The notes under the pieces are model-generated. The model worked only from the letters and a program-made list of their open reading frames with translations. It was not told where the DNA came from and ran no database searches. The position numbers were made by a program, and so were the translations under genes. A DNA stretch of 64,000 bases. Origin: Mucilaginibacter celer (GTDB lineage Bacteria; Bacteroidota; Bacteroidia; Sphingobacteriales; Sphingobacteriaceae). Below are positions 1-64,000 of the stretch, piece by piece; position 1 is the stretch's first letter, and each line of letters starts with the position of its first letter. The DNA is taken from assembly GCF_003576455.2 (NCBI RefSeq), contig NZ_CP032869.1:6014001-6078000 (forward strand). Direction: 5' to 3'.

Positions 1-1
1 A

Positions 2-289
2 TGGCTGCTTGATCATCCCGAATTGCAGGGCGTATTTAACTGTACCGCTCCCTGTGGCGAAAAAAATGCCGATATGATGCGTATTATCCGCGAGGCTTAT
101 GGCGCGCCGTTTGGCTTACCCGCCCCGCAATGGTTGTTAGGCATTGGCGCGGCAGTGATAGGCACCGAAACCGAGCTGATATTAAAAAGCCGATGGGTAA
201 TGCCTAAACGTTTGCTGGATAGTGGTTTTAAGTTTCAGTTTGAAAAGGCAGAGTATGCGGTGCATGATATTTTGAGTATCAGGGAGTAG
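2..289 (+). CDS. TIGR01777-type NAD(P)-dependent epimerase, C-terminal part (5' end outside window)
   Basis: The frame is open from base 2 and ends with TAG at 287-289, so about 95 C-terminal residues are visible. The visible part, with TAP near its start, a Pro-rich PAPQWLLGIG stretch, KSRWVMPKRLLDSGFKF and a short amphipathic end, is the DUF1731 tail found at the C-terminus of TIGR01777 epimerases (atypical extended SDR, SulA/YfcH-like). The Rossmann half and catalytic Tyr-Lys lie upstream and cannot be checked. TTG at 23 is an internal codon, not a start. Substrate unknown. Confidence 0.8.
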   Translation, partial: WLLDHPELQGVFNCTAPCGEKNADMMRIIREAYGAPFGLPAPQWLLGIGAAVIGTETELILKSRWVMPKRLLDSGFKFQFEKAEYAVHDILSIRE

Positions 290-361
290 ATGAGTTAGGC
301 TTGCAAAGTGGCGAACGAGCCGTTTTTAATTGTAGAGATTCTGTGTTAACATCAAATAATT

Positions 362-385
362 GAGAGTGTAAAATAAACTGTGTCA
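362..385 (+). repeat. IS256 left terminal inverted repeat
   Basis: This 24-bp end matches the reverse complement of the right end at the 19 inner bases and two of the five outer ones. Confidence 0.9.
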
Positions 386-416
386 AGCGTTAAATGTTAA
401 CTTAAAACACAGTTTA
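374..416 (+). promoter_or_regulatory. Subterminal hairpin covering the IS256 leader
   Basis: TAAACTGTGT at 374-383, part of the left inverted repeat, pairs perfectly with ACACAGTTTA at 407-416, just before the transposase ATG at 419; the loop is 23 nt. A transcript entering from outside would fold this hairpin directly upstream of the start codon. In other IS elements such folds block read-in expression; that role here is inferred. Confidence 0.5.
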
Positions 417-418
417 AG

Positions 419-1645
419 ATGAAGAGAGAAGAAGAATCGCTCGAATACGAGCAAATGAAAAAGAAAGCCCTTGAGCAACTCCGCTCGGGCAAATCGCTTT
501 ATGGCAAGGATGGAGCCTTTGCACCGTTGCTAAAAAGTTTCCTTGATGCCGCCCTTGAGGCGGAATTGGAAAGCCATTTAGATGAAGCAGAACGCAGTTC
601 AGGCAATCGCAGGAACGGTAAGACCAGTAAGAATATCCGAACCTCTGATGGCACCATATCTATTAGTACCCCTCGTGATCGCAATTCCAGTTTTGAACCC
701 GAACTGATCCGCAAACGGGAAACGATATTAGCAGAAAGTCTTGAATCCAAGATCATCGGCATGTATGGACTGGGCATGAGTTTCCGCGATATATCAAAGC
801 ATATCAAAGACATGTATGATACAGATATCAGTCACAGTACCTTATCTGCTATAACAGATAAGATCATTCCTGAAGTAAAAGAATGGCAATCAAGGCCGCT
901 GGATGAACTTTACACCATTGTTTGGCTGGATGCGATGCATTACAAGGTTAAAGAGGAACACCGCATGGTAGCGCATGCTGTTTATAACATTCTTGGTATT
1001 GACCGTCACGGTCACAAGGAGTTGTTAGGAATGTATGTATCTCAAAGCGAAGGCGCTAATTTTTGGTTAAGTGTATTGACCGACCTTCAAAACAGAGGTG
1101 TAAAAGACATCCTGATTGCTTGCATTGATAACCTCAATGGATTCCCACAGGCCATAAATACAGTATTCCCTCAAACAGAAATCCAGACCTGTATCGTCCA
1201 CCAGATACGCAACAGCCTGAAGTACGTGGCTTCTAAAGATCAAAAAGTATTTATGAAAGATCTTAAGCCGGTGTACCAGGCAGAAACCCTCGAACTGGCA
1301 GAACTTCGTTTAGAGCAATTAGAAGAAAAGTGGGGTAAGAAATATGAAAAGGTATTGGAATCATGGCGTAATAACTGGTCGAAGCTGACCACGTATTTTC
1401 AGTATGATACCACTATTCGTAAACTGATCTATACCACCAATACCATCGAAGGGTTTCACCGGCAAATCAGAAAAGTAACCAAAACCAAGGGTGGTTTCAC
1501 ATCCGATATGGCTCTGTTAAAACTGATCTATCTGGCTCATAACAACATTAAACAAAAATGGACGATGCCACTTTCTAATTGGGCGACAACGGCCCAGAAG
1601 CTGGCCATTTGGTTTCCTGGGAGAATGATATTAGATTTGATGTAG
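419..1645 (+). CDS. IS256-family (mutator-type) DDE transposase
   Basis: A 408-residue transposase, normal length for IS256/Mutator enzymes, which excise and insert the element as a circular or linear intermediate. The DDE triad is visible: D171 in WLDAMHYKV, D237 in CIDNLNGFP and E344 in YTTNTIEGFHRQIRK. The family C-x2-H follows the second Asp (C258, H261). An N-terminal helical DNA-binding region precedes the core (about residues 10-150). No frameshift or internal stop is present, so it should be functional. ATG at 419 lies just inside the left end and has no clear Shine-Dalgarno sequence, common in this phylum. Confidence 0.96.
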   Translation: MKREEESLEYEQMKKKALEQLRSGKSLYGKDGAFAPLLKSFLDAALEAELESHLDEAERSSGNRRNGKTSKNIRTSDGTISISTPRDRNSSFEPELIRKRETILAESLESKIIGMYGLGMSFRDISKHIKDMYDTDISHSTLSAITDKIIPEVKEWQSRPLDELYTIVWLDAMHYKVKEEHRMVAHAVYNILGIDRHGHKELLGMYVSQSEGANFWLSVLTDLQNRGVKDILIACIDNLNGFPQAINTVFPQTEIQTCIVHQIRNSLKYVASKDQKVFMKDLKPVYQAETLELAELRLEQLEEKWGKKYEKVLESWRNNWSKLTTYFQYDTTIRKLIYTTNTIEGFHRQIRKVTKTKGGFTSDMALLKLIYLAHNNIKQKWTMPLSNWATTAQKLAIWFPGRMILDLM

Positions 1646-1649
1646 CAAT

Positions 1650-1683
1650 CAGCCCCTGCCGGCCCATGGGCCGGCAGGGGCTG
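1650..1683 (+). terminator. 34-nt perfect palindrome after the IS256 transposase
   Basis: Bases 1650-1683 equal their own reverse complement; the arms are GC-rich (CAGCCCCTGCCGGCC) around a CATG centre. The palindrome begins a few bases after the stop and overlaps the right inverted repeat by two bases. It can form a very stable hairpin on either strand, so it probably ends transposase transcripts and blocks read-in from the right. No long U-tract follows. Confidence 0.6.
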
Positions 1684-1705
1684 ACACAGTTTATTTTACA
1701 GACCC
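1682..1705 (+). repeat. IS256 right terminal inverted repeat
   Basis: This is the partner of 362-385; the 19-bp core at 1682-1700 is identical in inverted orientation. Confidence 0.9.
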
Positions 1706-1782
1706 AAATAATTTTTAGATTTGTTTATTAAGGCGGCACAAGCCAGCCAGATTAGGGCGGTTCATCTTATGATGTCACCGCT

Positions 1783-2829
1783 CTAACTATTTATAACTAC
1801 TTTTTCGTTCTCTGTTACTTTGTTCAGGAATTTGGGATCATATTTAATATCAGTTTTCCAAACGATATAGATGAGCCCCAGTAGCTTTCTTTGTACCGCA
1901 ACAGCTGCCTTCATCTTAATACCGTGTTTACTTACCAGCCGAATAAATACAGCTTTAAACCGATCGTCATGCCTGATGGCTGCTAATGCCGGCATATACA
2001 TGGCTTTACGTAAGTGCCTGTTCCCTCTTTTTGATATTTTGGATTTTCCTTTTACCGATGAGCCGGATTGCTTTTCCTTTACATCAAATCCCGCATAGCT
2101 TTCGATTTGCTTTTTACTTTTAATCAGGTTAAAGCCATTGGTTTCTGCCATGGTAATTATGGCTGTAAGCTTCCCAACCCCTGGTATTGTGCTGATATTG
2201 TTTATCTTTTCAACCAATTCCTTATCCTTTTTGATTATTTCAGCGAGGTCTGCTTTAATTTCCTTTTCCTGTTCATTGAATAACCGGATGCGTTGGTGTA
2301 GCCTGGCTATGCTTCTTTCGTTGGGAAACGCTTCTGCATTTTCTGCATGCAGTTGATTTTTAGCTACCGTACGTTCTGCGATTATCTGATTCCTTTCGCG
2401 TGTCAATTGTTTAAGGTCTCTGAATATTTTTTTTGGTGGTTGCCATAAACTAATCTTCTTTTCCAGTCCAAACTGGCAGATAGCCTGTGATGCTGTTTTG
2501 TCGGTGACCGTTTTTGTTTCGAGTGACTTAGCATAATTGTTGATCTTATTAGGAAGTACAATACTTACTTCATAGCCCAGGCCTGAAAGATGATACGCTA
2601 ATTTTTCGTGATAAACGCCCGTTGCTTCCATTACAAACCGGACCTTTACCTGTTTATCCGTATGTTTCTTTATCCATACTTCTAAAGCAGAAAACCCAGA
2701 TGGTTTATTGGCAAATGTTTTGAAAGCATAGATATCTGGTTCAATAGAATCATCCATACGTCCAAGAGAAACTACCAACTCTTTTTGAGCTACATCAATG
2801 CCTGCTACCTGTTTTAAAATTTTTGCCAT
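1783..2829 (-). CDS. IS110-family transposase (DEDD recombinase)
   Basis: A 348-residue IS110 transposase starting at ATG 2829 (a GTG one codon earlier is less likely). The N-terminal RuvC-like DEDD domain has D12 in GIDVAQKEL, E69 in EATGVY and D110 in TVTDKTAS; the fourth acidic position (three residues after D110) is Ala113, which is unusual. A coiled-coil region (about 135-205) links to the Transposase_20 domain with IPGVGKLTA, SYAGFD, QSGSS (candidate catalytic Ser255) and RGNRHLRKA. In this family the recombinase is guided by a bridge RNA from the element's own non-coding end. Element ends are not marked by inverted repeats and I could not fix them. Confidence 0.93.
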   Translation of the reverse strand: MAKILKQVAGIDVAQKELVVSLGRMDDSIEPDIYAFKTFANKPSGFSALEVWIKKHTDKQVKVRFVMEATGVYHEKLAYHLSGLGYEVSIVLPNKINNYAKSLETKTVTDKTASQAICQFGLEKKISLWQPPKKIFRDLKQLTRERNQIIAERTVAKNQLHAENAEAFPNERSIARLHQRIRLFNEQEKEIKADLAEIIKKDKELVEKINNISTIPGVGKLTAIITMAETNGFNLIKSKKQIESYAGFDVKEKQSGSSVKGKSKISKRGNRHLRKAMYMPALAAIRHDDRFKAVFIRLVSKHGIKMKAAVAVQRKLLGLIYIVWKTDIKYDPKFLNKVTENEKVVINS

Positions 2830-2839
2830 CACTTATTAG

Positions 2840-3045
2840 GTTTGTATTTTCTTAAGTGAACAACCTTTCTTCGTCTTGTCTCCTGGTCGGATATCCTGAA
2901 TATACAGACCTGCTGTATTCCTTACATTCTGTTCAGACTCTAAAAGGTAAAAAGAATGAGGCCTGATCTCTACATGTACATACTATAAAAGTTGTTTAGA
3001 CGCGACCCAACTCTCATTCTTTTCACTTAAGATTTCTAATTTATT
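2840..3045 (-). ncRNA. Candidate IS110 bridge RNA / structured left-end leader
   Basis: The approximately 200 nt upstream of the transposase have no coding capacity but hold nested inverted repeats: CTTAAGTGAA at 2851-2860 with TTCACTTAAG at 3022-3031, and AAAAGAATGAG at 2950-2960 with CTCATTCTTTT at 3013-3023. A smaller stem (GAATACAG with CTGTATATTC on the transcribed strand) lies between them. IS110-group elements transcribe a bridge RNA with target- and donor-binding loops from exactly this place. The fold and position fit; loop complementarity to the ends could not be tested. Confidence 0.4.
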
Positions 3046-3071
3046 CCCTTTTTTATTTGATGACAAACATA

Positions 3072-3166
3072 GGAGACGCATAATTGCGTCTCCCGCATGC
3101 AATTTACGGTGGCTGATGATAACCTGCAAAGCGGTTTGTCCTACGGTAGACGCAATTATGCGTCTC
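3072..3166. repeat. Pair of GACGCA hairpins in inverted orientation
   Basis: GGAGACGCA-TAAT-TGCGTCTCC at 3072-3093 is a 9-bp-stem hairpin, and AGACGCA-ATTA-TGCGTCT at 3148-3165 is the same 18-mer reverse-complemented. The two can also pair with each other. They look like a small palindromic mobile repeat unit of the REP/MITE type. Confidence 0.6.
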
Positions 3167-3226
3167 TACATAAAAGAAATATTTAATTGTTTAAACAGCG
3201 TCTAAGAAGCTGTTTATCCTGTCCCT

Positions 3227-3258
3227 GGTCGAAGTTGCGCTATCGCTAAACTTCAACC
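3227..3258. repeat. 32-bp imperfect palindromic repeat (copy 1)
   Basis: This unit begins GGTCGAAGTT and ends AAACTTCAACC around a GCGCTATCGCT core. Copies occur at 19335-19366, 19477-19508 and, degenerate, at 29267-29295. It lies immediately after the 3' end of the DUF3999 gene. Confidence 0.65.
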
Positions 3259-3265
3259 AGTGTTT

Positions 3266-4483
3266 TTATTTCTCTGCCTCTTTCTTCTTCACCTCCCTGG
3301 TCATCTTTAAAGTTAAAAACAGCAATATCCCCAACGAAACCACAATGGCAATCCAAATCAGCGGTGTGCGATCAGGTTTGGCTTCCGTAACTTTCGCTTC
3401 GTAACCATCGTTCTTAACCACGGCATCGTGTTTAATAGCCGGGATGTTATCCTTAATACTATCCGTAAAAAATTTCAGATCATACTCCGGTGCTACTGCT
3501 GATGAATCGCCTGCCAAAAGCAGGTAGTTCTGTTTCGCTTCGAGATAACTAACCAGGTACTCATCAGATTGAAAGGCGGTAACCTCACCGATGCTTAACG
3601 GCGGATTATCGCCATTACTGATCTCAATAAGCAGGTGTTTTGATTTTGCGGCGATGAGCAGATCGGGTGTTTTGGCTGATGACAGTTCGGCATCACTGAT
3701 CAGTTCTTTACCATTGTTTACAAACTGGTAAACAGTTACCCCCCGTTTGTAATATTTAGGGGCACTTATGCTGAAATGCAGGCGGTTAACCAGGTAGTTA
3801 TCATCAAGCCTGATCTCAACAAAAGTTGTCCGGTTGCTATCGGCCTTAATAACTTTAACCGGTTTGATAGGTGTGTAAGCCTGTGCTGCCGAAACGTATT
3901 CGGTATAAACGCCAGCCTGTAAAAACTTGATGGGGCTTTTGTTTTTATCGTTAACCTGGATTTTTAGATAATGATAATTACTCGCCGGAAAAAATAAGGA
4001 TTGCATGTAGGTACCTTCGCTGTTTTGAACAGCCTCCTGCAAGGGAATCTCCTCCTGTATGGCAAACCATTGGTTCATATCATCGCTGCCCAACAGGTTC
4101 ACTTTGCGTTTAACGGCCGTGTTTTGCAGGCGGATCCAAAGCCTGTCGAGCGCCAGGCCGGTTTTGTTTTCGATGGTGAAGGTTGTACCGGTATCGGTAG
4201 TTGCACGATCAGCAATCACCGGGAAAACCAAAAAACTTTTCTGGCTTTTTTGCGGCAGGCTGCCGGCCTGTACGTAAGGCACAAAATTGCTTTTATCATC
4301 TACAATGCGAATGTCTGATAACCCGGGTTTAGCTTTGGCTACCAATGCAGGCTGCAAAGCTATCCGGTAAAAACCGGTACTGTCAATTTTTTTTAGCGGA
4401 GCTTTGTATTTAAAGTTTTTTTGTGCCGATGCGGATAATATCGATCCGCATAACAACAATAGTAAAAACGATACCTTATTCAT
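3266..4483 (-). CDS. DUF3999 family exported membrane-anchored protein
   Basis: 405 residues from ATG 4483. This start is chosen over the ATG at 4504 because AGGAGG lies 9-14 nt upstream and the protein then begins with a clean signal peptide (MNKVSFLLLLLCG, cleavage near SASA-Q). The large periplasmic part is beta-rich and one C-terminal membrane helix (PLIWIAIVVSLGILLFL) is followed by basic residues. It matches DUF3999, whose genes commonly accompany DUF2339 genes; here the reading frames overlap by 8 bp, so the two are probably translated together and act as one envelope complex. The biochemical role of the family is unknown. Confidence 0.85.
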   Translation of the reverse strand: MNKVSFLLLLLCGSILSASAQKNFKYKAPLKKIDSTGFYRIALQPALVAKAKPGLSDIRIVDDKSNFVPYVQAGSLPQKSQKSFLVFPVIADRATTDTGTTFTIENKTGLALDRLWIRLQNTAVKRKVNLLGSDDMNQWFAIQEEIPLQEAVQNSEGTYMQSLFFPASNYHYLKIQVNDKNKSPIKFLQAGVYTEYVSAAQAYTPIKPVKVIKADSNRTTFVEIRLDDNYLVNRLHFSISAPKYYKRGVTVYQFVNNGKELISDAELSSAKTPDLLIAAKSKHLLIEISNGDNPPLSIGEVTAFQSDEYLVSYLEAKQNYLLLAGDSSAVAPEYDLKFFTDSIKDNIPAIKHDAVVKNDGYEAKVTEAKPDRTPLIWIAIVVSLGILLFLTLKMTREVKKKEAEK

Positions 4484-6878
4484 TTTGCTTAGCCTCCTCT
4501 TCATCGGCGGTTTTTTTGGCGGTTCGCTGGTACATAAAGGCCACTATAAGCAGCAATACGCCCAAACAAAAGAAAGCCACAATTTTACCCCAAACCGGGA
4601 TGTTTTTAATATCGAACAAAAACAATTTTACTAAGGTAAGCGAGAACAGCGTTAATGAAGCAACGCGCATCATCCGCTGTTTGTACTTCATCCCCAGCCA
4701 CATCAGCTCGAAGGAGAGCAGTCCCCAAAGGATGGGCAGACCGGTTTTAATGTATACGGTTTCTATTCTATCTATCGAGTGCGTCTGGTTATAAAATAAC
4801 AGGTTGCTCATCAGGCTTACCTCTAAACTTAAAAACACCACTACCACTATGCTTAAGCCCCAGGTAAACAGGCCTATCGCGCCGGCGCTTTGACTTTTGC
4901 GGCTTAACATAATTACCCGGTAAAGCAACAGGGCAACAAACACAGCCCCTATCCAATGTGCCATAAAATGACTTGCAGGCACTTTACCGGTTTCGAGCAT
5001 TACATATTGCAGATCAAAAAACTGTGGGGTTAATAACAGGTAAACCACAATGCAGGTTAATAACAAGCCGAGCTTCAGGTTTTCGGTAAAATTGATAACC
5101 GCTATTTTAAAGGATACCAGGTAGTAAACAAATACAAACACCGGCGTATATACCATCATATACAACACATTCAAACCGGTATAAGGGAACCTGTTCAGGA
5201 ATTGGTGGTTGATCTCAACCAGTCCGCTCAAAAACAAAAGGATCAACCCGGTTATGCTGAAAATTCGCCGGTCTATCACCAGTCCTCTTTTGGTTTGTAT
5301 TGTGTTATCGGCCATTAGCACCGCCAGCAGGAATGAGCTAACCGCAGCGCAAAGTGTAGTAATAAACCCTTTGTTGGCGATGATGGTGAGTGTTGCAGAG
5401 GCATCACTGTAAATTTGGTACCAATCCATCAGCAGGCTCAAAAGCATAGCCACCCACAGCAATAACGAGGTATATTTCATTAAGCCGATGTTTGATTTTT
5501 GGTAGAGCCAGTATAAGAGCACCGCTTCCGAAGCCCAGAAGATGGTGATGCTATGCCCATGCAGCTGTATCGGCGCAGCCAGCGATATAAAGGTTAACGT
5601 AATACCGATAAGCAGGTACAGAATATTGGTATCCACCTTGCGGTTGCGGAATAATATGTACGACAGAACAAGGTTCACTATCGCCAAACTCACGCAAAAC
5701 AACCCGCGATATTGCTCATCATGCATCAGCGTAAGCAGGTACAGCCCCGCCGAGAAGTACAGCCCGGTATTGAGCAGCAGGATAGTAAAATCCGAAGCGA
5801 TGAATTTTTTATTCTCCCGCACGTTATTAGCCACATTCACCGCAAAGTACAGCGCATAAAATATACTGGCGAAAATAAACCCGGTACGGTAAGCAGCAGG
5901 CGGAAGTGTATACAACACGGTTGAAAAAACAATAACCGTAAACCCGAACGATACGATATTGAGCACCCGCCAGGCTTTGAAGTAGGCTATAACGAGCAGG
6001 CCGGTATTCAATATAAGCAGGTAAGTTAACAGGCCGCTGTAATTTGCGCTGCCATTACTCACCATAAACGGACTGGCGAAGCCGCCCACCAAAGCTACCA
6101 CCGCCAGTTCCTGCTTATCATACAATAATGACAATGCTACCGCAAAAACGGTAATCACAATTAAAATAATAAAAGCAGTTATCTGGCTAAATAAGTGAAA
6201 CTGTTGAAAAGCCAGCGTAATGGTAAAATAAAAAACAGCCAAACCGCCGCCAACCAATACCGAGCTGAAAGCCTTGTAGCTGTTGCGTAACCGGTGCGCC
6301 ACCGCTATTAAAATGCCGCCGCAGGCTATACCAATACCTACACGACCAACCAGGCCTATCCAATCATTATCGATAGCATATTTAACAAAAAAGCCAATGG
6401 CCAATACCAATATGGCAATACCGATTTTGTTAACAAGGTTTTCGCCGATAAATTTTTCCAGGTCGGGATGGCGTTCAAAAAACGACTGACGTGGTTCGCG
6501 TGGTCTAGCCGGTTCATAATCGCGGGTTTTTATTGGGCGATGGATGGTTGAGCCGCTATCTGCAATAATTTCGGTATGCCGTTCAATTTTAGGCGGTGTA
6601 ACAGGCTCGGGTTTTATTTCATGACCAACAGGAGGGTGTGGTTCCGGGTCTGGCTTTGGTGTGGCGGGGACCGGCGTTGGCTCAGGAATAACCGGTTTAT
6701 GGGCCGCTGCTCTTTTATCGGCTTCATCAACTATCCTGGTAGTTTTCAGATATTCAACAAGGCGCTTTAATTCGTGTATTTTTTGTTCGAGATCGTCGAT
6801 CTTTTTGCTTAAACTGCCCTTGTGGCTTAGCATTATAACAATGATCACCAGCAATAAAAAGACGGTTAATACATCCAT
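4476..6878 (-). CDS. DUF2339 family polytopic membrane protein
   Basis: An 800-residue integral membrane protein. Residues 1-22 form a first membrane helix, followed by a short coiled coil (about 24-46, KIDDLEQKIHELKRLVEYLK) and a Pro-rich linker to about residue 130. From about 145 onward there are roughly 20 or more hydrophobic segments, the DUF2339 pattern. No catalytic motif is apparent. It is the first gene of a two-gene unit with DUF3999; in many bacteria this pair sits together, which supports a joint envelope function of unknown kind. Confidence 0.85.
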   Translation of the reverse strand: MDVLTVFLLLVIIVIMLSHKGSLSKKIDDLEQKIHELKRLVEYLKTTRIVDEADKRAAAHKPVIPEPTPVPATPKPDPEPHPPVGHEIKPEPVTPPKIERHTEIIADSGSTIHRPIKTRDYEPARPREPRQSFFERHPDLEKFIGENLVNKIGIAILVLAIGFFVKYAIDNDWIGLVGRVGIGIACGGILIAVAHRLRNSYKAFSSVLVGGGLAVFYFTITLAFQQFHLFSQITAFIILIVITVFAVALSLLYDKQELAVVALVGGFASPFMVSNGSANYSGLLTYLLILNTGLLVIAYFKAWRVLNIVSFGFTVIVFSTVLYTLPPAAYRTGFIFASIFYALYFAVNVANNVRENKKFIASDFTILLLNTGLYFSAGLYLLTLMHDEQYRGLFCVSLAIVNLVLSYILFRNRKVDTNILYLLIGITLTFISLAAPIQLHGHSITIFWASEAVLLYWLYQKSNIGLMKYTSLLLWVAMLLSLLMDWYQIYSDASATLTIIANKGFITTLCAAVSSFLLAVLMADNTIQTKRGLVIDRRIFSITGLILLFLSGLVEINHQFLNRFPYTGLNVLYMMVYTPVFVFVYYLVSFKIAVINFTENLKLGLLLTCIVVYLLLTPQFFDLQYVMLETGKVPASHFMAHWIGAVFVALLLYRVIMLSRKSQSAGAIGLFTWGLSIVVVVFLSLEVSLMSNLLFYNQTHSIDRIETVYIKTGLPILWGLLSFELMWLGMKYKQRMMRVASLTLFSLTLVKLFLFDIKNIPVWGKIVAFFCLGVLLLIVAFMYQRTAKKTADEEEAKQNE

Positions 6879-6978
6879 AGTTTTAGGTTTGTAAAAACTA
6901 AAGATAGCGGAAATATGAAATAAAACAGTGTTTGGGGGAATAATGGGGGGCGATTGGCTATGTAATATTCCTTTCCTG

Positions 6979-7075
6979 CCGCAAGCGCCCTCGCTTGTGG
7001 CCCGCGTTTAGGTCGCCAATTTAACAATCCGCATGTATAGCTTAGCATGATGCCCACAAGCGAGGACGCTTGCGG
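6979..7075. repeat. 22-bp inverted repeat pair (CCGCAAGCG...CGCTTGTGG)
   Basis: The 22 bases at 6979-7000 recur reverse-complemented at 7054-7075 with one mismatch, 53 bp apart. Each arm is itself nearly palindromic (CAAGCG/CGCTTG). The pair is a large potential hairpin between the divergent DUF2339 and rhamnosidase genes. The rest of 6879-7180 shows only promoter-like AT-rich DNA. Confidence 0.65.
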
Positions 7076-7180
7076 TAGCGATTGATTTTGATCTTCATCG
7101 AATAAATTGTAAATATCACACTAATTATTCGTGACTAAAATTTAATTTAGCCCAACACCGCCTGTAAACCGCATCGTTTC

Positions 7181-9565
7181 ATGAAAACAGTTTTAAAAGG
7201 ATTCATCTTTATCGCGTTCTTGTTTTTTATTAACACCAGCTTCGCGCAAACTATCAACCCCGCGTTACTCCGCGGGCCATGGAAAGCATCATGGATCGCC
7301 GCTGCCGATGAATCTCCACGGGATTACGGGGTTTACTATTTCAGGAAAAGCATTGAACTTGCTACAAAGCCTGCCACATTTGTGGTGCATGTATCTGCTG
7401 ATAACCGTTATAAACTTTATGTAAATCAAAAACTGGTTTCCTTAGGCCCCGCCCGCAGCGATACTTATTACTGGAACTACGAAACGGTTGATCTGGCACC
7501 TTATCTATCCGCAGGAAAAAACACCATTGCCGCCGAGGTTTGGAACGATGGTGATTATCGCCCCGAAGCACAGATCTCGCTACAAACCGGTTTTATTATG
7601 CAGGGCGATACGCCAACCGAAGAGGTTATCAACACCAACAAAACCTGGAAAGGCATCCGCGATAAGGCTTTTAAACCGATTACCGGCATAGGCTGGCATC
7701 CCTATTATGTGGCCGGGCCGGGCGAGCGCTTAGATCTGAACGCATCTGTAAAGGGTTGGGACAAACCGGATTTTGACGATAGCGCATGGAAAAACGCTGT
7801 CCGCATTGATGCCGGTAATCCAAAAGGTACCGTAAATGCTTTTGGATGGATGCTGGTGCCAACGCCAATCCCATCAATGGAAATGAAACTGCAGCGGATC
7901 GAAAAGCTTCGTAAAGCCGATGGCGTTACGGTTCCTGCTTCATTCCCTGCAACGCAAACAGCCGTTACTATACCGGCAAATACTACGGCAACTTTAATAC
8001 TCGATCAAGCTTATTTAACCAACGCTTTTGTTACCCTCAATTTTAGTAAAGGAAAGAACGCGGGCATCGGCATCAGCTATACCGAATCGTTATTTAAAAC
8101 CTTAACCGGCCCCGAGGGGCATGTAAAAGGCAACAGGAACGATGTTGATGGGAAAATATTTGCAGGCAGGAGGGATAGCATTATTGCCGATGGTGCATCC
8201 GGTAATAGTTTTACCACATTAACCTGGCGAACTTTCCGCTATATCGAACTAAAAATAACTACCCAAAACGAGCCATTGATTATTGACGATATCTACGGAA
8301 CCTTCACCGGCTACCCTTTCCGGATGAATGCCAAACTGGAAACCGGCAACCCCGAGATCCAACAGATGCTGGATATCGGCTGGCGCACCGCCCGCCTTTG
8401 CGCCGCCGAAACCTATATGGATTGCCCATATTACGAGCAGTTACAATACGTGGGTGATACGCGTATCCAGGCTCTTGTATCATTTTACAACAGCGGCGAC
8501 GACAGGTTGGTACGCAATGCCATTAACCTGATGGACCGTTCCCGCCTGGCCGAGGGCGTAACGCTGAGCCGTCACCCCTCATTTTCGCCACAGGTAATCT
8601 CTACGTTTTCGTTATGGTATATCGGCATGTTGCATGATTACTGGATGTACCGCCCCGATAGCCTTTTTATAAAAGATAAACTGGCCGGCACACGCGATGT
8701 GCTCAACTTCTTCTCTAAATATCAACAGGCCGACGGCTCTTTAAAAAATACCCCATACTGGACATTTGTTGATTGGGTAAACGATAAAGGCTGGGATTTT
8801 GGCCAGGCCCCCAAAAGCGCGAAAGGAACATCGGCAATTTTAGATCTGCAATTGATGTGGGCCTATCAGCAAGCCGCCCAAATGGAGGCTAAAATGGGCA
8901 TGCCGGTTTTTGCCGCTTTGTATAAGGCCAAAGCCGCGCAGTTAAAAGCAACCATTCAGCGTAAATATTGGGATGCAGGCAAAAAACTTTACGCCGATAC
9001 CGAGGATAAACAGCTGTTTTCGCAGCATACCAATTCAATAGCCCTGTTAACCGGGATGCTTAACTCTACCGGCGAACATGACCTTGCTTTGAAATTATTG
9101 AACGATACTTCGATCACCAAATGTACCATCTACTTTAAATACTATTTACATCAAGCTTTGGTTAAAGGAGGTTTGGGCGATGATTACCTCAACTGGCTCA
9201 GCATTTGGCGTGATAATATTGAAATGGGCCTCACCACCTGGGCCGAGATCTCTGATTTGGATCACAACCGGTCTGATTGCCACGCCTGGGGAGCAAGCCC
9301 GAACATTGAGTTTTACCGAACAGTTTTAGGAGTGGATACCTATGCGCCGGGCTTTAGCAAAATAAAGATCGAGCCGCATTTGGGGACGATCAAAAATATA
9401 AGCGGTGAAGTGCCGCATCCTAATGGAAAAGTGGTTGCCAAATACGCATTGGTTAACGGCAAGTGGAATGTGAACGTTGATCTACCTAAAAACACAACAG
9501 GCATATTTGTATGGAAAGGGAAAACTTTTCAGCTTAAAACAGGTAGTAATAATCTGGTGATTTGA
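7181..9565 (+). CDS. Secreted alpha-L-rhamnosidase (GH78)
   Basis: 794 residues with a signal peptide (1-22, ending TSFA-Q). It hydrolyses terminal alpha-L-rhamnose from plant glycans or glycosides in the periplasm or outside the cell. Order: N-terminal beta-sandwich domains (about 35-375), (alpha/alpha)6 barrel (about 385-720), short C-terminal beta-domain. The GH78 acidic residues have exact family spacing: D414, E419 and D426 in DCPYYEQLQYVGD, and E689 in TTWAEI before the DCHAWGASP loop. It stands alone, with no SusC/SusD genes or other hydrolases next to it, so it is not part of a visible polysaccharide utilisation locus. Confidence 0.93.
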   Translation: MKTVLKGFIFIAFLFFINTSFAQTINPALLRGPWKASWIAAADESPRDYGVYYFRKSIELATKPATFVVHVSADNRYKLYVNQKLVSLGPARSDTYYWNYETVDLAPYLSAGKNTIAAEVWNDGDYRPEAQISLQTGFIMQGDTPTEEVINTNKTWKGIRDKAFKPITGIGWHPYYVAGPGERLDLNASVKGWDKPDFDDSAWKNAVRIDAGNPKGTVNAFGWMLVPTPIPSMEMKLQRIEKLRKADGVTVPASFPATQTAVTIPANTTATLILDQAYLTNAFVTLNFSKGKNAGIGISYTESLFKTLTGPEGHVKGNRNDVDGKIFAGRRDSIIADGASGNSFTTLTWRTFRYIELKITTQNEPLIIDDIYGTFTGYPFRMNAKLETGNPEIQQMLDIGWRTARLCAAETYMDCPYYEQLQYVGDTRIQALVSFYNSGDDRLVRNAINLMDRSRLAEGVTLSRHPSFSPQVISTFSLWYIGMLHDYWMYRPDSLFIKDKLAGTRDVLNFFSKYQQADGSLKNTPYWTFVDWVNDKGWDFGQAPKSAKGTSAILDLQLMWAYQQAAQMEAKMGMPVFAALYKAKAAQLKATIQRKYWDAGKKLYADTEDKQLFSQHTNSIALLTGMLNSTGEHDLALKLLNDTSITKCTIYFKYYLHQALVKGGLGDDYLNWLSIWRDNIEMGLTTWAEISDLDHNRSDCHAWGASPNIEFYRTVLGVDTYAPGFSKIKIEPHLGTIKNISGEVPHPNGKVVAKYALVNGKWNVNVDLPKNTTGIFVWKGKTFQLKTGSNNLVI

Positions 9566-9630
9566 TAATGCGATTGGGTTTAAAAAGCCAGTATTAACTA
9601 ACGCTTTAAAACAACTCGACAAACCCATCA

Positions 9631-9725
9631 CGTCATTGCGAGGTACGAAGCAATCCCCAAGCAGCAGAGAGGCTATACAAATCCGCCCTGTAAAGTCGGG
9701 GATTGCTTCGTACCTCGCAATGACG
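9631..9725. repeat. 95-bp hairpin repeat with 28-bp perfect arms
   Basis: Arms at 9631-9658 and 9698-9725 are perfect inverted repeats beginning CGTCATTGCGAGG. The same element, with C for T in the arm, occurs at 21420-21514. It lies downstream of the rhamnosidase and may end its transcript, but no U-tract follows. The remainder of 9566-10028 is AT-rich with a possible promoter near 9894. Confidence 0.8.
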
Positions 9726-9893
9726 TGGTGGAAGACTGGGATTACATTAGGCTATACCTAAGGGTAGATTTACCATGTTATTTGATAAAACCCGCACATG
9801 TTATTAACATTTTACCTTAATTGCATTGATTTTGCCACGCATAAGTAAAATACCGTTTAAAATTTGCCCCTTAAACAAAAGCAAGCCTAACTT

Positions 9894-9901
9894 TACTTTT
9901 G
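9894..9901 (+). promoter_or_regulatory. Possible -7 element upstream of the pentose-phosphate cluster
   Basis: TACTTTTG matches the Bacteroidetes -7 consensus TAnnTTTG. The nearest TTTG upstream is 27 nt away rather than about 19, so the -33 element is weak. If used, the leader to the ROK gene would be about 120 nt. Confidence 0.3.
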
Positions 9902-10028
9902 TTGCCTTAGGGCAAATTGATTTTATCGCACGATTTAACAATTTGATATTATTAAAAATGTGATATTTATGCGCTGGTCGATCAATTGATTGTAACAGTT
10001 TACTAACCAGCTAAATAAATTACGCTAA

Positions 10029-10784
10029 ATGAAAAATACGCCAGCCCAGTTAAGAGTTCTGTCTATCGATATCGGTGGTTCGCACATCAAAGCCACTATC
10101 CTCAATAAAAAAGGCGAGTTAAAAATGGAATATGATAAAATTCCAACCCCCGCGCCTGCCAATCCTGATAATGTAATTAAAGCTATCAATACCCTGGTAA
10201 AAGACTTCCCGGCTTACGATAAAATTTCGGTTGGCTTTCCGGGCTATGTTAAAGATGGTGTGGTAAAAACCGCCCCTAACCTGGGTACTGATTTTTGGGC
10301 AGATGTTGACCTGAGCAAAAAACTGGAAAAATCATTAGGCAAACCTGCACAGGTTGTTAACGATGCCGATATGCAGGGGCTTGGCGTTGCATCAGGTAAA
10401 GGACTTGAAATGGTGATCACTTTGGGTACCGGATTTGGCACCGCTTTGTTAATGAACGGTCATTTATTGCCTCACTTCGAGCTATCACACCTGCCTGTAA
10501 AAGAGGGCATGGACTACGATGACTACATAGGCGACCGGGCTTTAGATAAAGAAGGCAAGGAAAAATGGAATAAGCGCATGAAAAAGGTTTTCAAAATACT
10601 GAAAACCGTATTCAACTACGATACTTTATATATAGGCGGAGGCAATTCAGACAAGCTTGACTTTAAGCTGGATAAAAATATGAAAATTGTTACCAATGCC
10701 GATGGTATAAAAGGCGGCGCAAGGCTTTGGCTTACCGAAGAGGAAAGCAAAACCAAACGCAAAGTTGCTACCCCTACCGAATAA
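10029..10784 (+). CDS. ROK family sugar kinase, polyphosphate glucokinase-like
   Basis: 251 residues, short for ROK kinases but typical of the polyphosphate glucokinase branch. The phosphate-1 loop is at residues 14-21 (DIGGSHIK), the catalytic Asp is D112 in VVNDADMQGLG, and the phosphate-2 loop is LGTGFGTAL (132-140). The Cys-rich zinc motif of classical ROK glucokinases and repressors is absent, as in PPGK. It would make glucose-6-phosphate from glucose using ATP or polyphosphate, feeding the zwf-pgl-gnd enzymes encoded downstream. It is the first gene of the cluster and 32 nt from tkt. The phosphate donor cannot be decided from sequence. Confidence 0.8.
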   Translation: MKNTPAQLRVLSIDIGGSHIKATILNKKGELKMEYDKIPTPAPANPDNVIKAINTLVKDFPAYDKISVGFPGYVKDGVVKTAPNLGTDFWADVDLSKKLEKSLGKPAQVVNDADMQGLGVASGKGLEMVITLGTGFGTALLMNGHLLPHFELSHLPVKEGMDYDDYIGDRALDKEGKEKWNKRMKKVFKILKTVFNYDTLYIGGGNSDKLDFKLDKNMKIVTNADGIKGGARLWLTEEESKTKRKVATPTE

Positions 10785-10816
10785 GTAAAACATTAAACAT
10801 ACAATACCTACAGATA

Positions 10817-12820
10817 ATGGAAAACACAAAAGACATAGAAAAATTGGCAATCGATACCGTAAGGGTACTTGCTGCCGATGCGGTTCAAAAAGCAAATTCC
10901 GGTCACCCTGGTACAGCGATGGCCTTAGCACCGATGGGGCATGTTTTATGGACAAAGTTTTTAAACTACAACCCTAAAAACCCCGATTGGGCAAACCGCG
11001 ACAGGTTTATCCTTTCGGCTGGTCACGCCTGTATTTTGCAATACAACTTTTTGTATTTAACCGGCTATGATCTTTCTTTAGATGATATCAAACAGTTTCG
11101 CCAGCTGAACAGCAAAACTGCCGGTCACCCGGAATATGGTTTGGCTCCGGGTATTGAAGTAACAACCGGTCCGCTGGGCCAGGGTTTTGCCAACGCGGTG
11201 GGTTTCGCCATTGCGCAGAAACATTTGGCTGCACGCTATAACAAGCCTGGTTTTGAGCTGTTCAATTACAACATTTACACCATTTGCAGCGATGGCGATT
11301 TGATGGAAGGTGTAACTTCCGAAGCCGCTTCGCTGGCCGGTCACCTGCAATTGGGTAACCTGATCTATTTATATGATGATAACCACATCTCTATCGAAGG
11401 CAGTACCGATATTGCCTTTAATGAAGATGTAAGCGCCCGTTTCCGCGCATATGGCTGGCACGTACAGGACCTGACAGATGTGAACGATACCCATGCTTTA
11501 GAGCTGGCATTGATCAACGCAAAATCTGAAACTCAGAAACCATCATTTATCCGTGTTCGTTCATTGATCGCTTACGGTAGCCCTAATAAATCGGGTACTG
11601 CAGGTTCACATGGTTCGCCGCTGGGTGCTGACGAGATTAAACTGGTAAAAGAGTTTTTCGGTTTCGATCCTGAAAAATCATTCAACGTGCCTGATGAAGT
11701 GCTGGATTACTACCACAAAAAAGGCGCACGTGGTGCATCGGCCGAAGAAAAATGGAACAAGCTGTTTGCCGATTACAAAGCCAAATTCCCCGAATTAGCT
11801 GCCGAGTACGAAGCTGCATCCAAAGGTGAGTTACCGGCAGGCTGGAAAGATAAATTGCCTGTATTTAAAGGTTCAGACCCTAAAATGGCAACCCGCCAGG
11901 CGTCGGGCAAAGTGTTGAACGCTATCGCCCCTGCATTGCCTAACCTGATTGGTGGCGCTGCCGACTTAGCTCCATCTACAGAAACCAACCTGAAAGAATT
12001 TGATTCATTTACATCAGAAAACCGTGGCGGTCGTAACTTCCACTTCGGTATCCGCGAGCATGCCATGGGATCGGCCCTGAATGGTATGGCCTTAACTAAA
12101 GGGTTGTTGCCATTTGGTGCTACCTTCCTGATGTTCTCTGAATATATGCGCCCGCCAATCCGTTTGGCGGCCATCATGAAAATCAACCCGATATTTGTTT
12201 ATACGCACGATAGTATTGGTTTGGGCGAGGATGGTACAACCCACCAGCCTGTTGAGCAATTGGCTTCGTTACGTTCAATCCCTAACTTAACCGTGATCCG
12301 CCCGGCAGATGCCAACGAAAGTGCGCATGCATGGCGTGTAGCTATCGAGAAAAAAGGCGGCCCTACTGTGCTGGTATTCACCCGCCAGGGCTTACCTATC
12401 CTCGACCAGGATAAATATGGCAAAGCCGAAAACCTGGAGAAAGGTGCTTATGTGCTATCAGAAGGCAGCAAAGGCCCGGATCTGATCCTGATCGCTACCG
12501 GATCGGAAGTGGCACTGATCATGCAGGCTCAGGAAAAATTAGAAGCCGAAGGTATCTCGACCCGTGTGGTTAGTATGCCATCGTGGGAGCTGTTTGAAAA
12601 ACAGGATGCTGAGTACAAAGAATCGGTATTCCCTAAAGCAAGCAAAAAACGTTTGGCTGTAGAAATGGCATCACCAATGGGCTGGCACAAATACACTACC
12701 GATGAGGGCGACATGTTAGGCATGACCACCTTCGGCGAATCGGCCCCGGCAGAAGATTTGTACAAACACTTCGGCTTTACTGTTGATAACGTTGTTAAAA
12801 AAGCGAAAGCATTATTATAG
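10817..12820 (+). CDS. tkt: Transketolase
   Basis: 667 residues from ATG 10817, the usual full length; the frame is open further upstream but that would overlap the ROK gene and add residues unlike the family. It moves two-carbon units between xylulose-5-phosphate and ribose-5-phosphate or erythrose-4-phosphate, with thiamine diphosphate and Mg2+. Visible motifs: GHPGTAMALAPM (29-40), SAGH (67-70), TGPLGQG (117-123), the ThDP motif from SDGD (158-161) to DDN (187-189), and the Pyr-domain GIREHAMG. A heptamer hairpin array separates it from rpiA. Confidence 0.97.
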   Translation: MENTKDIEKLAIDTVRVLAADAVQKANSGHPGTAMALAPMGHVLWTKFLNYNPKNPDWANRDRFILSAGHACILQYNFLYLTGYDLSLDDIKQFRQLNSKTAGHPEYGLAPGIEVTTGPLGQGFANAVGFAIAQKHLAARYNKPGFELFNYNIYTICSDGDLMEGVTSEAASLAGHLQLGNLIYLYDDNHISIEGSTDIAFNEDVSARFRAYGWHVQDLTDVNDTHALELALINAKSETQKPSFIRVRSLIAYGSPNKSGTAGSHGSPLGADEIKLVKEFFGFDPEKSFNVPDEVLDYYHKKGARGASAEEKWNKLFADYKAKFPELAAEYEAASKGELPAGWKDKLPVFKGSDPKMATRQASGKVLNAIAPALPNLIGGAADLAPSTETNLKEFDSFTSENRGGRNFHFGIREHAMGSALNGMALTKGLLPFGATFLMFSEYMRPPIRLAAIMKINPIFVYTHDSIGLGEDGTTHQPVEQLASLRSIPNLTVIRPADANESAHAWRVAIEKKGGPTVLVFTRQGLPILDQDKYGKAENLEKGAYVLSEGSKGPDLILIATGSEVALIMQAQEKLEAEGISTRVVSMPSWELFEKQDAEYKESVFPKASKKRLAVEMASPMGWHKYTTDEGDMLGMTTFGESAPAEDLYKHFGFTVDNVVKKAKALL

Positions 12821-12823
12821 TGA

Positions 12824-12889
12824 GTAGTGATTAGTGAGCGGTGAGTAGTTTGCTATTCACCACTCACCATTCACTGCTCTCCATTCACC
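12824..12889. repeat. Two-armed heptamer array between tkt and rpiA
   Basis: The left arm reads as successive 7-mers GTGAGTA, GTGATTA, GTGAGCG, GTGAGTA. The right arm (from about 12856) reads ATTCACC, ACTCACC, ATTCACT, GCTCTCC, ATTCACC, the reverse complement of the same kind of word. The arms can fold into an imperfect hairpin around a short spacer. Related arrays with other words are at 14841-14925, 41930-41960, 48711-48808 and, with 8-bp words, 35411-35450. Confidence 0.6.
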
Positions 12890-12894
12890 ATACC

Positions 12895-13599
12895 ATGAAC
12901 TGGAACAGCAACCTGATAAATAACCTGGAGTGGGCCGATAAGATCATCAACATTGAAGGCAAACAAAAGGTAGCGGCCGAGATTGCCGCTAAAGTTAAGG
13001 ATGGCGACATTATAGGTGTTGGCTCCGGCTCAACATCATACCTGGCTTTGGTGGCTATTGCCCAAAGGGTTAAAGATGAAAAACTGAATGTAAAGGCTAT
13101 CCCTACTTCGGTAGAGCTTTCGATGTTTTGCGCCAAGCTGGGTTTGCCTGTTACATCACTGTACGAGCATAAACCCGATTGGCTTTTTGATGGTGCCGAT
13201 GAGGTTGATCCGGATAAAAGCCTGATAAAAGGCAGGGGCGGGGCCATGTTTAAAGAGAAATTATTGATCAGTTCGAGTGCTATTAGCTATATCATAGTTG
13301 ATGAATCGAAAATGGTTAATAAATTAGGCGCGAAATTCCCGGTGCCTATCGAGGTGTTCCCGCAGGCTTTACCTTATGTGGAAAAGGAATTGAAAAGTTT
13401 AGGGGCTACCGAAATAGCTATACGACCGGCAAAAGGTAAAGACGGACCGATAATTTCGGAGAACGGCAACCTGGTACTGGATTGCAAATTTGATGAGATA
13501 GGGAAAAGTTTTGAAAGGGATATTAAATCGATAACGGGCGTAATTGAGAGCGGACTGTTTATAGGCTACGAACTGAACATTGTAATGGCCGCTAATTGA
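12895..13599 (+). CDS. rpiA: Ribose-5-phosphate isomerase A
   Basis: 234 residues from ATG 12895. An earlier start at 12841 is rejected because the extra 18 residues would be translated repeat DNA. RpiA interconverts ribose-5-phosphate and ribulose-5-phosphate. Family motifs are present: VGSGSTSYLAL (phosphate loop), DGADEVD, and KGRGGAMFKEKLL with the catalytic Glu/Lys region. It continues the non-oxidative branch begun by tkt; the 74-nt gap to tkt is filled by the heptamer array. Confidence 0.96.
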   Translation: MNWNSNLINNLEWADKIINIEGKQKVAAEIAAKVKDGDIIGVGSGSTSYLALVAIAQRVKDEKLNVKAIPTSVELSMFCAKLGLPVTSLYEHKPDWLFDGADEVDPDKSLIKGRGGAMFKEKLLISSSAISYIIVDESKMVNKLGAKFPVPIEVFPQALPYVEKELKSLGATEIAIRPAKGKDGPIISENGNLVLDCKFDEIGKSFERDIKSITGVIESGLFIGYELNIVMAAN

Positions 13600-13747
13600 T
13601 GGCATGTTAACAAACTATGATATAAATCTTACAATTAACGGCTCAGTTATTAAGAACTTTACATAACAGATCGATTTGGTAGCAATTTTTACTACCTTCA
13701 TCGCGCTTTTAACAAATTAATTAAATCACACAAAAACAAACCCAATT

Positions 13748-14836
13748 ATGGCAACTAATAATGTAGCGCAGATACACGGTTTTGGTCAAAGCATTTGGCT
13801 TGACTTTATCGATCGTGAAATCATTTCATCAGGAAAACTTAAACAGTTAATTGACGTTGACGGCGTTCGCGGCGTTACTTCAAACCCTGCAATTTTTGAA
13901 AAAGCAATCAGCAGCAGTTCTGATTATGACGCTGATATCGCTGCGCTTAAATCTGAAACTGATAACGAAAAGCTATTTTTTGAAATTGCTGTTAAAGATA
14001 TCCAGGCTGCTGCCGACCTGTTTAAAGGTGTTTACGAAGAATCGAACAAAGTTGATGGCTATGTAAGCCTTGAAGTTTCTCCGTTTTTGGCTTTAGATAC
14101 CGAAGGCACTGCTAAACAAGCTGAAGAACTTTGGAAAAAAGTTGACCGCGAAAACGTAATGATCAAAATCCCTGGCACTAAACCGGGTTTGGCTGCTATT
14201 CAGCAATCAATTGCGAAAGGGATCAATATCAACGTTACCTTATTGTTCGGCTTGGAGCGTTATGAAGAAGTAACCGAAGCATACATTGCCGGTTTGGAAG
14301 AGCATTTGGCTGCAGGCCACAAAATTGCTCATATTTCATCGGTAGCCAGCTTCTTCCTGAGCCGTATCGACGTTATCGTTGATCCGATCATCGAAGCTAA
14401 AGGCGAAAAAGAGCTGTATGGCGAGGTCGCAATCGCATCGGCTAAAAAAGCTTACGAAATTTACAAACGCGTATTCAGCGGCGAAAGATGGGAAAAACTT
14501 GCCGAGCAAGGTGCGCAACCACAGCGTTTACTTTGGGCAAGCACAGGCAGCAAAAACCCTGCATTTAAAGATACCAAATATGTAGAGGCTTTGATCGGCC
14601 CTGAAACTGTTGATACCGTTCCGTTGGAAACTGTTGAAGCATTCCGCGATCATGGTGTTGCTGCTGCAACCTTAGAAACAGGTTTAGATAAAGCTACCGA
14701 GATCCTTGCAAAATTACCTTCATTAGGCATCGACCTGGCTGCTGTAACCCAACAGTTAGAAGATGAAGGCATCGAGAAATTCAACAAGCCTTTCGAAAAG
14801 CTGTTGAACGCCATCGAAACACAGAAAAATAAGTAA
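13748..14836 (+). CDS. tal: Transaldolase
   Basis: 362 residues, the length of the TIGR00876 (actinobacterial/plant-type) transaldolases rather than the shorter TalB or FSA-like forms. It transfers dihydroxyacetone between sedoheptulose-7-phosphate and glyceraldehyde-3-phosphate. The Schiff-base lysine is K140 in NVMIKIPGT; GVTSNPAIFEKAI (43-54) and SLEVSPFLA (107-115) are family motifs. A 148-nt AT-rich gap separates it from rpiA, so an additional promoter is possible. A hairpin array follows the stop. Confidence 0.95.
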   Translation: MATNNVAQIHGFGQSIWLDFIDREIISSGKLKQLIDVDGVRGVTSNPAIFEKAISSSSDYDADIAALKSETDNEKLFFEIAVKDIQAAADLFKGVYEESNKVDGYVSLEVSPFLALDTEGTAKQAEELWKKVDRENVMIKIPGTKPGLAAIQQSIAKGININVTLLFGLERYEEVTEAYIAGLEEHLAAGHKIAHISSVASFFLSRIDVIVDPIIEAKGEKELYGEVAIASAKKAYEIYKRVFSGERWEKLAEQGAQPQRLLWASTGSKNPAFKDTKYVEALIGPETVDTVPLETVEAFRDHGVAAATLETGLDKATEILAKLPSLGIDLAAVTQQLEDEGIEKFNKPFEKLLNAIETQKNK

Positions 14837-14840
14837 TAAG

Positions 14841-14925
14841 TTCTAAGTCGGAAGTCGAAAGTCTTGAGTTTTAAGTCATTTTTTGACTTAGAACTTGAGA
14901 CTTAAGACTTTCGACTATCAAAAAT
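14841..14925. repeat. Two-armed heptamer array between tal and the HAD gene
   Basis: The left arm reads in 7-mers AAGTTCT, AAGTCGG, AAGTCGA, AAGTCTT, GAGTTTT, AAGTCAT. After a T-run the right arm reads GACTTAG, AACTTGA, GACTTAA, GACTTTC, GACTA. The arms are inverted and can pair imperfectly into one long hairpin. The layout is the same as at 12824-12889, but the word differs. Confidence 0.6.
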
Positions 14926-14931
14926 ACTCCT

Positions 14932-15558
14932 ATGGAAGTTGCCGATTTAAAGATCCTTTTTTTTGACGTGGGCGGCATTTTGCTGTCGAACGGATGGGGA
15001 CACGAAGCCCGCGAAGAAGCGGCTAAAAGGTTTAACCTTGATTATGCCGAGGTAAACGCCCTCCACAATTTTATTTTCAATGTATACGAAATTGGCAGTG
15101 TCACGCTCGACGAATACCTGGATACGGTAATTTTTAACCACCCAAGGGATTTTGTACGTGAAGACTTTAAGGATTTTATCTATTCCACCTCGGTTGAATT
15201 GCCTATGCTGCAATTTTTAAAGGATTGGAAAAAAGATTGCGGCTTCCGCATTATATCAGTAAATAACGAAGGTAAAGAGCTTAACGATTACAGGGTACGC
15301 AAGTTTAAACTGCACGAGTGTTTTGATGCCTTTGTATCATCGTGCGAGGTAAAAATGCGCAAGCCTGATCCGGGTATCTGGCAGCTGGCCATGGGTATTG
15401 CCCAGGCGTCGCCGCAGCAATGCGTTTATTTCGACGACCGTAAAATGTTTGTTGATACCGCGCAAAAATTGGGCATCCGCTCGTTCCAGCACACCAGCCT
15501 CGAAAGCACAAAACAAATTTTAGAAAATCTTAAAAACGAAAACCTCAAGAAAAAATGA
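14932..15558 (+). CDS. HAD-IA family phosphatase in the pentose-phosphate cluster
   Basis: 208 residues. Motif I is FFDVGGIL (nucleophile D13), a helical cap follows (about 20-90), motif II is SVNNEG, motif III Lys is in RKPDPGIW and motif IV is VYFDDR with a following Asp. This is the subfamily IA fold acting on small phosphorylated metabolites; the substrate cannot be read from sequence. Its stop overlaps the gnd start (ATGA at 15555-15558), so the two are translationally coupled. By position it may remove a damaged or inhibitory sugar phosphate of the pathway; this is inference. Confidence 0.85.
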   Translation: MEVADLKILFFDVGGILLSNGWGHEAREEAAKRFNLDYAEVNALHNFIFNVYEIGSVTLDEYLDTVIFNHPRDFVREDFKDFIYSTSVELPMLQFLKDWKKDCGFRIISVNNEGKELNDYRVRKFKLHECFDAFVSSCEVKMRKPDPGIWQLAMGIAQASPQQCVYFDDRKMFVDTAQKLGIRSFQHTSLESTKQILENLKNENLKKK

Positions 15559-16979
15559 GCGCAACAGAAAATAAATACGCCTTTGGTATGATTGGCCTGG
15601 GTGTTATGGGTCGCAGTTTGTTGTTAAACATGGCCGATCACGGCTTCGCGGTTGCCGGACACGATAAAGATACCGGTAAAGTAGATTCATTAAACCAGGA
15701 AGCCGGCGACAGGGCCGCTAAAGGCTTTGCCGATGTTAAAGAATTTATTCAAAGCTTAACCACGCCAAGGGCCATCATGATGCTGGTACCTGCCGGTAAA
15801 ATTGTTGACGCTGTTATTGAGGAATTAACCCCGCTGTTGGATAAAGGCGATATCCTGATAGATGGCGGTAACTCGCATTTTACTGATACAAACCGCCGTG
15901 TTGAAGAATTGGAAGCTAAAGGCTTGCACTTCTTCGGTATGGGTGTATCAGGTGGTGAAGAAGGCGCTCGCCGCGGCCCAAGCATGATGCCGGGTGGCGA
16001 TAAAGACGCTTACGCCGTAATGAAACCTATTTTCGAAGCCATTGCCGCTAAAGTTAACGGCGAACCTTGTGTTACCTATATTGGCCCTGGCGCATCAGGT
16101 CACTTTGTTAAAATGGTACACAATGGTATCGAGTACGGTATTATGCAGGTAATTGCCGAAACTTACGAGATCCTGAAAAAAGGCCTGAAAGTAAGCAACG
16201 AAGAAATTGGCGAACTATTCGCAAAATGGAATGAAGGCCGTTTGCAATCATTCCTGTTAGATATCACGAAAGATATTTTCAAATACAAAGCTCCGGGTAC
16301 CGATCATTTATTGTTAGATGATATTAAAGACGAAGCTAAAGCTAAAGGTACCGGTAAATGGACTTCGCAAGTTGCTATGGATCTGGTAACCCCGATCCCA
16401 ACCATCGATACATCAGTATCCATGCGCGATCTGTCAAAATACAAATCAGTGCGCGAAAAAGCATCGGCTATTTACAACGAGCCTATCGAGCTTCAGGGCG
16501 ATAAAGAAGAATTATTGGTTGCTTTAGAGCAGGCATTTTACTTCACCAGCATCGTTACCTACGCACAAGGTATGCACTTGTTAACCAAAGCATCAGAAGA
16601 GTTCAAATATGATCTGCACCTTGGCGAGATCGCTAAGATCTGGAGAGGCGGCTGTATTATCCGTTCAGCGTTCTTGAGCGATATTTACAACGCTTACAGC
16701 AAAGATCAAACATTGCCACACTTATTGCTTGACAGCGATATCGCGGCATTGGTTAAAGAAACATTGCCGGGTATTCGTAAAGTATTATCGGCTACAACTG
16801 CTGCCGGTGTTGGCGCTCCGGGCTATGCTTCGGCATTAAGCTATTTCGATGCTTTCCGCAGCGAAAGGATGCCATCAAACTTAACCCAGGCACAACGCGA
16901 TTACTTTGGCGCGCATACTTACGAGCTTATTGGTAAAGAAGGTACCTTCCATACCCAATGGGCACCTGCAAACGACTAA
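15555..16979 (+). CDS. gnd: 6-phosphogluconate dehydrogenase (decarboxylating)
   Basis: 474 residues, the normal long form. It oxidises and decarboxylates 6-phosphogluconate to ribulose-5-phosphate with NADP+. The dinucleotide loop is GLGVMG (14-19), the substrate motif GGNSHFTDTNRR (104-115), then GVSGGEEGARRGPSMMPGG (130-148), and catalytic K186, N190 and E193 lie in KMVHNGIEYG. The helical C-terminal domain is complete. It overlaps the HAD gene by 4 nt and precedes zwf by 25 nt. Confidence 0.97.
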   Translation: MSATENKYAFGMIGLGVMGRSLLLNMADHGFAVAGHDKDTGKVDSLNQEAGDRAAKGFADVKEFIQSLTTPRAIMMLVPAGKIVDAVIEELTPLLDKGDILIDGGNSHFTDTNRRVEELEAKGLHFFGMGVSGGEEGARRGPSMMPGGDKDAYAVMKPIFEAIAAKVNGEPCVTYIGPGASGHFVKMVHNGIEYGIMQVIAETYEILKKGLKVSNEEIGELFAKWNEGRLQSFLLDITKDIFKYKAPGTDHLLLDDIKDEAKAKGTGKWTSQVAMDLVTPIPTIDTSVSMRDLSKYKSVREKASAIYNEPIELQGDKEELLVALEQAFYFTSIVTYAQGMHLLTKASEEFKYDLHLGEIAKIWRGGCIIRSAFLSDIYNAYSKDQTLPHLLLDSDIAALVKETLPGIRKVLSATTAAGVGAPGYASALSYFDAFRSERMPSNLTQAQRDYFGAHTYELIGKEGTFHTQWAPAND

Positions 16980-17004
16980 TTAACGCTATTAATTAAACAC
17001 AACA

Positions 17005-18519
17005 ATGAGCACAACTGCTAAATCAGAGCCTACTATATTTATTATTTTCGGCGGCACCGGCGATTTGAACGCCCGTAAAATTGCTCCGGCCTTATACAAC
17101 CTCTACCTGGATGGCTGGATGCCGGAAAAATTTTCGATCATCGGTACCGGCCGTACCAAATTAACCGACGAGCAATTCAGGGAGAACCTGTACAGGGATA
17201 TCAACCAGTTTTCGCGCAGCGGTAAAACCGACGAGAAACAATGGGCCGAATTTGTGAAGAATGTTTACTTCCAGGTATCGGATGCCAACGATTTTGAAAC
17301 TTACAAAGAGTTTGGCAAACGTATTGACAAACATAATGCCGAGTGGAAAACCAAAGCAAACGTGTTGTTTTACCTTGCAGTAGCACCAAACTTCTTCCCG
17401 ATCATCGCCTCGAATATCTCTAAAGCCAAATTGGCTGAAGATAAAAAACGCGTAAGGATCATTATCGAAAAACCATTTGGTCATGACCTGGAAACAGCTA
17501 AAGAACTGAACGCTTTATTAAAAAGTATTTTTGATGAGTGCCAGATCTACCGTATCGACCATTACCTTGGTAAAGAAACCGTACAAAATATTATGGCTTT
17601 CCGCTTTGCCAACTCCATTATGGAGCCACTGTGGAACCGTAACCATATCGAACACGTGCAGATCTCGGTTACCGAGCAACTGGGCGTTGAAGAGCGTGGC
17701 GATTACTACGACGGCTCGGGCGCTATGCGCGATATGATCCAGAATCACCTGCTGCAATTGCTTTGCCACATTGCCATGGAGCCGCCTATCAGCTTCAGCG
17801 CCGATGAGGTTCGCGACCGTAAGGTTGATGTATTGAAAGCGATGCGCAAATTCACCGCCGAAGATATCCGTACCTCAACCGTACGCGGCCAATACGGCAG
17901 CGGCTGGATGAAAGGCAAAGAAGTACCGGGCTACCGCGAAGAACCTAAAGTTGACAAAGAATCGAACACTGAAACATTCGCGGCCATAAAATTCTTCATC
18001 GATAACTGGCGCTGGCAGGGTGTTCCTTTCTACCTGCGTACAGGTAAAAGGCTACACCAGTCATCATCGGTAATTACCATCCAGTTTAAAGATGTTCCTC
18101 ACCAGATTTTCCCGGCCGAGGCTACTGAAAGCTGGCAGCAAAACAGGCTCATCATCAGCATCCAGCCAGAAATGAGCATCCGTTTGCAGGTACAGGCTAA
18201 ACGCCCTGGTATTGATATGGTATTAAACGCTGTTGATATGGTGTTTGACTACAAAGGTACTTACACCAACCAGGCCCCTGAAGCTTACGAAACCCTTATT
18301 TTGGATACCATGATGGGCGATCAGACTCTGTTTATGCGTGGCGACCAGGTTGAAGAAGCATGGGCTTTAGTAATGCCTATCCTGAGTGCATGGCAAAACA
18401 AAAAGAGCCTCAACTTCCCTAACTATTCGGCCGATTCATGGGGACCTGAAGCTGCTGAAGCTTTAATTGCCCGCGATGGTTATAACTGGTTCACTTTACC
18501 TGTAAACGGTAAAAAATAA
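17005..18519 (+). CDS. zwf: Glucose-6-phosphate 1-dehydrogenase
   Basis: 504 residues, full length. It oxidises glucose-6-phosphate to 6-phosphogluconolactone, the entry step of the oxidative branch and a main NADPH source. The coenzyme motif is GGTGDLNARK (16-25), EKPFG (155-159) follows, and the signature RIDHYLGKE is at 183-191. It lies between gnd and pgl with short gaps (25 and 9 nt), so the three oxidative-branch enzymes are probably made from one message. Confidence 0.97.
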   Translation: MSTTAKSEPTIFIIFGGTGDLNARKIAPALYNLYLDGWMPEKFSIIGTGRTKLTDEQFRENLYRDINQFSRSGKTDEKQWAEFVKNVYFQVSDANDFETYKEFGKRIDKHNAEWKTKANVLFYLAVAPNFFPIIASNISKAKLAEDKKRVRIIIEKPFGHDLETAKELNALLKSIFDECQIYRIDHYLGKETVQNIMAFRFANSIMEPLWNRNHIEHVQISVTEQLGVEERGDYYDGSGAMRDMIQNHLLQLLCHIAMEPPISFSADEVRDRKVDVLKAMRKFTAEDIRTSTVRGQYGSGWMKGKEVPGYREEPKVDKESNTETFAAIKFFIDNWRWQGVPFYLRTGKRLHQSSSVITIQFKDVPHQIFPAEATESWQQNRLIISIQPEMSIRLQVQAKRPGIDMVLNAVDMVFDYKGTYTNQAPEAYETLILDTMMGDQTLFMRGDQVEEAWALVMPILSAWQNKKSLNFPNYSADSWGPEAAEALIARDGYNWFTLPVNGKK

Positions 18520-18528
18520 AACATACAG

Positions 18529-19260
18529 ATGAAACTGAACATATATAACACCGAAGCAGAGGTTTTAACAGGCCTTGCCGATCATTTTGTAACGCTGGCC
18601 ACCCAAGCCATCAACAAAAACGGTAAGTTCACTGTGGCCCTTTCTGGCGGCAGCTCGCCAAAAAAACTGTACGAGCTACTGGCTTCAACAACCTATGCCG
18701 ACCAGGTAAACTGGGAAAAGGTATTCTTCTTTTTTGGCGATGAGCGTAACGTACCTCATGACCATAAAGACAGTAACTACCTGATGGCTAAAAAGGCACT
18801 GTTTGAGCCATTGCTGATCAGCCCGGCACAGATCTTCCCGGTTGAAACATCATTTGGCCCTGCCGAAGCTGCTGCAAAATACTGGGAGGTGATCTCGGCG
18901 TTTTTTGACGACGGCGAAGTAAGTTTCGACCTGGTATTGTTAGGCCTTGGCGATAACTCACATACCGCTTCATTATTCCCATACACCCCGGTACTGCACG
19001 ACAGAACTCCGGGTGTAAAAGAAGTATGGCTGGAAGATCAGCAGGTATGGCGTATCACCCTGAATGCCCCGTTAATTAATGATGCTGCCCAAATAGCATT
19101 TTTAGTATACGGTGCAGGTAAAGCCGAAGCTGTTAAACACGTCCTTGAGGATGATGAGGATATTGAGCTATATCCGGCTCAACTGATAGATTCAATCGCA
19201 GGCGAGGTAGAATGGTTTCTGGATGAACCGGCTGCTGCCGCTTTGGAAACTGAAGAGTAA
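18529..19260 (+). CDS. pgl: 6-phosphogluconolactonase (DevB type)
   Basis: 243 residues. It hydrolyses 6-phosphogluconolactone, the product of Zwf. Motifs of the NagB/DevB fold are visible: ALSGGSSPKKLYELL, FFGDERNVPHDHKDSN and LGLGDNSHTASLFP, the last carrying the catalytic His. It is the last gene of the cluster, 9 nt after zwf and followed at once by a terminator. Ribulose-phosphate epimerase (rpe) is the one pathway step not found in this window. Confidence 0.95.
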   Translation: MKLNIYNTEAEVLTGLADHFVTLATQAINKNGKFTVALSGGSSPKKLYELLASTTYADQVNWEKVFFFFGDERNVPHDHKDSNYLMAKKALFEPLLISPAQIFPVETSFGPAEAAAKYWEVISAFFDDGEVSFDLVLLGLGDNSHTASLFPYTPVLHDRTPGVKEVWLEDQQVWRITLNAPLINDAAQIAFLVYGAGKAEAVKHVLEDDEDIELYPAQLIDSIAGEVEWFLDEPAAAALETEE

Positions 19261-19280
19261 TCAGATTTTACTTTATAATG

Positions 19281-19314
19281 AAAAGGGTTTAAGCGGATGC
19301 TTAAGCCCTTTTTT
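19281..19314 (+). terminator. Intrinsic terminator after pgl
   Basis: AAAAGGGTTTAAGC and GCTTAAGCCCTTTTTT flank a 4-nt loop; the stem has one G-U pair and runs into a T-run. It closes the pentose-phosphate unit. Confidence 0.8.
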
Positions 19315-19334
19315 AATCCCCCTAAAAGATTTCT

Positions 19335-19366
19335 GGTTGAAGTTTAGCGACAGCGTAACTTCGACC
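19335..19366. repeat. 32-bp palindromic repeat (copy 2)
   Basis: Reverse-complement orientation of the 3227-3258 unit (starts GGTTGAAGTTTAGCG). Confidence 0.6.
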
Positions 19367-19374
19367 TAAACTGT

Positions 19375-19393
19375 GTTAAGCTTTCAGCTTAAC
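19375..19393. repeat. Small hairpin GTTAAGCT/AGCTTAAC
   Basis: Perfect 8-bp arms with a 3-nt loop between two copies of the 32-bp repeat. The gap 19315-19560 contains no gene, only these palindromes. Confidence 0.45.
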
Positions 19394-19476
19394 TTTACTA
19401 CTTTCAAGTTAAGTTTTCCAGATTTGAATAGATATTGAATGTTGTGCTTCGGAAGCAGAATGCTTCCAACACTTTA

Positions 19477-19508
19477 GGACGAAGTTACGCTATCGCTAAA
19501 CTTCGACC
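19477..19508. repeat. 32-bp palindromic repeat (copy 3)
   Basis: Reads GGACGAAGTTACGCTATCG and ends AACTTCGACC; same orientation as copy 1 and nearly palindromic. Confidence 0.6.
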
Positions 19509-19561
19509 GGTATTGAAATAATTGCCACTCGGCTGGAGCCAAGCGGCGGCGGGTATGTAAT

Positions 19562-19599
19562 AAAAAAAGTGGTTGAGCTTTGGCTCAACCACTTTTTTT
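19562..19599 (-). terminator. Terminator of glnS, usable on both strands
   Basis: A 17-bp perfect stem (arms at 19562-19578 and 19583-19599) with loop TTTG, flanked by A and T runs. Confidence 0.85.
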
Positions 19600-19605
19600 A
19601 TTATT

Positions 19606-19636
19606 CGAACTCCTCCTTTAGGGGGCCGGGGGGCGT
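19606..19636 (-). repeat. Stop-codon-adjacent G/C-run repeat (glnS copy)
   Basis: On the glnS strand it reads GCCCCCCGGCCCCCTAAAGG followed by AGGAGTTCG. It begins five bases after the glnS stop. Like copies follow the stops at 23565 and 24806. Confidence 0.6.
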
Positions 19637-19640
19637 CGCT

Positions 19641-21299
19641 TTATTTCTTCACCCAACCATCCTTCAACGTCACCGTACGGTTAAATACCAGCTTATCGGC
19701 GGTTGATGTTTTATCTACCGTAAAATAACCTTTGCGCATAAACTGCACTGGTTTGCCTAATTCGGCATTAACCAGGTCGGGCTCCATGTAAACGGTTGGT
19801 AATATTTGTAAACTGTTAGGGTTGATATAATCTTTAAAATCGCCATCCTCGTTTGATGGATCTTCTACCTGGAACAGGCGATCATACAACCTCACCTCGG
19901 CGGTTTTGGCGTGCTCGACACTTACCCAGTGAATGGTGCCTTTTACGTTGATACCGCTGGTGTCATTGCCCGATTTTGATTCGGGCAGGTAGCTGCAATG
20001 TATTTCGATGATATTGCCATCGGCGTCTTTAACAATACTTTCGCCTTTAATAATGTAGGCGTTTTTAAGGCGCACCATCATGCCGATACCCAAACGGAAG
20101 AATTTTTTAGGCGGATTTTCCATGAAATCCTCACGCTCTATCCATAATTCCCTGCCGAATGGAATATCCCTGCCGCCATCGCCACCTTCAACTTCGGGGT
20201 TGTTTTCGCCGTGCATTACTTCGGTTTCACCTTCAGGATAGTTATCCAGGATCAGTTTAACCGGATCAAGTACTGCCATGCGGCGCCAGGCTGTTTTGTT
20301 CAGATCCTCGCGGATACAAAACTCCAATAGGCCAACATCAATCATGTTTTCGCGTTTGGCTACGCCGATACGTTCGCAAAACTCGCGGATAGATGCCGGG
20401 GTATACCCACGACGGCGTAAACCGCTGATAGTAGGCATCCGCGGATCGTCCCAGCCGTCAACAAATTTCTCGGTAACCAATTGCAGCAGCTTGCGCTTGC
20501 TCATTACCGTATAGTTAAGGTTTAAGCGGGCAAACTCGTATTGTTTAGATGGAAAAATCTCCAGTTTTTCGATAAACCACTCGTACAGCGGGCGGTGAGG
20601 TACAAACTCCAGCGTACAGATAGAGTGCGTAATTTCTTCGATAGCGTCCGACTGGCCGTGGGCAAAATCATACATCGGGTAAATACACCATTTATCGCCT
20701 GTGCGGTGGTGATGCGCGTGTTTAATGCGGTACATCAATGGGTCGCGCAGGTGCATGTTTGGCGAGGCAAGGTCAACTTTGGCGCGTAGCACTTTGGCCC
20801 CATCAGGGTATTTGCCATCTTTCATATCGGCAAACAACTGCAGGTTTTCCTCAACCGAACGGCTGCGGTACTGGTTTGGCGTACCCGGTTCGGTAGGCGT
20901 ACCTTTTTGCGCGGCAATTTCTTCGGCTGTGCTGTCATCAACATAAGCCAGACCGGCTTTAATCAGTTCTACCGCGAAGGCGTAAAGCTGGTCGAAGTAA
21001 TCAGAAGCATAAAGTTCGTTGGCCCAATCAAAGCCAAGCCATTTTACATCTTCTTTAATGCTGTCAACATATTCAACATCCTCCTTAACGGGGTTGGTAT
21101 CGTCAAAACGGAGGTTGGTAAGGCCGTTATATTTTTTTGCCAAACCAAAGTTAAGGCAAATGGACTTGGCGTGGCCAATATGCAGGTAACCATTTGGTTC
21201 GGGCGGGAAACGGGTAAGTACACGGTTGCCGTTTTTTCCGGTAGCCAAATCGTCTTCAACAATTTCCTCTATAAAGTTCAGTGATCTCTCTTCGCTCAT
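19641..21299 (-). CDS. glnS: Glutaminyl-tRNA synthetase
   Basis: 552 residues. It charges tRNA-Gln directly. The class I signatures are HIGH at residues 40-43 ([13 protein letters not shown]) and VMSKR at 265-269. FDDTNP (65-70) and the C-terminal anticodon-binding beta-barrels are complete. Length matches the bacterial/eukaryotic-type GlnRS without the YqeY fusion seen in some lineages. It is a single-gene unit with its own terminator downstream. Confidence 0.97.
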
Positions 21300-21419
21300 A
21301 AAGGCAAAAGTAACAAAATTTTATACGGTGAGGCAAGGGATTAGGCTAAGAAGTATTGTGTTGTGGCGAAGAGTTTTAAGCTCGCCAAGGCGCGAAAACG
21401 CAAAAGTTTTCCTCCACCA

Positions 21420-21514
21420 CGTCATTGCGAGGCACGAAGCAATCCCCAAGAAGCAGAGGAGCTATGCAAATTTGCCCTGTATAGTCTGGGATTGCTTCGT
21501 GCCTCGCAATGACG
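21420..21514. repeat. 95-bp hairpin repeat with 27-bp perfect arms
   Basis: Arms at 21420-21446 and 21488-21514 (CGTCATTGCGAGGCACG...). It is the second copy of the element at 9631-9725; the central region is also similar, with GCTATnCAAAT shared. It lies between the FAD oxidoreductase 3' end and glnS. Confidence 0.8.
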
Positions 21515-21536
21515 TTTCTTTTTAATCAGTTCAATA

Positions 21537-22682
21537 TTATATACTCCCCAGCAATAACTCCGCCACCTCCTCGCCCACCAAGCTCCCCATAGCCACGCCC
21601 ATGCCATTGCATCGCACCGCGCAAAAAATACCCGGTTGCACCTGTTTAACAATCGGCGAAATATCCTGCCCAAATCCCATGATGCCGCTCCACCAGTAAT
21701 CAATCTCCGCGTTTTGGCCGGGCAAAATCACTTTATTTAAATAGGTAATCAGTTGGTTTTTCACCGCTTCGGTATGCCCGAAATCATAACTTTCTTCAGC
21801 CTTGTAATCAATGTTCCGGCCGCCGCCAAACAGCACCCGGCCATCAATATTGCGGAAGTAATAGTATCCCTGGTTAAAATGATAGGTACCCTGGAGCTTT
21901 AAACCGAAAATGGGTTTGGTAACCAGTACCTGCCCCCGGCCGGGCACCACATCAAGTTCGGGATAAAGCTGCCCGGCAAAAGCGTTGGTTGCCAGAATAA
22001 CTTTCGATGATTTAAAGTTTCCCTGCGAGGTGCTTAGCAAAATATAATTGTCTTTTTGTTCGATAGCAGATATGCTGCAGTTATTCAACACCAATACACC
22101 CAACTCATATGCTTTATACAAAAGCGCGCGCATCATTTTGCCGGTATCTATCTGCCCTTCAAACGGGTTGTACATAATATGCTTCACCTTGCTAAAGCCA
22201 AATTCTGCAATTTTTTCATCAGCCACTGAATAAATGTCAGGTTTGCCTATAGCCTGATGCAGTAATTTATTCAGGTGATCTATCTGGTCTATACAAGCTT
22301 TTGCATGTTCCGATTCATGGTCCATAAAAAGCTCATGGCCGCCGTATTGATGATATCCAATATTGGCATCACCCAGATTTTTCCTTAAACGTTGGAGGCC
22401 TTGCCAGCGATAAGCAACCAAACGCATGGCTTCATCTTCGGATGAGCGTTTTATATTCTCAATTTGCTCCGAAACTGTACCAAAACATGCAAAACCGGCG
22501 TTTTTAGTACTGGCGCCCGATGGTAAAAAGCCACGCTCAAGCACCAAAACTTTTAATGATGGCTGCTGTTTTTTAAGGTGGAGGGCGGCGCTGAGGCCAA
22601 CAAGCCCGCTGCCTATGATGATAACATCGGCGTTGTCAATAAATGAGGTGCGTTCCCAGTATGAAAATGAGGGTTTGGTCAT
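21537..22682 (-). CDS. FAD-dependent oxidoreductase of the DAO (D-amino acid oxidase-like) family
   Basis: 381 residues from ATG 22682. An N-terminal Rossmann motif IIGSGLVGLSAA (22-33) binds FAD; ERGFLPSGASTKNAGFA follows, and the DAO C-terminal ending GIFCAVRCNGMGVAMGS closes the FAD site. DAO proteins oxidise amines or amino acids; glycine/sarcosine oxidase-like proteins and TrmC-C-like domains share this fold. The substrate cannot be assigned. It is monocistronic, and a 95-bp hairpin repeat lies 22 bp beyond its stop. Confidence 0.85.
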   Translation of the reverse strand: MTKPSFSYWERTSFIDNADVIIIGSGLVGLSAALHLKKQQPSLKVLVLERGFLPSGASTKNAGFACFGTVSEQIENIKRSSEDEAMRLVAYRWQGLQRLRKNLGDANIGYHQYGGHELFMDHESEHAKACIDQIDHLNKLLHQAIGKPDIYSVADEKIAEFGFSKVKHIMYNPFEGQIDTGKMMRALLYKAYELGVLVLNNCSISAIEQKDNYILLSTSQGNFKSSKVILATNAFAGQLYPELDVVPGRGQVLVTKPIFGLKLQGTYHFNQGYYYFRNIDGRVLFGGGRNIDYKAEESYDFGHTEAVKNQLITYLNKVILPGQNAEIDYWWSGIMGFGQDISPIVKQVQPGIFCAVRCNGMGVAMGSLVGEEVAELLLGSI

Positions 22683-22833
22683 GATCAAAAATAGCCATTA
22701 CAGAAGGCAAAATTGCCTGAAACAGGTAGCATGATTGAACTTTTATTTAAATCGGAATAATTTTTGAACATGCTTTGTAACGTTTGTAGCGTTTCAACCT
22801 ACTTAGTTTTAACTTATATTATATAAAAGATAT

Positions 22834-23565
22834 ATGAATCATCTTTCGTTAATTATGGGAAACATAGCGCCAAATTCGGCCTGGTTCCTCATGATCATTA
22901 TTGCCCTGGTAAGCTTCGTTGTACAATGGAGGTTCAGGAGTAAATTTAAGCAGTATTCAGAAATCGGTTTATTATCCGGTTTATCGGGCCAGGAGGTGGC
23001 TGTAAAAATGCTGCGTGCTCATGGTATTTTTGATGTACAGGTAATCTGTGTTGATGGTCAGCTAACAGATCACTATAACCCCGAAACAAAAACGGTTAAC
23101 CTAAGCACCGATGTATTTTACAGCCGAAGCATTGCCGCTGCCGCAGTAGCCGCCCACGAGTGCGGTCACGCTGTTCAGCATGCGCAGGCTTATAGCTGGC
23201 TGAGTTTTCGCTCGGCACTGGTGCCTGCAATTAACGTGGCTTCAACCATAACCCAGTGGACTTTGTTTATCGGCGTAATGCTGCTGGCCTTTTCAGGCAG
23301 CCCATATGTACTTGCTATAGGTGTAGTAGCCCTGGCATTGGTTACATTTTTTAGTTTTGTTACGCTGCCTGTAGAATTTGATGCCAGCCGCAGGGCCCTG
23401 GCCTGGTTAGATAATAACTATGCCGTGGTGCAAACCGGCCAGGAACATGAAATGGCTAAAGACGCCCTTTGGTGGGCCGCCATGACCTATGTGGTTGCCG
23501 CTATTAGCGCATTGGCTACTTTGGTTTATTATGCTTCGTTTTTGTTTAATGGTAGGAGGAATTAA
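22834..23565 (+). CDS. YugP-like membrane zinc metallopeptidase
   Basis: 243 residues. The zinc motif HECGH (108-112) lies in AVAAHECGHAVQHA, and the second Glu region is LPVEFDASRRA (178-188). Membrane helices: about 16-31, 137-152, 156-176 and 215-238. This is the neutral zinc peptidase family of B. subtilis YugP; its substrate is unknown. ATG 22834 gives a start similar to homologues. A G/C-run repeat and a strong terminator follow. Confidence 0.87.
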   Translation: MNHLSLIMGNIAPNSAWFLMIIIALVSFVVQWRFRSKFKQYSEIGLLSGLSGQEVAVKMLRAHGIFDVQVICVDGQLTDHYNPETKTVNLSTDVFYSRSIAAAAVAAHECGHAVQHAQAYSWLSFRSALVPAINVASTITQWTLFIGVMLLAFSGSPYVLAIGVVALALVTFFSFVTLPVEFDASRRALAWLDNNYAVVQTGQEHEMAKDALWWAAMTYVVAAISALATLVYYASFLFNGRRN

Positions 23566-23570
23566 GCGAG

Positions 23571-23601
23571 GCCCCCTAACCCCCTGAAGGGGGAACAATG
23601 G
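23571..23601 (+). repeat. Stop-codon-adjacent G/C-run repeat (YugP copy)
   Basis: GCCCCCTAACCCCCTGAAGG followed by GGGAACAATGG begins six bases after the stop; same family and orientation relative to the gene as at 19606 and 24775. Confidence 0.6.
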
Positions 23602-23606
23602 CGGAT

Positions 23607-23647
23607 AAGTAAAAGGCCGAATGAATCTATCATTCGGCCTTTTACTT
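23607..23647. terminator. 18-bp-stem terminator before the orphan gene
   Basis: Arms at 23607-23624 and 23630-23647 are perfect; loop ATCTA. A-rich and T-rich ends allow use in both directions. Confidence 0.85.
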
Positions 23648-23768
23648 TATAACCCACCAATTGTATATTTTGAGATATGAGTTAATAAATGTAAGGATAA
23701 TATATATTCTTATATTTAATACTTCTAAACGAATTGCAAGATAAATCGAGAACCAATCACAATCAAAT

Positions 23769-24704
23769 ATGTCAGACAAACAAAAACTCGTGTTAAGTTC
23801 AACTCATTTGGATTCACAGGGAATGATGATGACCAAGGAAGCGCTATTAAGTGGTCTATCTTACCTAAACGGAGATCGAATGGTCAAATTAGGTGTTGAA
23901 CATATTAGGACATTTCCTCCAATGGGTGCAATAATTAATGGTGAAGTTACCCAAGGAAAAGATGAAGCGTATTACCTTATTGGTGAAGCCACGTACTTCG
24001 ATAATAAAGAACAAGCTGTTCTTGACGACGGCTCTGTAATAATCAAAGAATCTTTTTTAGAAGGAGGTAAACCTTTTTGGGAAAGTAAAATAGAAGAAAT
24101 TAATATTATTGAGATTAGCACAGATCCCGCAAACTTTGAAAGTTTTAATAACTTTAATGAATTTATAAATATTCTAAACGAAGGTGCAGAATTCGAGTTT
24201 GCGAGCTCAATGACAGGCAGAAAATCAGCCTTGCCGGATCCAGAGTTGATTATAAAACTAACGCAAACGATTGTATTGGCGCTGGGCATTGGTGCAACAA
24301 AGATACCTGAGAAAGTAGGCGAAGCTATTGGCGAGGATATTGTTAAGTTTTATAAATTTTTATCAAAAGCGGTTGTTGAAATAATCAAAAGAGCCGTTCC
24401 TGCTAATCGACCTAAAAATTTTGTAATCCAATACAACTATCTATCATATCTAATTGAGTTAATAGTTACTACGCATAAGCATGATGAGGTTTTAAATTCA
24501 GTTACAAAAGAAAAATTAAAAACAATTAAAGAAAAGATTGAGAGATTAAAAAACTTAAAGCCGGAAAAAATCCAATTTATTTTTAACGAGAATAAAGAAT
24601 GGGAGTTTAATTATTTACTAACAGAAAAGGGCGAAGCCATAGGAAGTGAAAAGGCATTTAAAAACCGTGATGAGATGTATAAGAATTTATTGAAAAACAA
24701 TTAA
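23769..24704 (+). CDS. Hypothetical protein, AT-rich orphan
   Basis: 311 residues, not recognised. No signal peptide; the N-terminal half (about 1-140) is mixed alpha/beta with HLDSQGMMMTKEALLSGLSY and HIRTFPPMGAIINGE. A hydrophobic segment at about 160-185 (LTQTIVLALGIGATKI) may be a membrane or buried helix. The C-terminal part is Lys/Glu-rich and helical, with FIFNENKEWEFNYLLTEKGE near the end. Codon use is AT-rich compared with neighbours, and the gene sits alone between two strong terminators (23607-23647 and 24721-24755). This suggests a transferred single-gene cassette. No function is proposed. Confidence 0.75.
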   Translation: MSDKQKLVLSSTHLDSQGMMMTKEALLSGLSYLNGDRMVKLGVEHIRTFPPMGAIINGEVTQGKDEAYYLIGEATYFDNKEQAVLDDGSVIIKESFLEGGKPFWESKIEEINIIEISTDPANFESFNNFNEFINILNEGAEFEFASSMTGRKSALPDPELIIKLTQTIVLALGIGATKIPEKVGEAIGEDIVKFYKFLSKAVVEIIKRAVPANRPKNFVIQYNYLSYLIELIVTTHKHDEVLNSVTKEKLKTIKEKIERLKNLKPEKIQFIFNENKEWEFNYLLTEKGEAIGSEKAFKNRDEMYKNLLKNN

Positions 24705-24720
24705 AGATTGGAGATAGATA

Positions 24721-24755
24721 CAAAAGGCCGGTTTTTATTGAAAACCGGCCTTTTG
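24721..24755. terminator. 15-bp-stem terminator after the orphan gene
   Basis: CAAAAGGCCGGTTTT pairs with AAAACCGGCCTTTTG around TATTG; usable on both strands and shared with convergent apaG. Confidence 0.85.
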
Positions 24756-24774
24756 TATTTTAATCATTACCGCT

Positions 24775-24803
24775 ATTCCTCCCCCTTCAGGGCGCCGGGG
24801 AGC
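24775..24803 (-). repeat. Stop-codon-adjacent G/C-run repeat (apaG copy)
   Basis: On the apaG strand it reads CTCCCCGGCGCCCTGAAGGG then GGAGGAAT, starting two bases after the apaG stop. Confidence 0.55.
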
Positions 24804-24805
24804 AA

Positions 24806-25192
24806 CTAATTCAACCTATACGGCGCTATCAAATAAAATTCAGGGATTTGTACATTAAAATTGGCGTTATCCAGCATGCGTACCATGTGGTATTCGCCTT
24901 TCATGCTGCCCATATCTGTTTTCAGGTTGCAGCCCGATACGTACTCGTGGGTATGGCCCGGATCAATAATGGGTTGCTGGCCAACTACACCTTCTCCTTC
25001 CACCTCGCGTTTGGCTCCGTTCGAATCAAAAATGTACCAGTGGCGGCTCATCAGTCTGATGGCGTAGTTGGTCATGTTTTCGATGCTTACTTTGTAAGCA
25101 AACATAAAATGATCATTTGCCGGGTTTGAATATTCCGGCTGATATATGGTTTCGATGGAAACCTTAACACCTTCAGTTATAGTGGTAACCAT
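24806..25192 (-). CDS. apaG: ApaG domain protein
   Basis: 128 residues from ATG 25192, matching ApaG length; a longer frame to 25234 adds an unlikely N-terminus and nearly reaches dusB. The fibronectin-III-like fold has the family signature GEGVVGQQPIIDPG (Gly-rich phosphate-binding loop) and RHWYIFDSNG. ApaG is linked to Co2+ resistance and nucleotide polyphosphate binding in enterobacteria; its exact role is unsettled. It follows dusB by 45 nt on the same strand. Confidence 0.92.
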   Translation of the reverse strand: MVTTITEGVKVSIETIYQPEYSNPANDHFMFAYKVSIENMTNYAIRLMSRHWYIFDSNGAKREVEGEGVVGQQPIIDPGHTHEYVSGCNLKTDMGSMKGEYHMVRMLDNANFNVQIPEFYLIAPYRLN

Positions 25193-25237
25193 GTGACAAG
25201 TATCGTTTATTTCAAATATAATGAATGGGAGCAAATA

Positions 25238-26230
25238 TTACGCCAACTCAACGCTATATTTTTCCTCTATCTCGGCCAAAATCTGGTCTACCGCTTCCAG
25301 ATCAGGGGCGGTAACAAACCTCATCCTGAACTCCTTGAAGTGGTCAATCCCCTTAAAATAGTTTGAATAATGCCTGCGCATCTCAAAAATGCCTGTTTTA
25401 GGGCCTTTCCACTCTATCGATTTGTATAAATGGGTCCGGCAGGCACCAACACGCTCGGCAATTGTGGGTTTATCCAGGTATTCGCCGGTTTTAAAGTAGT
25501 GCTTTATTTCGCGGAAGATCCATGGGTAACCGATGGCTGCGCGGCCTATCATCATGCCATCAACCTCGTATTCCATACGCCAGGCGGCAGCTTTTTCGGG
25601 CGAATCGATGTCGCCGTTGCCAAAAATGGGGATTTTAATCCGCGGGTTTTTCTTAATATCGCGAATCAAAGCCCAGTCGGCCACGCCTTTGTACATCTGC
25701 GCGCGGGTACGGCCGTGTATGGTTAATGCCTTTATACCTACATCCTGCAGGCGTTCGGCCACTTCGTAAACGTTTTTGGTATTATCATCCCAGCCAAGGC
25801 GGGTCTTAACAGTTACAGGTAAATGAGTTGCCTCAACCACCGCTTTGGTCATGGCTACCATTTTATCAATATCCTGTAACAGGCTTGCACCTGCACCACG
25901 GCAGGCTACCTGTTTTACGGGGCAGCCGTAGTTAATATCCATCAAATCCGGACCAGCCAGTGTGGCTATCTCGGTAGCCTCGCGCATGTGATCAATATCG
26001 CTGCCAAAGATCTGGATGCCGATAGGTCTTTCATATTCAAAAATGTCCAGCTTTTGGCGGCTTTTGGCCGCGTCGCGAATCAATCCCTCACTCGAAATAA
26101 ACTCGGTGTACATCATATCCGCGCCATTTTGCTTACACACATAACGGAAGGGCGGATCGCTCACATCCTCCATCGGTGCCAGCAACAGCGGGAACTCCCC
26201 TAAATCAATATTTCCTATTTGTACAGACAT
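25238..26230 (-). CDS. dusB: tRNA-dihydrouridine synthase (DusB type)
   Basis: 330 residues, FMN-dependent TIM barrel plus helical domain. It reduces uridines in the tRNA D-arm. Motifs: LLAPMEDVSDPPFR (16-29), INYGCPVKQV with proton donor C103, RGAGASLL, VKTRLGWDD, the Lys/His segment ALTIHGRTRAQMYKG, and GNGDI with IGRAAIGYPW. The C-terminus is complete. It is divergent from the CPBP gene, with 39 nt between starts. Confidence 0.94.
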   Translation of the reverse strand: MSVQIGNIDLGEFPLLLAPMEDVSDPPFRYVCKQNGADMMYTEFISSEGLIRDAAKSRQKLDIFEYERPIGIQIFGSDIDHMREATEIATLAGPDLMDINYGCPVKQVACRGAGASLLQDIDKMVAMTKAVVEATHLPVTVKTRLGWDDNTKNVYEVAERLQDVGIKALTIHGRTRAQMYKGVADWALIRDIKKNPRIKIPIFGNGDIDSPEKAAAWRMEYEVDGMMIGRAAIGYPWIFREIKHYFKTGEYLDKPTIAERVGACRTHLYKSIEWKGPKTGIFEMRRHYSNYFKGIDHFKEFRMRFVTAPDLEAVDQILAEIEEKYSVELA

Positions 26231-26269
26231 CCTTATCTTTAGCCTGCAAAAATACGAATTTTACACCGA

Positions 26270-27214
26270 ATGATAAAAGAACCATATCAACAGCCTCAGC
26301 CACAGGGAAGTCAAATAACACCGTTTTTACAGTTTATCATCCTCTCGGTGGGTACCGTAGCGCTTGTTTTTGTTTTATCGCTGATAGCTACCGGACTGAT
26401 CTGGGTGTTTTTTGGCGAAAAAACCTTTACCGATGCCTTGAGTTTTAATACCCAAAACCCTAACATGGGCCGGGCGCTTTGGCTTTTACAGATAGTTGGC
26501 ACTACCTTGCCGTTGTTTTTAGCACCATGGCTTTTCGCTAAGTTTATTATGAAAGATGCTCATAGTTATTTAAAGGCCGATGTTAAGTTTCAGCCCGTAT
26601 TGCTCATTTTTATATTGGCCATTATGGTTTTTTCATCGCCGGTGATGGAAGTGTTGGTTAATGTTAATGAAAAACTGGTACTGCCCGATTCGATGAAAGC
26701 GCTGGAAAACCTGCTGCGGAGCATGGAAGAGCAGGCTCAGAAGGCCACCGAGGCCATGCTGCAAATGAAAACCGTTTGGGATATGCTTTTTGGTGTATTG
26801 GTGGTAGGTCTGTTAACTGCTATTGCCGAGGAGTTTTTATTTAGAGGGGTACTGCAAACCATCATGATCAGGCTTACCAAAAATCCGCATGCCGGAATTT
26901 GGATTACTGCCATCCTGTTCAGCGCTTTCCATATGGAGTTTTTTACCTTTTTGCCCCGTGTGGCGCTGGGTGTGTTTTTTGGCTACTTTGTGATGTGGAG
27001 CGGCAGCATCTGGCCGGGTGTTTGGGCGCATTTTTTAAACAATGCCACCCAGGTGGTGATCATGTACCTTTATCAGCAAAAAAAAATAAGCCTTAACCCC
27101 GATGATCAGCACGTATTTAATTACCAGAGCTATGCTTTAAGCCTGATAATTATATTAATTTTGCTTTTTATGTATCGTAATATAGCCAAAGGGAAAAGTT
27201 TGCTGCTGAGCTAA
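26270..27214 (+). CDS. CPBP family intramembrane glutamic endopeptidase
   Basis: 314 residues with about eight membrane segments. CPBP (Abi/CaaX-like) motifs are visible: EEFLFRG (E187, E188, R192), FSAFHMEFF with H221, and WAHFLNN with H254. The substrate is unknown; CPBP proteins process prenylated or secreted peptides or act in immunity and envelope functions. It is the first gene of an operon with DUF2007, cdsA and psd; its stop is followed directly by the next ATG. Confidence 0.88.
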   Translation: MIKEPYQQPQPQGSQITPFLQFIILSVGTVALVFVLSLIATGLIWVFFGEKTFTDALSFNTQNPNMGRALWLLQIVGTTLPLFLAPWLFAKFIMKDAHSYLKADVKFQPVLLIFILAIMVFSSPVMEVLVNVNEKLVLPDSMKALENLLRSMEEQAQKATEAMLQMKTVWDMLFGVLVVGLLTAIAEEFLFRGVLQTIMIRLTKNPHAGIWITAILFSAFHMEFFTFLPRVALGVFFGYFVMWSGSIWPGVWAHFLNNATQVVIMYLYQQKKISLNPDDQHVFNYQSYALSLIIILILLFMYRNIAKGKSLLLS

Positions 27215-27427
27215 ATGGAAAAAAACTGGGTTAAAATTTTTACTTCTACTAATTTTTACCAATCAGAAATTGTTAAGCAGATGCTTACCGGGCACCATAT
27301 TGATACCGTTTTATTAAACAAGCAGGATTCATCGCACCGCAACTTTGGCGAAATTGAGGTTTACATTCACCAGGAGGATTTTAGCAGGGCTATCGAGATC
27401 ATGATCCTCAATCAACTTAATATATGA
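27215..27427 (+). CDS. DUF2007 family small protein
   Basis: 70 residues. The WVKIFTSTNFYQSEIVKQML start, the central ...LLNKQDS turn and the C-terminal VYIHQEDFSRAIEI fit DUF2007, a ferredoxin-like small domain annotated as putative signal transducing. It starts on the base after the CPBP stop and overlaps cdsA by 4 nt, so it is translationally coupled to both. The biochemical role is unknown. Confidence 0.8.
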   Translation: MEKNWVKIFTSTNFYQSEIVKQMLTGHHIDTVLLNKQDSSHRNFGEIEVYIHQEDFSRAIEIMILNQLNI

Positions 27428-28230
27428 AACAACGCGCCATAACCGGCTTATTTTTTATTATCGTAATGATTGGGTCTAATTTGTTAGGCCCTTATGTTTT
27501 TAGTGTATTTTACCTGTTGCTGAGCCTGTTTTGCCTGCTGGAGTTTTATAAACTGGTTAAGCAGGGCGGCCTTGAACCCGAGCGTTTTACGGGTGCCCTT
27601 GTGGGGATAATTACATTTTTGTTTTTCGCTGCCAACGGCTATTTCCCTGCTTATAAATATATTTTGCTGCTGCCTGTATTGCTCAGCTTTATCCCGATTG
27701 GCGAGTTGTATAAAAAATCGACAGTGCCTTTTACCAATATCGGCTTTACCTACCTGGGTCTGTTGATGGCCGTTGTGCCTTTTATATTTTTCCATGCCAT
27801 GGCTTTTGCAAGGGGCGATGGTGTGTTCAACTTCCACGTACCGCTTGGTTTTTTAATTATGCTGTGGAGTAATGATACCGGGGCTTACCTGGTGGGCAGC
27901 AAATTTGGCCGTAATAAACTTTTTGAAAGGCATTCGCCAAAAAAATCGTGGGAGGGTTTTATCGGCGGTATCCTGATTTGCGCGTTGGCGGCTTATATAT
28001 TAAGCCATTTTTATGTGGAGTATTCTGTTTTGCAGTGGATTATCATGTCGCTCATCATCTCCAACTTCGGTACCATGGGCGATCTGGTTGAATCCATGTT
28101 CAAGCGCAGCCTCAACGTAAAAGATTCGGGTGGCATCTTGCCCGGCCATGGAGGCCTGCTGGATAGGTTTGATGGTTTACTGATGGCAGCCCCAATTGTA
28201 TACGCATACCTGTACTTAATTTCAAATTAG
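27424..28230 (+). CDS. cdsA: Phosphatidate cytidylyltransferase
   Basis: 268 residues, polytopic (about eight helices). It makes CDP-diacylglycerol from phosphatidic acid and CTP. The family signature is at about 226-249 (MFKRSLNVKDSGG then PGHGGLLDRFD), with the Mg2+-binding Asp residues. It overlaps DUF2007 by ATGA and is followed 26 nt later by psd, which uses a phospholipid formed downstream of CDP-diacylglycerol. Confidence 0.95.
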   Translation: MKQRAITGLFFIIVMIGSNLLGPYVFSVFYLLLSLFCLLEFYKLVKQGGLEPERFTGALVGIITFLFFAANGYFPAYKYILLLPVLLSFIPIGELYKKSTVPFTNIGFTYLGLLMAVVPFIFFHAMAFARGDGVFNFHVPLGFLIMLWSNDTGAYLVGSKFGRNKLFERHSPKKSWEGFIGGILICALAAYILSHFYVEYSVLQWIIMSLIISNFGTMGDLVESMFKRSLNVKDSGGILPGHGGLLDRFDGLLMAAPIVYAYLYLISN

Positions 28231-28256
28231 TAGTTTTGTATTAAAACTTATATATA

Positions 28257-29177
28257 ATGACCATACATAAAGAAGGCTATACCTCGCTTGCAATTACTAT
28301 CCTGTTCATTTTTGTACTGAACGCGGTGATCCAGTTTTATTTCCCAACCGCGCATACCTTAAAATGGATAGTGTATATTTTTTCGGGTGCTTTATTTTTG
28401 ATCATCCTGCAGTTTTTCCGCAGCCCGTTTTTTGATATCGAAACGGCCGAAAACACTATTCTTTGCCCTGCCGATGGTAAAGTGGTTGTGATTGAAGAAA
28501 CTGAAGAAACTGAGTTTTTGAAAGATAAACGCATTCAGCTATCGGTTTTCATGTCGCCGGTAAATGTGCATGTTAATCGTAACCCTATCGCGGGTGTGGT
28601 TAGCTATTTTAAATACCACAAAGGCAAATACCTGGTGGCCTGGCACCCCAAATCATCAACCGAAAATGAGCGTACAACCATCGCTATCGAAAACAGCAAA
28701 GGCGTAACTGTGCTGTTCAGGCAAATTGCCGGCGCGTTGGCCCGTCGTATAGTATGGTATGTAAAACAGGGCGATATTGTTGAGCAGGGCCAGCAGTTTG
28801 GTTTTATTAAGTTTGGATCGAGGGTGGATGTGTTTCTGCCTTTGGGTACTAAAATATTGGTGAATATTGGCGATGTGGTAAAAGGCGGTCGCACTATTTT
28901 GGCTGAACTGGTTGATCCGGAACCGGTGAAAGAAGCTCCTGTAAAACAAGCCGCTGTTACTACTCCCGAGCCTCCTGTAGCACCTGTTGAGCCTGCTGCC
29001 GTGATAGAGGAAACGCCTACTATGAACGCCGTTACCCCGGCCCCGTCATTGATTATCGATCATCCGGAAGAGGTTGCTGATGCAGAAACGCCAGCTGAAG
29101 AAGCTGAGCCTAAAAAAGTGGTTAGAAAAGCTGCTGCATCGAAAGCTAAGAAAGCTGGCAGTGATGAACCGAAATAA
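28257..29177 (+). CDS. psd: Phosphatidylserine decarboxylase proenzyme with long C-terminal tail
   Basis: 306 residues; the catalytic part ends near 218, the length of the short (archaetidylserine-type) PSD. Two N-terminal membrane helices (about 10-28 and 37-55) precede PADGKV (71-76), FMSPVNVHVNRNP (98-110) and the autocleavage site G187-S188 in FGSRVDVFLP, where Ser becomes the pyruvoyl group. It makes phosphatidylethanolamine. Odd: an added 88-residue tail rich in Pro, Ala, Glu and then Lys (VVRKAAASKAKKAG), low-complexity and probably disordered, with no role known to me. Confidence 0.93.
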   Translation: MTIHKEGYTSLAITILFIFVLNAVIQFYFPTAHTLKWIVYIFSGALFLIILQFFRSPFFDIETAENTILCPADGKVVVIEETEETEFLKDKRIQLSVFMSPVNVHVNRNPIAGVVSYFKYHKGKYLVAWHPKSSTENERTTIAIENSKGVTVLFRQIAGALARRIVWYVKQGDIVEQGQQFGFIKFGSRVDVFLPLGTKILVNIGDVVKGGRTILAELVDPEPVKEAPVKQAAVTTPEPPVAPVEPAAVIEETPTMNAVTPAPSLIIDHPEEVADAETPAEEAEPKKVVRKAAASKAKKAGSDEPK

Positions 29178-29211
29178 GAGAGTGCAGAATAATCAAATAT
29201 TGCAATAACGC

Positions 29212-29244
29212 AAAAGAGCCGGTGGGGGATCCATCGGCTCTTTT
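29212..29244 (+). terminator. Terminator after psd
   Basis: AAAAGAGCCGGTGG pairs with CCATCGGCTCTTTT with one G-U pair and runs into T-rich DNA; closes the CPBP-cdsA-psd operon. Confidence 0.8.
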
Positions 29245-29266
29245 ACTTTATAAATCAATCTGCCGC

Positions 29267-29416
29267 GGGTTTAGCGATAGCGTAACTCGAAGCCCGAAAA
29301 TCAAGCGGTTATAAGCATGTAGCTATAGGAATACTAATGGTAATTGTGCTAATAAACTAACATTGGCCGCTCATTTGCCGCGGGGGCTGTTACTTTTGGC
29401 TTGGCCCAAAAGTAAC
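29267..29416. repeat. Intergenic repeats between psd and the M14 gene
   Basis: 29267-29295 is a degenerate copy of the 32-bp palindrome. GTTACTTTTGG at 29389-29399 and CCAAAAGTAAC at 29406-29416 form a perfect 11-bp hairpin with loop CTTGGC. The rest of 29245-29545 shows no gene. Confidence 0.55.
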
Positions 29417-29545
29417 CAAAAACCCAAGACAGAAAAAAGCTTCAGCCCGCAGGCCATACTCCCGGCCCGCTTTTCTGTCGGGCCACCGCGCTTTTTGTAT
29501 TCGATTCGATAATGTGTAGTTCCTTTTATTCAACTGCAAACTGAA

Positions 29546-32053
29546 CTACTGCCCCACCATAAACACCGCGTTGCTAAACAGCAACTTGCCATTCTCCCAG
29601 AAACTGCGGAACAACGGATCATCAACCAGGTAAACTACCGAGCCGCGGCCCATAGGTTGTACGCCTAACAGCAAGCCGTTGTTGATTTTCTTTTTTGATT
29701 CGGAACCAACGAAGCCTGACACATAGCCATCTTTTTTTATGGTACCTACGTTCCAGCCATCTTCATCGCCAAACAGATCATAAATATCATCGTTCAGTTT
29801 TAGCGAGTAATAATACTCCGGTAAACCAAAGCCAAGCGGGTGGGTATTATCCAGTTTCAGCTTATAAATAGCACCCGGAATGGTTGAGCTGATGGCCGAG
29901 CGCTCACGGTCGCCATATAATTTAACCGGTTTATCTTTTTCCTTGTCTTTATCCTTATCGTCTTTTTTATCTTCTTTTCTTTTCAGCAGAATGCCTTTTT
30001 TATCAACCAGCAGGGATACTGCGTTTTCGATAGCGATCAGCTTACCGCCGTCGCGCACCCAGTTTTGCAGTTTTTCTGATGGAAAATCGTCATAACGTCC
30101 ATCGGGGAAAATGGCTACGTCAAAATCGCCCAGTTTGGTACGGCCAAGGTCCTGGTATCTCACTAAAGTAACCGGGTATCCTATCTGCGCTTCAAACAAA
30201 TGCCAAACTTCGCCCATAGCTTCCGAGTTAACGCCATCGCCGGCTACCAGCAATACTTTAGGCTGGCGGATCACCCTAACGGCATCCGATCCAAAATCTG
30301 ATCCTTTATCAACAAAACCGGTTGATAGCGCTGTAATTTCCTGGTTAAGTGAGGCTGCGGTTTGGGTAACTACATTATCAAAATCAGGACTGTCATTTCC
30401 GGCCCGGGTAATAATCAGCGAGCCTGCGGTAAATTGCTTTCCACCCACCTCAAAAGCCTTCTCGGCATAACGCACCTTGATCTTCTTTTTTAACAGGGCA
30501 GCCAAAAACTTCACGTCATTAACCGATTGCCATGCCGATACATAAGCATAAGCATGTGTATTGGTTAAAGGCTTAGGATCAAGAACACCCCATTTAGCCG
30601 TGGCCGGTTTAAATGATTCCTTTACGCCATAAGCTTTCAGGCCATAAGCATAAGGTAATGACCATGCCGTAATATCATAGGTTGCGGAATCGGGAATAAA
30701 GGTTTTAGGTTCGAGCAGTACGTGCAACAATACGGCTTTGGGTTGATAGGCATTCACCACTAAATCATTTGCATCTACATTAAACTGCTCGGTTTTTTGA
30801 GAGATATAGTTAAAGCCGGTTACCGTTTTATTGGCCAGCCCAAAACCATATTGGATGCCGTTACGATCGAGCATTTTTGCCAGGGCGCTTACTTTGCCAT
30901 TGTTATCATTTTTAATAACGTAGGTTTTGTATTCGCCCGGTGGGTTGCTGCGATTATTATCAAAAAACTTTTTATACTCTTCTAAAAGCTTTTGTGTGTT
31001 GAGGGATGCTATTTCTATCGTACTTAGGCTTGTTGAATGGTGATGAGCCACACGCTGCACCAAGGTTAATGTATCGCCCGCGCGGGTAACTACCGCCAGC
31101 CCGGCACTGATGCCGCCCTGCTCATAAGTCATCCCTATCGAGCCGTTGTACAGCGGGTAGGTATCACCGTAGGATGGATAAAGCAAATCAAACTCGTATT
31201 TGGTAAAATACATCCAGCCATTTTGGTCAAAATATTTGGCATTGTTTTTACCAATGGTTACCTGGAATTCGCGTTGCCATTTGGTGATATCTTTATGGTA
31301 CGGTTCGGCTGCCGGGGCAAAGTAGTAAGGGGCGTTGTAACCCTGCTCGTGGTAATCAACATGTACCTGCGGTAACCATTGGTTGTACAGGCCTACACGT
31401 GCCTGGGTTTCTTTTTGTTGTTGCCAGGCCCAATCGCGGTTCAAATCAAAATAGTAATGGTTTACCCTGCCACCCGGCCATGGTTCAACGTGTTCGCGGG
31501 CGGTTGGCGATGGATCGGGGGAAATGCCGTGTACCGAGTTGTAAAAATTTACGTAACGGTCGCGCCCGTCGGGATTTAAACAAGGATCAATCACCACGAG
31601 CATGTTTTTTAACCAGGTTTTGGTGGTGGTGTTTGATGGATCAACCAGATCGTACAAAGTCCACATGGAGGCTTCGCTTGATGCCGGTTCGTTACCATGC
31701 ACATTAAAGCTGAGCCAGGTTACTACGGGCATGGCGGTACTGCCTGTGCCGCTTTCAATGCCGGCCAGTTTCATATTGTTATGGCGGATCTCATCCAAAC
31801 GACCAATGTTTTCGTCTGATGCGATGAACATAGCCAGCAGTGGCCTGCCCTCGTTGGTGGTACCAAACTGCTGTAGCTTAACATTTTTTGATACCGAAGC
31901 GATGTATTTATAATACTCAACAATACGGTAATGCGGCGTGAACTGCTCGCCCGGTTTATAACCCAAAAACTCCTGCGGAGACTGAATTTTTTGCGCGAAG
32001 CCCGTAAAGGCTGAAGCGACAGTTATGAAAACGAAAAGTAGTTTTTTTATCAT
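29546..32053 (-). CDS. Secreted M14-family zinc carboxypeptidase-like protein
   Basis: 835 residues with a signal peptide (1-20, ending TGFA-Q). Zinc ligands fit M14: H119 and E122 in NVHGNEPASSEA, and H235 in HVDYHEQG; LNPDGRDRYVN carries the substrate Asn/Arg, and E311 in MTYEQGG is the likely general base. The region after about 450 is a second module that includes a class I glutamine-amidotransferase-like stretch (VLLVAGDGVNSEAMGEVW) and an odd Lys/Asp run (KEDKKDDKDKDKEKDK). Such large M14 proteins are common secreted peptidases in this phylum. Confidence 0.88.
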   Translation of the reverse strand: MIKKLLFVFITVASAFTGFAQKIQSPQEFLGYKPGEQFTPHYRIVEYYKYIASVSKNVKLQQFGTTNEGRPLLAMFIASDENIGRLDEIRHNNMKLAGIESGTGSTAMPVVTWLSFNVHGNEPASSEASMWTLYDLVDPSNTTTKTWLKNMLVVIDPCLNPDGRDRYVNFYNSVHGISPDPSPTAREHVEPWPGGRVNHYYFDLNRDWAWQQQKETQARVGLYNQWLPQVHVDYHEQGYNAPYYFAPAAEPYHKDITKWQREFQVTIGKNNAKYFDQNGWMYFTKYEFDLLYPSYGDTYPLYNGSIGMTYEQGGISAGLAVVTRAGDTLTLVQRVAHHHSTSLSTIEIASLNTQKLLEEYKKFFDNNRSNPPGEYKTYVIKNDNNGKVSALAKMLDRNGIQYGFGLANKTVTGFNYISQKTEQFNVDANDLVVNAYQPKAVLLHVLLEPKTFIPDSATYDITAWSLPYAYGLKAYGVKESFKPATAKWGVLDPKPLTNTHAYAYVSAWQSVNDVKFLAALLKKKIKVRYAEKAFEVGGKQFTAGSLIITRAGNDSPDFDNVVTQTAASLNQEITALSTGFVDKGSDFGSDAVRVIRQPKVLLVAGDGVNSEAMGEVWHLFEAQIGYPVTLVRYQDLGRTKLGDFDVAIFPDGRYDDFPSEKLQNWVRDGGKLIAIENAVSLLVDKKGILLKRKEDKKDDKDKDKEKDKPVKLYGDRERSAISSTIPGAIYKLKLDNTHPLGFGLPEYYYSLKLNDDIYDLFGDEDGWNVGTIKKDGYVSGFVGSESKKKINNGLLLGVQPMGRGSVVYLVDDPLFRSFWENGKLLFSNAVFMVGQ

Positions 32054-32290
32054 ATAGTTATATATGCAGATTGTAGCAGTAGCTAATCTAAAAATAAAAT
32101 CCCGATGTATTTCGTAACCGTTAACAGATTTTATTAAATATCAGTTGGTTCGATATAATTTTTACACATCTTTTTGTTTCTTAAACCACGGCGATCAAAA
32201 AAGATAAAAATGCAGCCCCGACTTTAGCTAAAATCAATAGCAAAATTTACATATTTGTGTTCCTGAATCTTATTAACTTACAGCATTGAA

Positions 32291-34468
32291 ATGGTTATCT
32301 CTATGAATCCACAACAAGCCCTGCAAAAGTATTTTGGCTACAGCGCCTTCAGGCACGCGCAGGAAGCTATTATTCAAAATATATTAAAGGGTAACGATGT
32401 AATGGCGCTGATGCCAACCGGCGGCGGTAAATCATTATGTTATCAGTTGCCCGCGGTGTTGCTTAACGGATTAACCATCGTAATATCGCCGCTGATAGCC
32501 CTGATGAAAGACCAGGTAGATAGCCTGAATGTAAACGGCATCCCGGCGGCTTTCCTCAACTCGTCATTAAATCCCGAAGATACCCGCATCCTGGTAAACC
32601 GCCTGCGCGATAACCAGATCAAATTGCTCTACCTTGCCCCTGAGCGTTTGTTCAGCGCCGAAAACAAGGAGAATAAACTGATCCCCTTTTTAAAAACGCT
32701 CAAAGTATCACAAATTGCTATTGATGAAGCGCACTGTATCTCCTCATGGGGGCATGATTTCAGGCCGGAGTACCTGATGCTGGCTGGCTTAAAAGAGGAG
32801 TTTCCGGGCGTGCCGGTTATAGCCCTTACTGCAACGGCCGATAAACTCACCCAGCGGGATATCCTCGAAAAACTAAACCTTAAAAACCCTGCCGTTTTTG
32901 TATCCTCGTTTAACCGCGCCAACATCACCTACCGGGTTACACCTAAAAAAAACAGTTTTAAACAGCTGGTTGATTTTTTGAATGAGCATAAGGATGAGTC
33001 GGGTATTATTTATTGCCTCTCCCGTAAATCTACCGAGGCCCTGGCCGAAGACCTGAAAGAAGAAGGCTTTGCTGCCGAAGCCTACCACGCCGGGCTAAGC
33101 AACGAGGTAAAAGCCCGCAACCAGGAAGCTTTTCTGCGCGATGATATTAAAATTATTGTAGCTACCATTGCCTTCGGTATGGGGATCAATAAATCGAACG
33201 TGCGCTATGTGGTTCATGTTGATCTGCCCAAAAACATCGAGGGTTACTACCAGGAAACAGGCCGGGCCGGGAGGGACGGACTACCATCCGAAGCGCTGTT
33301 ACTTTATTCGCCGGCCGATGGGATGAAGCTGCAGGGCTTTGCCAAAGTTGAAGGTAACGAGCAGCAAAGCCGCATTATGCTCAATAAGCTTAATGATATG
33401 ATGAGGTTTTGCCAGTTACGCTCCTGCCGCCGTCAATACCTCATGAAGTATTTTGATGAAGATTTTCCGGCGCAGTGTGGCTCGTGTGATGTTTGCCTCA
33501 CCGAGTATAAACGTTTTGATGGTACGCTGATTGCCCAGAAAGCGCTCTCGGCGGTGGCGCGTTTAAATGAGCGTTTCGGCATCAATTATGTAATTGATTT
33601 TTTAAGAGGATCAAAAAGCGAAAAGATCCGCGAGGAGCATAAGCAGCTAAAAACCTACGGCATAGGTGCCGATATCAGCAAAGCCGAATGGCACCATCAC
33701 ATCAACGAACTTATTGCCATGGACTATTTAAAAATAGGCGGCGATGAGTATCCCGTTTTAAAGCTAACCGACCAAAGCATGGCGGTATTAAAAGGCGGGC
33801 AAAAAATAGAATTTATTGAGGTAGAAAAAGTAGAAGAGGTACACCACGAAGAAACCTTACCTTATGAAACCCCATTATTTAACCGCCTGCGAGAAGTAAG
33901 GCGGGGTATAGCCGAAGGTGAAAATGTGCCTGCCTACGTTATTGTATCCGATGCCACCCTGCAGGAAATGGCAACCTATCTGCCACTAAACCTGGATGAA
34001 TTGCGGATGATCTCGGGTTTTGGTGATATTAAACTGGCCCGCTATGGCCGCGAGTTGCTGGAGCCTGTGAAAGTTTATTGCGCAGAAAAAGGTCTCGAAT
34101 CAAAAATAAAACAGAAATCGCCTAAGCGGGAACGAAAAACCAGGCCTGCCCGTACAGTTTCTTCTTCGCGGACTAACGATACTAAAGCGGAATCTTTTAA
34201 CCTATATCGCTCCGGTAAAACGGTTGCTGAAATAGCCCACGAGCGGGGGCTTGCCACCGTTACCATCGAGGGCCATCTCAGCCATTACATTCAAAGCGGC
34301 GAAATTGACGTTTACGAAATCGTTTCAAAAGAAAAGCTGCCGGTAATAGCCGATGCTGTTGAAGCTTATGGTGCCGAAAAGTTATCGCCGCTAAAAGAAA
34401 TTTTGGGTGAGGATTATAGTTATGGCGAAATTAAAGCAGTAATAAGCTGGATGAACCGGGAGGAATAA
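32291..34468 (+). CDS. recQ: ATP-dependent DNA helicase RecQ
   Basis: 725 residues (ATG 32303, giving MNPQQALQKYFGY, is an equally good start). Order: Walker A TGGGKS (43-48), DEAH (145-148), second RecA domain with ATIAFGMGINK and the QETGRAGRDG motif VI, zinc-binding Cys cluster ending CGSCDVC, winged helix (about 415-500), HRDC (about 530-600) and a C-terminal HTH_40 domain (SGKTVAEIAHERGLATVTIE). It unwinds DNA in RecF-type recombination and fork repair. It is divergent from the M14 gene; the 237-nt gap is AT-rich without other features. Confidence 0.96.
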   Translation: MVISMNPQQALQKYFGYSAFRHAQEAIIQNILKGNDVMALMPTGGGKSLCYQLPAVLLNGLTIVISPLIALMKDQVDSLNVNGIPAAFLNSSLNPEDTRILVNRLRDNQIKLLYLAPERLFSAENKENKLIPFLKTLKVSQIAIDEAHCISSWGHDFRPEYLMLAGLKEEFPGVPVIALTATADKLTQRDILEKLNLKNPAVFVSSFNRANITYRVTPKKNSFKQLVDFLNEHKDESGIIYCLSRKSTEALAEDLKEEGFAAEAYHAGLSNEVKARNQEAFLRDDIKIIVATIAFGMGINKSNVRYVVHVDLPKNIEGYYQETGRAGRDGLPSEALLLYSPADGMKLQGFAKVEGNEQQSRIMLNKLNDMMRFCQLRSCRRQYLMKYFDEDFPAQCGSCDVCLTEYKRFDGTLIAQKALSAVARLNERFGINYVIDFLRGSKSEKIREEHKQLKTYGIGADISKAEWHHHINELIAMDYLKIGGDEYPVLKLTDQSMAVLKGGQKIEFIEVEKVEEVHHEETLPYETPLFNRLREVRRGIAEGENVPAYVIVSDATLQEMATYLPLNLDELRMISGFGDIKLARYGRELLEPVKVYCAEKGLESKIKQKSPKRERKTRPARTVSSSRTNDTKAESFNLYRSGKTVAEIAHERGLATVTIEGHLSHYIQSGEIDVYEIVSKEKLPVIADAVEAYGAEKLSPLKEILGEDYSYGEIKAVISWMNREE

Positions 34469-34550
34469 TTTTTGCTCAGCAAATAGTAACTTGCGCCTGT
34501 TTACAAACCATCGGTTGCCCGGATGATCAAGGCAAAGCGGGGGTTGTGCG

Positions 34551-34671
34551 ATTCCCTTCCTTGGGAGGGTGTAGGGAGGGGTTTATACACTATGCTCGCA
34601 AATATGCATTGCGTACAAACCCCTCCCTGCCACCGCTCAATCCTGCCGCACCCCTCCCAAGGGAGGGAATT
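34551..34671. repeat. Large inverted repeat with CCCTCCC-AA-GGGAGGG ends
   Basis: The left arm (34551-34584) and right arm (34617-34671) match as inverted repeats, but the right arm has about 20 extra bases. A CCCTCCCAAGGGAGGG palindrome is at 34652-34667 and again at 57085-57100. This is an intergenic palindromic element, not coding. Confidence 0.6.
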
Positions 34672-34729
34672 GAAAAACTCTTCCTAACAATTTGGGTTTG
34701 TAAACAAGCTTCGAAGTATATACAATACT

Positions 34730-34761
34730 CCCTTGCGCTCGTTTACAAACGAGCGCAAGGG
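34730..34761. repeat. 15-bp perfect stem hairpin upstream of murF
   Basis: CCCTTGCGCTCGTTT and its complement flank only AC. It could be a terminator or cruciform between recQ and murF, but no T-run follows. Confidence 0.55.
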
Positions 34762-34808
34762 AAGCGTAAGCGAAATAACTATTTTTGAATTATACTTGTT
34801 TATCACCC

Positions 34809-36161
34809 ATGACCACCACCCAACAACTATACGATATCTATCTCAAACACCCGGCTATCAGCACCGATACCCGCAAAATAGCGCCCGGCAGCCTGTTCTT
34901 CGCTCTTAAAGGCGATAAATTTGATGCCAACACTTTTGCACAAAAAGCAATTGAAGCGGGTGCAGCGTACGCTGTGATCGACAACCCGGAATACCAATTG
35001 GGAGAACAATATCTGTTGGTTGATGATGTATTAACCACATTGCAGGATCTGGCCCGCCATCACCGCAGGCAGTTAAATATCCCGGTTGTTGGCCTTACGG
35101 GTACTAACGGTAAAACTACCACTAAGGAATTAATTAATGCTGTTTTATTGCAGCACTTTAAAACCCAGGCCACACAGGGTAACCTAAATAATCATATAGG
35201 TGTACCGCTTACAATTTTAACCATCGATGCCAGCCATGAGGTTGCTGTTATTGAGATGGGGGCCAATCATCAAAAAGAGATCGAATTGCTGTGCAGTATC
35301 TCTCAGCCTTCGCATGGTTTAATTACCAATGTGGGGAAAGCGCACCTGGAAGGCTTTGGTGGCGTTGAAGGAGTGAAGAAAGGGAAGGGAGAGCTGTATG
35401 ATTACTTTAAAAAGTCCGAAAGTCCGGAAGTCGGGAAGTCCGGAAGTGAAAATGTGGTTTTCGTTAATAGCGACGACAATGTTTTGATGGAGATGGCCTC
35501 CGCCCGTCATTTAAAACATGTGGAGTATTATGGTACAGATGCCATTGATAACCTCATTAGCGGCGAACTTTTAGAAAACTCGCCTCTCCTCACTTTGGCA
35601 TGGACCAACAACAAAACCGGCGAGAGCTATAAAGTTAAAACACAGCTAACCGGCACCTACAATCTGCCAAATATTTTGGTGGCGATATGCATCGGCGTAT
35701 ATTTAGGTTTGTCTGCCGATGAGATTAATGCCGGTATTGAAGGCTATCAACCTAAAAACAACCGTTCACAAATTGTGCAGACGGTTACCAACACCCTCAT
35801 TTGCGATTATTATAATGCCAACCCCAGCAGCATGTTTGTAGCCATCGAAAATGTGGGCAAAATTGCGGCTAAACGTAAGGTGCTTATTTTGGGCGATATG
35901 TTTGAAATGGGACAGGAAGCCGCCGTTGAGCACGCAGCCGTTATCCGGAAAGCAATGGAGACACCTGTTGATGAGCGGATTTTTATTGGTAAGGATTTTT
36001 TAAGCCAGCAAGCTGAAGCAGGAGGCTCCGGGTCTGCCATATTTTATGAGACCGCAGAGGATGCTATCGCTGCCTTGAAAGCTATTCCCATTACCAATTC
36101 AACTATCCTGATTAAAGGATCCAGAGGGATGGCATTAGAGCGGTTGGTGGAGTTGTTTTAA
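34809..36161 (+). CDS. murF: UDP-N-acetylmuramoyl-tripeptide--D-alanyl-D-alanine ligase
   Basis: 450 residues from ATG 34809. It adds D-Ala-D-Ala to the peptidoglycan precursor in the cytoplasm. ATP-binding GTNGKTTT is at 98-105, ...NLNNHIGVPLT at 125-135, EMGANHQKEI at 149-158, and DYYNANPSSM occurs in the C-terminal half. Odd: residues about 202-213 (KSESPEVGKSGS) are encoded by a five-unit octamer array, a surface-loop insertion of repeat DNA into an essential gene. The gene stands alone, not in the dcw cluster. Confidence 0.95.
   Translation: MTTTQQLYDIYLKHPAISTDTRKIAPGSLFFALKGDKFDANTFAQKAIEAGAAYAVIDNPEYQLGEQYLLVDDVLTTLQDLARHHRRQLNIPVVGLTGTNGKTTTKELINAVLLQHFKTQATQGNLNNHIGVPLTILTIDASHEVAVIEMGANHQKEIELLCSISQPSHGLITNVGKAHLEGFGGVEGVKKGKGELYDYFKKSESPEVGKSGSENVVFVNSDDNVLMEMASARHLKHVEYYGTDAIDNLISGELLENSPLLTLAWTNNKTGESYKVKTQLTGTYNLPNILVAICIGVYLGLSADEINAGIEGYQPKNNRSQIVQTVTNTLICDYYNANPSSMFVAIENVGKIAAKRKVLILGDMFEMGQEAAVEHAAVIRKAMETPVDERIFIGKDFLSQQAEAGGSGSAIFYETAEDAIAALKAIPITNSTILIKGSRGMALERLVELF
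35411..35450 (+). repeat. Five-unit octamer array inside murF
   Basis: The 40 bases read as AAAGTCCG, AAAGTCCG, GAAGTCGG, GAAGTCCG, GAAGTGAA. Because 8 is not a multiple of 3, gain or loss of one unit would shift the murF frame. Confidence 0.75.
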
Positions 36162-36265
36162 GATAACTATTTATGATGCGACGCACAAAGCAATCGCGAT
36201 GTTTACAGGTGGATTTAAGCTACCGTCGGATTGCTTCGTTCTTACCCATGACGTGTTAAATACGT

Positions 36266-36452
36266 TGTCATGCTGAGAAACGAAGCATCTTCTACAATGT
36301 GCATGGCGGCTATACAGGGCGAAGAAGGTCTTTCGTTCCTACCCATGACATGATTAAAAAAGTTTGTCATCCTGAGCGATAGCGAAGGATCTTCTACAAC
36401 AAGCATGGCGGCTATACAGGGCGAAGAAGATGCTTCGTTCCTCAGCATGACA
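36266..36452. repeat. Two tandem copies of an ~86-bp hairpin repeat
   Basis: Copy A (36266-36350) and copy B (36365-36452) both start TGTCAT.CTGAG, share CATGGCGGCTATACAGGGCG in the middle and end CATGACA; each folds on itself. An incomplete relative (GATTGCTTCGTTCTTACCCA) precedes copy A near 36229. The gap 36162-36584 has no gene; GTCAT-type fragments continue to about 36540. Confidence 0.65.
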
Positions 36453-36584
36453 AAGGTGAAAATGTCATATCTCCTTCAGATGCCGCGGCTTTTAATTACT
36501 CAGGATGACAAGAGGGGGGTGTCATATTTCTTTCAGATGTCTCCGCGTTTAATTACTCGCAGTAAGTGTTTTTTTCTAAGAGTT

Positions 36585-38945
36585 TTATTCCCTCCGCAAA
36601 CTATCCACCGGATTAGTAAGCGCCGCCTTAACCGATTGAAAGCTGATAGTAACAAAAGCAATCAGCACCGCAATGCCCGCTGCCAAAACAAATGTTACCC
36701 AGCTAATACCAACGCGATAGGCAAAGGCATCCAGCCAATGACTCATAGCCAGCCAGGCTACCGGAAATGCTACAACGATAGCTATCAGCACCAGTTTCAT
36801 AAAATCTTTAGCCAATAGCGCCACAACATTGGTAACCGTTGCACCTAAAACCTTACGCACACCAATTTCGCGGGTGCGCACCTGGGCGGTAAAGGCTGCC
36901 AAACCAAACAAGCCAAGGCATGAAATAAAAATGGCTATCCCGGCAAAATAGTTAAACAAAACGCCTTCGCGCTGTTCGCCTTTGTAAAGGTTGTTGAAAA
37001 CGTCGTCCAAAAACGTATAATCGAACGGGAATAGGCCGTTGTATTGTTTAAACTGCTTTTCGGCAGCGGCTATGGCGTTTGGTGCGCCGTTAGTTGTGGT
37101 TTTGATATAGATGGAGGCATAAGCATCGGGCTGGTAAAAAAATACTGCCGGACCAATTTTTTCGCGCATGCTGTCGAAATGAAAATCTTTAACAACGCCA
37201 ATAATCGTTCCTTCGGTTTTACGGAGTTTAAAACGCTTTCCAATCGGATCTTTCATACCCAACTCTTTAATGGCGGCCTCGTTCAGGATGTAATGCGCCG
37301 AATCGCTTACCGAACCGGTAAAACTACTGCCAGCGGCCATCTTCATTTTAAAAAACGAGATAAAATCTTTATCAATACCCTGAGGATGCACAATAAAAGT
37401 TTGCCCAACGGCTTTGCCATCCCAATCGGTATCGCCGGATATGCCGCCGTTATGAACAATGTTTCCGGTAGAGCGCGTTACCGCCTCAACACCAGGTTGC
37501 TTAAGCAATTCGGCTTTAACAGCATCATAATGATCTTTCATATCGCGCATCCAGAAAGCGAATACATGGCTTTTATCATACCCCAAATCCTTCGACCGGA
37601 TATAGTTCAATTGACCTGTTATGACAATGGTACCGATGATAAGCACCACCGAAAATGTAAACTGCACCACCACCAGTATCTTGCGGAAAAGTACATCGCC
37701 AATGCTGTTTGATATTTTGCCTTTTAAAGCTTTCAGCGGCTCGAAGGATGATAGTAACAAGGCAGGGTAAATGCTCGAGAGCAGTAATGTTGCAGCAATT
37801 GTACCACCAATCACCATCCAGATATGGTAATTGGCCAGGTTAAACACCAGTTGCTTACCCGCTATACTGTTAAATACCGGCATCAGGTTATAAATAAGCA
37901 ATATGGCCAAAACCGACGAAAGCATAAACAGCAAAGCAGTTTCTACCACAAACTGCATAAATAATTGCGTTTTGGCTGCGCCAATAATTTTGCGCATACT
38001 GATCTCTTTGGCACGCAGCATAGCCCGTGCCGTTGAAAGGTTTACATAATTAATACAGGCTATCACCAAAATTACCAGGGCAATCACTATGAAAATACGT
38101 ACAGTACTGATGCCTTTGTCGGTACCATCGGCATTGTAAAGGTGCATTTTTGTAGATGGCAGCAACAGGTAATCGGCATCGGTATCTTCGGGGCGACGCT
38201 TAAGGTGAACTTTGTTTAAATCGGCTGAGAGTTGTTTTAACGATGTGCCGGGTTTCAGCTGCAGGTAAGTTTCGTACGAATAATTGCTGAAATCGTGGTT
38301 CAGGTCAACATTGTTATTCTTCAGCATATACTTGATATGATAGCTCATCGGCATAATCATATCATAGTGGATGCTTGAGTTGAGCGGAAAGTTGTCGATA
38401 ATGCCCGATACCGTAAAGTTTTCTTTATTATCGGCAACAATCACTTTGCCTATGGCATCACCGTCGCCAAAATATTTTTTAGCTACCTCGCGGGTTATTA
38501 CTACCGAGTTATCGTTTGTAAATGGCCTCGCAGTGTTGCCTTCTATCAACGGGAAATCAAAAACCGTAAACAATGTCGGGTCGGCAAAGCCCGCGCTTTC
38601 GTTATTAAAAACTTTATCCTGGTACTTAAATAACGAAAAAAACCAGTTATTGGTAATGCGTACCTGGTTTTGCACTGCTGGCAGTTCCTGTTTAGCTAAA
38701 GGCCCCATGGGCGCTACCGTAGTCGACCAGATTTGCTTGCTTGCGCCTGTGCCGCCAAAAAGCTCCATGCGGTAAATATTGGATGCGTTTTTATGAAAGC
38801 TATCAAAGCTCAGTTCGTCCTGTACCCACAGCAGGATCAGGATGCCAACGGCAAGGCCCATAGTAAGGCCCGCAATATTAATGATTGAGTAAAACTTATT
38901 GCGCACCAAATTGCGCCAGGCGGTTTTGATATAGTTTTTAAGCAT
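36585..38945 (-). CDS. ABC transporter permease, MacB/FtsX type
   Basis: 786 residues. The Bacteroidetes-type N-terminus (MLKNYIKTAWRNLVRNKFYS) leads into a first helix (about 20-42), a MacB-like periplasmic domain (about 45-275), three or four helices (about 283-440), a second periplasmic domain and a C-terminal FtsX bundle (about 675-780). Such permeases pair with a separate LolD/MacB-type ATPase to move lipids, peptides or other compounds out mechanically. No ATPase gene is in this window, so the partner is unlinked. Substrate unknown. Confidence 0.9.
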   Translation of the reverse strand: MLKNYIKTAWRNLVRNKFYSIINIAGLTMGLAVGILILLWVQDELSFDSFHKNASNIYRMELFGGTGASKQIWSTTVAPMGPLAKQELPAVQNQVRITNNWFFSLFKYQDKVFNNESAGFADPTLFTVFDFPLIEGNTARPFTNDNSVVITREVAKKYFGDGDAIGKVIVADNKENFTVSGIIDNFPLNSSIHYDMIMPMSYHIKYMLKNNNVDLNHDFSNYSYETYLQLKPGTSLKQLSADLNKVHLKRRPEDTDADYLLLPSTKMHLYNADGTDKGISTVRIFIVIALVILVIACINYVNLSTARAMLRAKEISMRKIIGAAKTQLFMQFVVETALLFMLSSVLAILLIYNLMPVFNSIAGKQLVFNLANYHIWMVIGGTIAATLLLSSIYPALLLSSFEPLKALKGKISNSIGDVLFRKILVVVQFTFSVVLIIGTIVITGQLNYIRSKDLGYDKSHVFAFWMRDMKDHYDAVKAELLKQPGVEAVTRSTGNIVHNGGISGDTDWDGKAVGQTFIVHPQGIDKDFISFFKMKMAAGSSFTGSVSDSAHYILNEAAIKELGMKDPIGKRFKLRKTEGTIIGVVKDFHFDSMREKIGPAVFFYQPDAYASIYIKTTTNGAPNAIAAAEKQFKQYNGLFPFDYTFLDDVFNNLYKGEQREGVLFNYFAGIAIFISCLGLFGLAAFTAQVRTREIGVRKVLGATVTNVVALLAKDFMKLVLIAIVVAFPVAWLAMSHWLDAFAYRVGISWVTFVLAAGIAVLIAFVTISFQSVKAALTNPVDSLRRE

Positions 38946-39089
38946 AATACCGGTTTTATCTGCTTACTCAACAATCAAAACAATGCCAATATATTAACAA
39001 CTTAATTACCAATAATTTATATTTTAACAAAGAAAGATTATCGTTCGGATACGGACAATCAGGTGTCCGGCTTTGCGCATTTGTCCTGC

Positions 39090-39235
39090 GTTTACTCACC
39101 CCGACATCGCTGCGCTCGTCACCCTTCTCTACGCTGCGCGTAAAGAGGGGGTTATTTGTTTTTTAGTTCTCCTACCCTCTTTGCGGCTTGCCGAAGAGAG
39201 GGTGGTCCAGCGTAGCGTAGACCGGGTGAGTAAAC
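39090..39235. repeat. Long palindromic intergenic repeat
   Basis: GTTTACTCACC at 39090-39100 and GGTGAGTAAAC at 39225-39235 are perfect outer arms; inside, GCGTAGCGTAGA-like and CCCTCTTTGCGG segments pair further. It lies between the permease and the small SDR-operon gene. Confidence 0.6.
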
Positions 39236-39251
39236 TATTGAATGCGCCGCA

Positions 39252-39524
39252 CTATTCAAAAACAGGAGTAATCATATTATGGCTCGCCAAAACCTGCATC
39301 AGCATATCTACCGAAAAATTACGTGTTATATCAATACTAATAAAATCCTGGTTGCCGTTTTTAACCTCGCAGGCATCACGGTTAAAATAAAGCACCAGGC
39401 CACGCATATTGCCGGTAAGCACCACAATACGTTCGTTATTAATCAGTTTAAAACCGCTATGGGTACGCTTAAAAAAGCTGCACAGGTTTTTGATATGGCG
39501 ATAGGTTAGTAATGAAGCAATCAT
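39252..39524 (-). CDS. Small hypothetical protein at the end of an SDR operon
   Basis: 90 residues, not recognised. No signal peptide or membrane helix; mixed alpha/beta with LVLYFNRDACEVKNGNQDFI and FSVDMLMQVLASHNMITPV. It starts only 3 nt after the stop of the SDR gene on the same strand, which supports it as a real third gene of the unit. An overlapping frame on the other strand is less likely because of this spacing. Confidence 0.55.
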   Translation of the reverse strand: MIASLLTYRHIKNLCSFFKRTHSGFKLINNERIVVLTGNMRGLVLYFNRDACEVKNGNQDFISIDITRNFSVDMLMQVLASHNMITPVFE

Positions 39525-39527
39525 AAT

Positions 39528-40319
39528 TCAGCTTTTTATAACAGAGGCCAGGCGCTGCCTGATAATGATATCCTTAACACCGGCCGGCAGTAAACTGTTT
39601 AATAAAACCAACATCCGGTTAATCCAACCCGGTATAATCTCTTTTTTACCTTTCAGCAAACCATCAACCGCTATCCTTGCTACGTGGCCGGGCTCCATAA
39701 TGGTTGCTTTAGAGATGCCTTTCAGCTTATTATTCATCACCAGCAACTCAGGTTTGGTATTGATGCCTCCGGGGCTCAGCAAACTTATTTTCACATTCGA
39801 TTCCATCAACTCCAGCTGCAAACATTTGGTAAAATACCTGATGAACGATTTGGTGGCACCGTAAACCTGCTTTTTAGGCACCACAAACAATCCGCCCAAA
39901 CTACCTACATTCAATATATACGAAGTGGTAGCAACATCAGTCTGCGCCAAAAACAAACGCGTTAGCAGTACCGGCGTAATCACGTTCAGCTCAATCTGCT
40001 TTTTGTAAAACCCGATGTTCATATCCTCAAACCACGACCAGTTACCCAAGCCCGCATTGTTTATCAATACGTGAGCCGTAATTTGATGCAGGCTAAGATA
40101 TTCAAATATAGCAGGATAACTTTCCGCTTCAGTCAAATCAATTTCAATATAATTTACCTTAACCTCAAAATTTTTGCGTATAAATGATGCAAGCTCCGGC
40201 AGGCCCGACGCGGGCAGCGAAACAAGCATCAGGTTAATACCACGATGGGCCAGTTCGATGGCGAACGATTTACCCAGCCCCTCGCTGGCTCCGGTTATAA
40301 TGGCGGTTTGAATTGTCAT
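39528..40319 (-). CDS. Short-chain dehydrogenase/reductase (classical SDR)
   Basis: 263 residues. The cofactor loop is TGASEGLG (9-16), NNAG lies near 87-90, and the catalytic Tyr-Lys is in VYGATKSF preceded by NVGSLGG with the Ser. The sequence resembles SDRs annotated as DltE/YqjQ-like. The C-terminal segment (WINRMLVLLNSLLP) could contact membranes. It is the second gene of a three-gene unit, 4 nt after the epimerase. Substrate unknown. Confidence 0.9.
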   Translation of the reverse strand: MTIQTAIITGASEGLGKSFAIELAHRGINLMLVSLPASGLPELASFIRKNFEVKVNYIEIDLTEAESYPAIFEYLSLHQITAHVLINNAGLGNWSWFEDMNIGFYKKQIELNVITPVLLTRLFLAQTDVATTSYILNVGSLGGLFVVPKKQVYGATKSFIRYFTKCLQLELMESNVKISLLSPGGINTKPELLVMNNKLKGISKATIMEPGHVARIAVDGLLKGKKEIIPGWINRMLVLLNSLLPAGVKDIIIRQRLASVIKS

Positions 40320-40323
40320 GTGC

Positions 40324-41304
40324 TTACGCTTGTTTAAGGTATTTAATGGTTCTGTCTATCCCCTCGGTAAAAGGCGTAATACAATAACCTAACTGGCTGA
40401 TAGCTTTCTGGCTGCTATACTTTTGATCATATTTTAACCGCTCAGCAAACTCCGGCAAAAAGAAAGGCTGCAGCCCGGTAAGCTGGGTTTTTATTTTTTC
40501 GATATGGCTGTAAACCTCAATAGCCTTTAACGGAAGGTGAAAAAGCCTTTGCTGCTTACCCGATACCTGGTTTACAGTGTTAAAAAAATCGTTAAAACTG
40601 ATATCTTCTCCGCCTAATATATAACGCTCGCCGCCGATGCCTTTATGCATTGCTGCCACATGTCCGTTAACCACATCGCTTAAAAAAGCATAGTTGGCTA
40701 CCTGCTCCCCGCTGCCGGGTATAAAGCGCCATTTGCCCCGCAGGTAGGCCGAAACCATTTTGCCAACAGTATTGCTTTCGGTAACCGGCCCCTCACCATA
40801 CACACGCGATGGGTTTACGGTAACGATGTGCATACCCTGTTTGGCAAAATTTTGTGTTTCCAGTTCGGCCAGGTACTTGGTACGTTCATATGCTATCGGG
40901 AAGCCCGCTATGCGCGGATCGTCCTCGCTCATGGGATGTTTAATGGTTGGTCCCCATACCCCGCAGGTTGAGGTGTAAACTATTTTTTGCACGCCGGCAT
41001 TAGCAGCAATTTCAAGCACATTGCGGGTGCCCACCACATTGGTTTCGTGGTAATCATCAGGGTTGCGGCACCACATTTTGGCCATCGCGGCTGTATGGTA
41101 AACCTGGCAGCAGCCTTGCATGGCCCTGCCCAGGCTTTGCCTGTACAGGATATTACCGGTAACCGGCTCAATGTTTGGGTGTTTTACTAAATAGGGATGA
41201 TCGGTATTGCGGCATAGCGCCTTAACATCATAACCTTGCTCTGCTAAAGCTAAGGTAAGCTGCCTGCCTATAAAACCTGTAGCACCGGTTACTAATACTT
41301 TCAT
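40324..41304 (-). CDS. NAD(P)-dependent epimerase/dehydratase (extended SDR)
   Basis: 326 residues. N-terminal TGATGFIGRQLT binds the dinucleotide; the catalytic motif is YERTKYLAE, and VNPSRVYGEG follows as in dihydroflavonol-reductase/HpnA-like extended SDRs. It heads an operon with a classical SDR and a small unknown gene, which suggests a two-step modification of a lipid or terpenoid-like compound; this is only inference. Confidence 0.88.
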   Translation of the reverse strand: MKVLVTGATGFIGRQLTLALAEQGYDVKALCRNTDHPYLVKHPNIEPVTGNILYRQSLGRAMQGCCQVYHTAAMAKMWCRNPDDYHETNVVGTRNVLEIAANAGVQKIVYTSTCGVWGPTIKHPMSEDDPRIAGFPIAYERTKYLAELETQNFAKQGMHIVTVNPSRVYGEGPVTESNTVGKMVSAYLRGKWRFIPGSGEQVANYAFLSDVVNGHVAAMHKGIGGERYILGGEDISFNDFFNTVNQVSGKQQRLFHLPLKAIEVYSHIEKIKTQLTGLQPFFLPEFAERLKYDQKYSSQKAISQLGYCITPFTEGIDRTIKYLKQA

Positions 41305-41372
41305 ACCGGTATTACAACTGTGGCCGGGCTTACCCCTATGCCGTAGTTAAAATTTTTCGGGTTGATTAACTG

Positions 41373-41403
41373 TTAGGTTTAATGACAGAAATATTTAAAT
41401 TTG
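41373..41403 (+). promoter_or_regulatory. Bacteroidetes-type promoter of the TM2 gene
   Basis: TTAG at 41373-41376 (one mismatch to TTTG), a 19-nt spacer and TAAATTTG at 41396-41403 (full match to TAnnTTTG). The start codon is 30 nt further. Confidence 0.55.
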
Positions 41404-41433
41404 GAATAACTATCAAAACAAGCCTTACCAAAA

Positions 41434-41796
41434 ATGAACACGTACCAGGACCCCTACAATAATTTTGCAGGTTTTTCGCCCGAAGAATTAGGCTTTTTAC
41501 AATACGCCACACCCGATTTGACGGACAACCAGAAAAAATATTTTTATATGGTGTACAGCAACAAGCGCAAAAACTCGCAGGATGTATTGTTATTTACCCT
41601 GCTGGGCTTTGTTTGTGTTGCAGGTGTACAGCGCTTTGTTTTGGGGCAAACAGGCATGGGGATACTGTATTTACTAACCGGAGGCTTTTGTGGTATTGGC
41701 ACTATTGTAGATCTGATCAACAATAAATCCATCACCCTGGAGTATAATAAAAATATGGCTTACGAAAGCTACCAGATGGCGAAGATGAGCAGTTAA
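41434..41796 (+). CDS. TM2 domain membrane protein
   Basis: 120 residues. The N-terminal part is soluble, followed by two membrane helices (about 50-66 and 74-92) separated by a short turn, with RFVLGQTGMGILYLLTGGFCGIGTIVDL fitting the TM2 pattern. Its function is unknown in bacteria. It is monocistronic. Confidence 0.85.
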   Translation: MNTYQDPYNNFAGFSPEELGFLQYATPDLTDNQKKYFYMVYSNKRKNSQDVLLFTLLGFVCVAGVQRFVLGQTGMGILYLLTGGFCGIGTIVDLINNKSITLEYNKNMAYESYQMAKMSS

Positions 41797-41811
41797 GCAA
41801 AATTGTCTGAA

Positions 41812-41965
41812 TCAGAATTTTCAGAATTTAAGAATTAACAGAATACCTGCCGATCCGATCAATCACAAATTGGCATTTTCAAAATAATCGGTCTAATCAT
41901 CCAAAAATCGATGTAATTCAAAAAACTCCGAAATCGAACATTCGAAATCCGAAATAACAATTATG
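41812..41965. repeat. Word-array DNA downstream of the TM2 gene
   Basis: Near 41812-41850 the sequence repeats AGAATT-type 8-mers. At about 41930-41960 it reads ACTCCGA, AATCGAA, CATTCGA, AATCCGA, AATAAC, a heptamer array. The remainder of 41797-42178 has hairpins (TCCCGATG/CATCGGGA; CCGTTAGCTAACGG) and no gene. Confidence 0.45.
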
Positions 41966-42178
41966 GCGTTGCCTGCGGCCCGTGCTATCCGCTCATACTG
42001 CGCGACCTGTCCCGATGCCCATCGGGAGGCATTATCCGTTAGCTAACGGACGGTATACGCTCCTATCACTAACGCAAACGCCGCTTCAAACTATGTAAGG
42101 GCTTTTCTGAATTATTTCCTGTTTATTTTCTTTTTACATTCACAACAATTTATTTAATACATTAGCGTAACTGCTAAT

Positions 42179-43276
42179 ATGAAATTATCTGCTTTAACTA
42201 ATTTCCTCGAAAGCCTTGCCCCGCTCAGCTACCAGGAAGATTACGATAACTCGGGCCTTATAGTAGGCAATCCCGATCAGGAGGTAAACCAGGCCCTCAT
42301 CTCGCTGGATTGTACCGAAGCCGTGGTTGATGAAGCCATTGCCACCAATTGCCAGGTGATCATATCACACCATCCTATAGTTTTTAAAGGCCTAAAAAAA
42401 TTTAACGGCAAAACCTATGTAGAGCGCGTGGTTGAAAAAGCCATCCGCAAGGGCATTGCCATATATGCCATCCACACCAATTTGGATAGCGTGATGACCG
42501 GTGTTAACGCCCGTATTTGCGAAACTTTAGGTTTAAAAAACTGCCGTATACTCGCTCCAAAACATAACCTGCTTAAAAAACTGGTTACCTACGTACCCCA
42601 AAGCCATGCCGATGCAGTTCGCGACGCCCTGTTTGTCGCCGGAGCCGGCAATATTGGCAATTACAGCGAAACCAGTTTTAATGCCGAAGGCACAGGCACC
42701 TTTAAAGGTAACGACGCTGCCAATCCTTATGTGGGCGAAGCAGGCAAACGCCATAGGGAGAGTGAAGTACGCATTGAAACGGTGTACCCGGCCAACCTGG
42801 AAAGCAAAATATTGGTAGCCCTGATCCTGGCGCATCCGTACGAAGAGGTAGCTTATGATCTTTACAACCTCAGCAACCAACACCAACAGGTAGGCTCAGG
42901 TATGGTAGGCGAACTGGATATGCCGTTTAATGAAGAAAGTTTCCTTTTCCAGGTGAAGGATAAAATGCGTACCCATGTAATACGGCATACTAAATTATTA
43001 GGCAAGCCGATAAAAAAAGTAGCAGTTTGCGGTGGCTCGGGAGGCTTTTTGCTGAAGCATGCCATAGCCGCCGGGGCCGACATTTTTATTACGGCCGATT
43101 ACAAGTACCACGAGTTTTTTGATGCCGAAGGAAAGATAGTGATAGCCGATATCGGACACTTTGAAAGTGAACAATTTACGCAGCAATTATTGTATGAAAT
43201 AATTAGGAAAAAATTTCCTATCTTTGCCGTCCGTTTAACAGAAGTAAATACAAACCCCGTCAAATATTTTATTTAA
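42179..43276 (+). CDS. Nif3-like dinuclear metal center protein (GTP cyclohydrolase I type 2 / YqfO family)
   Basis: 365 residues, the long form with a PII-like domain inserted (about 125-235) between the Nif3 halves. Metal ligands: H64 and H65 in ISHHPIVF, D103 in HTNLDS, and C-terminal IGHFESEQF. The family forms hexameric rings with two metals per subunit; molecular function is unsettled. Its stop overlaps the next ATG by one base (TAATG), so it is coupled to the zinc-ribbon protein, a pairing common in bacteria. Confidence 0.92.
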   Translation: MKLSALTNFLESLAPLSYQEDYDNSGLIVGNPDQEVNQALISLDCTEAVVDEAIATNCQVIISHHPIVFKGLKKFNGKTYVERVVEKAIRKGIAIYAIHTNLDSVMTGVNARICETLGLKNCRILAPKHNLLKKLVTYVPQSHADAVRDALFVAGAGNIGNYSETSFNAEGTGTFKGNDAANPYVGEAGKRHRESEVRIETVYPANLESKILVALILAHPYEEVAYDLYNLSNQHQQVGSGMVGELDMPFNEESFLFQVKDKMRTHVIRHTKLLGKPIKKVAVCGGSGGFLLKHAIAAGADIFITADYKYHEFFDAEGKIVIADIGHFESEQFTQQLLYEIIRKKFPIFAVRLTEVNTNPVKYFI

Positions 43277-44022
43277 TGGAACAAACCGTAGAACAAAAGC
43301 TTAAAGCTTTATACGAGCTACAAACTATCCACACCAAAATTGACAGGATCCGCCAGGTAAGAGGCGAATTGCCAATGGAAGTTGCCGACCTTGAGGATGA
43401 CGTTGCAGGGCTTGAAACCCGCATCCAAAAAATTAAAGGTGAGCTTGACGATGTGGAGGATGATATTGTTACCCGTAAAAACCTGATCAAAGAAGCTCAG
43501 GCAAACATCAAAAAATACGAAGCCCAACTTAACGAAGTTAAAAACAACCGCGAGTACGATGCCATCTCGAAAGAGATCGAAATCCAGGGCTTAGATATAC
43601 AGGTGAGCGAAAAGAAGATCCGCGAGTACGGCTTCGAGATTACCAACAAAACCCAGGTTTACGAAAAAGCCCTTGCCGACCTTGAAGCTCGCCAGGCCGA
43701 CCTGGATGCCAAAAAAGAAGAGTTAGGTACCATCACAGCTGAAACTGAAAAAGAAGAGACCGAACTTAACGCACAGGCAGCAAAAGCTAAAGAAAACATT
43801 GAAGAGCGTTTATTAACCGCCTACACCCGTTTACGTCAAAACGCTAAAAACGGCCTGGCAGTTGTAACCATTCAGCGTGATTCATGCTCTGGTTGCTTTA
43901 ACCAGATCCCGCCTCAGCGCCAGTCAGACATCCGTCAGCGCAAAAAGATCATCGTTTGCGAACACTGCGGACGCATTCTGGTTGACGAGTTGATGGCTTT
44001 GGAAGTTGAAGAAGCTCAATAA
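43276..44022 (+). CDS. C4 zinc-ribbon coiled-coil protein
   Basis: 248 residues. Residues about 5-175 form a long, charged antiparallel coiled coil (repeated EIE, KKE, LEARQADLDAKKEEL). The C-terminus has a zinc ribbon with CSGC and CEHC pairs. This is the zf-RING_7 family found beside Nif3 genes. The role is unknown, possibly nucleic acid or RNA-enzyme binding. A strong terminator follows. Confidence 0.9.
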   Translation: MEQTVEQKLKALYELQTIHTKIDRIRQVRGELPMEVADLEDDVAGLETRIQKIKGELDDVEDDIVTRKNLIKEAQANIKKYEAQLNEVKNNREYDAISKEIEIQGLDIQVSEKKIREYGFEITNKTQVYEKALADLEARQADLDAKKEELGTITAETEKEETELNAQAAKAKENIEERLLTAYTRLRQNAKNGLAVVTIQRDSCSGCFNQIPPQRQSDIRQRKKIIVCEHCGRILVDELMALEVEEAQ

Positions 44023-44048
44023 GCAACCGTTATAAAGTTAAATATATG

Positions 44049-44073
44049 AAAAGGCACCTAAAAGGTGCCTTTT
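44049..44073 (+). terminator. Terminator after the zinc-ribbon gene
   Basis: AAAAGGCACCT pairs perfectly with AGGTGCCTTTT around AAA. Confidence 0.85.
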
Positions 44074-44089
44074 ATGTTGATATTTGGTT

Positions 44090-44467
44090 ATGCCTAAAAA
44101 CCGTGTCACCTATTTTGCTTTAGCCATTGCCACTATTATCCTCGGCCTGCTGTCCCGGCATTTTAAGATTATTCCTTTATTTATTGGCGATGTTTTATAC
44201 GCCACAATGGTTTACTTTATGATGCGGTTTATATTTATCAGCAGGGCTGTTAAATTTAGTGTTGTGGCTGCGTTGCTATTTTGCTTCGCGATAGAATTTA
44301 GCCAGCTATACCAGGCATCATGGATAAATGATTTGCGGCATACTGTTTTGGGTAGGCTGGTTTTGGGACAAGGGTTTTTATGGAGCGATTTGTTGTGCTA
44401 TGTTTTGGGGGTGGGGTTAGGTGTTGGGGTTGATCAATACAAACAACTTAAACTTCATACACAATAA
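44090..44467 (+). CDS. DUF2809 family membrane protein
   Basis: 125 residues with four membrane helices (about 8-25, 30-48, 52-70, 95-115) and the family segment FAIEFSQLYQASWINDLRHT. ATG 44090 is preferred to a TTG two codons earlier. Function unknown. Its 3' end overlaps the convergent PIN toxin gene by 20 nt, an unusual tail-to-tail overlap. Confidence 0.85.
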   Translation: MPKNRVTYFALAIATIILGLLSRHFKIIPLFIGDVLYATMVYFMMRFIFISRAVKFSVVAALLFCFAIEFSQLYQASWINDLRHTVLGRLVLGQGFLWSDLLCYVLGVGLGVGVDQYKQLKLHTQ

Positions 44468-44819
44468 GCTTCAACTTGTCTATTGTTCTGAACTGCTTAT
44501 CAGAAGTAATAAAGGGAAGATTATAAAGAATAGCTGTTGCCGCAATAATTGCATCAGGAAGCTTTAAAGCATGTTTCTTTTTTACGTCAACATATTTATC
44601 TTTTAAAGAATTACTCATTGAAATTACTGTACAATCGTCCAATAAATTTTTGATCTTCTTTTCTTCTTTTTCCGAAAGTCCTTTAAATCCAAGTAGTTCA
44701 AGCTCTGTTATAAAAGATACGTAGATTCGTTTACCTTGTAAGATCTTCTCAACGGCGTTATCGCCGTTAAGTAAATATAGAATGATATTGGTATCAGCTA
44801 AAATCTCTTTCCCACTCAT
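44448..44819 (-). CDS. PIN-domain toxin, VapC-like
   Basis: 123 residues. The four acidic PIN residues are D9 (ADTNIILYLL), E39 (FITELELL), D89 (KLPDAIIAA) and D107 (TSDKQF). PIN toxins cut tRNA, rRNA or mRNA. The gene overlaps the upstream small gene by 26 nt, as in type II toxin-antitoxin pairs. AT-rich compared with neighbours, in keeping with transfer. Confidence 0.9.
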   Translation of the reverse strand: MSGKEILADTNIILYLLNGDNAVEKILQGKRIYVSFITELELLGFKGLSEKEEKKIKNLLDDCTVISMSNSLKDKYVDVKKKHALKLPDAIIAATAILYNLPFITSDKQFRTIDKLKLIVYEV

Positions 44820-44979
44820 TTCTAAGCTTGGTTTGAATGGTCATTGGATCCTCTTTTAAGGAAATCACACCGTTATACTTTTTTGCATCGAAGCCCGTAT
44901 CCGGAGCGTCTTTATAAATTTCACGCTCGATAGCTTCGATATCCTTTTCTGTAGCTCCTTTTTTTAATACGACTACCAT
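44794..44979 (-). CDS. Putative antitoxin of the VapBC-like pair
   Basis: 61 residues, too small for a confident family. It is acidic at the N-terminal half (EKDIEAIEREIYKD) and ends with IQTKLRNEWERDF, a tail that could wrap the toxin. No clear ribbon-helix-helix or AbrB motif is visible. Position first in the pair and the 26-nt overlap with the PIN gene support antitoxin function. Confidence 0.75.
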   Translation of the reverse strand: MVVVLKKGATEKDIEAIEREIYKDAPDTGFDAKKYNGVISLKEDPMTIQTKLRNEWERDFS

Positions 44980-45030
44980 CTTTTTCCTGTTTTATCAAAT
45001 TTACATAAAATCTATTTTACTCACTAATTC

Positions 45031-46101
45031 TCAAAACAAACTCGTCTGCTTCCCTTTCCTCGGTACAAACAAACTATAATCATACTCAGGCATCTGCCTG
45101 TCGCCCATAAAGCGTTTACAGGCCATTTTAAACATTTGATGGATGGATTCGGCTATTTTACCGTCGCCGCTCATACGGCGGCCGTAATCGCTGTCGTTCA
45201 GCTGGCCATCGTGAGTGGAGCGGATCATATTCAGTACCTTTTCGGCCCGGTCGGGAAAAGCTTTGTAAATCCAGTCGCTAAAAATTTCGGCTATGCTGCC
45301 GTTCAGACGCACCATGGTGAAACCTGCGGCTAATGCTCCCCTATCCGCGGCTGCGCGGATAATGTTGGGCACCTCATTACTGTTTAATCCCGGAATAATG
45401 GGCGCTGCCATTACCCTTACCGGGATGCCTTTTTCAGAAAGTTTTTGGATCACCGATAGTCTGCCCGTGGCTGTAACAGTGCGAGGCTCCAGCTTTTGGC
45501 GCAATTGCTCGTTTAATGAGGTGATGGATACATTAACATGCACCAGGTTAAGTTTGGCCATATCGCTCAGGATGTCGATGTCTCTTAATATCACATTGTT
45601 TTTGGTGATGATGCTTACCGGGTTTTTGTATTTCCAGAACATCTCGAGCAGCCTTTGGGTTATGCCTAATTTGCGCTCCACGGGTTGGTAGCAATCCGTA
45701 TTGCCGGAGAGCATGATGCAAACCGGCTTGTAGTTCTTTTTATTAAAATATCGCTCCAGCAGTTCCGGAGCGTTGGGTTTGATGATAATCTTCCGTTCAA
45801 AATCCAAACCGGCGCTAAAACCATAATATTCGTGACTGTTACGGGCGTAGCAGTAAATGCAACCATGCTCACATCCCTGGTAGGGATTAATGGAGTACAT
45901 GTGGCTCAGATCAGGACTGTTTGATTCGCTTACTATTTTTTTTGGCGTTTCTTCAAAAAGCTGGGTATTGCTGTTTTCGAGCAAAGGTTCGTCAAGGCCC
46001 TCGATATGATCGAGCACATAGCTGTTTTTCAGGAACTTATTGTGCGTGTTTACCTGTGCGCCGCGCCCCTTAAAAAATTCGGGATTTTCCTCGTGTGACA
46101 T
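45031..46101 (-). CDS. PA0069-type radical SAM protein
   Basis: 356 residues. The iron-sulfur motif is C77-x3-C81-x2-C84 in GCEHGCIYCYA, within the spore-photoproduct-lyase-like branch (Rv2578c/PA0069). SINPYQG before the cluster and SGNTDCYQPVERK after it are family signatures. Function unproven; members are often annotated as DNA repair photolyase. It stands alone on the minus strand. Confidence 0.88.
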   Translation of the reverse strand: MSHEENPEFFKGRGAQVNTHNKFLKNSYVLDHIEGLDEPLLENSNTQLFEETPKKIVSESNSPDLSHMYSINPYQGCEHGCIYCYARNSHEYYGFSAGLDFERKIIIKPNAPELLERYFNKKNYKPVCIMLSGNTDCYQPVERKLGITQRLLEMFWKYKNPVSIITKNNVILRDIDILSDMAKLNLVHVNVSITSLNEQLRQKLEPRTVTATGRLSVIQKLSEKGIPVRVMAAPIIPGLNSNEVPNIIRAAADRGALAAGFTMVRLNGSIAEIFSDWIYKAFPDRAEKVLNMIRSTHDGQLNDSDYGRRMSGDGKIAESIHQMFKMACKRFMGDRQMPEYDYSLFVPRKGKQTSLF

Positions 46102-46130
46102 TGAACAAATTTGCTAAATAAATTAGCAAA

Positions 46131-46772
46131 TTACAATTCAATCAGTTTATTTTTTATGCTGTATAAAACCAGGCCTACGCGGCTTTTAATCTGTAGTTTT
46201 TCAAAAAGCTGGTCGCGGTAGCTATCAACTGTGCGCACGCTGATGTTCATGGCCTCGGCAATTTCCTTGTAGGTAAGCTCGGTGCCGGTAAAGCGTAAAA
46301 ATTCAATCTCGCGGGGGTTAAGCTTAATATTTTCGAGTTTGTTGTTGAAATTGGTGATCAGGTGGCGGGTTACAAATTCGGGGTAGTAAAGCTCGCCCTG
46401 TGATACTTTCAGCAGCGCCTCTTCCACTTCATATGGTTCGGAGTCTTTTAAAAGATAACCTTTAACCCCCATCTTTACCATCAGCAGCACCTTTTCGGCA
46501 TCCTCAAACATGGATAGGATAATGATGCAAACCTGGGGGTATTTGCTACGCAGCCATTGCGTAGTTTCTATACCATCCATCACCGGCATGCTGATATCGA
46601 GCAAAACTATTTCGGGAATGATGCCGCGGTTAATGGTGTTTACCAGTTCCTGGCCGTTGGCGGCTTCAAACAGGATATTGTAACGTTTAAAATTGCTAAC
46701 AAGGGCAGCCATGCCACTTCTAAAAAGTTTGTGGTCATCAATCAGGGCTATTTGAATGGGTTCCGTTAGCAT
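46131..46772 (-). CDS. NarL/LuxR-type response regulator
   Basis: 213 residues. The receiver domain has D12/D13 (LIDDHKLFR), phosphoacceptor D59 (VLLDISMPVMDG) and the conserved Lys in VKGYLLKDSEPYE. The C-terminal LuxR helix-turn-helix is at about 148-205 (LNPREIEFLRF...TYKEIAEAMNISVRTVDSYR). It overlaps the histidine kinase gene by 35 nt and is its obvious partner. Confidence 0.94.
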   Translation of the reverse strand: MLTEPIQIALIDDHKLFRSGMAALVSNFKRYNILFEAANGQELVNTINRGIIPEIVLLDISMPVMDGIETTQWLRSKYPQVCIIILSMFEDAEKVLLMVKMGVKGYLLKDSEPYEVEEALLKVSQGELYYPEFVTRHLITNFNNKLENIKLNPREIEFLRFTGTELTYKEIAEAMNISVRTVDSYRDQLFEKLQIKSRVGLVLYSIKNKLIEL

Positions 46773-47568
46773 AAATTTGTTGCACCAGGGGATTGAACGA
46801 CAATTTTATCCGGCAACCTTTACCCAATGAACTATCAATATTTACAGTTGCACCAACTAAAGCCGCCCTGTTTTCAATGTTCCGCAATCCCGAACCGCCT
46901 TTACCCTCAACTTTTTCGGTATTGAAACCAGCACCATCATCTTCGATGAGCAAATTAAACATTTGCTCATTATAATACAAACTGATTTTTAGAGTGGCCG
47001 CTTTGGCGTATTTTAACGTATTGTTAACCGCCTCCTGAAAAATACGGAACAACACCAGCTCGCGCTGCTCGCCCAGCCTGAACACATCACCTTCTACACT
47101 AAGTTCGGCATTGATAATGCCGCTGCGGGTCAGGCGCCCAACTTCAGTGTCGAGCACGCTAACCAGCCCTTGCTCGCCGATGTGCTCAAAACTCATACTT
47201 TTCGATAGGTTGCGCAAATCATTAATTGCCTGCGAAACCAGTTCGCGGTTTTCGTTTACCCGCGCCTTTTTATCTTCATCCAGGCTATTATTCAGCAGGC
47301 CGAGGTTAAGCTTTACAAATGACAGTACCTGGGTAATATTATCATGAATTTCGCGGCTGATATCATTAAGGGTTTGCTCCTGGATCTCGATCTGTGTTTT
47401 CAGCATTTCCTGTTTAAAAGATGCTTTAAGCTGCTCCTTTTCCATTAAATTACGGTTATGCTTTTTTTGATACATGAGCATAAAGCCGATAATAAATACC
47501 CCCAACAGGAGCATAAGGGCTGTGCCCGCTATGATAATGAGGATAATTTGTTCTTCCTTAAAGAGCAT
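46738..47568 (-). CDS. Sensor histidine kinase (HisKA_3/HATPase_c) without a sensor domain
   Basis: 276 residues: one N-terminal membrane helix (about 7-33), a short coiled linker, HisKA_3 with phosphoacceptor H75 (SREIHDNITQVLSFVKL), and HATPase_c with the N box QEAVNNTLKYAKA and G boxes DDGAGF and GKGGSGLRNI. No extracellular or PAS sensor is present. Overlap by 40 nt with the upstream 7TM gene suggests that protein senses the signal. NarX/LiaS/DesK-type kinase family. Confidence 0.93.
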   Translation of the reverse strand: MLFKEEQIILIIIAGTALMLLLGVFIIGFMLMYQKKHNRNLMEKEQLKASFKQEMLKTQIEIQEQTLNDISREIHDNITQVLSFVKLNLGLLNNSLDEDKKARVNENRELVSQAINDLRNLSKSMSFEHIGEQGLVSVLDTEVGRLTRSGIINAELSVEGDVFRLGEQRELVLFRIFQEAVNNTLKYAKAATLKISLYYNEQMFNLLIEDDGAGFNTEKVEGKGGSGLRNIENRAALVGATVNIDSSLGKGCRIKLSFNPLVQQIYANGTHSNSPD

Positions 47569-48188
47569 ATAAAAGCAAATGAAAATAAGAAATTCAAGGC
47601 AAATGTTGTTAAATTGAGCAATGTGGCTGCTATCAGGTAAAAATCATAGTTTTTGCGGTAGGCCATATAGCTAAAACATGAATAATAAAACGTCATGGCC
47701 AGATAGTAAAAAAATATTCCCGTTAAAGCTAAAAATGGAGGATGTGTTATCAGTTCGATATACTCATCGCTTTCATCATTAAGCAGCCGGTAGTAGTAGT
47801 TACATATCAGCCATATCAGAAACATGTTTTGCACAACGGTAGCCGCGGTAGCCCTTGTCCAGGGGCCCTGTATCCAAAAAATATCTATCAATGAGAGCAG
47901 GATGATGATCGCAGCAATAAGATAAACTCGTTTTTGAAATTTAGGTCTCTTGTTGAACGATAAAATAAAGCGCGTAAAAAATCCGAACAATAAAATATCT
48001 TCAAGGTTATTGCACCAGGCGTTTGAATTGTGAAGGTTTAGCCAGTCAAAAATGTTAACAAAATCATAAACAACTAAAAAGCTTAATAAAGCCAGTAGCC
48101 ATTTAAAATTTTTGTCGAGCCATTTATATGTAATGAGGCAGCATACAAAAGCCACCACATCCATAGCGTAGTAAAAGTAAACCAACAT
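47529..48188 (-). CDS. Seven-helix membrane protein, probable sensory partner of the kinase
   Basis: 219 residues with seven clear hydrophobic segments (about 1-22, 28-50, 58-80, 88-106, 114-136, 148-172, 180-210), almost no loops and many aromatic residues. No family recognised and no catalytic motif seen. Its 3' end overlaps the kinase start by 40 nt. A 7TM protein next to a kinase that lacks a sensor implies a split receptor; inferred from context. Confidence 0.75.
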   Translation of the reverse strand: MLVYFYYAMDVVAFVCCLITYKWLDKNFKWLLALLSFLVVYDFVNIFDWLNLHNSNAWCNNLEDILLFGFFTRFILSFNKRPKFQKRVYLIAAIIILLSLIDIFWIQGPWTRATAATVVQNMFLIWLICNYYYRLLNDESDEYIELITHPPFLALTGIFFYYLAMTFYYSCFSYMAYRKNYDFYLIAATLLNLTTFALNFLFSFAFICSLRKNKLSSLS

Positions 48189-48242
48189 GAATGCTAAAAT
48201 AACACATATACTTTAGCATTCATGCAACAAGCTAACTTATTC

Positions 48243-48605
48243 TTATGGCCTACACATTGGCGGACAGTCTTTTCCGCTTACTATCGCACCTAAGCTGCCT
48301 CCGGCATCAACGCTGTCGCTTTGTATGGCGTCAACATGATTTCCGTTCTCATCTGCCACTGTTGCTACCATTGCAAAAGAGGTTTGATGAGGAGCATCTT
48401 CATGCCCTGGTGCGTGTACACCAAGATGCAGCCTTACGCCGGTTGCTTCCGCAGGCAGGTTTTGAATATATTCTTTCAATTTATCTAACGGAAACCAGGT
48501 CGATTCGGTGTCATTAACCTTGTGTTCTTTGTCGATAACTTGTTTGCGGGTACTTTTGTACCTTTCCACCATGTCGCGGGCGGCCTGTAAGTCAATGTTT
48601 TTCAT
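48243..48605 (-). CDS. Small conserved-type hypothetical protein with CPPMC tail
   Basis: 120 residues from ATG 48605 (a longer frame to 48653 is open but less likely). It starts MKNIDLQAARDMVERYKS, has a charged helical N-terminus, a beta-rich core with RLHLGVHAPGHEDAPHQTSF and ends KDCPPMCRP. Two Cys near the end and several His could bind metal. Not assigned to a family. It lies 54 nt upstream of the 7TM gene on the same strand, so it may belong to that operon. Confidence 0.65.
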   Translation of the reverse strand: MKNIDLQAARDMVERYKSTRKQVIDKEHKVNDTESTWFPLDKLKEYIQNLPAEATGVRLHLGVHAPGHEDAPHQTSFAMVATVADENGNHVDAIQSDSVDAGGSLGAIVSGKDCPPMCRP

Positions 48606-48710
48606 GTAATTTCGGGGATTTAAATTTGCATCCAATCTATATAAATAATGCAAACTATTCTACCCGTTATTTCACCATTTTTTTAACCCGTTTAAACACG
48701 GAGAAGGGAG

Positions 48711-48808
48711 GCGAAAGGTGAAAGGCGAAGGGCGAAAGGGAAAAGGTGACAGGCGAAAGGCAAAAGGTGAAAGGGAAAAGGTAAAAGACGAAAGGAAAAA
48801 GGAAAAAG
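48711..48808. repeat. Fourteen-unit imperfect heptamer array
   Basis: Bases parse as 7-mers GCGAAAG, GTGAAAG, GCGAAGG, GCGAAAG, GGAAAAG, GTGACAG and so on to two GAAAAAG units. One strand is almost pure purine. It lies between two minus-strand genes and keeps frame for 98 bp. Confidence 0.8.
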
Positions 48809-48917
48809 GCAAGGTGGCATCCCGGAAATCCCTCAATCCCCCCAGATCCCGGTTCAGAAATAATCGGTGTGATCCCAAAAAAATCAACGAAATCAGCGTA
48901 ATCAAAACCATCAACGG

Positions 48918-49556
48918 TCAACCGTCCAGCATAAACACAAAAAGCTCTTTTGGCCCGTGCGCTCCCAAAACCAGTGTTTTTTCGATATCGGCCGTACGGC
49001 TTGGGCCTGTAACATTGCTGATCATGGATGGCAGGTTATTGCCGTATTTAGTTTTGATCAGCTTAAAACCATCCTTTAAATCCATCACCATTTGCGATGT
49101 ATAGGCCAGCACTATATGTACCGAAGGATAGATACTTAACCTGCGCCCGGCCATATTACCGTTGGAGAGTAAAATGCTGCCATTGCGTGCAATTAAAGCT
49201 TCGCAGAGGGTAAAGCCTACTTCAGCCTGTTCAAAATCTTTATCGGTTTCGTAAAAAGGGTATTCAAACTGGTTTAGTATTTCCTGCAGCTTAGGTTCCC
49301 AGCAATAAATTTTACGCCACTCGCGGGCTTCGGCCAGGTTAATGAGGTTTTCGATAAACTGAAGCTCATCTTCACAAAAAACAAACTGCCCGGCTACGTT
49401 GGTGAACTGCTCAGCGAAGATCACCTCGGGCATTTCATCCGTTGGTGGATAAAACGGAAGGTCTTCCAGCTGAGGGTATGGGTTATCCCTTTTCTCCAGA
49501 AGCGCCTTGCGTATTTTTTTAAGCAGTTTTTCTTTTGATGTGGTGATGTCCCTCAT
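48918..49556 (-). CDS. LUD (LutC/YkgG-like) domain protein
   Basis: 212 residues from ATG 49556. It matches the single-domain LUD proteins (LutC), seen in FCEDELQFIENL, GFTLCEALIARNGSILLS and HIVLAYTSQMVMDL, ending FVFMLDG. LutC is a subunit of the iron-sulfur lactate utilisation complex LutABC; the A and B genes are not here, so a separate role is possible. It lies downstream of ftsH beyond a terminator. Confidence 0.85.
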   Translation of the reverse strand: MRDITTSKEKLLKKIRKALLEKRDNPYPQLEDLPFYPPTDEMPEVIFAEQFTNVAGQFVFCEDELQFIENLINLAEAREWRKIYCWEPKLQEILNQFEYPFYETDKDFEQAEVGFTLCEALIARNGSILLSNGNMAGRRLSIYPSVHIVLAYTSQMVMDLKDGFKLIKTKYGNNLPSMISNVTGPSRTADIEKTLVLGAHGPKELFVFMLDG

Positions 49557-49569
49557 GGTGCTAAAAAGA

Positions 49570-49596
49570 AAAGCCACCAGCAAGGCTGGTGGCTTT
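49570..49596 (-). terminator. Terminator of ftsH
   Basis: AAAGCCACCAGC and GCTGGTGGCTTT flank 3 nt; on the ftsH strand a T-rich run follows. Confidence 0.8.
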
Positions 49597-49612
49597 GTAT
49601 AGTTATTTTAAA

Positions 49613-51730
49613 TTAAAATTTCGGATCTTCGCTATCAACCCTTGTAACTTCGGGGTTGGTAACAGTTTCGGGGATTGCGTTGTTATCCACATCGGGGTTT
49701 AACGCGGCCTCGCCGTTTACAAACTTATCGTAAGTGGTACGCTCATCAAACGGACGCTTACCTAAAATTTCTTCCAGGTCGCTTTGGAAAAGTACTTCTT
49801 TTTCCAATAGTTTTTGAGCTATGCTTTCTAAACCTGCACGTTTTTCGATCAACAGAACTTTGGTTTTTTGGTAAACCTCATCAACCAGTTTGCGTACTTC
49901 GTTATCAATCATTTCGGCAGTTGTATCCGAATATGGTTTGTTGAACTGATATTCGCCCTGCGGATCGTAGAAGGATACGTTACCAACGCTGGTGTTCATA
50001 CCATAAATTTTGGTCATGGCGTAGGCAAGTTTGGTTATCCGTTCTAAATCGCTCAATGCACCGGTCGAGATCCTGCCGAAAACAATATCTTCAGCCACAC
50101 GGCCACCCATTGATACGCTCATTTCATCGAGTAGTTGCTCGGTGGTATATAAAAACTGCTCTTTTGGCAGGTATTGGGCATAACCTAAAGCTGCAACACC
50201 ACGCGGAACGATAGAAACTTTAACCAATGGATCGGCATGTTCCAGGAACCAGCCTGCAATAGCGTGACCGGCTTCGTGGTAAGCAACAATGCGTTTTTCT
50301 TCTGGAGAGATGATCTTGTTTTTCTTTTCCAAACCACCGATAACACGATCGATAGCATCCTGGAAATCTGTCATATCAACCGACTCTTTATTTTTACGGG
50401 CAGCGATCAGCGCTGCTTCGTTACAAACGTTAGCAATTTCGGCACCTGCAAAACCAGGGGTTTGGGCTGATAGTTTTTTAGCATCAACGCCATCAGATAA
50501 TTTGATAGGCTTTAAGTGAACCTTGAAAATTTGCTCACGGCCAATCAAATCCGGTTTATCGATAGATACCTGCCTGTCGAAACGGCCCGGACGCAATAAA
50601 GCTGAATCCAGTACATCCGGACGGTTGGTTGCAGCAAGGATAATGATGCCAGAATCTGTACCGAAACCATCCATCTCAACCAGTAACTGGTTCAGGGTGT
50701 TTTCGCGCTCATCGTTACCGCCTACTATATTGTTTTTACCACGGGCGCGACCAATGGCGTCAATCTCGTCAATAAAAATGATACAAGGCGCTTTATCTTT
50801 GGCCTGGCGGAATAAATCGCGCACACGTGATGCACCCACACCCACAAACATCTCCACAAAATCAGAACCTGAAAGCGAGAAGAAAGGCACCTGTGCTTCA
50901 CCTGCAACGGCTTTAGCTAACAAAGTTTTACCTGTACCCGGCGAGCCTACAAGTAAAGCGCCTTTAGGGATTTTACCACCCAGGTTGGTGTATTTTTTAG
51001 GGTTTTTAAGGAAATCAACAATCTCCATAACCTCCTGCTTGGCTTCTTCCAAACCGGCAACATCATTAAAGGTAACGGTTACCTGGGCCTCTTTATCAAA
51101 CAGGGTAGCTTTTGATTTACCGATGTTGAAGATCTGGCCACCCGGGCCACCGCCCGAACCGCCGCTCATCCTGCGCATAATAAAAATCCATACACCGGCA
51201 AACAACACCACCATAATTACGCCCTGCACCAGCCAGTTTGATAACAGGCTTTCGTGGCCCTGCTCGAAGGTAACGGGTACTTTCTGGTCATCAGGCACAT
51301 CTTTTTGCGCATCGGCAATTGATTTTTTCAGGCTTTCGTAAGTGGCATCAGTAAACGAAAACTGCGGGCCGCTGTTGCTTGTGTTGCTATTGAAAATGCT
51401 TTTGTCTTTTTGTGCGTTATTGGCAAAATATGGTTTTGAAAGGCTGCTTTTTTTAATGTAAACCTCGGCCACCACAAGGTCGCCGTTTTTATAAGCTACA
51501 ATTTTTTCAACGTCGCCGGTGCGAAGCATATTGGCTTCAAACTCCTGGAAATTAACAAGTTTCCCGGTACCACCGGTCATTAAGGTAGGGATCAGTAAAA
51601 AAGCTAAAATAACAATGCCATAAAGCCACATGATGTTAAACTTAGGCGGCTTGGGCGATGAGGGCTTTTTATTCACAATTTTACGGATAGGCCTGGGATT
51701 TTCTGATTTAGAATCTTTAATATCTTTCAT
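49613..51730 (-). CDS. ftsH: ATP-dependent zinc metalloprotease FtsH
   Basis: 705 residues from ATG 51730 (a TTG six codons earlier is open). Two membrane helices (about 34-52 and 168-187) flank a periplasmic domain; then AAA+ with Walker A GSPGTGKT (262-269), Walker B FIDEID (319-324), SRH and arginine finger (RPGRFDRQ), and the M41 site HEAGH (485-489). It degrades membrane and short-lived cytosolic proteins. It follows rsfS by about 90 nt and has its own terminator. Confidence 0.97.
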
Positions 51731-51820
51731 TTCTTTATACGAGCTCAAACTTACAATCTATAATTTAAATTTTACGCGGTAACAGTAAGACTATGCGTTG
51801 AGCCTTTATGTGACGAATGT

Positions 51821-52195
51821 TTATGCACTTTTATAATATTTAATTTCGGCATCGCCCCACAAATCCTCCACTCCATAAAACTCACGTTTATCGGTCCTGA
51901 ATACGTGAACTACAACATCCACATAATCAAGCAAAATCCACTCGCCGTGCTCAATACCCTCTTTGCGCCAGGGATCTTGCCGGGTGGCCTTGAAAATTTC
52001 ATCCTCAATACTATTTGCAATTGCTTTTACCTGTGTTGACGAATCGGCATGGCAGATCACAAAATAATCTGATACCGAACTGAATATATTACGTAGGTCT
52101 AACCTGATAATATCATTGCCTTTTTTTTCCTGGATACCATGTATTGCCAGTTCTGAAATATAGGCAGATTCACTTAACACTTTGTTTTTTACCAT
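51821..52195 (-). CDS. rsfS: Ribosome silencing factor RsfS
   Basis: 124 residues from ATG 52195. The family core is present: SDYFVICHADSSTQVKAIANSI, WILLDYVDVVVHVF and REFYGVEDLWGDAEI. RsfS binds L14 and blocks subunit joining during starvation. It lies upstream of ftsH on the same strand and is divergent from birA, with 47 nt between starts. Confidence 0.94.
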   Translation of the reverse strand: MVKNKVLSESAYISELAIHGIQEKKGNDIIRLDLRNIFSSVSDYFVICHADSSTQVKAIANSIEDEIFKATRQDPWRKEGIEHGEWILLDYVDVVVHVFRTDKREFYGVEDLWGDAEIKYYKSA

Positions 52196-52242
52196 CAAAA
52201 AGAATTAGTTTTGAACGTTTTTGAGTATAAAATTATTACACA

Positions 52243-53019
52243 TTGCAAAATAACATATTTTCAGGATTATTTGTTGGTCAAAATTTAGTAACAATTAAAC
52301 AAGTCGACTCGACAAATAGTTTCCTAAAAAATTTATTGTCAAATTCCACGCCAGTACCCGAAGGTACGGTCATTATGGCAGAAGAGCAATACGCCGGCCG
52401 GGGCCAGCAACAAAACACCTGGCACAGCGAACCGGGCAAAAACCTCACTTTCAGCCTGCTGCTCAAACCCCATTTTTTAACGCCCGGCCAGCAGTTTGAT
52501 CTTAACCGGGCCGCAAGTTTGGGCGTTTACGATGCTTTATATCCGCTGCTTGGCGACAAACTGAAAATAAAATGGCCTAACGATATTTACTATGGCGATC
52601 AAAAACTGGGCGGCATGCTGATTGAAAACAGCATTCAGGGCGATAAGCTTAAAGACTCGGTAGTGGGTATAGGCATCAACATAAACCAGGAAAATTTTCC
52701 TGATGGCGCGGTAAATGCCACTTCGGTAAAGCAAATCTTACAAAAGGATTATGAATTAACCCTTATATTATCGGAAATTTGTAGGTACGTAGAAGTGTAC
52801 TATTTAAAGCTAAGGGCGGGGCAAACAGAATTTGTAAGGAATGCCTACCTGCAGCGACTATATTGGTTAAACGAAGAGCGCAGTTTTGAGTCAGAAAACA
52901 GAGGTGTTTTTAACGGCATTGTAAAAAACGTGCTTCCGGCGGGTTTACTTGTTATTGAAGATACTATGGGCGTACAAATGGAGTTTAACCTCAAAGAATT
53001 GAAATTTTTAAACAAATAA
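52243..53019 (+). CDS. birA: Biotin--[acetyl-CoA-carboxylase] ligase
   Basis: 258 residues with a TTG start at 52243; no in-frame ATG occurs before the conserved core. It attaches biotin to the carboxyl carrier protein. BPL motifs: DSTNS, GRGQQQNTWHSEPGKNLTF, KWPNDIYYGDQKLGGMLIE, VVGIGININ. The N-terminal DNA-binding domain of E. coli BirA is missing, so it is a ligase only. It is followed by the DsbD genes (19-nt gap). Confidence 0.93.
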   Translation: MQNNIFSGLFVGQNLVTIKQVDSTNSFLKNLLSNSTPVPEGTVIMAEEQYAGRGQQQNTWHSEPGKNLTFSLLLKPHFLTPGQQFDLNRAASLGVYDALYPLLGDKLKIKWPNDIYYGDQKLGGMLIENSIQGDKLKDSVVGIGININQENFPDGAVNATSVKQILQKDYELTLILSEICRYVEVYYLKLRAGQTEFVRNAYLQRLYWLNEERSFESENRGVFNGIVKNVLPAGLLVIEDTMGVQMEFNLKELKFLNK

Positions 53020-53038
53020 AATAAACTACAAAACACAA

Positions 53039-53491
53039 ATGAAGAAACTATTGGTATTGGTAACCGCGCTTATTATCAGCGCCGGCGCTTACGCTCAGAT
53101 TGAATCGCCGGTAAGGTGGTCGTACGCGGCAAAAAAGGTGAATGATAAGGAAGCTATAGTATTTTTAAAAGCTACTATACAAAGCGGCTGGCATATTTAC
53201 TCGCAAACCGTTAAAGACGGCGGGCCAATTAAAACATCGTTTGAGTTTACTCCGTCAAAATTATATGCTGCAACAGGCAAAACTACCGAGCCAAGCCCGA
53301 TTACGAAGTATGAGAAGGCATTCAGCATGAATGTAAGCTACTTTGAAAAAGAGGTTGTGTTTAGCCAGAAGATCAGCTTAAAATCGCCAAAAGCAACGGC
53401 AGTTACAGGTAAATTAACGTACATGACCTGTAACGATATGAAATGCCTTCCGCCCGAAGATGTTGACTTTACTATCCCTTTAGCTAAATAA
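53039..53491 (+). CDS. DsbD N-terminal (alpha) domain as a separate exported protein
   Basis: 150 residues with a signal peptide (1-19, ending GAYA-Q). Beta-sandwich with HIYSQTV and redox pair C131/C136 in MTCNDMKCLPPE, as in the DsbD alpha domain. In proteobacterial DsbD this domain is fused to the membrane part; here it is a separate gene 20 nt upstream of dsbD. It would pass electrons to periplasmic oxidised thiols. Confidence 0.9.
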   Translation: MKKLLVLVTALIISAGAYAQIESPVRWSYAAKKVNDKEAIVFLKATIQSGWHIYSQTVKDGGPIKTSFEFTPSKLYAATGKTTEPSPITKYEKAFSMNVSYFEKEVVFSQKISLKSPKATAVTGKLTYMTCNDMKCLPPEDVDFTIPLAK

Positions 53492-53511
53492 TCAGCAGCA
53501 TTTCAACAGTC

Positions 53512-55278
53512 ATGAAATTATTAAATAAAGGTGCTATCCTGCGCGCCGGGCTTATTGCATTAATTACGCTTATTGTTATTTCCGCAACCGGGGTAAACCC
53601 GGTTTATGCGGTACAGAAAAAGGCTGCCGATACAACAGTATCAACAAACGACCTTAATTTTACCTCAATCCCTACCGCTGCCGACAGTATTGCTATCAGG
53701 AAAAAGCACCTGGATTCGGTTAAAAAAGCCGAGGCGGCAAAAAAGGCGGTAACAAAAACTTCCGTATCAAAAAGTAAGGCCGCAAAGCCAAAAACACTTT
53801 GGCAAATTTTTATTGAGGGCCTAATAGGGGGCTTTACCGCGGTAATCCTGCCTTGTATTTACCCTTTACTGCCTTTAACAGTAAGCTTTTTTACCAAAAA
53901 AAGTGGCAACAAAAGCAAGGCTGTTATGCAGTCGCTCATTTATGGGGTGTCTATTATTGTAATATACGTTACATTGGGTTTGCTGATCTCGATCATCTTT
54001 GGTTCAGATGCCTTGAATGAATTAGCAACCAACGGGATATTTAATATTTTCTTCTTTTTATTGCTGGTGGTATTCGGAGCCTCATTTTTGGGAGCTTTTG
54101 AAATTACGCTGCCAAGCTCGTTGGCCAATAAACTGGATGAAAACTCGGATAAGGGTGGCCTTGCCGGGATATTTTTCATGGCAGCCACGCTGGTAGTGGT
54201 TTCTTTTTCATGTACCGGGCCAATTATAGGCACATTACTGGTTGACGCCGCTTCAAAAGGCGATAGGTTAGGCCCGGCTATGGGTATGTTCGGCTTCTCG
54301 CTGGCATTAGCATTGCCGTTTACCATATTCGCGTTATTCCCATCGGCATTAAAAACTTTGCCTAAATCGGGCGGTTGGCTTAACAGCGTAAAAGTGGTAT
54401 TAGGCTTCCTGGAACTTGCTTTCGCGCTTAAGTTTTTATCAAATGTAGATTTGGCTTACCACTGGCATTGGCTGGATAGGGAAGTATTCCTTTCTCTGTG
54501 GATTGCAATCGGCCTGCTTGTTGGATTGTATCTGATAGGCAAGATCAAATTTTCGCACGATAGCGATGTTAAATTTTTAACTATTCCACGCACTTTCCTG
54601 GCAATCGTAGTATTCGCGTTTGTTATTTATATGGTTCCGGGCTTATGGGGCGCTCCTTTAAAGTCAATCAGCGCGTTTTTACCTCCCGAAGGCACCCAGG
54701 ATTTCAACCTTTCAGCGGTGCCCGACGGTGGTTCTGGCAGTGCAGGCCCGGCTTCAGCCAGCGTAGCGTTGCCTGCAAATATCGGGCAGCCAAAATATGC
54801 CGAAAACTACACCAGTATAAAAACCAGGGGCCTTGACGCATGGTATGATTATGACCAGGCCCTTCAGGTATCAAAAGCCCTGCACAAACCGATATTAATA
54901 GATTTTACCGGTTTTAACTGCGTTAACTGCCGTAAAATGGAAGCCGATGTATGGTCGGACAAGGAGGTTTTCCGTCGCATTAAAAACGATTTTGTATTGT
55001 TACAGCTGGTAGTTGACGATAAAGCTGATTTGCCGGTGGCCGAACAGTTTACATCTGATTATAGCGGCAAAAAAATCACAACCCTTGGTGGTAAATGGAG
55101 CGATCTGGAGGCTAAACGTTTCAACGCAAATTCGCAGCCACTTTATGTTATGCTGGATAGCGAAGGCAATCTGTTAAAGGATGCTACGGGTAATGAGATA
55201 GCCCCGCTACCTGCCGAATATCACATCCCGCTATACATTAAATTTTTAGATAGCGGCATTTCGGCCTATAAAAAATAA
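53512..55278 (+). CDS. dsbD: Thiol:disulfide interchange protein DsbD (beta-gamma part)
   Basis: 588 residues. An N-terminal hydrophobic segment (about 10-33) and a Lys/Ala-rich linker precede the membrane domain with redox C115 (ILPCIYPLLPL) and C234 (SFSCTGPIIG), about eight helices to 380, then a C-terminal thioredoxin domain with C470-V-N-C473 (DFTGFNCVNCRKM). It brings electrons from cytoplasmic thioredoxin to the periplasm. It works with the separate alpha-domain protein upstream. A hairpin follows at 55316. Confidence 0.95.
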   Translation: MKLLNKGAILRAGLIALITLIVISATGVNPVYAVQKKAADTTVSTNDLNFTSIPTAADSIAIRKKHLDSVKKAEAAKKAVTKTSVSKSKAAKPKTLWQIFIEGLIGGFTAVILPCIYPLLPLTVSFFTKKSGNKSKAVMQSLIYGVSIIVIYVTLGLLISIIFGSDALNELATNGIFNIFFFLLLVVFGASFLGAFEITLPSSLANKLDENSDKGGLAGIFFMAATLVVVSFSCTGPIIGTLLVDAASKGDRLGPAMGMFGFSLALALPFTIFALFPSALKTLPKSGGWLNSVKVVLGFLELAFALKFLSNVDLAYHWHWLDREVFLSLWIAIGLLVGLYLIGKIKFSHDSDVKFLTIPRTFLAIVVFAFVIYMVPGLWGAPLKSISAFLPPEGTQDFNLSAVPDGGSGSAGPASASVALPANIGQPKYAENYTSIKTRGLDAWYDYDQALQVSKALHKPILIDFTGFNCVNCRKMEADVWSDKEVFRRIKNDFVLLQLVVDDKADLPVAEQFTSDYSGKKITTLGGKWSDLEAKRFNANSQPLYVMLDSEGNLLKDATGNEIAPLPAEYHIPLYIKFLDSGISAYKK

Positions 55279-55315
55279 TAATCGGGTAAAAAATTAGTGT
55301 AAATTCGCGCAAAAT

Positions 55316-55352
55316 ATTAAACGCCGCGTTTTATTGGTTGGCGGCGTTTAAT
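55316..55352 (+). terminator. Probable terminator after dsbD
   Basis: ATTAAACGCCGC and GCGGCGTTTAAT form a perfect 12-bp stem; loop 13 nt; only a weak T-run follows. Confidence 0.6.
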
Positions 55353-55422
55353 TAGCGAACAATATTTATAACCCTAATTAAGTTATGAATAGGGAAACCT
55401 ATATCATAACCGCAACAAAAAA

Positions 55423-56403
55423 ATGACTCAGATCAAAAATATCGGCGTTTTTACATCAGGTGGTGATGCACCGGGTATGAATGCCGCCATCAGGGCGGTA
55501 GTACGCGCTGCTATGTATTATGGCATCGAGGTCACGGGTATCCGCCGTGGCTATGATGGCATGGGTAAAGGCGAGTTTGTACCCATGAACCGCAAATCGG
55601 TATCAAACATCATTCAACGCGGCGGCACTATTTTAAAAACCGCGCGCTGCGATAACTTCCGCACTCCCGAAGGTCGTAAAAATGCTTACGAACAGCTTGT
55701 AAAACATAAAGTTGACGCCCTTGTAGCCATTGGTGGCGATGGTACTTTTACCGGCGCCAAAGTTTTTGGAAACGAATTTGATATCCCGGTTGTAGGTTTG
55801 CCCGGCACCATTGATAACGATTTGGTAGGTACCGATTTCACCATCGGTTATGATACCGCCATCAATACCGTTGTAGATGCAGTAGATAAAATTCGCGATA
55901 CCGCCGAATCGCACGACAGGTTGTTTATTGTTGAGGTAATGGGGCGCGATTCGGGCCTGATTGCCCTGCGCACCGGTATCGCTACCGGGGCCGAAGCCAT
56001 CCTGATTCCTGAAAGTAAAACCGGTTTGGAAGGTTTGTTTAACCGCCTGGAGTTTGGCCGTAAAGATAAAACATCGCGCATTGTAATTGTTGCCGAAGGT
56101 GATGATACCGCCGGTGGCGCTTTTGAAGTTGGCCGTTTAGTACAAGAGAAATTCCCTAATTACGATACCCGCATTTCTATTTTAGGCCACATACAACGCG
56201 GCGGCGCGCCAAGCTGTATGGATAGGGTATTGGCCAGCCGTGTTGGCGCAGCAGCCGTTGAGGCCCTGCGCGATGGCCACCGCAACGAAATGATCGGCTT
56301 AATTAATGGCGAAGTAGCTTACACACCTTTTGAGCATGCTATTAAACACCACCAGGGCATTGATCCTAACATGATTAAGCTGGTTGAGATGTTATCGATG
56401 TAA
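55423..56403 (+). CDS. pfkA: ATP-dependent 6-phosphofructokinase
   Basis: 326 residues. GVFTSGGDAPGMNAA (8-22), VAIGGDGTF (ATP and Mg2+ site), PGTIDNDLVGTD with the catalytic Asp, and VEVMGRDSG are all present; the GGDGT motif (Asp after GG) fits ATP use rather than the PPi-dependent type. It commits fructose-6-phosphate to glycolysis, opposite to the pentose-phosphate cluster upstream. A terminator follows. Confidence 0.96.
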   Translation: MTQIKNIGVFTSGGDAPGMNAAIRAVVRAAMYYGIEVTGIRRGYDGMGKGEFVPMNRKSVSNIIQRGGTILKTARCDNFRTPEGRKNAYEQLVKHKVDALVAIGGDGTFTGAKVFGNEFDIPVVGLPGTIDNDLVGTDFTIGYDTAINTVVDAVDKIRDTAESHDRLFIVEVMGRDSGLIALRTGIATGAEAILIPESKTGLEGLFNRLEFGRKDKTSRIVIVAEGDDTAGGAFEVGRLVQEKFPNYDTRISILGHIQRGGAPSCMDRVLASRVGAAAVEALRDGHRNEMIGLINGEVAYTPFEHAIKHHQGIDPNMIKLVEMLSM

Positions 56404-56424
56404 TTTCAGTTAAAACGATAAAAG

Positions 56425-56457
56425 AAACAGCCCCGGTATTAATATCCGGGGCTGTTT
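56425..56457 (+). terminator. Terminator after pfkA
   Basis: AAACAGCCCCGG pairs with CCGGGGCTGTTT, followed by TGTTTTG. Confidence 0.85.
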
Positions 56458-56549
56458 TGTTTTGATGGGTTTACAATAAATCTTGTTTAGTGGAAGTCCA
56501 GCGCCGTTGTTGATATTGTTACAAACAACTGCGGAAGGGCGCAAATCAT

Positions 56550-57023
56550 TTAAAATGGATTTTCGCCCCTCAAATAACTTGAAAGCTGCGAACCTATAAA
56601 TCCAGCCAATGAGCAATCTAATGAATGAACCCATCCTCTGGGATCTCCTTCAAATACCGCTTCATACAAAGTGGGGTTATCTTTCCCTTCGTCTAAGTAT
56701 ATGAATAAAAATTGATCGTGGGCATTATAAACATCTACCACATAAAATGGCCTCGGTATGCTTAGTTCATAATCGGCCAGATCTTCTCGTGCCATTTCCT
56801 GCATTTCTGCCTGGCTATCACTATAGTAAGCTAATACATAGCATCTTTTACCTGCTAAGTATAACAATTCTCTTAAAGCTTTTGGGAATGGATTACCATT
56901 GTTATATGTTTTTTCCAGGCTAATGATTTCATCCATAGATATGGGTTTAAGCTTTGCTTCATAGCCGCTTGGTCTAATAACTGAAGGACAATTATTTAGT
57001 TGCTTTAAATATTCGATTTCCAT
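56550..57023 (-). CDS. SUKH (SMI1/KNR4) family protein, orphan immunity-like
   Basis: 157 residues. The SUKH pattern is visible: ISMDEIISLEKTYN (helix), FPKALRELLYLAGK (Pro and Gly typical of the family), and later FYVVDVYNAHDQFLFIYLDEG. SUKH proteins are often immunity proteins against nuclease or deaminase toxins. No toxin gene is adjacent, so it is an orphan or has another role. Base use is AT-richer than pfkA. Confidence 0.78.
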   Translation of the reverse strand: MEIEYLKQLNNCPSVIRPSGYEAKLKPISMDEIISLEKTYNNGNPFPKALRELLYLAGKRCYVLAYYSDSQAEMQEMAREDLADYELSIPRPFYVVDVYNAHDQFLFIYLDEGKDNPTLYEAVFEGDPRGWVHSLDCSLAGFIGSQLSSYLRGENPF

Positions 57024-57084
57024 GTTTTAATTAGAGTTTGATAATCCTGGACGGTGAGGCCTATCGTAGAAACTCTTCCCTCCG

Positions 57085-57100
57085 CCCTCCCAAGGGAGGG
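57085..57100. repeat. CCCTCCC-AA-GGGAGGG palindrome
   Basis: Same palindrome as at 34652-34667; lies between the SUKH and PAS genes. Confidence 0.55.
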
Positions 57101-57152
57101 AATCGCACCTTTCCATTCTTTTTTGTTTGTTTTAAACATCTGCATCACCCCC

Positions 57153-58493
57153 TCATTTAATAAACGTACTATCCACAATCAGCCTGATCACCTCGTCAAT
57201 TTCCTTACTAACGGTTAGTATATGGCCGATAATATCCTCATTGTCGGGATTGAAAAAGTTTTCGCGATCTATCAGGCTGATGAGCCCGAGCATGCTGGCC
57301 ACCGGTCGGCGTAATTCATGCGAACTTAGGGAGGCTATATTACGGAGGCGCTCGTTTTGGTTAAGCAATTCCTGCTGGGTTTTAAGGCGGTTGGTGATGT
57401 TGTGACCTAAGCAGCCCACGCCAATAATTTCGCCTTTTTGTGTATAAATAGGGTTAAAACTTACCTCAAAGTATAAACGCCGGCCTCCCTGCGGGTCGAT
57501 GCTTGCATTAACTATGGTATAACGCTCGCCATCCAAAGCACGCTGGTAGTAAACATTCCAATCGTCAATTATTTGTTGTGTGTAGCCGGCGTGCTTGTAA
57601 GAGTACTCGCCACGTTGCGGCTCAACGCCGGTTAGGTAAGTAACCTGGTTGATATAGGCCTGGTTCATGTACACAAAGCGCTTTTCCCTATCAACCGACC
57701 AGATATGATCTTCGGTATTATTAATGAGCGCTTCCATGCTGTTTTTTATACGCATGGCTTCTTCGCGAGCCTGGAACCGTACAGTTATATCCTGGCCTAT
57801 CCCCTGCACTTCGATAACCTTGCCGCTTTCATCAACTATCGAAATAAATTCCCACTCGGTATCATGCAAAAAGCCTTGCTTATCGGGTTTTTTATGAATA
57901 AGCTTTACAATTTTGCCCGGGTTGCTGAGGCAGTTGGCAAAAACTTCTTCACAGAGATACAGCTCCTGGGGTATGGTTGTTTTAGAAAAATGCTGGCCGA
58001 TAATTTCGCTTTTGCTGTAGCCGAAGGTTTTGCTGAACTGTTTATTGATAAAAGTAAAATTCCCCCCGGTATCAATCCTGATCAGGAAATTGGTTTGCGA
58101 ATCTATCAGCGAATTTAAAAACTGCTCGGTCCTGATATCCTCTGTTTCCTGGGCGGGGATCTGCGTTTCGGCTATTTCACTTATTAATATACTGTTGCCG
58201 GTGATGGCATCGCTAACAAGCCTGCGGGTTTCGGTTAAATGACGATTATTGGTTGTAGGGCTGTAGTTTAAAACAACGCTTTGCCCGCAGGTAAGCGCCT
58301 GCGTAAGTTCCCGGATTTGGCTGTGCGTTTCCGGAGCGATCAAGCCATTTAAAAAATCATTATTTTGCTTGAGGTGGTTTTCATCTACCCCAAAAATATC
58401 GCAAAAGCTATCGCTAACAACCAAGTAATTTTGCCGGCTGAGATCAAAAACAATTGTACAACTATACTTTCCGGTTGTGACTGGGTTTAACAT
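57153..58493 (-). CDS. Triple-PAS protein ending in a HisKA dimerisation domain, no ATPase domain
   Basis: 446 residues from ATG 58493. Three PAS-like regions (about 8-105, 125-240, 253-372) precede a coiled segment and SSHELRRPVASMLGL with phosphoacceptor H392. The protein stops at a normal end (DEVIRLIVDSTFIK) about 52 residues later, with no HATPase_c N or G boxes, and no such domain follows in the next 500 bp in any frame on that strand. It may be phosphorylated by another kinase or act as a decoy. No membrane helix, so a cytosolic sensor. Confidence 0.85.
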   Translation of the reverse strand: MLNPVTTGKYSCTIVFDLSRQNYLVVSDSFCDIFGVDENHLKQNNDFLNGLIAPETHSQIRELTQALTCGQSVVLNYSPTTNNRHLTETRRLVSDAITGNSILISEIAETQIPAQETEDIRTEQFLNSLIDSQTNFLIRIDTGGNFTFINKQFSKTFGYSKSEIIGQHFSKTTIPQELYLCEEVFANCLSNPGKIVKLIHKKPDKQGFLHDTEWEFISIVDESGKVIEVQGIGQDITVRFQAREEAMRIKNSMEALINNTEDHIWSVDREKRFVYMNQAYINQVTYLTGVEPQRGEYSYKHAGYTQQIIDDWNVYYQRALDGERYTIVNASIDPQGGRRLYFEVSFNPIYTQKGEIIGVGCLGHNITNRLKTQQELLNQNERLRNIASLSSHELRRPVASMLGLISLIDRENFFNPDNEDIIGHILTVSKEIDEVIRLIVDSTFIK

Positions 58494-58556
58494 GCACAAA
58501 ACAAGGGGGGGGACAGTATAAAGTTATAATGTTTTTTTAAATTACAAATGCTACTG

Positions 58557-59093
58557 TTACAATAATTTAGCTGCAACTTCCTGCCAGGTATTTACCCGTT
58601 CATAATCGGTAAGCAGCATGTTGTGCGGGGATGTATACAGTATTTTGCGCCCGTTAAAAGTGGCGAAGTTTTTAATCCGGTCGTCAATCATAATATCCAC
58701 ATCCAGTATTTTATGTCCGCAGAAGATGATGTTGGTCCAGGAGATGAACGGAAAATGCTCCTCCAGCCAGGCCTGCTTATCCTCCAGCGAATATTTAAAC
58801 TCCATAGCTGCCGAGGCTATGTATACGTCATACTTATCATGCAGGGCCCTTACTACTTCCTGCGCACCGGGCATTACCGGTATATCCCTGAAAAAACCGC
58901 GCTCGTTAATATATACTCTTAATGTTTCGCTCAGGTGCGGAGGCAGGATTTCTCTAAACTCTTTGCCCTCCATATTGCCCATCGAAAAATCTTCATCATG
59001 GCGCTCCTTATACATGGTGATGAATTTGCCGATGGTATCGGCAATAACTTCATCCATATCAATAGCTATACGTGTTTTACGGTTGATGCTCAT
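58557..59093 (-). CDS. 5'(3')-deoxyribonucleotidase-like HAD protein (NT5C family)
   Basis: 178 residues from ATG 59093. HAD motif I is IAIDMDEVIADT (nucleophile and acid Asp), motif II ASAAME, and motif IV VDIMIDDRIKN; FPFISWTNIIFCGHK is typical of the NT5C branch. It dephosphorylates nucleotides, possibly deoxynucleotides. It is divergent from rpsP across a 236-nt gap that holds the rpsP promoter. Confidence 0.88.
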   Translation of the reverse strand: MSINRKTRIAIDMDEVIADTIGKFITMYKERHDEDFSMGNMEGKEFREILPPHLSETLRVYINERGFFRDIPVMPGAQEVVRALHDKYDVYIASAAMEFKYSLEDKQAWLEEHFPFISWTNIIFCGHKILDVDIMIDDRIKNFATFNGRKILYTSPHNMLLTDYERVNTWQEVAAKLL

Positions 59094-59245
59094 GGTGGTA
59101 AAATGCAATTTTTTTAATTGATTGCAATGTTAAGTTTTTAATAACGGCAGGGCAAACCATTCTCCCAAACAAAAACAACCACTCACCTAATCAACCCAAT
59201 CAACCACTCATCCCAAAAACAACCACAAACAATTAATTATCAATC

Positions 59246-59277
59246 ATTTTTAATATTAATAATTATTTATACCTTTG
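59246..59277 (+). promoter_or_regulatory. Promoter of rpsP
   Basis: TACCTTTG at 59270-59277 fits the -7 consensus; a T-run (TTTT) about 19 nt upstream serves as a poor -33. The start codon is 52 nt beyond. Confidence 0.55.
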
Positions 59278-59329
59278 CATCCCCGCAGAAAGAACTCCGG
59301 GGATAATGTTGAATACATAACAATTTACA

Positions 59330-59851
59330 ATGGCAACTAAGATCAGACTACAAAGACACGGTAAAAAAGGTAAACCTTTTTATTACATCGTGGTAGCAGA
59401 CTCACGCGCTCCACGTGATGGACGCTTCATTGAGCGTTTAGGTTCATACAACCCAAACACTAACCCCGCAACTATCGACATCAACTTCGACAAAACTTTA
59501 GATTGGGTTAATAACGGTGCCCAGCCTACCGATACTTGTCGTGCTATCCTTTCATACAAAGGTGTGCTTTACAAAAAACACTTACAAGGTGGTGTTAAAA
59601 AAGGTGCTTTAACTGAAGAGCAACTTGAAACCAAATTTGCTGAATGGCTTGACCAGAAAGAAGGCAAAATCACCGGTAAAAAAACCAGCCTTAACGTAGC
59701 TAAAGATGAGGCCCGCAAAGCTGCATTAGCTGCCGAAGCTAAAAAGAGCGAAGAAAAAGCTGCTGCTATCGCCGCTAAAAACGCTCCTGTTGCCGAAGAA
59801 ACTGAAGCCGCTACAGAAGAAGCTGCTGAAAACACCGAAAGCGCAGAATAA
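59330..59851 (+). CDS. rpsP: Ribosomal protein bS16 with long C-terminal tail
   Basis: 173 residues; the bS16 core is about 1-85 ([25 protein letters not shown]..., [12 protein letters not shown]). The rest is a Lys/Ala/Glu-rich low-complexity tail absent from enterobacterial S16 (about 82 residues). Long tails of this kind are known in Bacteroidetes S16. First gene of the rpsP-rimM-trmD group. Confidence 0.95.
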
Positions 59852-59927
59852 TTTATTTGAAGCAAGCATAAGAGCAAATTGGCAGTTCCTGTCTTGCATC
59901 TTACGTCTTGATTTCTTAAATCTAACT

Positions 59928-59954
59928 AATGGCGAAGCAAACAGCTTCGCCATT
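59928..59954 (+). terminator. Hairpin between rpsP and rimM
   Basis: AATGGCGAAG pairs perfectly with CTTCGCCATT, followed by GTTGTTTAAAATATTTTT; it may attenuate rimM expression relative to S16. Confidence 0.55.
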
Positions 59955-59974
59955 GTTGTTTAAAATATTTTTAA

Positions 59975-60502
59975 ATGAAAACTGAAGATCATTTCAGGAT
60001 TGGCAGCGTTTTAAAAACCAAAGGCCTGAAAGGCGAGTTGCAGATCTACGTAGATTTTGATGGCATCGAGGCTATCAAATTTAATGCTGTATTTATTGAT
60101 ATTGCAGGCAAGCTGATCCCTTATTTTGTATCATCCATCAAATACCTGCAAAAAAATAACGCTTATTTAAACCTGGAGGATGTTGATACCATCGAAAAAG
60201 CGTTGCCGCTGGTAAAGCGTGATATCTATCTACCCAATAAATTAAAGCCGAAGAAAAAGAAAGAAGAGTTTACTCTAAACGATGTAGAAGGTTTTATCGC
60301 TATCGACGAGACGCACGGCGAATTGGGCGAGATCCTGAGCGTACAGGAGTATCCTCAACAACTGATAGCTACAGTTGAGTACAAAAACAAAGAAGTGATG
60401 TTTCCGCTTAACCTGGAGATTATTAAAGGTATTGATGTTGAAGGTGGTGAAATTTATGTTGACCTGCCCGAAGGCTTGCTGGATATTTATTTGGAAGGAT
60501 AG
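59975..60502 (+). CDS. rimM: Ribosome maturation factor RimM
   Basis: 175 residues: N-terminal RimM beta-barrel (RIGSVLKTKGLKGELQIYVD) and C-terminal PRC barrel (VEGFIAIDETHGELGEIL, MFPLNLEIIKGIDVEGG). It assists 30S head assembly and binds uS19. It follows rpsP as expected; trmD, usually next, begins only at 63605. Confidence 0.94.
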   Translation: MKTEDHFRIGSVLKTKGLKGELQIYVDFDGIEAIKFNAVFIDIAGKLIPYFVSSIKYLQKNNAYLNLEDVDTIEKALPLVKRDIYLPNKLKPKKKKEEFTLNDVEGFIAIDETHGELGEILSVQEYPQQLIATVEYKNKEVMFPLNLEIIKGIDVEGGEIYVDLPEGLLDIYLEG

Positions 60503-60601
60503 ATTTTAGAAGCGAGACTTTTAGAATAAAGAAGCATGATGCTACACTAATGCCCGTGTCTCCACGGGCATTTTTCGTTTAAAATTGGGTGCAAAATATT
60601 T

Positions 60602-60660
60602 TGTCAAATATATTTGACATTTGTAAAGTTTATTTTACATTTGGTAAATCAAACTTTACA
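60602..60660 (+). promoter_or_regulatory. Palindromic operator-like sites over the promoter
   Basis: TGTCAAATATATTTGACA (60602-60619) is an 18-bp perfect palindrome that covers the -33 element. TGTAAAGTTT (60622-60631) and AAACTTTACA (60651-60660) are inverted arms flanking the -7 element and start point. All carry TGT(C/A)AAA half-sites. A likely target of the XRE protein encoded in the same operon. Confidence 0.6.
60613..60643 (+). promoter_or_regulatory. Consensus Bacteroidetes promoter of the accessory operon
   Basis: TTTG at 60613-60616, exactly 19 nt, then TACATTTG at 60636-60643: a full match to both elements. The start codon is at 60664, so the leader is about 14 nt. Confidence 0.75.
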
Positions 60661-60663
60661 ATC

Positions 60664-61134
60664 ATGAAATCACGTTTTTTATTTCCGGCAAAAGCCCGCT
60701 TTTTAGGGTTGCTCTTATTTTTAGGAGGATTGGCATTTTATATTTATTCGCAAAACAGCACCAAAGAAATCCTCGTATGGCATAACCTTCCAAAATCGTT
60801 ACAAAGCCTTACAGGCAGCATATTGGATGAAAATTTTGACGATGAGGTCCAGCTATTCATGGTATTATCCGGCCTGATCCTTTTGGCGTTTTCAAAAGAA
60901 CGTGTGGAAGACGAGCACATCATTCAACTTCGCTCCGATTCGTTGCAATGGGCGGTTTATGTAAACTACTCGGTGTTCGCGGTTCTGATTTTTGTAGCTT
61001 ATGGGATTGGTTTCCTGATGTTTACCATGTATAATGTATTAACCCTGCTGGTGTTCTTCATTATCCGTTTCAGATGGAAGATATTTTTATTAAACAAAGG
61101 ATTAACTACCGAAGTGAAGGGGGCAATATCATGA
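60664..61134 (+). CDS. Small polytopic membrane protein, paralogue 1
   Basis: 156 residues from ATG 60664 (an earlier in-frame start would lie in the promoter). Four hydrophobic segments (about 12-28, 62-78, 98-116, 120-140). Signature FSKERVEDEHIIQLRSDSLQWAVYVNY between helices 2 and 3, and IIRFRWKIF near the end. Family not recognised; it resembles membrane partners found beside small XRE regulators. It overlaps paralogue 2 by ATGA. Confidence 0.8.
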   Translation: MKSRFLFPAKARFLGLLLFLGGLAFYIYSQNSTKEILVWHNLPKSLQSLTGSILDENFDDEVQLFMVLSGLILLAFSKERVEDEHIIQLRSDSLQWAVYVNYSVFAVLIFVAYGIGFLMFTMYNVLTLLVFFIIRFRWKIFLLNKGLTTEVKGAIS

Positions 61135-61568
61135 AATCACGCTTTTTATTTCCGCTTTGGTTCAGATACCTCGGCCTTGCGCTGTTCCTGATCCATATTC
61201 CTATTGTGATGTTTAAAAGAGACCTCGGCTTCAATACTCAGGATGAACCGGTAAACGAAGACCTGTTCAACAGCCATCACCTCTTTTTTATGCTCACCAC
61301 ATTACTTATGGCTATCGGTTTATTCTTTATCGCCTTCGCTAAAGAGCGCATTGAAGACGAACAGATTTTTCAGCTTCGCCTCGACTCATTGCAATGGGCC
61401 ATTTATGTAAATTATATACTTTTGGTAGTGAGTTTAATATTAAGTAAAGACACCGAACATATTTTATTTTTAAATTTACTGGTGCCGCTGGTTTTTTTCA
61501 TCGTGCGTTTCAGGTGGAAAATTTTTCAAAACAACCGTCTTATCAATAAGGAAGAGGGGCAGATATGA
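61131..61568 (+). CDS. Small polytopic membrane protein, paralogue 2
   Basis: 145 residues from ATG 61131. Begins MKSRFLFP as paralogue 1 does and shares KERIEDEQIFQLRLDSLQWA and VRFRWKIF, so the two arose by tandem duplication. Three or four membrane helices. It overlaps the XRE gene by ATGA, giving a tightly coupled three-gene unit. Confidence 0.8.
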   Translation: MKSRFLFPLWFRYLGLALFLIHIPIVMFKRDLGFNTQDEPVNEDLFNSHHLFFMLTTLLMAIGLFFIAFAKERIEDEQIFQLRLDSLQWAIYVNYILLVVSLILSKDTEHILFLNLLVPLVFFIVRFRWKIFQNNRLINKEEGQI

Positions 61569-61765
61569 AAAACAACATCAGGGTGGAGCGGGCCATCAAA
61601 AACATAACCCAGGCCGAACTGGCCGAACTGATAGGCGTATCGCGGCAAACCATCAATACCATCGAAAGCAACAGGTACGTACCATCAACCGTGCTGGCTT
61701 TAAAAATAGCCCGTGTATTTGGCAAGCCGGTTGAGGAAATTTTTAGCCTGGACGAAGAAGATTAA
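61565..61765 (+). CDS. XRE/Cro-family small transcriptional regulator
   Basis: 66 residues, almost only a helix-turn-helix: RVERAIKNITQAELAELIG, SRQTINTIESNRYVPST, LKIARVFGKPVEEIFSLDE. Similar small regulators (YozG/YgzD-like) accompany membrane proteins. It ends the coupled set and probably binds the palindromes at 60602-60660 to control its own operon. Confidence 0.9.
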   Translation: MKNNIRVERAIKNITQAELAELIGVSRQTINTIESNRYVPSTVLALKIARVFGKPVEEIFSLDEED

Positions 61766-61781
61766 CCAAACCCATATAACC

Positions 61782-62171
61782 ATGGCAACAAAACCAGCTT
61801 TCGCACCACAGTTGGCCATTCCGCATGGCGTAACTGACATTAGTTTTTATATTAACGCCTTAGGCGCTGTCGAGCTGCGCCGTTTCAGTAATGATGACGG
61901 CAGCATCCACGTATCCGAATTATCGATAAATGGCACCCTATTCCACCTGCACGAAGAAACAGAGCGCACGGCCGTACTTTGCCCCGATACCATTAAAGCC
62001 ACAAGCGTAACCATCGGTCTTTTTGTTGATGATGTGCACGCGGTAATGGAGCAGGCAAGGCAAGCCGGTGCTAAAGTTGCCTCGGAGGTACAGGATTATG
62101 ATTACGGCTACCGCCAGGGCGATTTTGTTGACCCCTTTGGGCACAGGTGGATGATTGAGAAAGCGATATAG
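61782..62171 (+). CDS. VOC family protein (glyoxalase/bleomycin-resistance-like) 1
   Basis: 129 residues from ATG 61782, 16 nt after the XRE gene. VOC beta-alpha-beta-beta-beta pattern: ITDISFYINALGAVELRRF-like start (GVTDISFYINALG), FVDDVHAVMEQARQAGAKV, and the C-terminal FVDPFGHRWMIEKAI typical of PhnB-like VOC members. Possible metal or small-molecule binding; substrate unknown. Confidence 0.88.
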   Translation: MATKPAFAPQLAIPHGVTDISFYINALGAVELRRFSNDDGSIHVSELSINGTLFHLHEETERTAVLCPDTIKATSVTIGLFVDDVHAVMEQARQAGAKVASEVQDYDYGYRQGDFVDPFGHRWMIEKAI

Positions 62172-62222
62172 GCGCAGAGAAGCAAGCTGTAAAAAATCAG
62201 TTAACAAGATAAAACACGCAAT

Positions 62223-62594
62223 ATGGCGAAGCAACCTACTTTCGGTAACGGCAAGATCTGCTACATCGAGATCCCGGCCATTGATATACCAACCTCGGCA
62301 AAGTTTTTTGAAACTGTTTTTGGATGGAATGTGCGAACGGATAATCACGGCTTCGCGGCCTTTGATGACGTCGTCGGCGAAGTAAGCGGCATGTGGGTAA
62401 CCGGCAGGGAACCAATGGGCAAGGCTGGCTTGCTGATATCTATTATGGTTGATGATGCCGCAACAGCTGTTAAATTAATAGAAGCTAACGGCGGGATAAT
62501 TATTAAACCGGTAGACAAGGAATCATCCGAAATTACCGCTCACTTTACGGATCCGGCCGGTAATTTATGGGGAATTTATCAGCACGGAGGATAA
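62223..62594 (+). CDS. VOC family protein 2
   Basis: 123 residues. CYIEIPAIDIPTSAKFFETVFGW start, VDDAATAVKLIEANGG middle and FTDPAGNLWGIYQH end fit the VOC superfamily (glyoxalase-like). It follows the first VOC gene by 51 nt, and a strong hairpin comes after it, so it probably ends the operon. Confidence 0.88.
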   Translation: MAKQPTFGNGKICYIEIPAIDIPTSAKFFETVFGWNVRTDNHGFAAFDDVVGEVSGMWVTGREPMGKAGLLISIMVDDAATAVKLIEANGGIIIKPVDKESSEITAHFTDPAGNLWGIYQHGG

Positions 62595-62596
62595 AG

Positions 62597-62642
62597 GCAT
62601 TAACGAACTGTTATACGATATTGTACAACAGTTCGTTAATGC
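62597..62642 (+). terminator. Hairpin after the second VOC gene
   Basis: A 16-bp perfect stem, GCATTAACGAACTGTT with its complement at 62627-62642, loop 14 nt, followed by TTTAATTAT. Confidence 0.7.
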
Positions 62643-62665
62643 TTTAATTATAAACCGATCACAAT

Positions 62666-63532
62666 ATGTTACTGCCCCGCTATTTTAAATTTATCGGATT
62701 TTTCCTGGTTATTCCCTCGCTGGTAATTGGTGTACTGTTTGAGTTTGCCGACTATGTTATCCCCTTTTTGAATTATCATGGAGGAAGGCGACGAGGCGCT
62801 ATGGCGGCTATTGGCGATCACAATATGACGGATGAAATAGCAACTACTCTTTTAATCTTCGGACTGTTTTTTATTGGCCTCAGCAAGTTAAAAAACGAAA
62901 ACGATCAAACACTTAAACTGAGGCTTAGCGCATTGTTTTGGGCCGTTTTAGTCGAGGGGGTTTCTGAGTCGGCATTGTTAATCGTCTTCAATTCCGGGTT
63001 ATTCCAAATTGATTTTATCCAACAATACGATACGCCTGTTCTCGTTTTCATAAACAATAACAATCTGGTTATTTTATTCATCACCTATCTATTACGATTT
63101 TACTATTTGTATTACTGTAATAAACAGAGCCCGAAGCCATACTATATTTCATTCCGCCCGTTGGTCTTAGCGGCCAAAGCAATCACCATTATATTGCTCA
63201 CCTATATCCTTGGTGCTTCATTAGATCTTATTAAAATAAAAGCGCTCGACTATGCAATTTTCATTTTATTACCGGCAATTTTGATATGGGTCGGCTCTGG
63301 CGACCAAACAAAAGGTGAGTTGATCGAGCCCATCAGGTTAAAGGCTATGCTTATAAGTGTAGGTTTTAATTATAGCTTATTTATTGTGCTAACATGGGCC
63401 GTTTACGGCATCAACTATCTTGCAGTGCAATATATTAGCATGGCTTCCGTGCCGCTTTTGTTTATTCCGCTTTTTTATTGGCTTAAATCACGGCAAAAAT
63501 CACAACCGGGAGTTACAGTTTCACTTTCGTAG
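62666..63532 (+). CDS. Polytopic membrane protein, fused relative of the two small paralogues
   Basis: 288 residues, about eight membrane helices. The first half (LIFGLFFIGLSKLKNENDQTLKLRLSALFWAVLVE-like region, about 68-102) and the second (IEPIRLKAMLISVGFNY then LTWAVYGINYL, about 218-255) both match the LR...SLQWAVYVNY region of the 60664 and 61131 proteins, so it looks like two diverged copies joined. Function unknown. It has its own position after the terminator and precedes trmD by 72 nt. Confidence 0.75.
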   Translation: MLLPRYFKFIGFFLVIPSLVIGVLFEFADYVIPFLNYHGGRRRGAMAAIGDHNMTDEIATTLLIFGLFFIGLSKLKNENDQTLKLRLSALFWAVLVEGVSESALLIVFNSGLFQIDFIQQYDTPVLVFINNNNLVILFITYLLRFYYLYYCNKQSPKPYYISFRPLVLAAKAITIILLTYILGASLDLIKIKALDYAIFILLPAILIWVGSGDQTKGELIEPIRLKAMLISVGFNYSLFIVLTWAVYGINYLAVQYISMASVPLLFIPLFYWLKSRQKSQPGVTVSLS

Positions 63533-63604
63533 GCCAACTATTCCTCCCCCGCATTCGCAAATTTGATCTCCGCATATCTGCATATTGATTTATTATCTTT
63601 GCGC

Positions 63605-64000
63605 ATGCGTTTTGATATCATCTCTGTTTTGCCCGGTTTGCTCGAAAGTCCTTTTGCTCACTCAATTTTACAGCGTGCGCAAAAAAAAGGTATTTCTGAA
63701 ATTGTAGTCCATAACCTGCGCGACTATGCTACCAATAAGCAAAAAAGCGTGGATGATTATCCTTACGGCGGCGGCAGCGGCATGGTAATGACCATTCCGC
63801 CTTTTGCAGCCTGTATTGAAAAGCTAAAATCAGAACGGGAATACGACGAGATCATTTTTATGAGCCCAGATGGCGAAACCCTTAACCAGGCTATAGCCAA
63901 CCAACTCTCCATCAAAAAAAACATCATTATACTTTGCGGCCATTACAAGGGGATAGATCAGCGCATCCGTGATATTTATGTAACCCGCGAAATCTCGATA
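63605..64000 (+). CDS. trmD: tRNA (guanine37-N1)-methyltransferase, 5' part (continues past window end)
   Basis: The first 132 residues of TrmD are visible: [20 protein letters not shown] start, [11 protein letters not shown] (SAM/tRNA loop), and [12 protein letters not shown] of the trefoil knot. It methylates G37 in tRNAs reading CNN or GGN codons, preventing frameshifts. ATG 63605 is the only fitting start. Confidence 0.95.

Follow-up and report, generated by a model that had tools for sequence, protein, structure and literature searches.

A membrane protein and XRE regulator operon between rimM and trmD in Mucilaginibacter celer as a possible CylR1/CylR2-like switch

The closest known counterpart of the genes described here is CylR1/CylR2, which belongs to the cytolysin operon of Enterococcus faecalis and with which Bib1R1/Bib1R2 of Bacillus thuringiensis is grouped. 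It likewise joins a 66-aa CylR2-type protein to a small multi-helix membrane protein. A review gives CylR1 three predicted helices, and by its account cylR1 and cylR2 are transcribed divergently (PMC3709268). The step from membrane to repressor is not understood, as far as the excerpted accounts go (PMC3709268, PMC11343131). The literature on related regulators and on rimM/trmD in Bacteroidetes, covered mostly at the level of listings, yielded no description of a module such as the one below.

Mucilaginibacter celer is a soil bacterium. Within the window, the whole stretch of 64,000 nucleotides that was analysed, two housekeeping genes, rimM and the essential trmD, lie 3.1 kb apart: rimM ends at 60502 and the trmD ATG is at 63605. 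An earlier note on this DNA had pointed to this separation, and to three related membrane proteins (MPs), a small XRE regulator and two VOC proteins filling it. The coordinates and the Pfam assignments of both flanking genes bear out the former, and open reading frames, Pfam and homology the latter. The genes are in the order MP1-MP2-XRE-VOC1-VOC2-(inverted repeat)-MP3:

59330..59851, + strand: rpsP (ribosomal protein S16), upstream flank; Pfam Ribosomal_S16, E 1e-25
59975..60502, + strand: rimM, left border of the block; Pfam PRC_RimM, E 4.7e-13, and RimM, E 3.2e-11
60664..61134, + strand: MP1, membrane protein (156 aa) in the MKxRFLFP/KExxEDE family; no match above the Pfam cut-off
61131..61568, + strand: MP2, 145-aa membrane protein with four predicted helices; low-confidence model, mean pLDDT 68.5
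61565..61765, + strand: XRE, 66-aa helix-turn-helix protein of CylR2/PbsX type, presumed autorepressor; HTH_3, E 1.2e-14
61782..62171, + strand: VOC1, glyoxalase/bleomycin-resistance superfamily; Pfam Glyoxalase, E 3.1e-8
62223..62594, + strand: VOC2, same superfamily; Pfam Glyoxalase, E 6.1e-8
62597..62642, no strand assigned: long inverted repeat separating VOC2 from MP3, resembling a terminator on the - strand
62666..63532, + strand: MP3, two-repeat MP of 288 aa in which the KExxEDE motif has decayed
63605..64000, + strand: trmD, 5′ part, continuing beyond the window; Pfam tRNA_m1G_MT, E 8.8e-27

The ATGA overlaps reported for the first three genes are present at MP1/MP2 and at MP2/XRE. The reading that we favour, and to which we give an even chance, is that of an old operon under autorepression, with the MP/XRE pair at its centre and a mode of action like that of the enterococcal CylR1/CylR2 switch.

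The XRE protein matches CylR2 (PDB 1utx) over residues 3-62 with E 2.3e-14, and the PbsX/XRE-family regulator 9k3w, which is of nearly equal length (65 aa) and is likened to it by sequence match alone, with E 7e-16. Each alignment shows 33 identities in 60 aligned residues, as counted by hand on the alignment midlines. The M. celer genome holds no second close XRE, the next match being at E 1.5e-4 and 36% identity. The gene accompanies MP in all 56 occupied Mucilaginibacter junctions, in all 25 loci drawn from further genera of Sphingobacteriaceae and in 77 of 79 named loci; in the two exceptions (L175 and L179) the MP genes reach or nearly reach a contig end. It also lies beside MP in 22 of 25 loci collected at class level, a set that includes one Sphingobacteriaceae locus (L266), and the other three have no XRE match. 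Judged by this co-occurrence, the MP-XRE pair is the core of the block.

Upstream of MP1 lies a dense array of putative control sites:

60549..60572, + strand: terminator-like hairpin 3′ of rimM, a 10-pair stem followed by a T-run
60602..60619, + strand: operator-like O1, perfect palindrome TGTCAAATATATTTGACA, containing the -33 TTTG (60613-60616)
60622..60639, + strand: operator-like O2, TGTAAAGTTTATTTTACA, centred 20 bp from O1
60636..60643, + strand: -7 element TACATTTG (TAnnTTTG), 19 bp past the -33 TTTG
60643..60660, + strand: operator-like O3, GGTAAATCAAACTTTACA, one mismatch, centred 21 bp from O2

The -7 element is overlapped by both O2 and O3. The 18-bp operator consensus, TGTMAAn6TTKACA, repeats at a spacing of 20-21 bp and overlaps the promoter in nearly every relative examined. 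Among 75 upstream regions, all contain at least one site with up to two mismatches and 66 at least two (181 sites in total vs 4.2 expected), and 99 of 106 successive pairs are spaced by 20 or 21 bp. The -33/-7 pattern occurs in 64 of these regions vs 0.94 expected from shuffles. At least one operator-like site is also found in 25/25 loci from other genera and in 22/25 class-level loci (1.2 expected), the remaining three having none. In the 7.15-Mb genome the exact pattern occurs at four places, two of them the pair upstream of MP1, the only paired occurrence; a reversed-pattern control gave two per strand. A generic sigma-70 scan is uninformative by itself, since it found 11 sites vs 11.4 expected, with no excess over shuffles. 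The promoter that the earlier note attributed to the block is upheld by the conservation of the -33/-7 elements and operator-like sites across relatives, and these conserved candidate operators suggest autorepression by XRE. As for the terminator named in the note, the hairpin closes the rimM side, and comparable hairpins occur in the close relatives L136-L140, but the inverted repeat at 62597-62642 sits between VOC2 and MP3 and therefore does not mark the block's end. With operator-like sites on its promoter and a hairpin towards rimM, the block does appear to be the self-regulated module that had been proposed.

With 44% identity, MP1 and MP2 are homologues, and MP3 is a diverged two-repeat relative of both, weakly matched by single-sequence comparison (E 0.018) and clearly by profile (E 2e-13). 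Four helices are predicted for the MPs, the MP2 model being of low confidence. Against Pfam and NCBIfam the MPs give only below-threshold, mutually inconsistent matches, and against PADLOC none. Neither profile nor fold search detected a relation to a solved structure: the MP sequence profile found nothing in the PDB up to E 10, and a fold search of the PDB with the low-confidence MP2 model (Foldseek best E 1.6, VIA best Z 6.1) was uninformative, the best matches being among unrelated proteins. One scan found 324 stretches that encode a relative.

These proteins vary far more than their partner, mean pairwise differences over 42 loci being 0.157 for XRE, 0.306 for rimM and 0.463 for MP. They also multiply, with one to three per operon and some two-repeat fusions, so that one XRE serves several differing MPs. 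Effectors may behave in this way, and the MPs could accordingly be read as immunity, permeability or transport proteins beside an XRE that is a mere autorepressor answering a small ligand or dilution, with no signalling from membrane to repressor. A weak Pfam match to Colicin_im in 4 of 76 MP members (best E 0.0027) points the same way, but the Pfam matches are weak and disagree with one another. Moreover, conservation in MP is highest in a charged loop predicted to be cytoplasmic (E72, E75, D76, E77 and R83; KERIEDE in MP2), which points to an intracellular partner. We regard the effector interpretation as rather unlikely.

The small size, overlapping genes and apparent autoregulation of the pair also recall a toxin-antitoxin-like addiction module, in which an MP membrane toxin would be neutralised or repressed by XRE and the pair kept beside essential genes; XRE does score against HipB/HigA-type antitoxins, always below cut-off. 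Several different MPs per XRE, however, fit this poorly, and no toxin family was found for the MPs above cut-off in Pfam or NCBIfam, or in PADLOC, although a toxin of a new kind could escape such matching. The pair also comes and goes at the junction (17 changes on the tree), and the xre traces left in two of the 17 MP-less junctions are fragmentary. An addiction module is in our view improbable.

As to its age, 56 of 73 Mucilaginibacter junctions of rimM with trmD contain MP-XRE, among them those of all seven members of the M. celer clade in the tree, and six other Sphingobacteriaceae genera have it there too. An islet recently captured in the M. celer lineage would account for the 17 junctions without MP, 12 of the 73 having rimM and trmD less than 260 bp apart. 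It would also suit a site that accepts unrelated genes and in some cases holds 309-aa ORFs resembling IS transposases by eye. The block's own proteins, in contrast, include no transposase or integrase family (Pfam). The 3′ end of xre persists in two of the 17 MP-less junctions, and therefore absence partly reflects deletion. MP and XRE distances, furthermore, track those of rimM and trmD (Mantel r 0.34 to 0.55, with 0 of 2000 permutations as high). Capture in this lineage is consequently the least probable of the alternatives, and the recent or strain-level insertion implied by the earlier note is not supported: the block is probably old. The note had reasoned that an arrangement conserved family-wide would be ancestral; it extends to seven genera counting Mucilaginibacter, but 154 of 201 Sphingobacteriaceae genomes have no MP match. 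Junction gaps of several hundred bp in other genera were inspected for a diverged MP-XRE at 15 loci (L240-L254, mostly of genus g37); none has an MP match, and the gaps contain either different genes or nothing clearly recognisable as a gene.

Nor is the block a fixed set of six genes. Around the MP-XRE core the number of MPs varies from one to three and that of VOC ORFs from none to two, and in some species unrelated genes join. VOC1 and VOC2 both belong by Pfam Glyoxalase, whose cut-off they pass, to the VOC (glyoxalase/bleomycin-resistance/dioxygenase) superfamily, and match no NCBIfam family above cut-off. Of the 56 occupied junctions, 10 have no VOC genes, nor do the four Spirosoma loci or the 25 class-level loci (about 1.5 kb examined on each side), so that VOC genes are not needed for the core. 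They are also linked to it in L185, L188, L191, L194 and L195, where the DNA examined contains neither rimM nor trmD.

In the favoured switch, XRE dimers would bind the operator-like sites and shut the promoter. More tentatively, the four-helix MPs may respond to a signal that is extracellular or membrane-active, and use the predicted cytoplasmic KExxEDE loop to withdraw XRE or inactivate it. Release would then raise the production of MP and XRE, joined in Mucilaginibacter by VOC proteins that, as an added output, would act on a small molecule by binding or modifying it. As in CylR1/CylR2, there is no kinase or phosphorelay and operator-like sites lie on the promoter. The two systems differ in several ways. 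MP, which is set beside CylR1 by description alone, has four predicted helices against the three given for CylR1 in the excerpted account, and MP-XRE sits inside the operon that it would control, in contrast to the divergent cylR1/cylR2 described there. The M. celer block has up to three MPs plus VOC genes and a promoter of Bacteroidota type. It contains no gene for a lanthipeptide or for any other evident signal, and none of its six proteins matches a lanthipeptide gene family above cut-off in Pfam or NCBIfam.

The earlier note had also argued that trmD must depend on read-through or a new promoter. For the latter there is a candidate, though the close relatives L136-L140 lack it:

63594..63601, + strand: TATCTTTG, -7-type box directly before trmD

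Under the switch reading, the separation of rimM from trmD would be tolerated because trmD has this promoter-like box of its own, which suggests how an essential gene may be uncoupled from its usual neighbours.

Somewhat short of an even chance, in our estimate, is the broader proposal of a widespread, undescribed one-operon signalling system of Bacteroidia. It would comprise one to three diversifying four-helix receptors and one highly conserved CylR2-type repressor that reads as many as three phased operators at its own promoter. In Sphingobacteriaceae it would often be sited at rimM-trmD, a VOC output having been acquired by Mucilaginibacter and a handful of other lineages. The pairing with XRE provides the MPs, which match no Pfam entry above cut-off, with a putative regulatory partner and with a promoter. 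Because this Gram-negative family has many natural variants, a conserved operator-like site and a conserved loop predicted to be cytoplasmic, it would make the membrane-to-repressor step testable by simple reporter genetics.

In the 3.1-kb interval between rimM and trmD lie six + strand genes, in the order MP1, MP2, XRE, VOC1, VOC2 and MP3. MP1 to MP3 are predicted membrane proteins, XRE is a 66-aa HTH protein of the CylR2/PbsX type and the VOC proteins belong to the glyoxalase/bleomycin-resistance superfamily. The earlier note, which had described a six-gene block of this length splitting rimM from trmD, was right on this point; the borders of the block and the sites upstream of its first gene are as follows.

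rimM: ends at 60502, + strand (Pfam)
trmD: starts at 63605 (ATG), + strand (Pfam)
Operator-like sites O1 TGTCAAATATATTTGACA, O2 TGTAAAGTTTATTTTACA and O3 GGTAAATCAAACTTTACA: upstream of MP1, centres 20 and 21 bp apart
Candidate promoter TTTG-N19-TACATTTG: upstream of MP1

The genome is a single contig of 7.15 Mb and the 3′ end of the window falls inside trmD. Pfam identifies rpsP, rimM, trmD, one HTH_3 domain and two Glyoxalase-superfamily proteins, and none of MP1-MP3 reaches a curated cut-off in Pfam or NCBIfam. MP1 and MP2 are 44% identical and MP3 is a diverged relative with two repeats (E 0.018 with a single sequence, 2e-13 with a profile). ATGA overlaps join MP1 to MP2 and MP2 to XRE.

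The promoter is one which we take to be of the Bacteroidota -33/-7 type. Each of 75 upstream regions (the window and 74 named loci) includes an operator-like site with two mismatches or fewer; 66 have at least two such sites and 39 at least three, and 99 of the 106 successive pairs are spaced by 20 or 21 bp. Shuffles which keep base composition only predict 4.2 operator-like sites where 181 are found, and 0.94 regions with the promoter pattern where 64 of the 75 carry it, related loci not being independent in either case. Genome-wide there are four exact matches to the operator pattern, two of them at this locus; since a reversed-pattern control gives two per strand, the remaining two are no more than chance would give. 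We infer that XRE, which shares 33 of 60 residues both with CylR2 and with a PbsX-family structure (counted on alignment midlines), binds sites of the O1-O3 type.

Nine MP2 residues are invariant across 76 family members (L6, G15, F69, E72, E75, D76, E77, R83 and L87). The AlphaFold model of MP2, which is weak (mean pLDDT 68.5), has four helices (10–31, 48–68, 76–104 and 108–143), and the charges would place both termini and the KExxEDE loop inside. Sequence-profile searches and fold searches, the latter with this weak model as query, returned no close solved structure. According to a review (PMC3709268), CylR2 is a repressor acting on the promoter, CylR1 is a suspected membrane protein needed for induction, and together they may form a two-component system that lacks a phosphorelay and works in a way not yet understood; a similar pair is reported from Bacillus (PMC11343131). 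The MP-XRE module shares the design of CylR1/CylR2, in which MP would be the counterpart of CylR1, but not the output genes. We therefore describe the module as one that may work like CylR1/CylR2, without classing it as a member. It is apparently autorepressed.

We searched 100 Mucilaginibacter genomes for rimM, trmD and MP2. MP is present in 72 (E <= 1e-3), for the most part in the region of the contig that adjoins rimM or trmD, with a few weak matches elsewhere (e.g. G087:C1:492894 and G111:C1:2113141). A single locus carries rimM and trmD in order in 73 cases; excluded were L123 and L124, where they are on opposite strands, and genomes in which they are on separate contigs, far apart or not found, or the junction was covered only in part. 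MP occurs in 56 of these 73 junctions, in all 56 with XRE directly 3′ and in 46 with VOC genes alongside (L045 included in both counts); 14 junctions have no MP, XRE or VOC and three have VOC alone. rimM and trmD are separated in several Mucilaginibacter genomes (L109 and L110 in G027, L112, L113, L115, L123 and L124), and there MP-XRE stays with rimM (L109, L113) or with trmD (L112, L115).

These frequencies speak against a strain-level insertion of the block, and so do the presence of MP throughout the window's clade of seven and the xre remnants in two of the 17 MP-less junctions. On the rimM+trmD tree (105 loci, 103 scored) 17 changes of MP state are required. The remnants are xre 3′ ends found by tblastn in L061 (77.8% over 27 residues, E 4e-11) and L102 (70% over 20 residues, E 3e-6), so that some MP-less junctions are losses; no MP remnant was detected by tblastn in the 17. 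Across 42 loci, distances track those of rimM and trmD for both MP (r 0.45 and 0.55) and XRE (r 0.46 and 0.34), and in each case none of 2000 permutations gave a value as high, as would be expected if the genes are inherited largely vertically or exchanged between close relatives.

Beyond the genus, MP is found in 47 of 201 Sphingobacteriaceae genomes (E <= 1e-4), spanning 12 of 25 genera. XRE is present in all 25 of 26 other-genus loci retained (G231 left out), 15 of them at the rimM-trmD junction, in genera g29, g35, g36, g37, g44 (which includes Daejeonella) and g48. Five of six sampled genomes of g29, a genus of small genomes (1.5–1.8 Mb), carry MP-XRE; the sixth, MP-less, is 60% complete and also gives no match for rimM or trmD. 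Among 395 Bacteroidia genomes, 49 have MP (E <= 1e-5). Within about 1.5 kb per side of 25 class-level loci (five own-genus loci left out), XRE occurs in 22, VOC in none, and trmD adjoins MP in one, L266, from a family member. VOC lies 3′ of MP-XRE in L185, L188, L191, L194 and L195 with neither rimM nor trmD in the stretch examined, so that the trmD locus alone does not account for the VOC link. By the family and class counts, MP-XRE is an old Bacteroidia pair, its rimM-trmD seat has to date been observed in Sphingobacteriaceae alone, and VOC is a looser companion.

Other genes also occupy the junction. A conserved 66-aa ORF beginning MENFD, matching none of the gene classes used for junction annotation, separates rimM from the MP genes at the junction start in some related Mucilaginibacter genomes, namely in L070, L072, L093 and L104 (e.g. 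L070 1363-1563, oriented coordinates as below). ORFs of 309 aa (L038 3301-4230, L053 3104-4033; also L096, L137 and L161) resemble, by eye in the first two, IS transposases with a zinc-ribbon-like N-terminus, and insertion elements apparently accumulate in the junction. A domain of ~155 aa, like a CoA/NAD-binding fold by eye, is fused to or precedes VOC in some species (L042 2206-3417, L105 3840-4316). In g37 genomes and two of g44 (L240-L253) the space between rimM and trmD is taken up by unrelated genes, among them a ~200-aa lipoprotein-like ORF; the junction thus accepts various genes in the family.

The window has a TAnnTTTG box that stops 3 bases short of the trmD ATG. The 60 nt upstream of trmD include one in 47 of 61 loci (window and named set; 1.5 expected). 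In the genus set one is found in 42 of 56 occupied junctions (1.8 expected), in 18 of 20 loci with another arrangement (0.5 expected) and in three of the nine parsable among 12 empty junctions, those with rimM and trmD less than 260 bp apart (0.5 expected); occupied and empty junctions differ with Fisher p 0.02, kinship ignored. These counts suggest that, given the promoter-like box, read-through need not be the only source of trmD transcripts in most occupied junctions. The absence of the exact box from the named close relatives L136-L140 counts against this.

The reading of the block as an insertion thus largely gives way to that of an old resident, an MP-XRE switch that is apparently autorepressed and whose companions vary.
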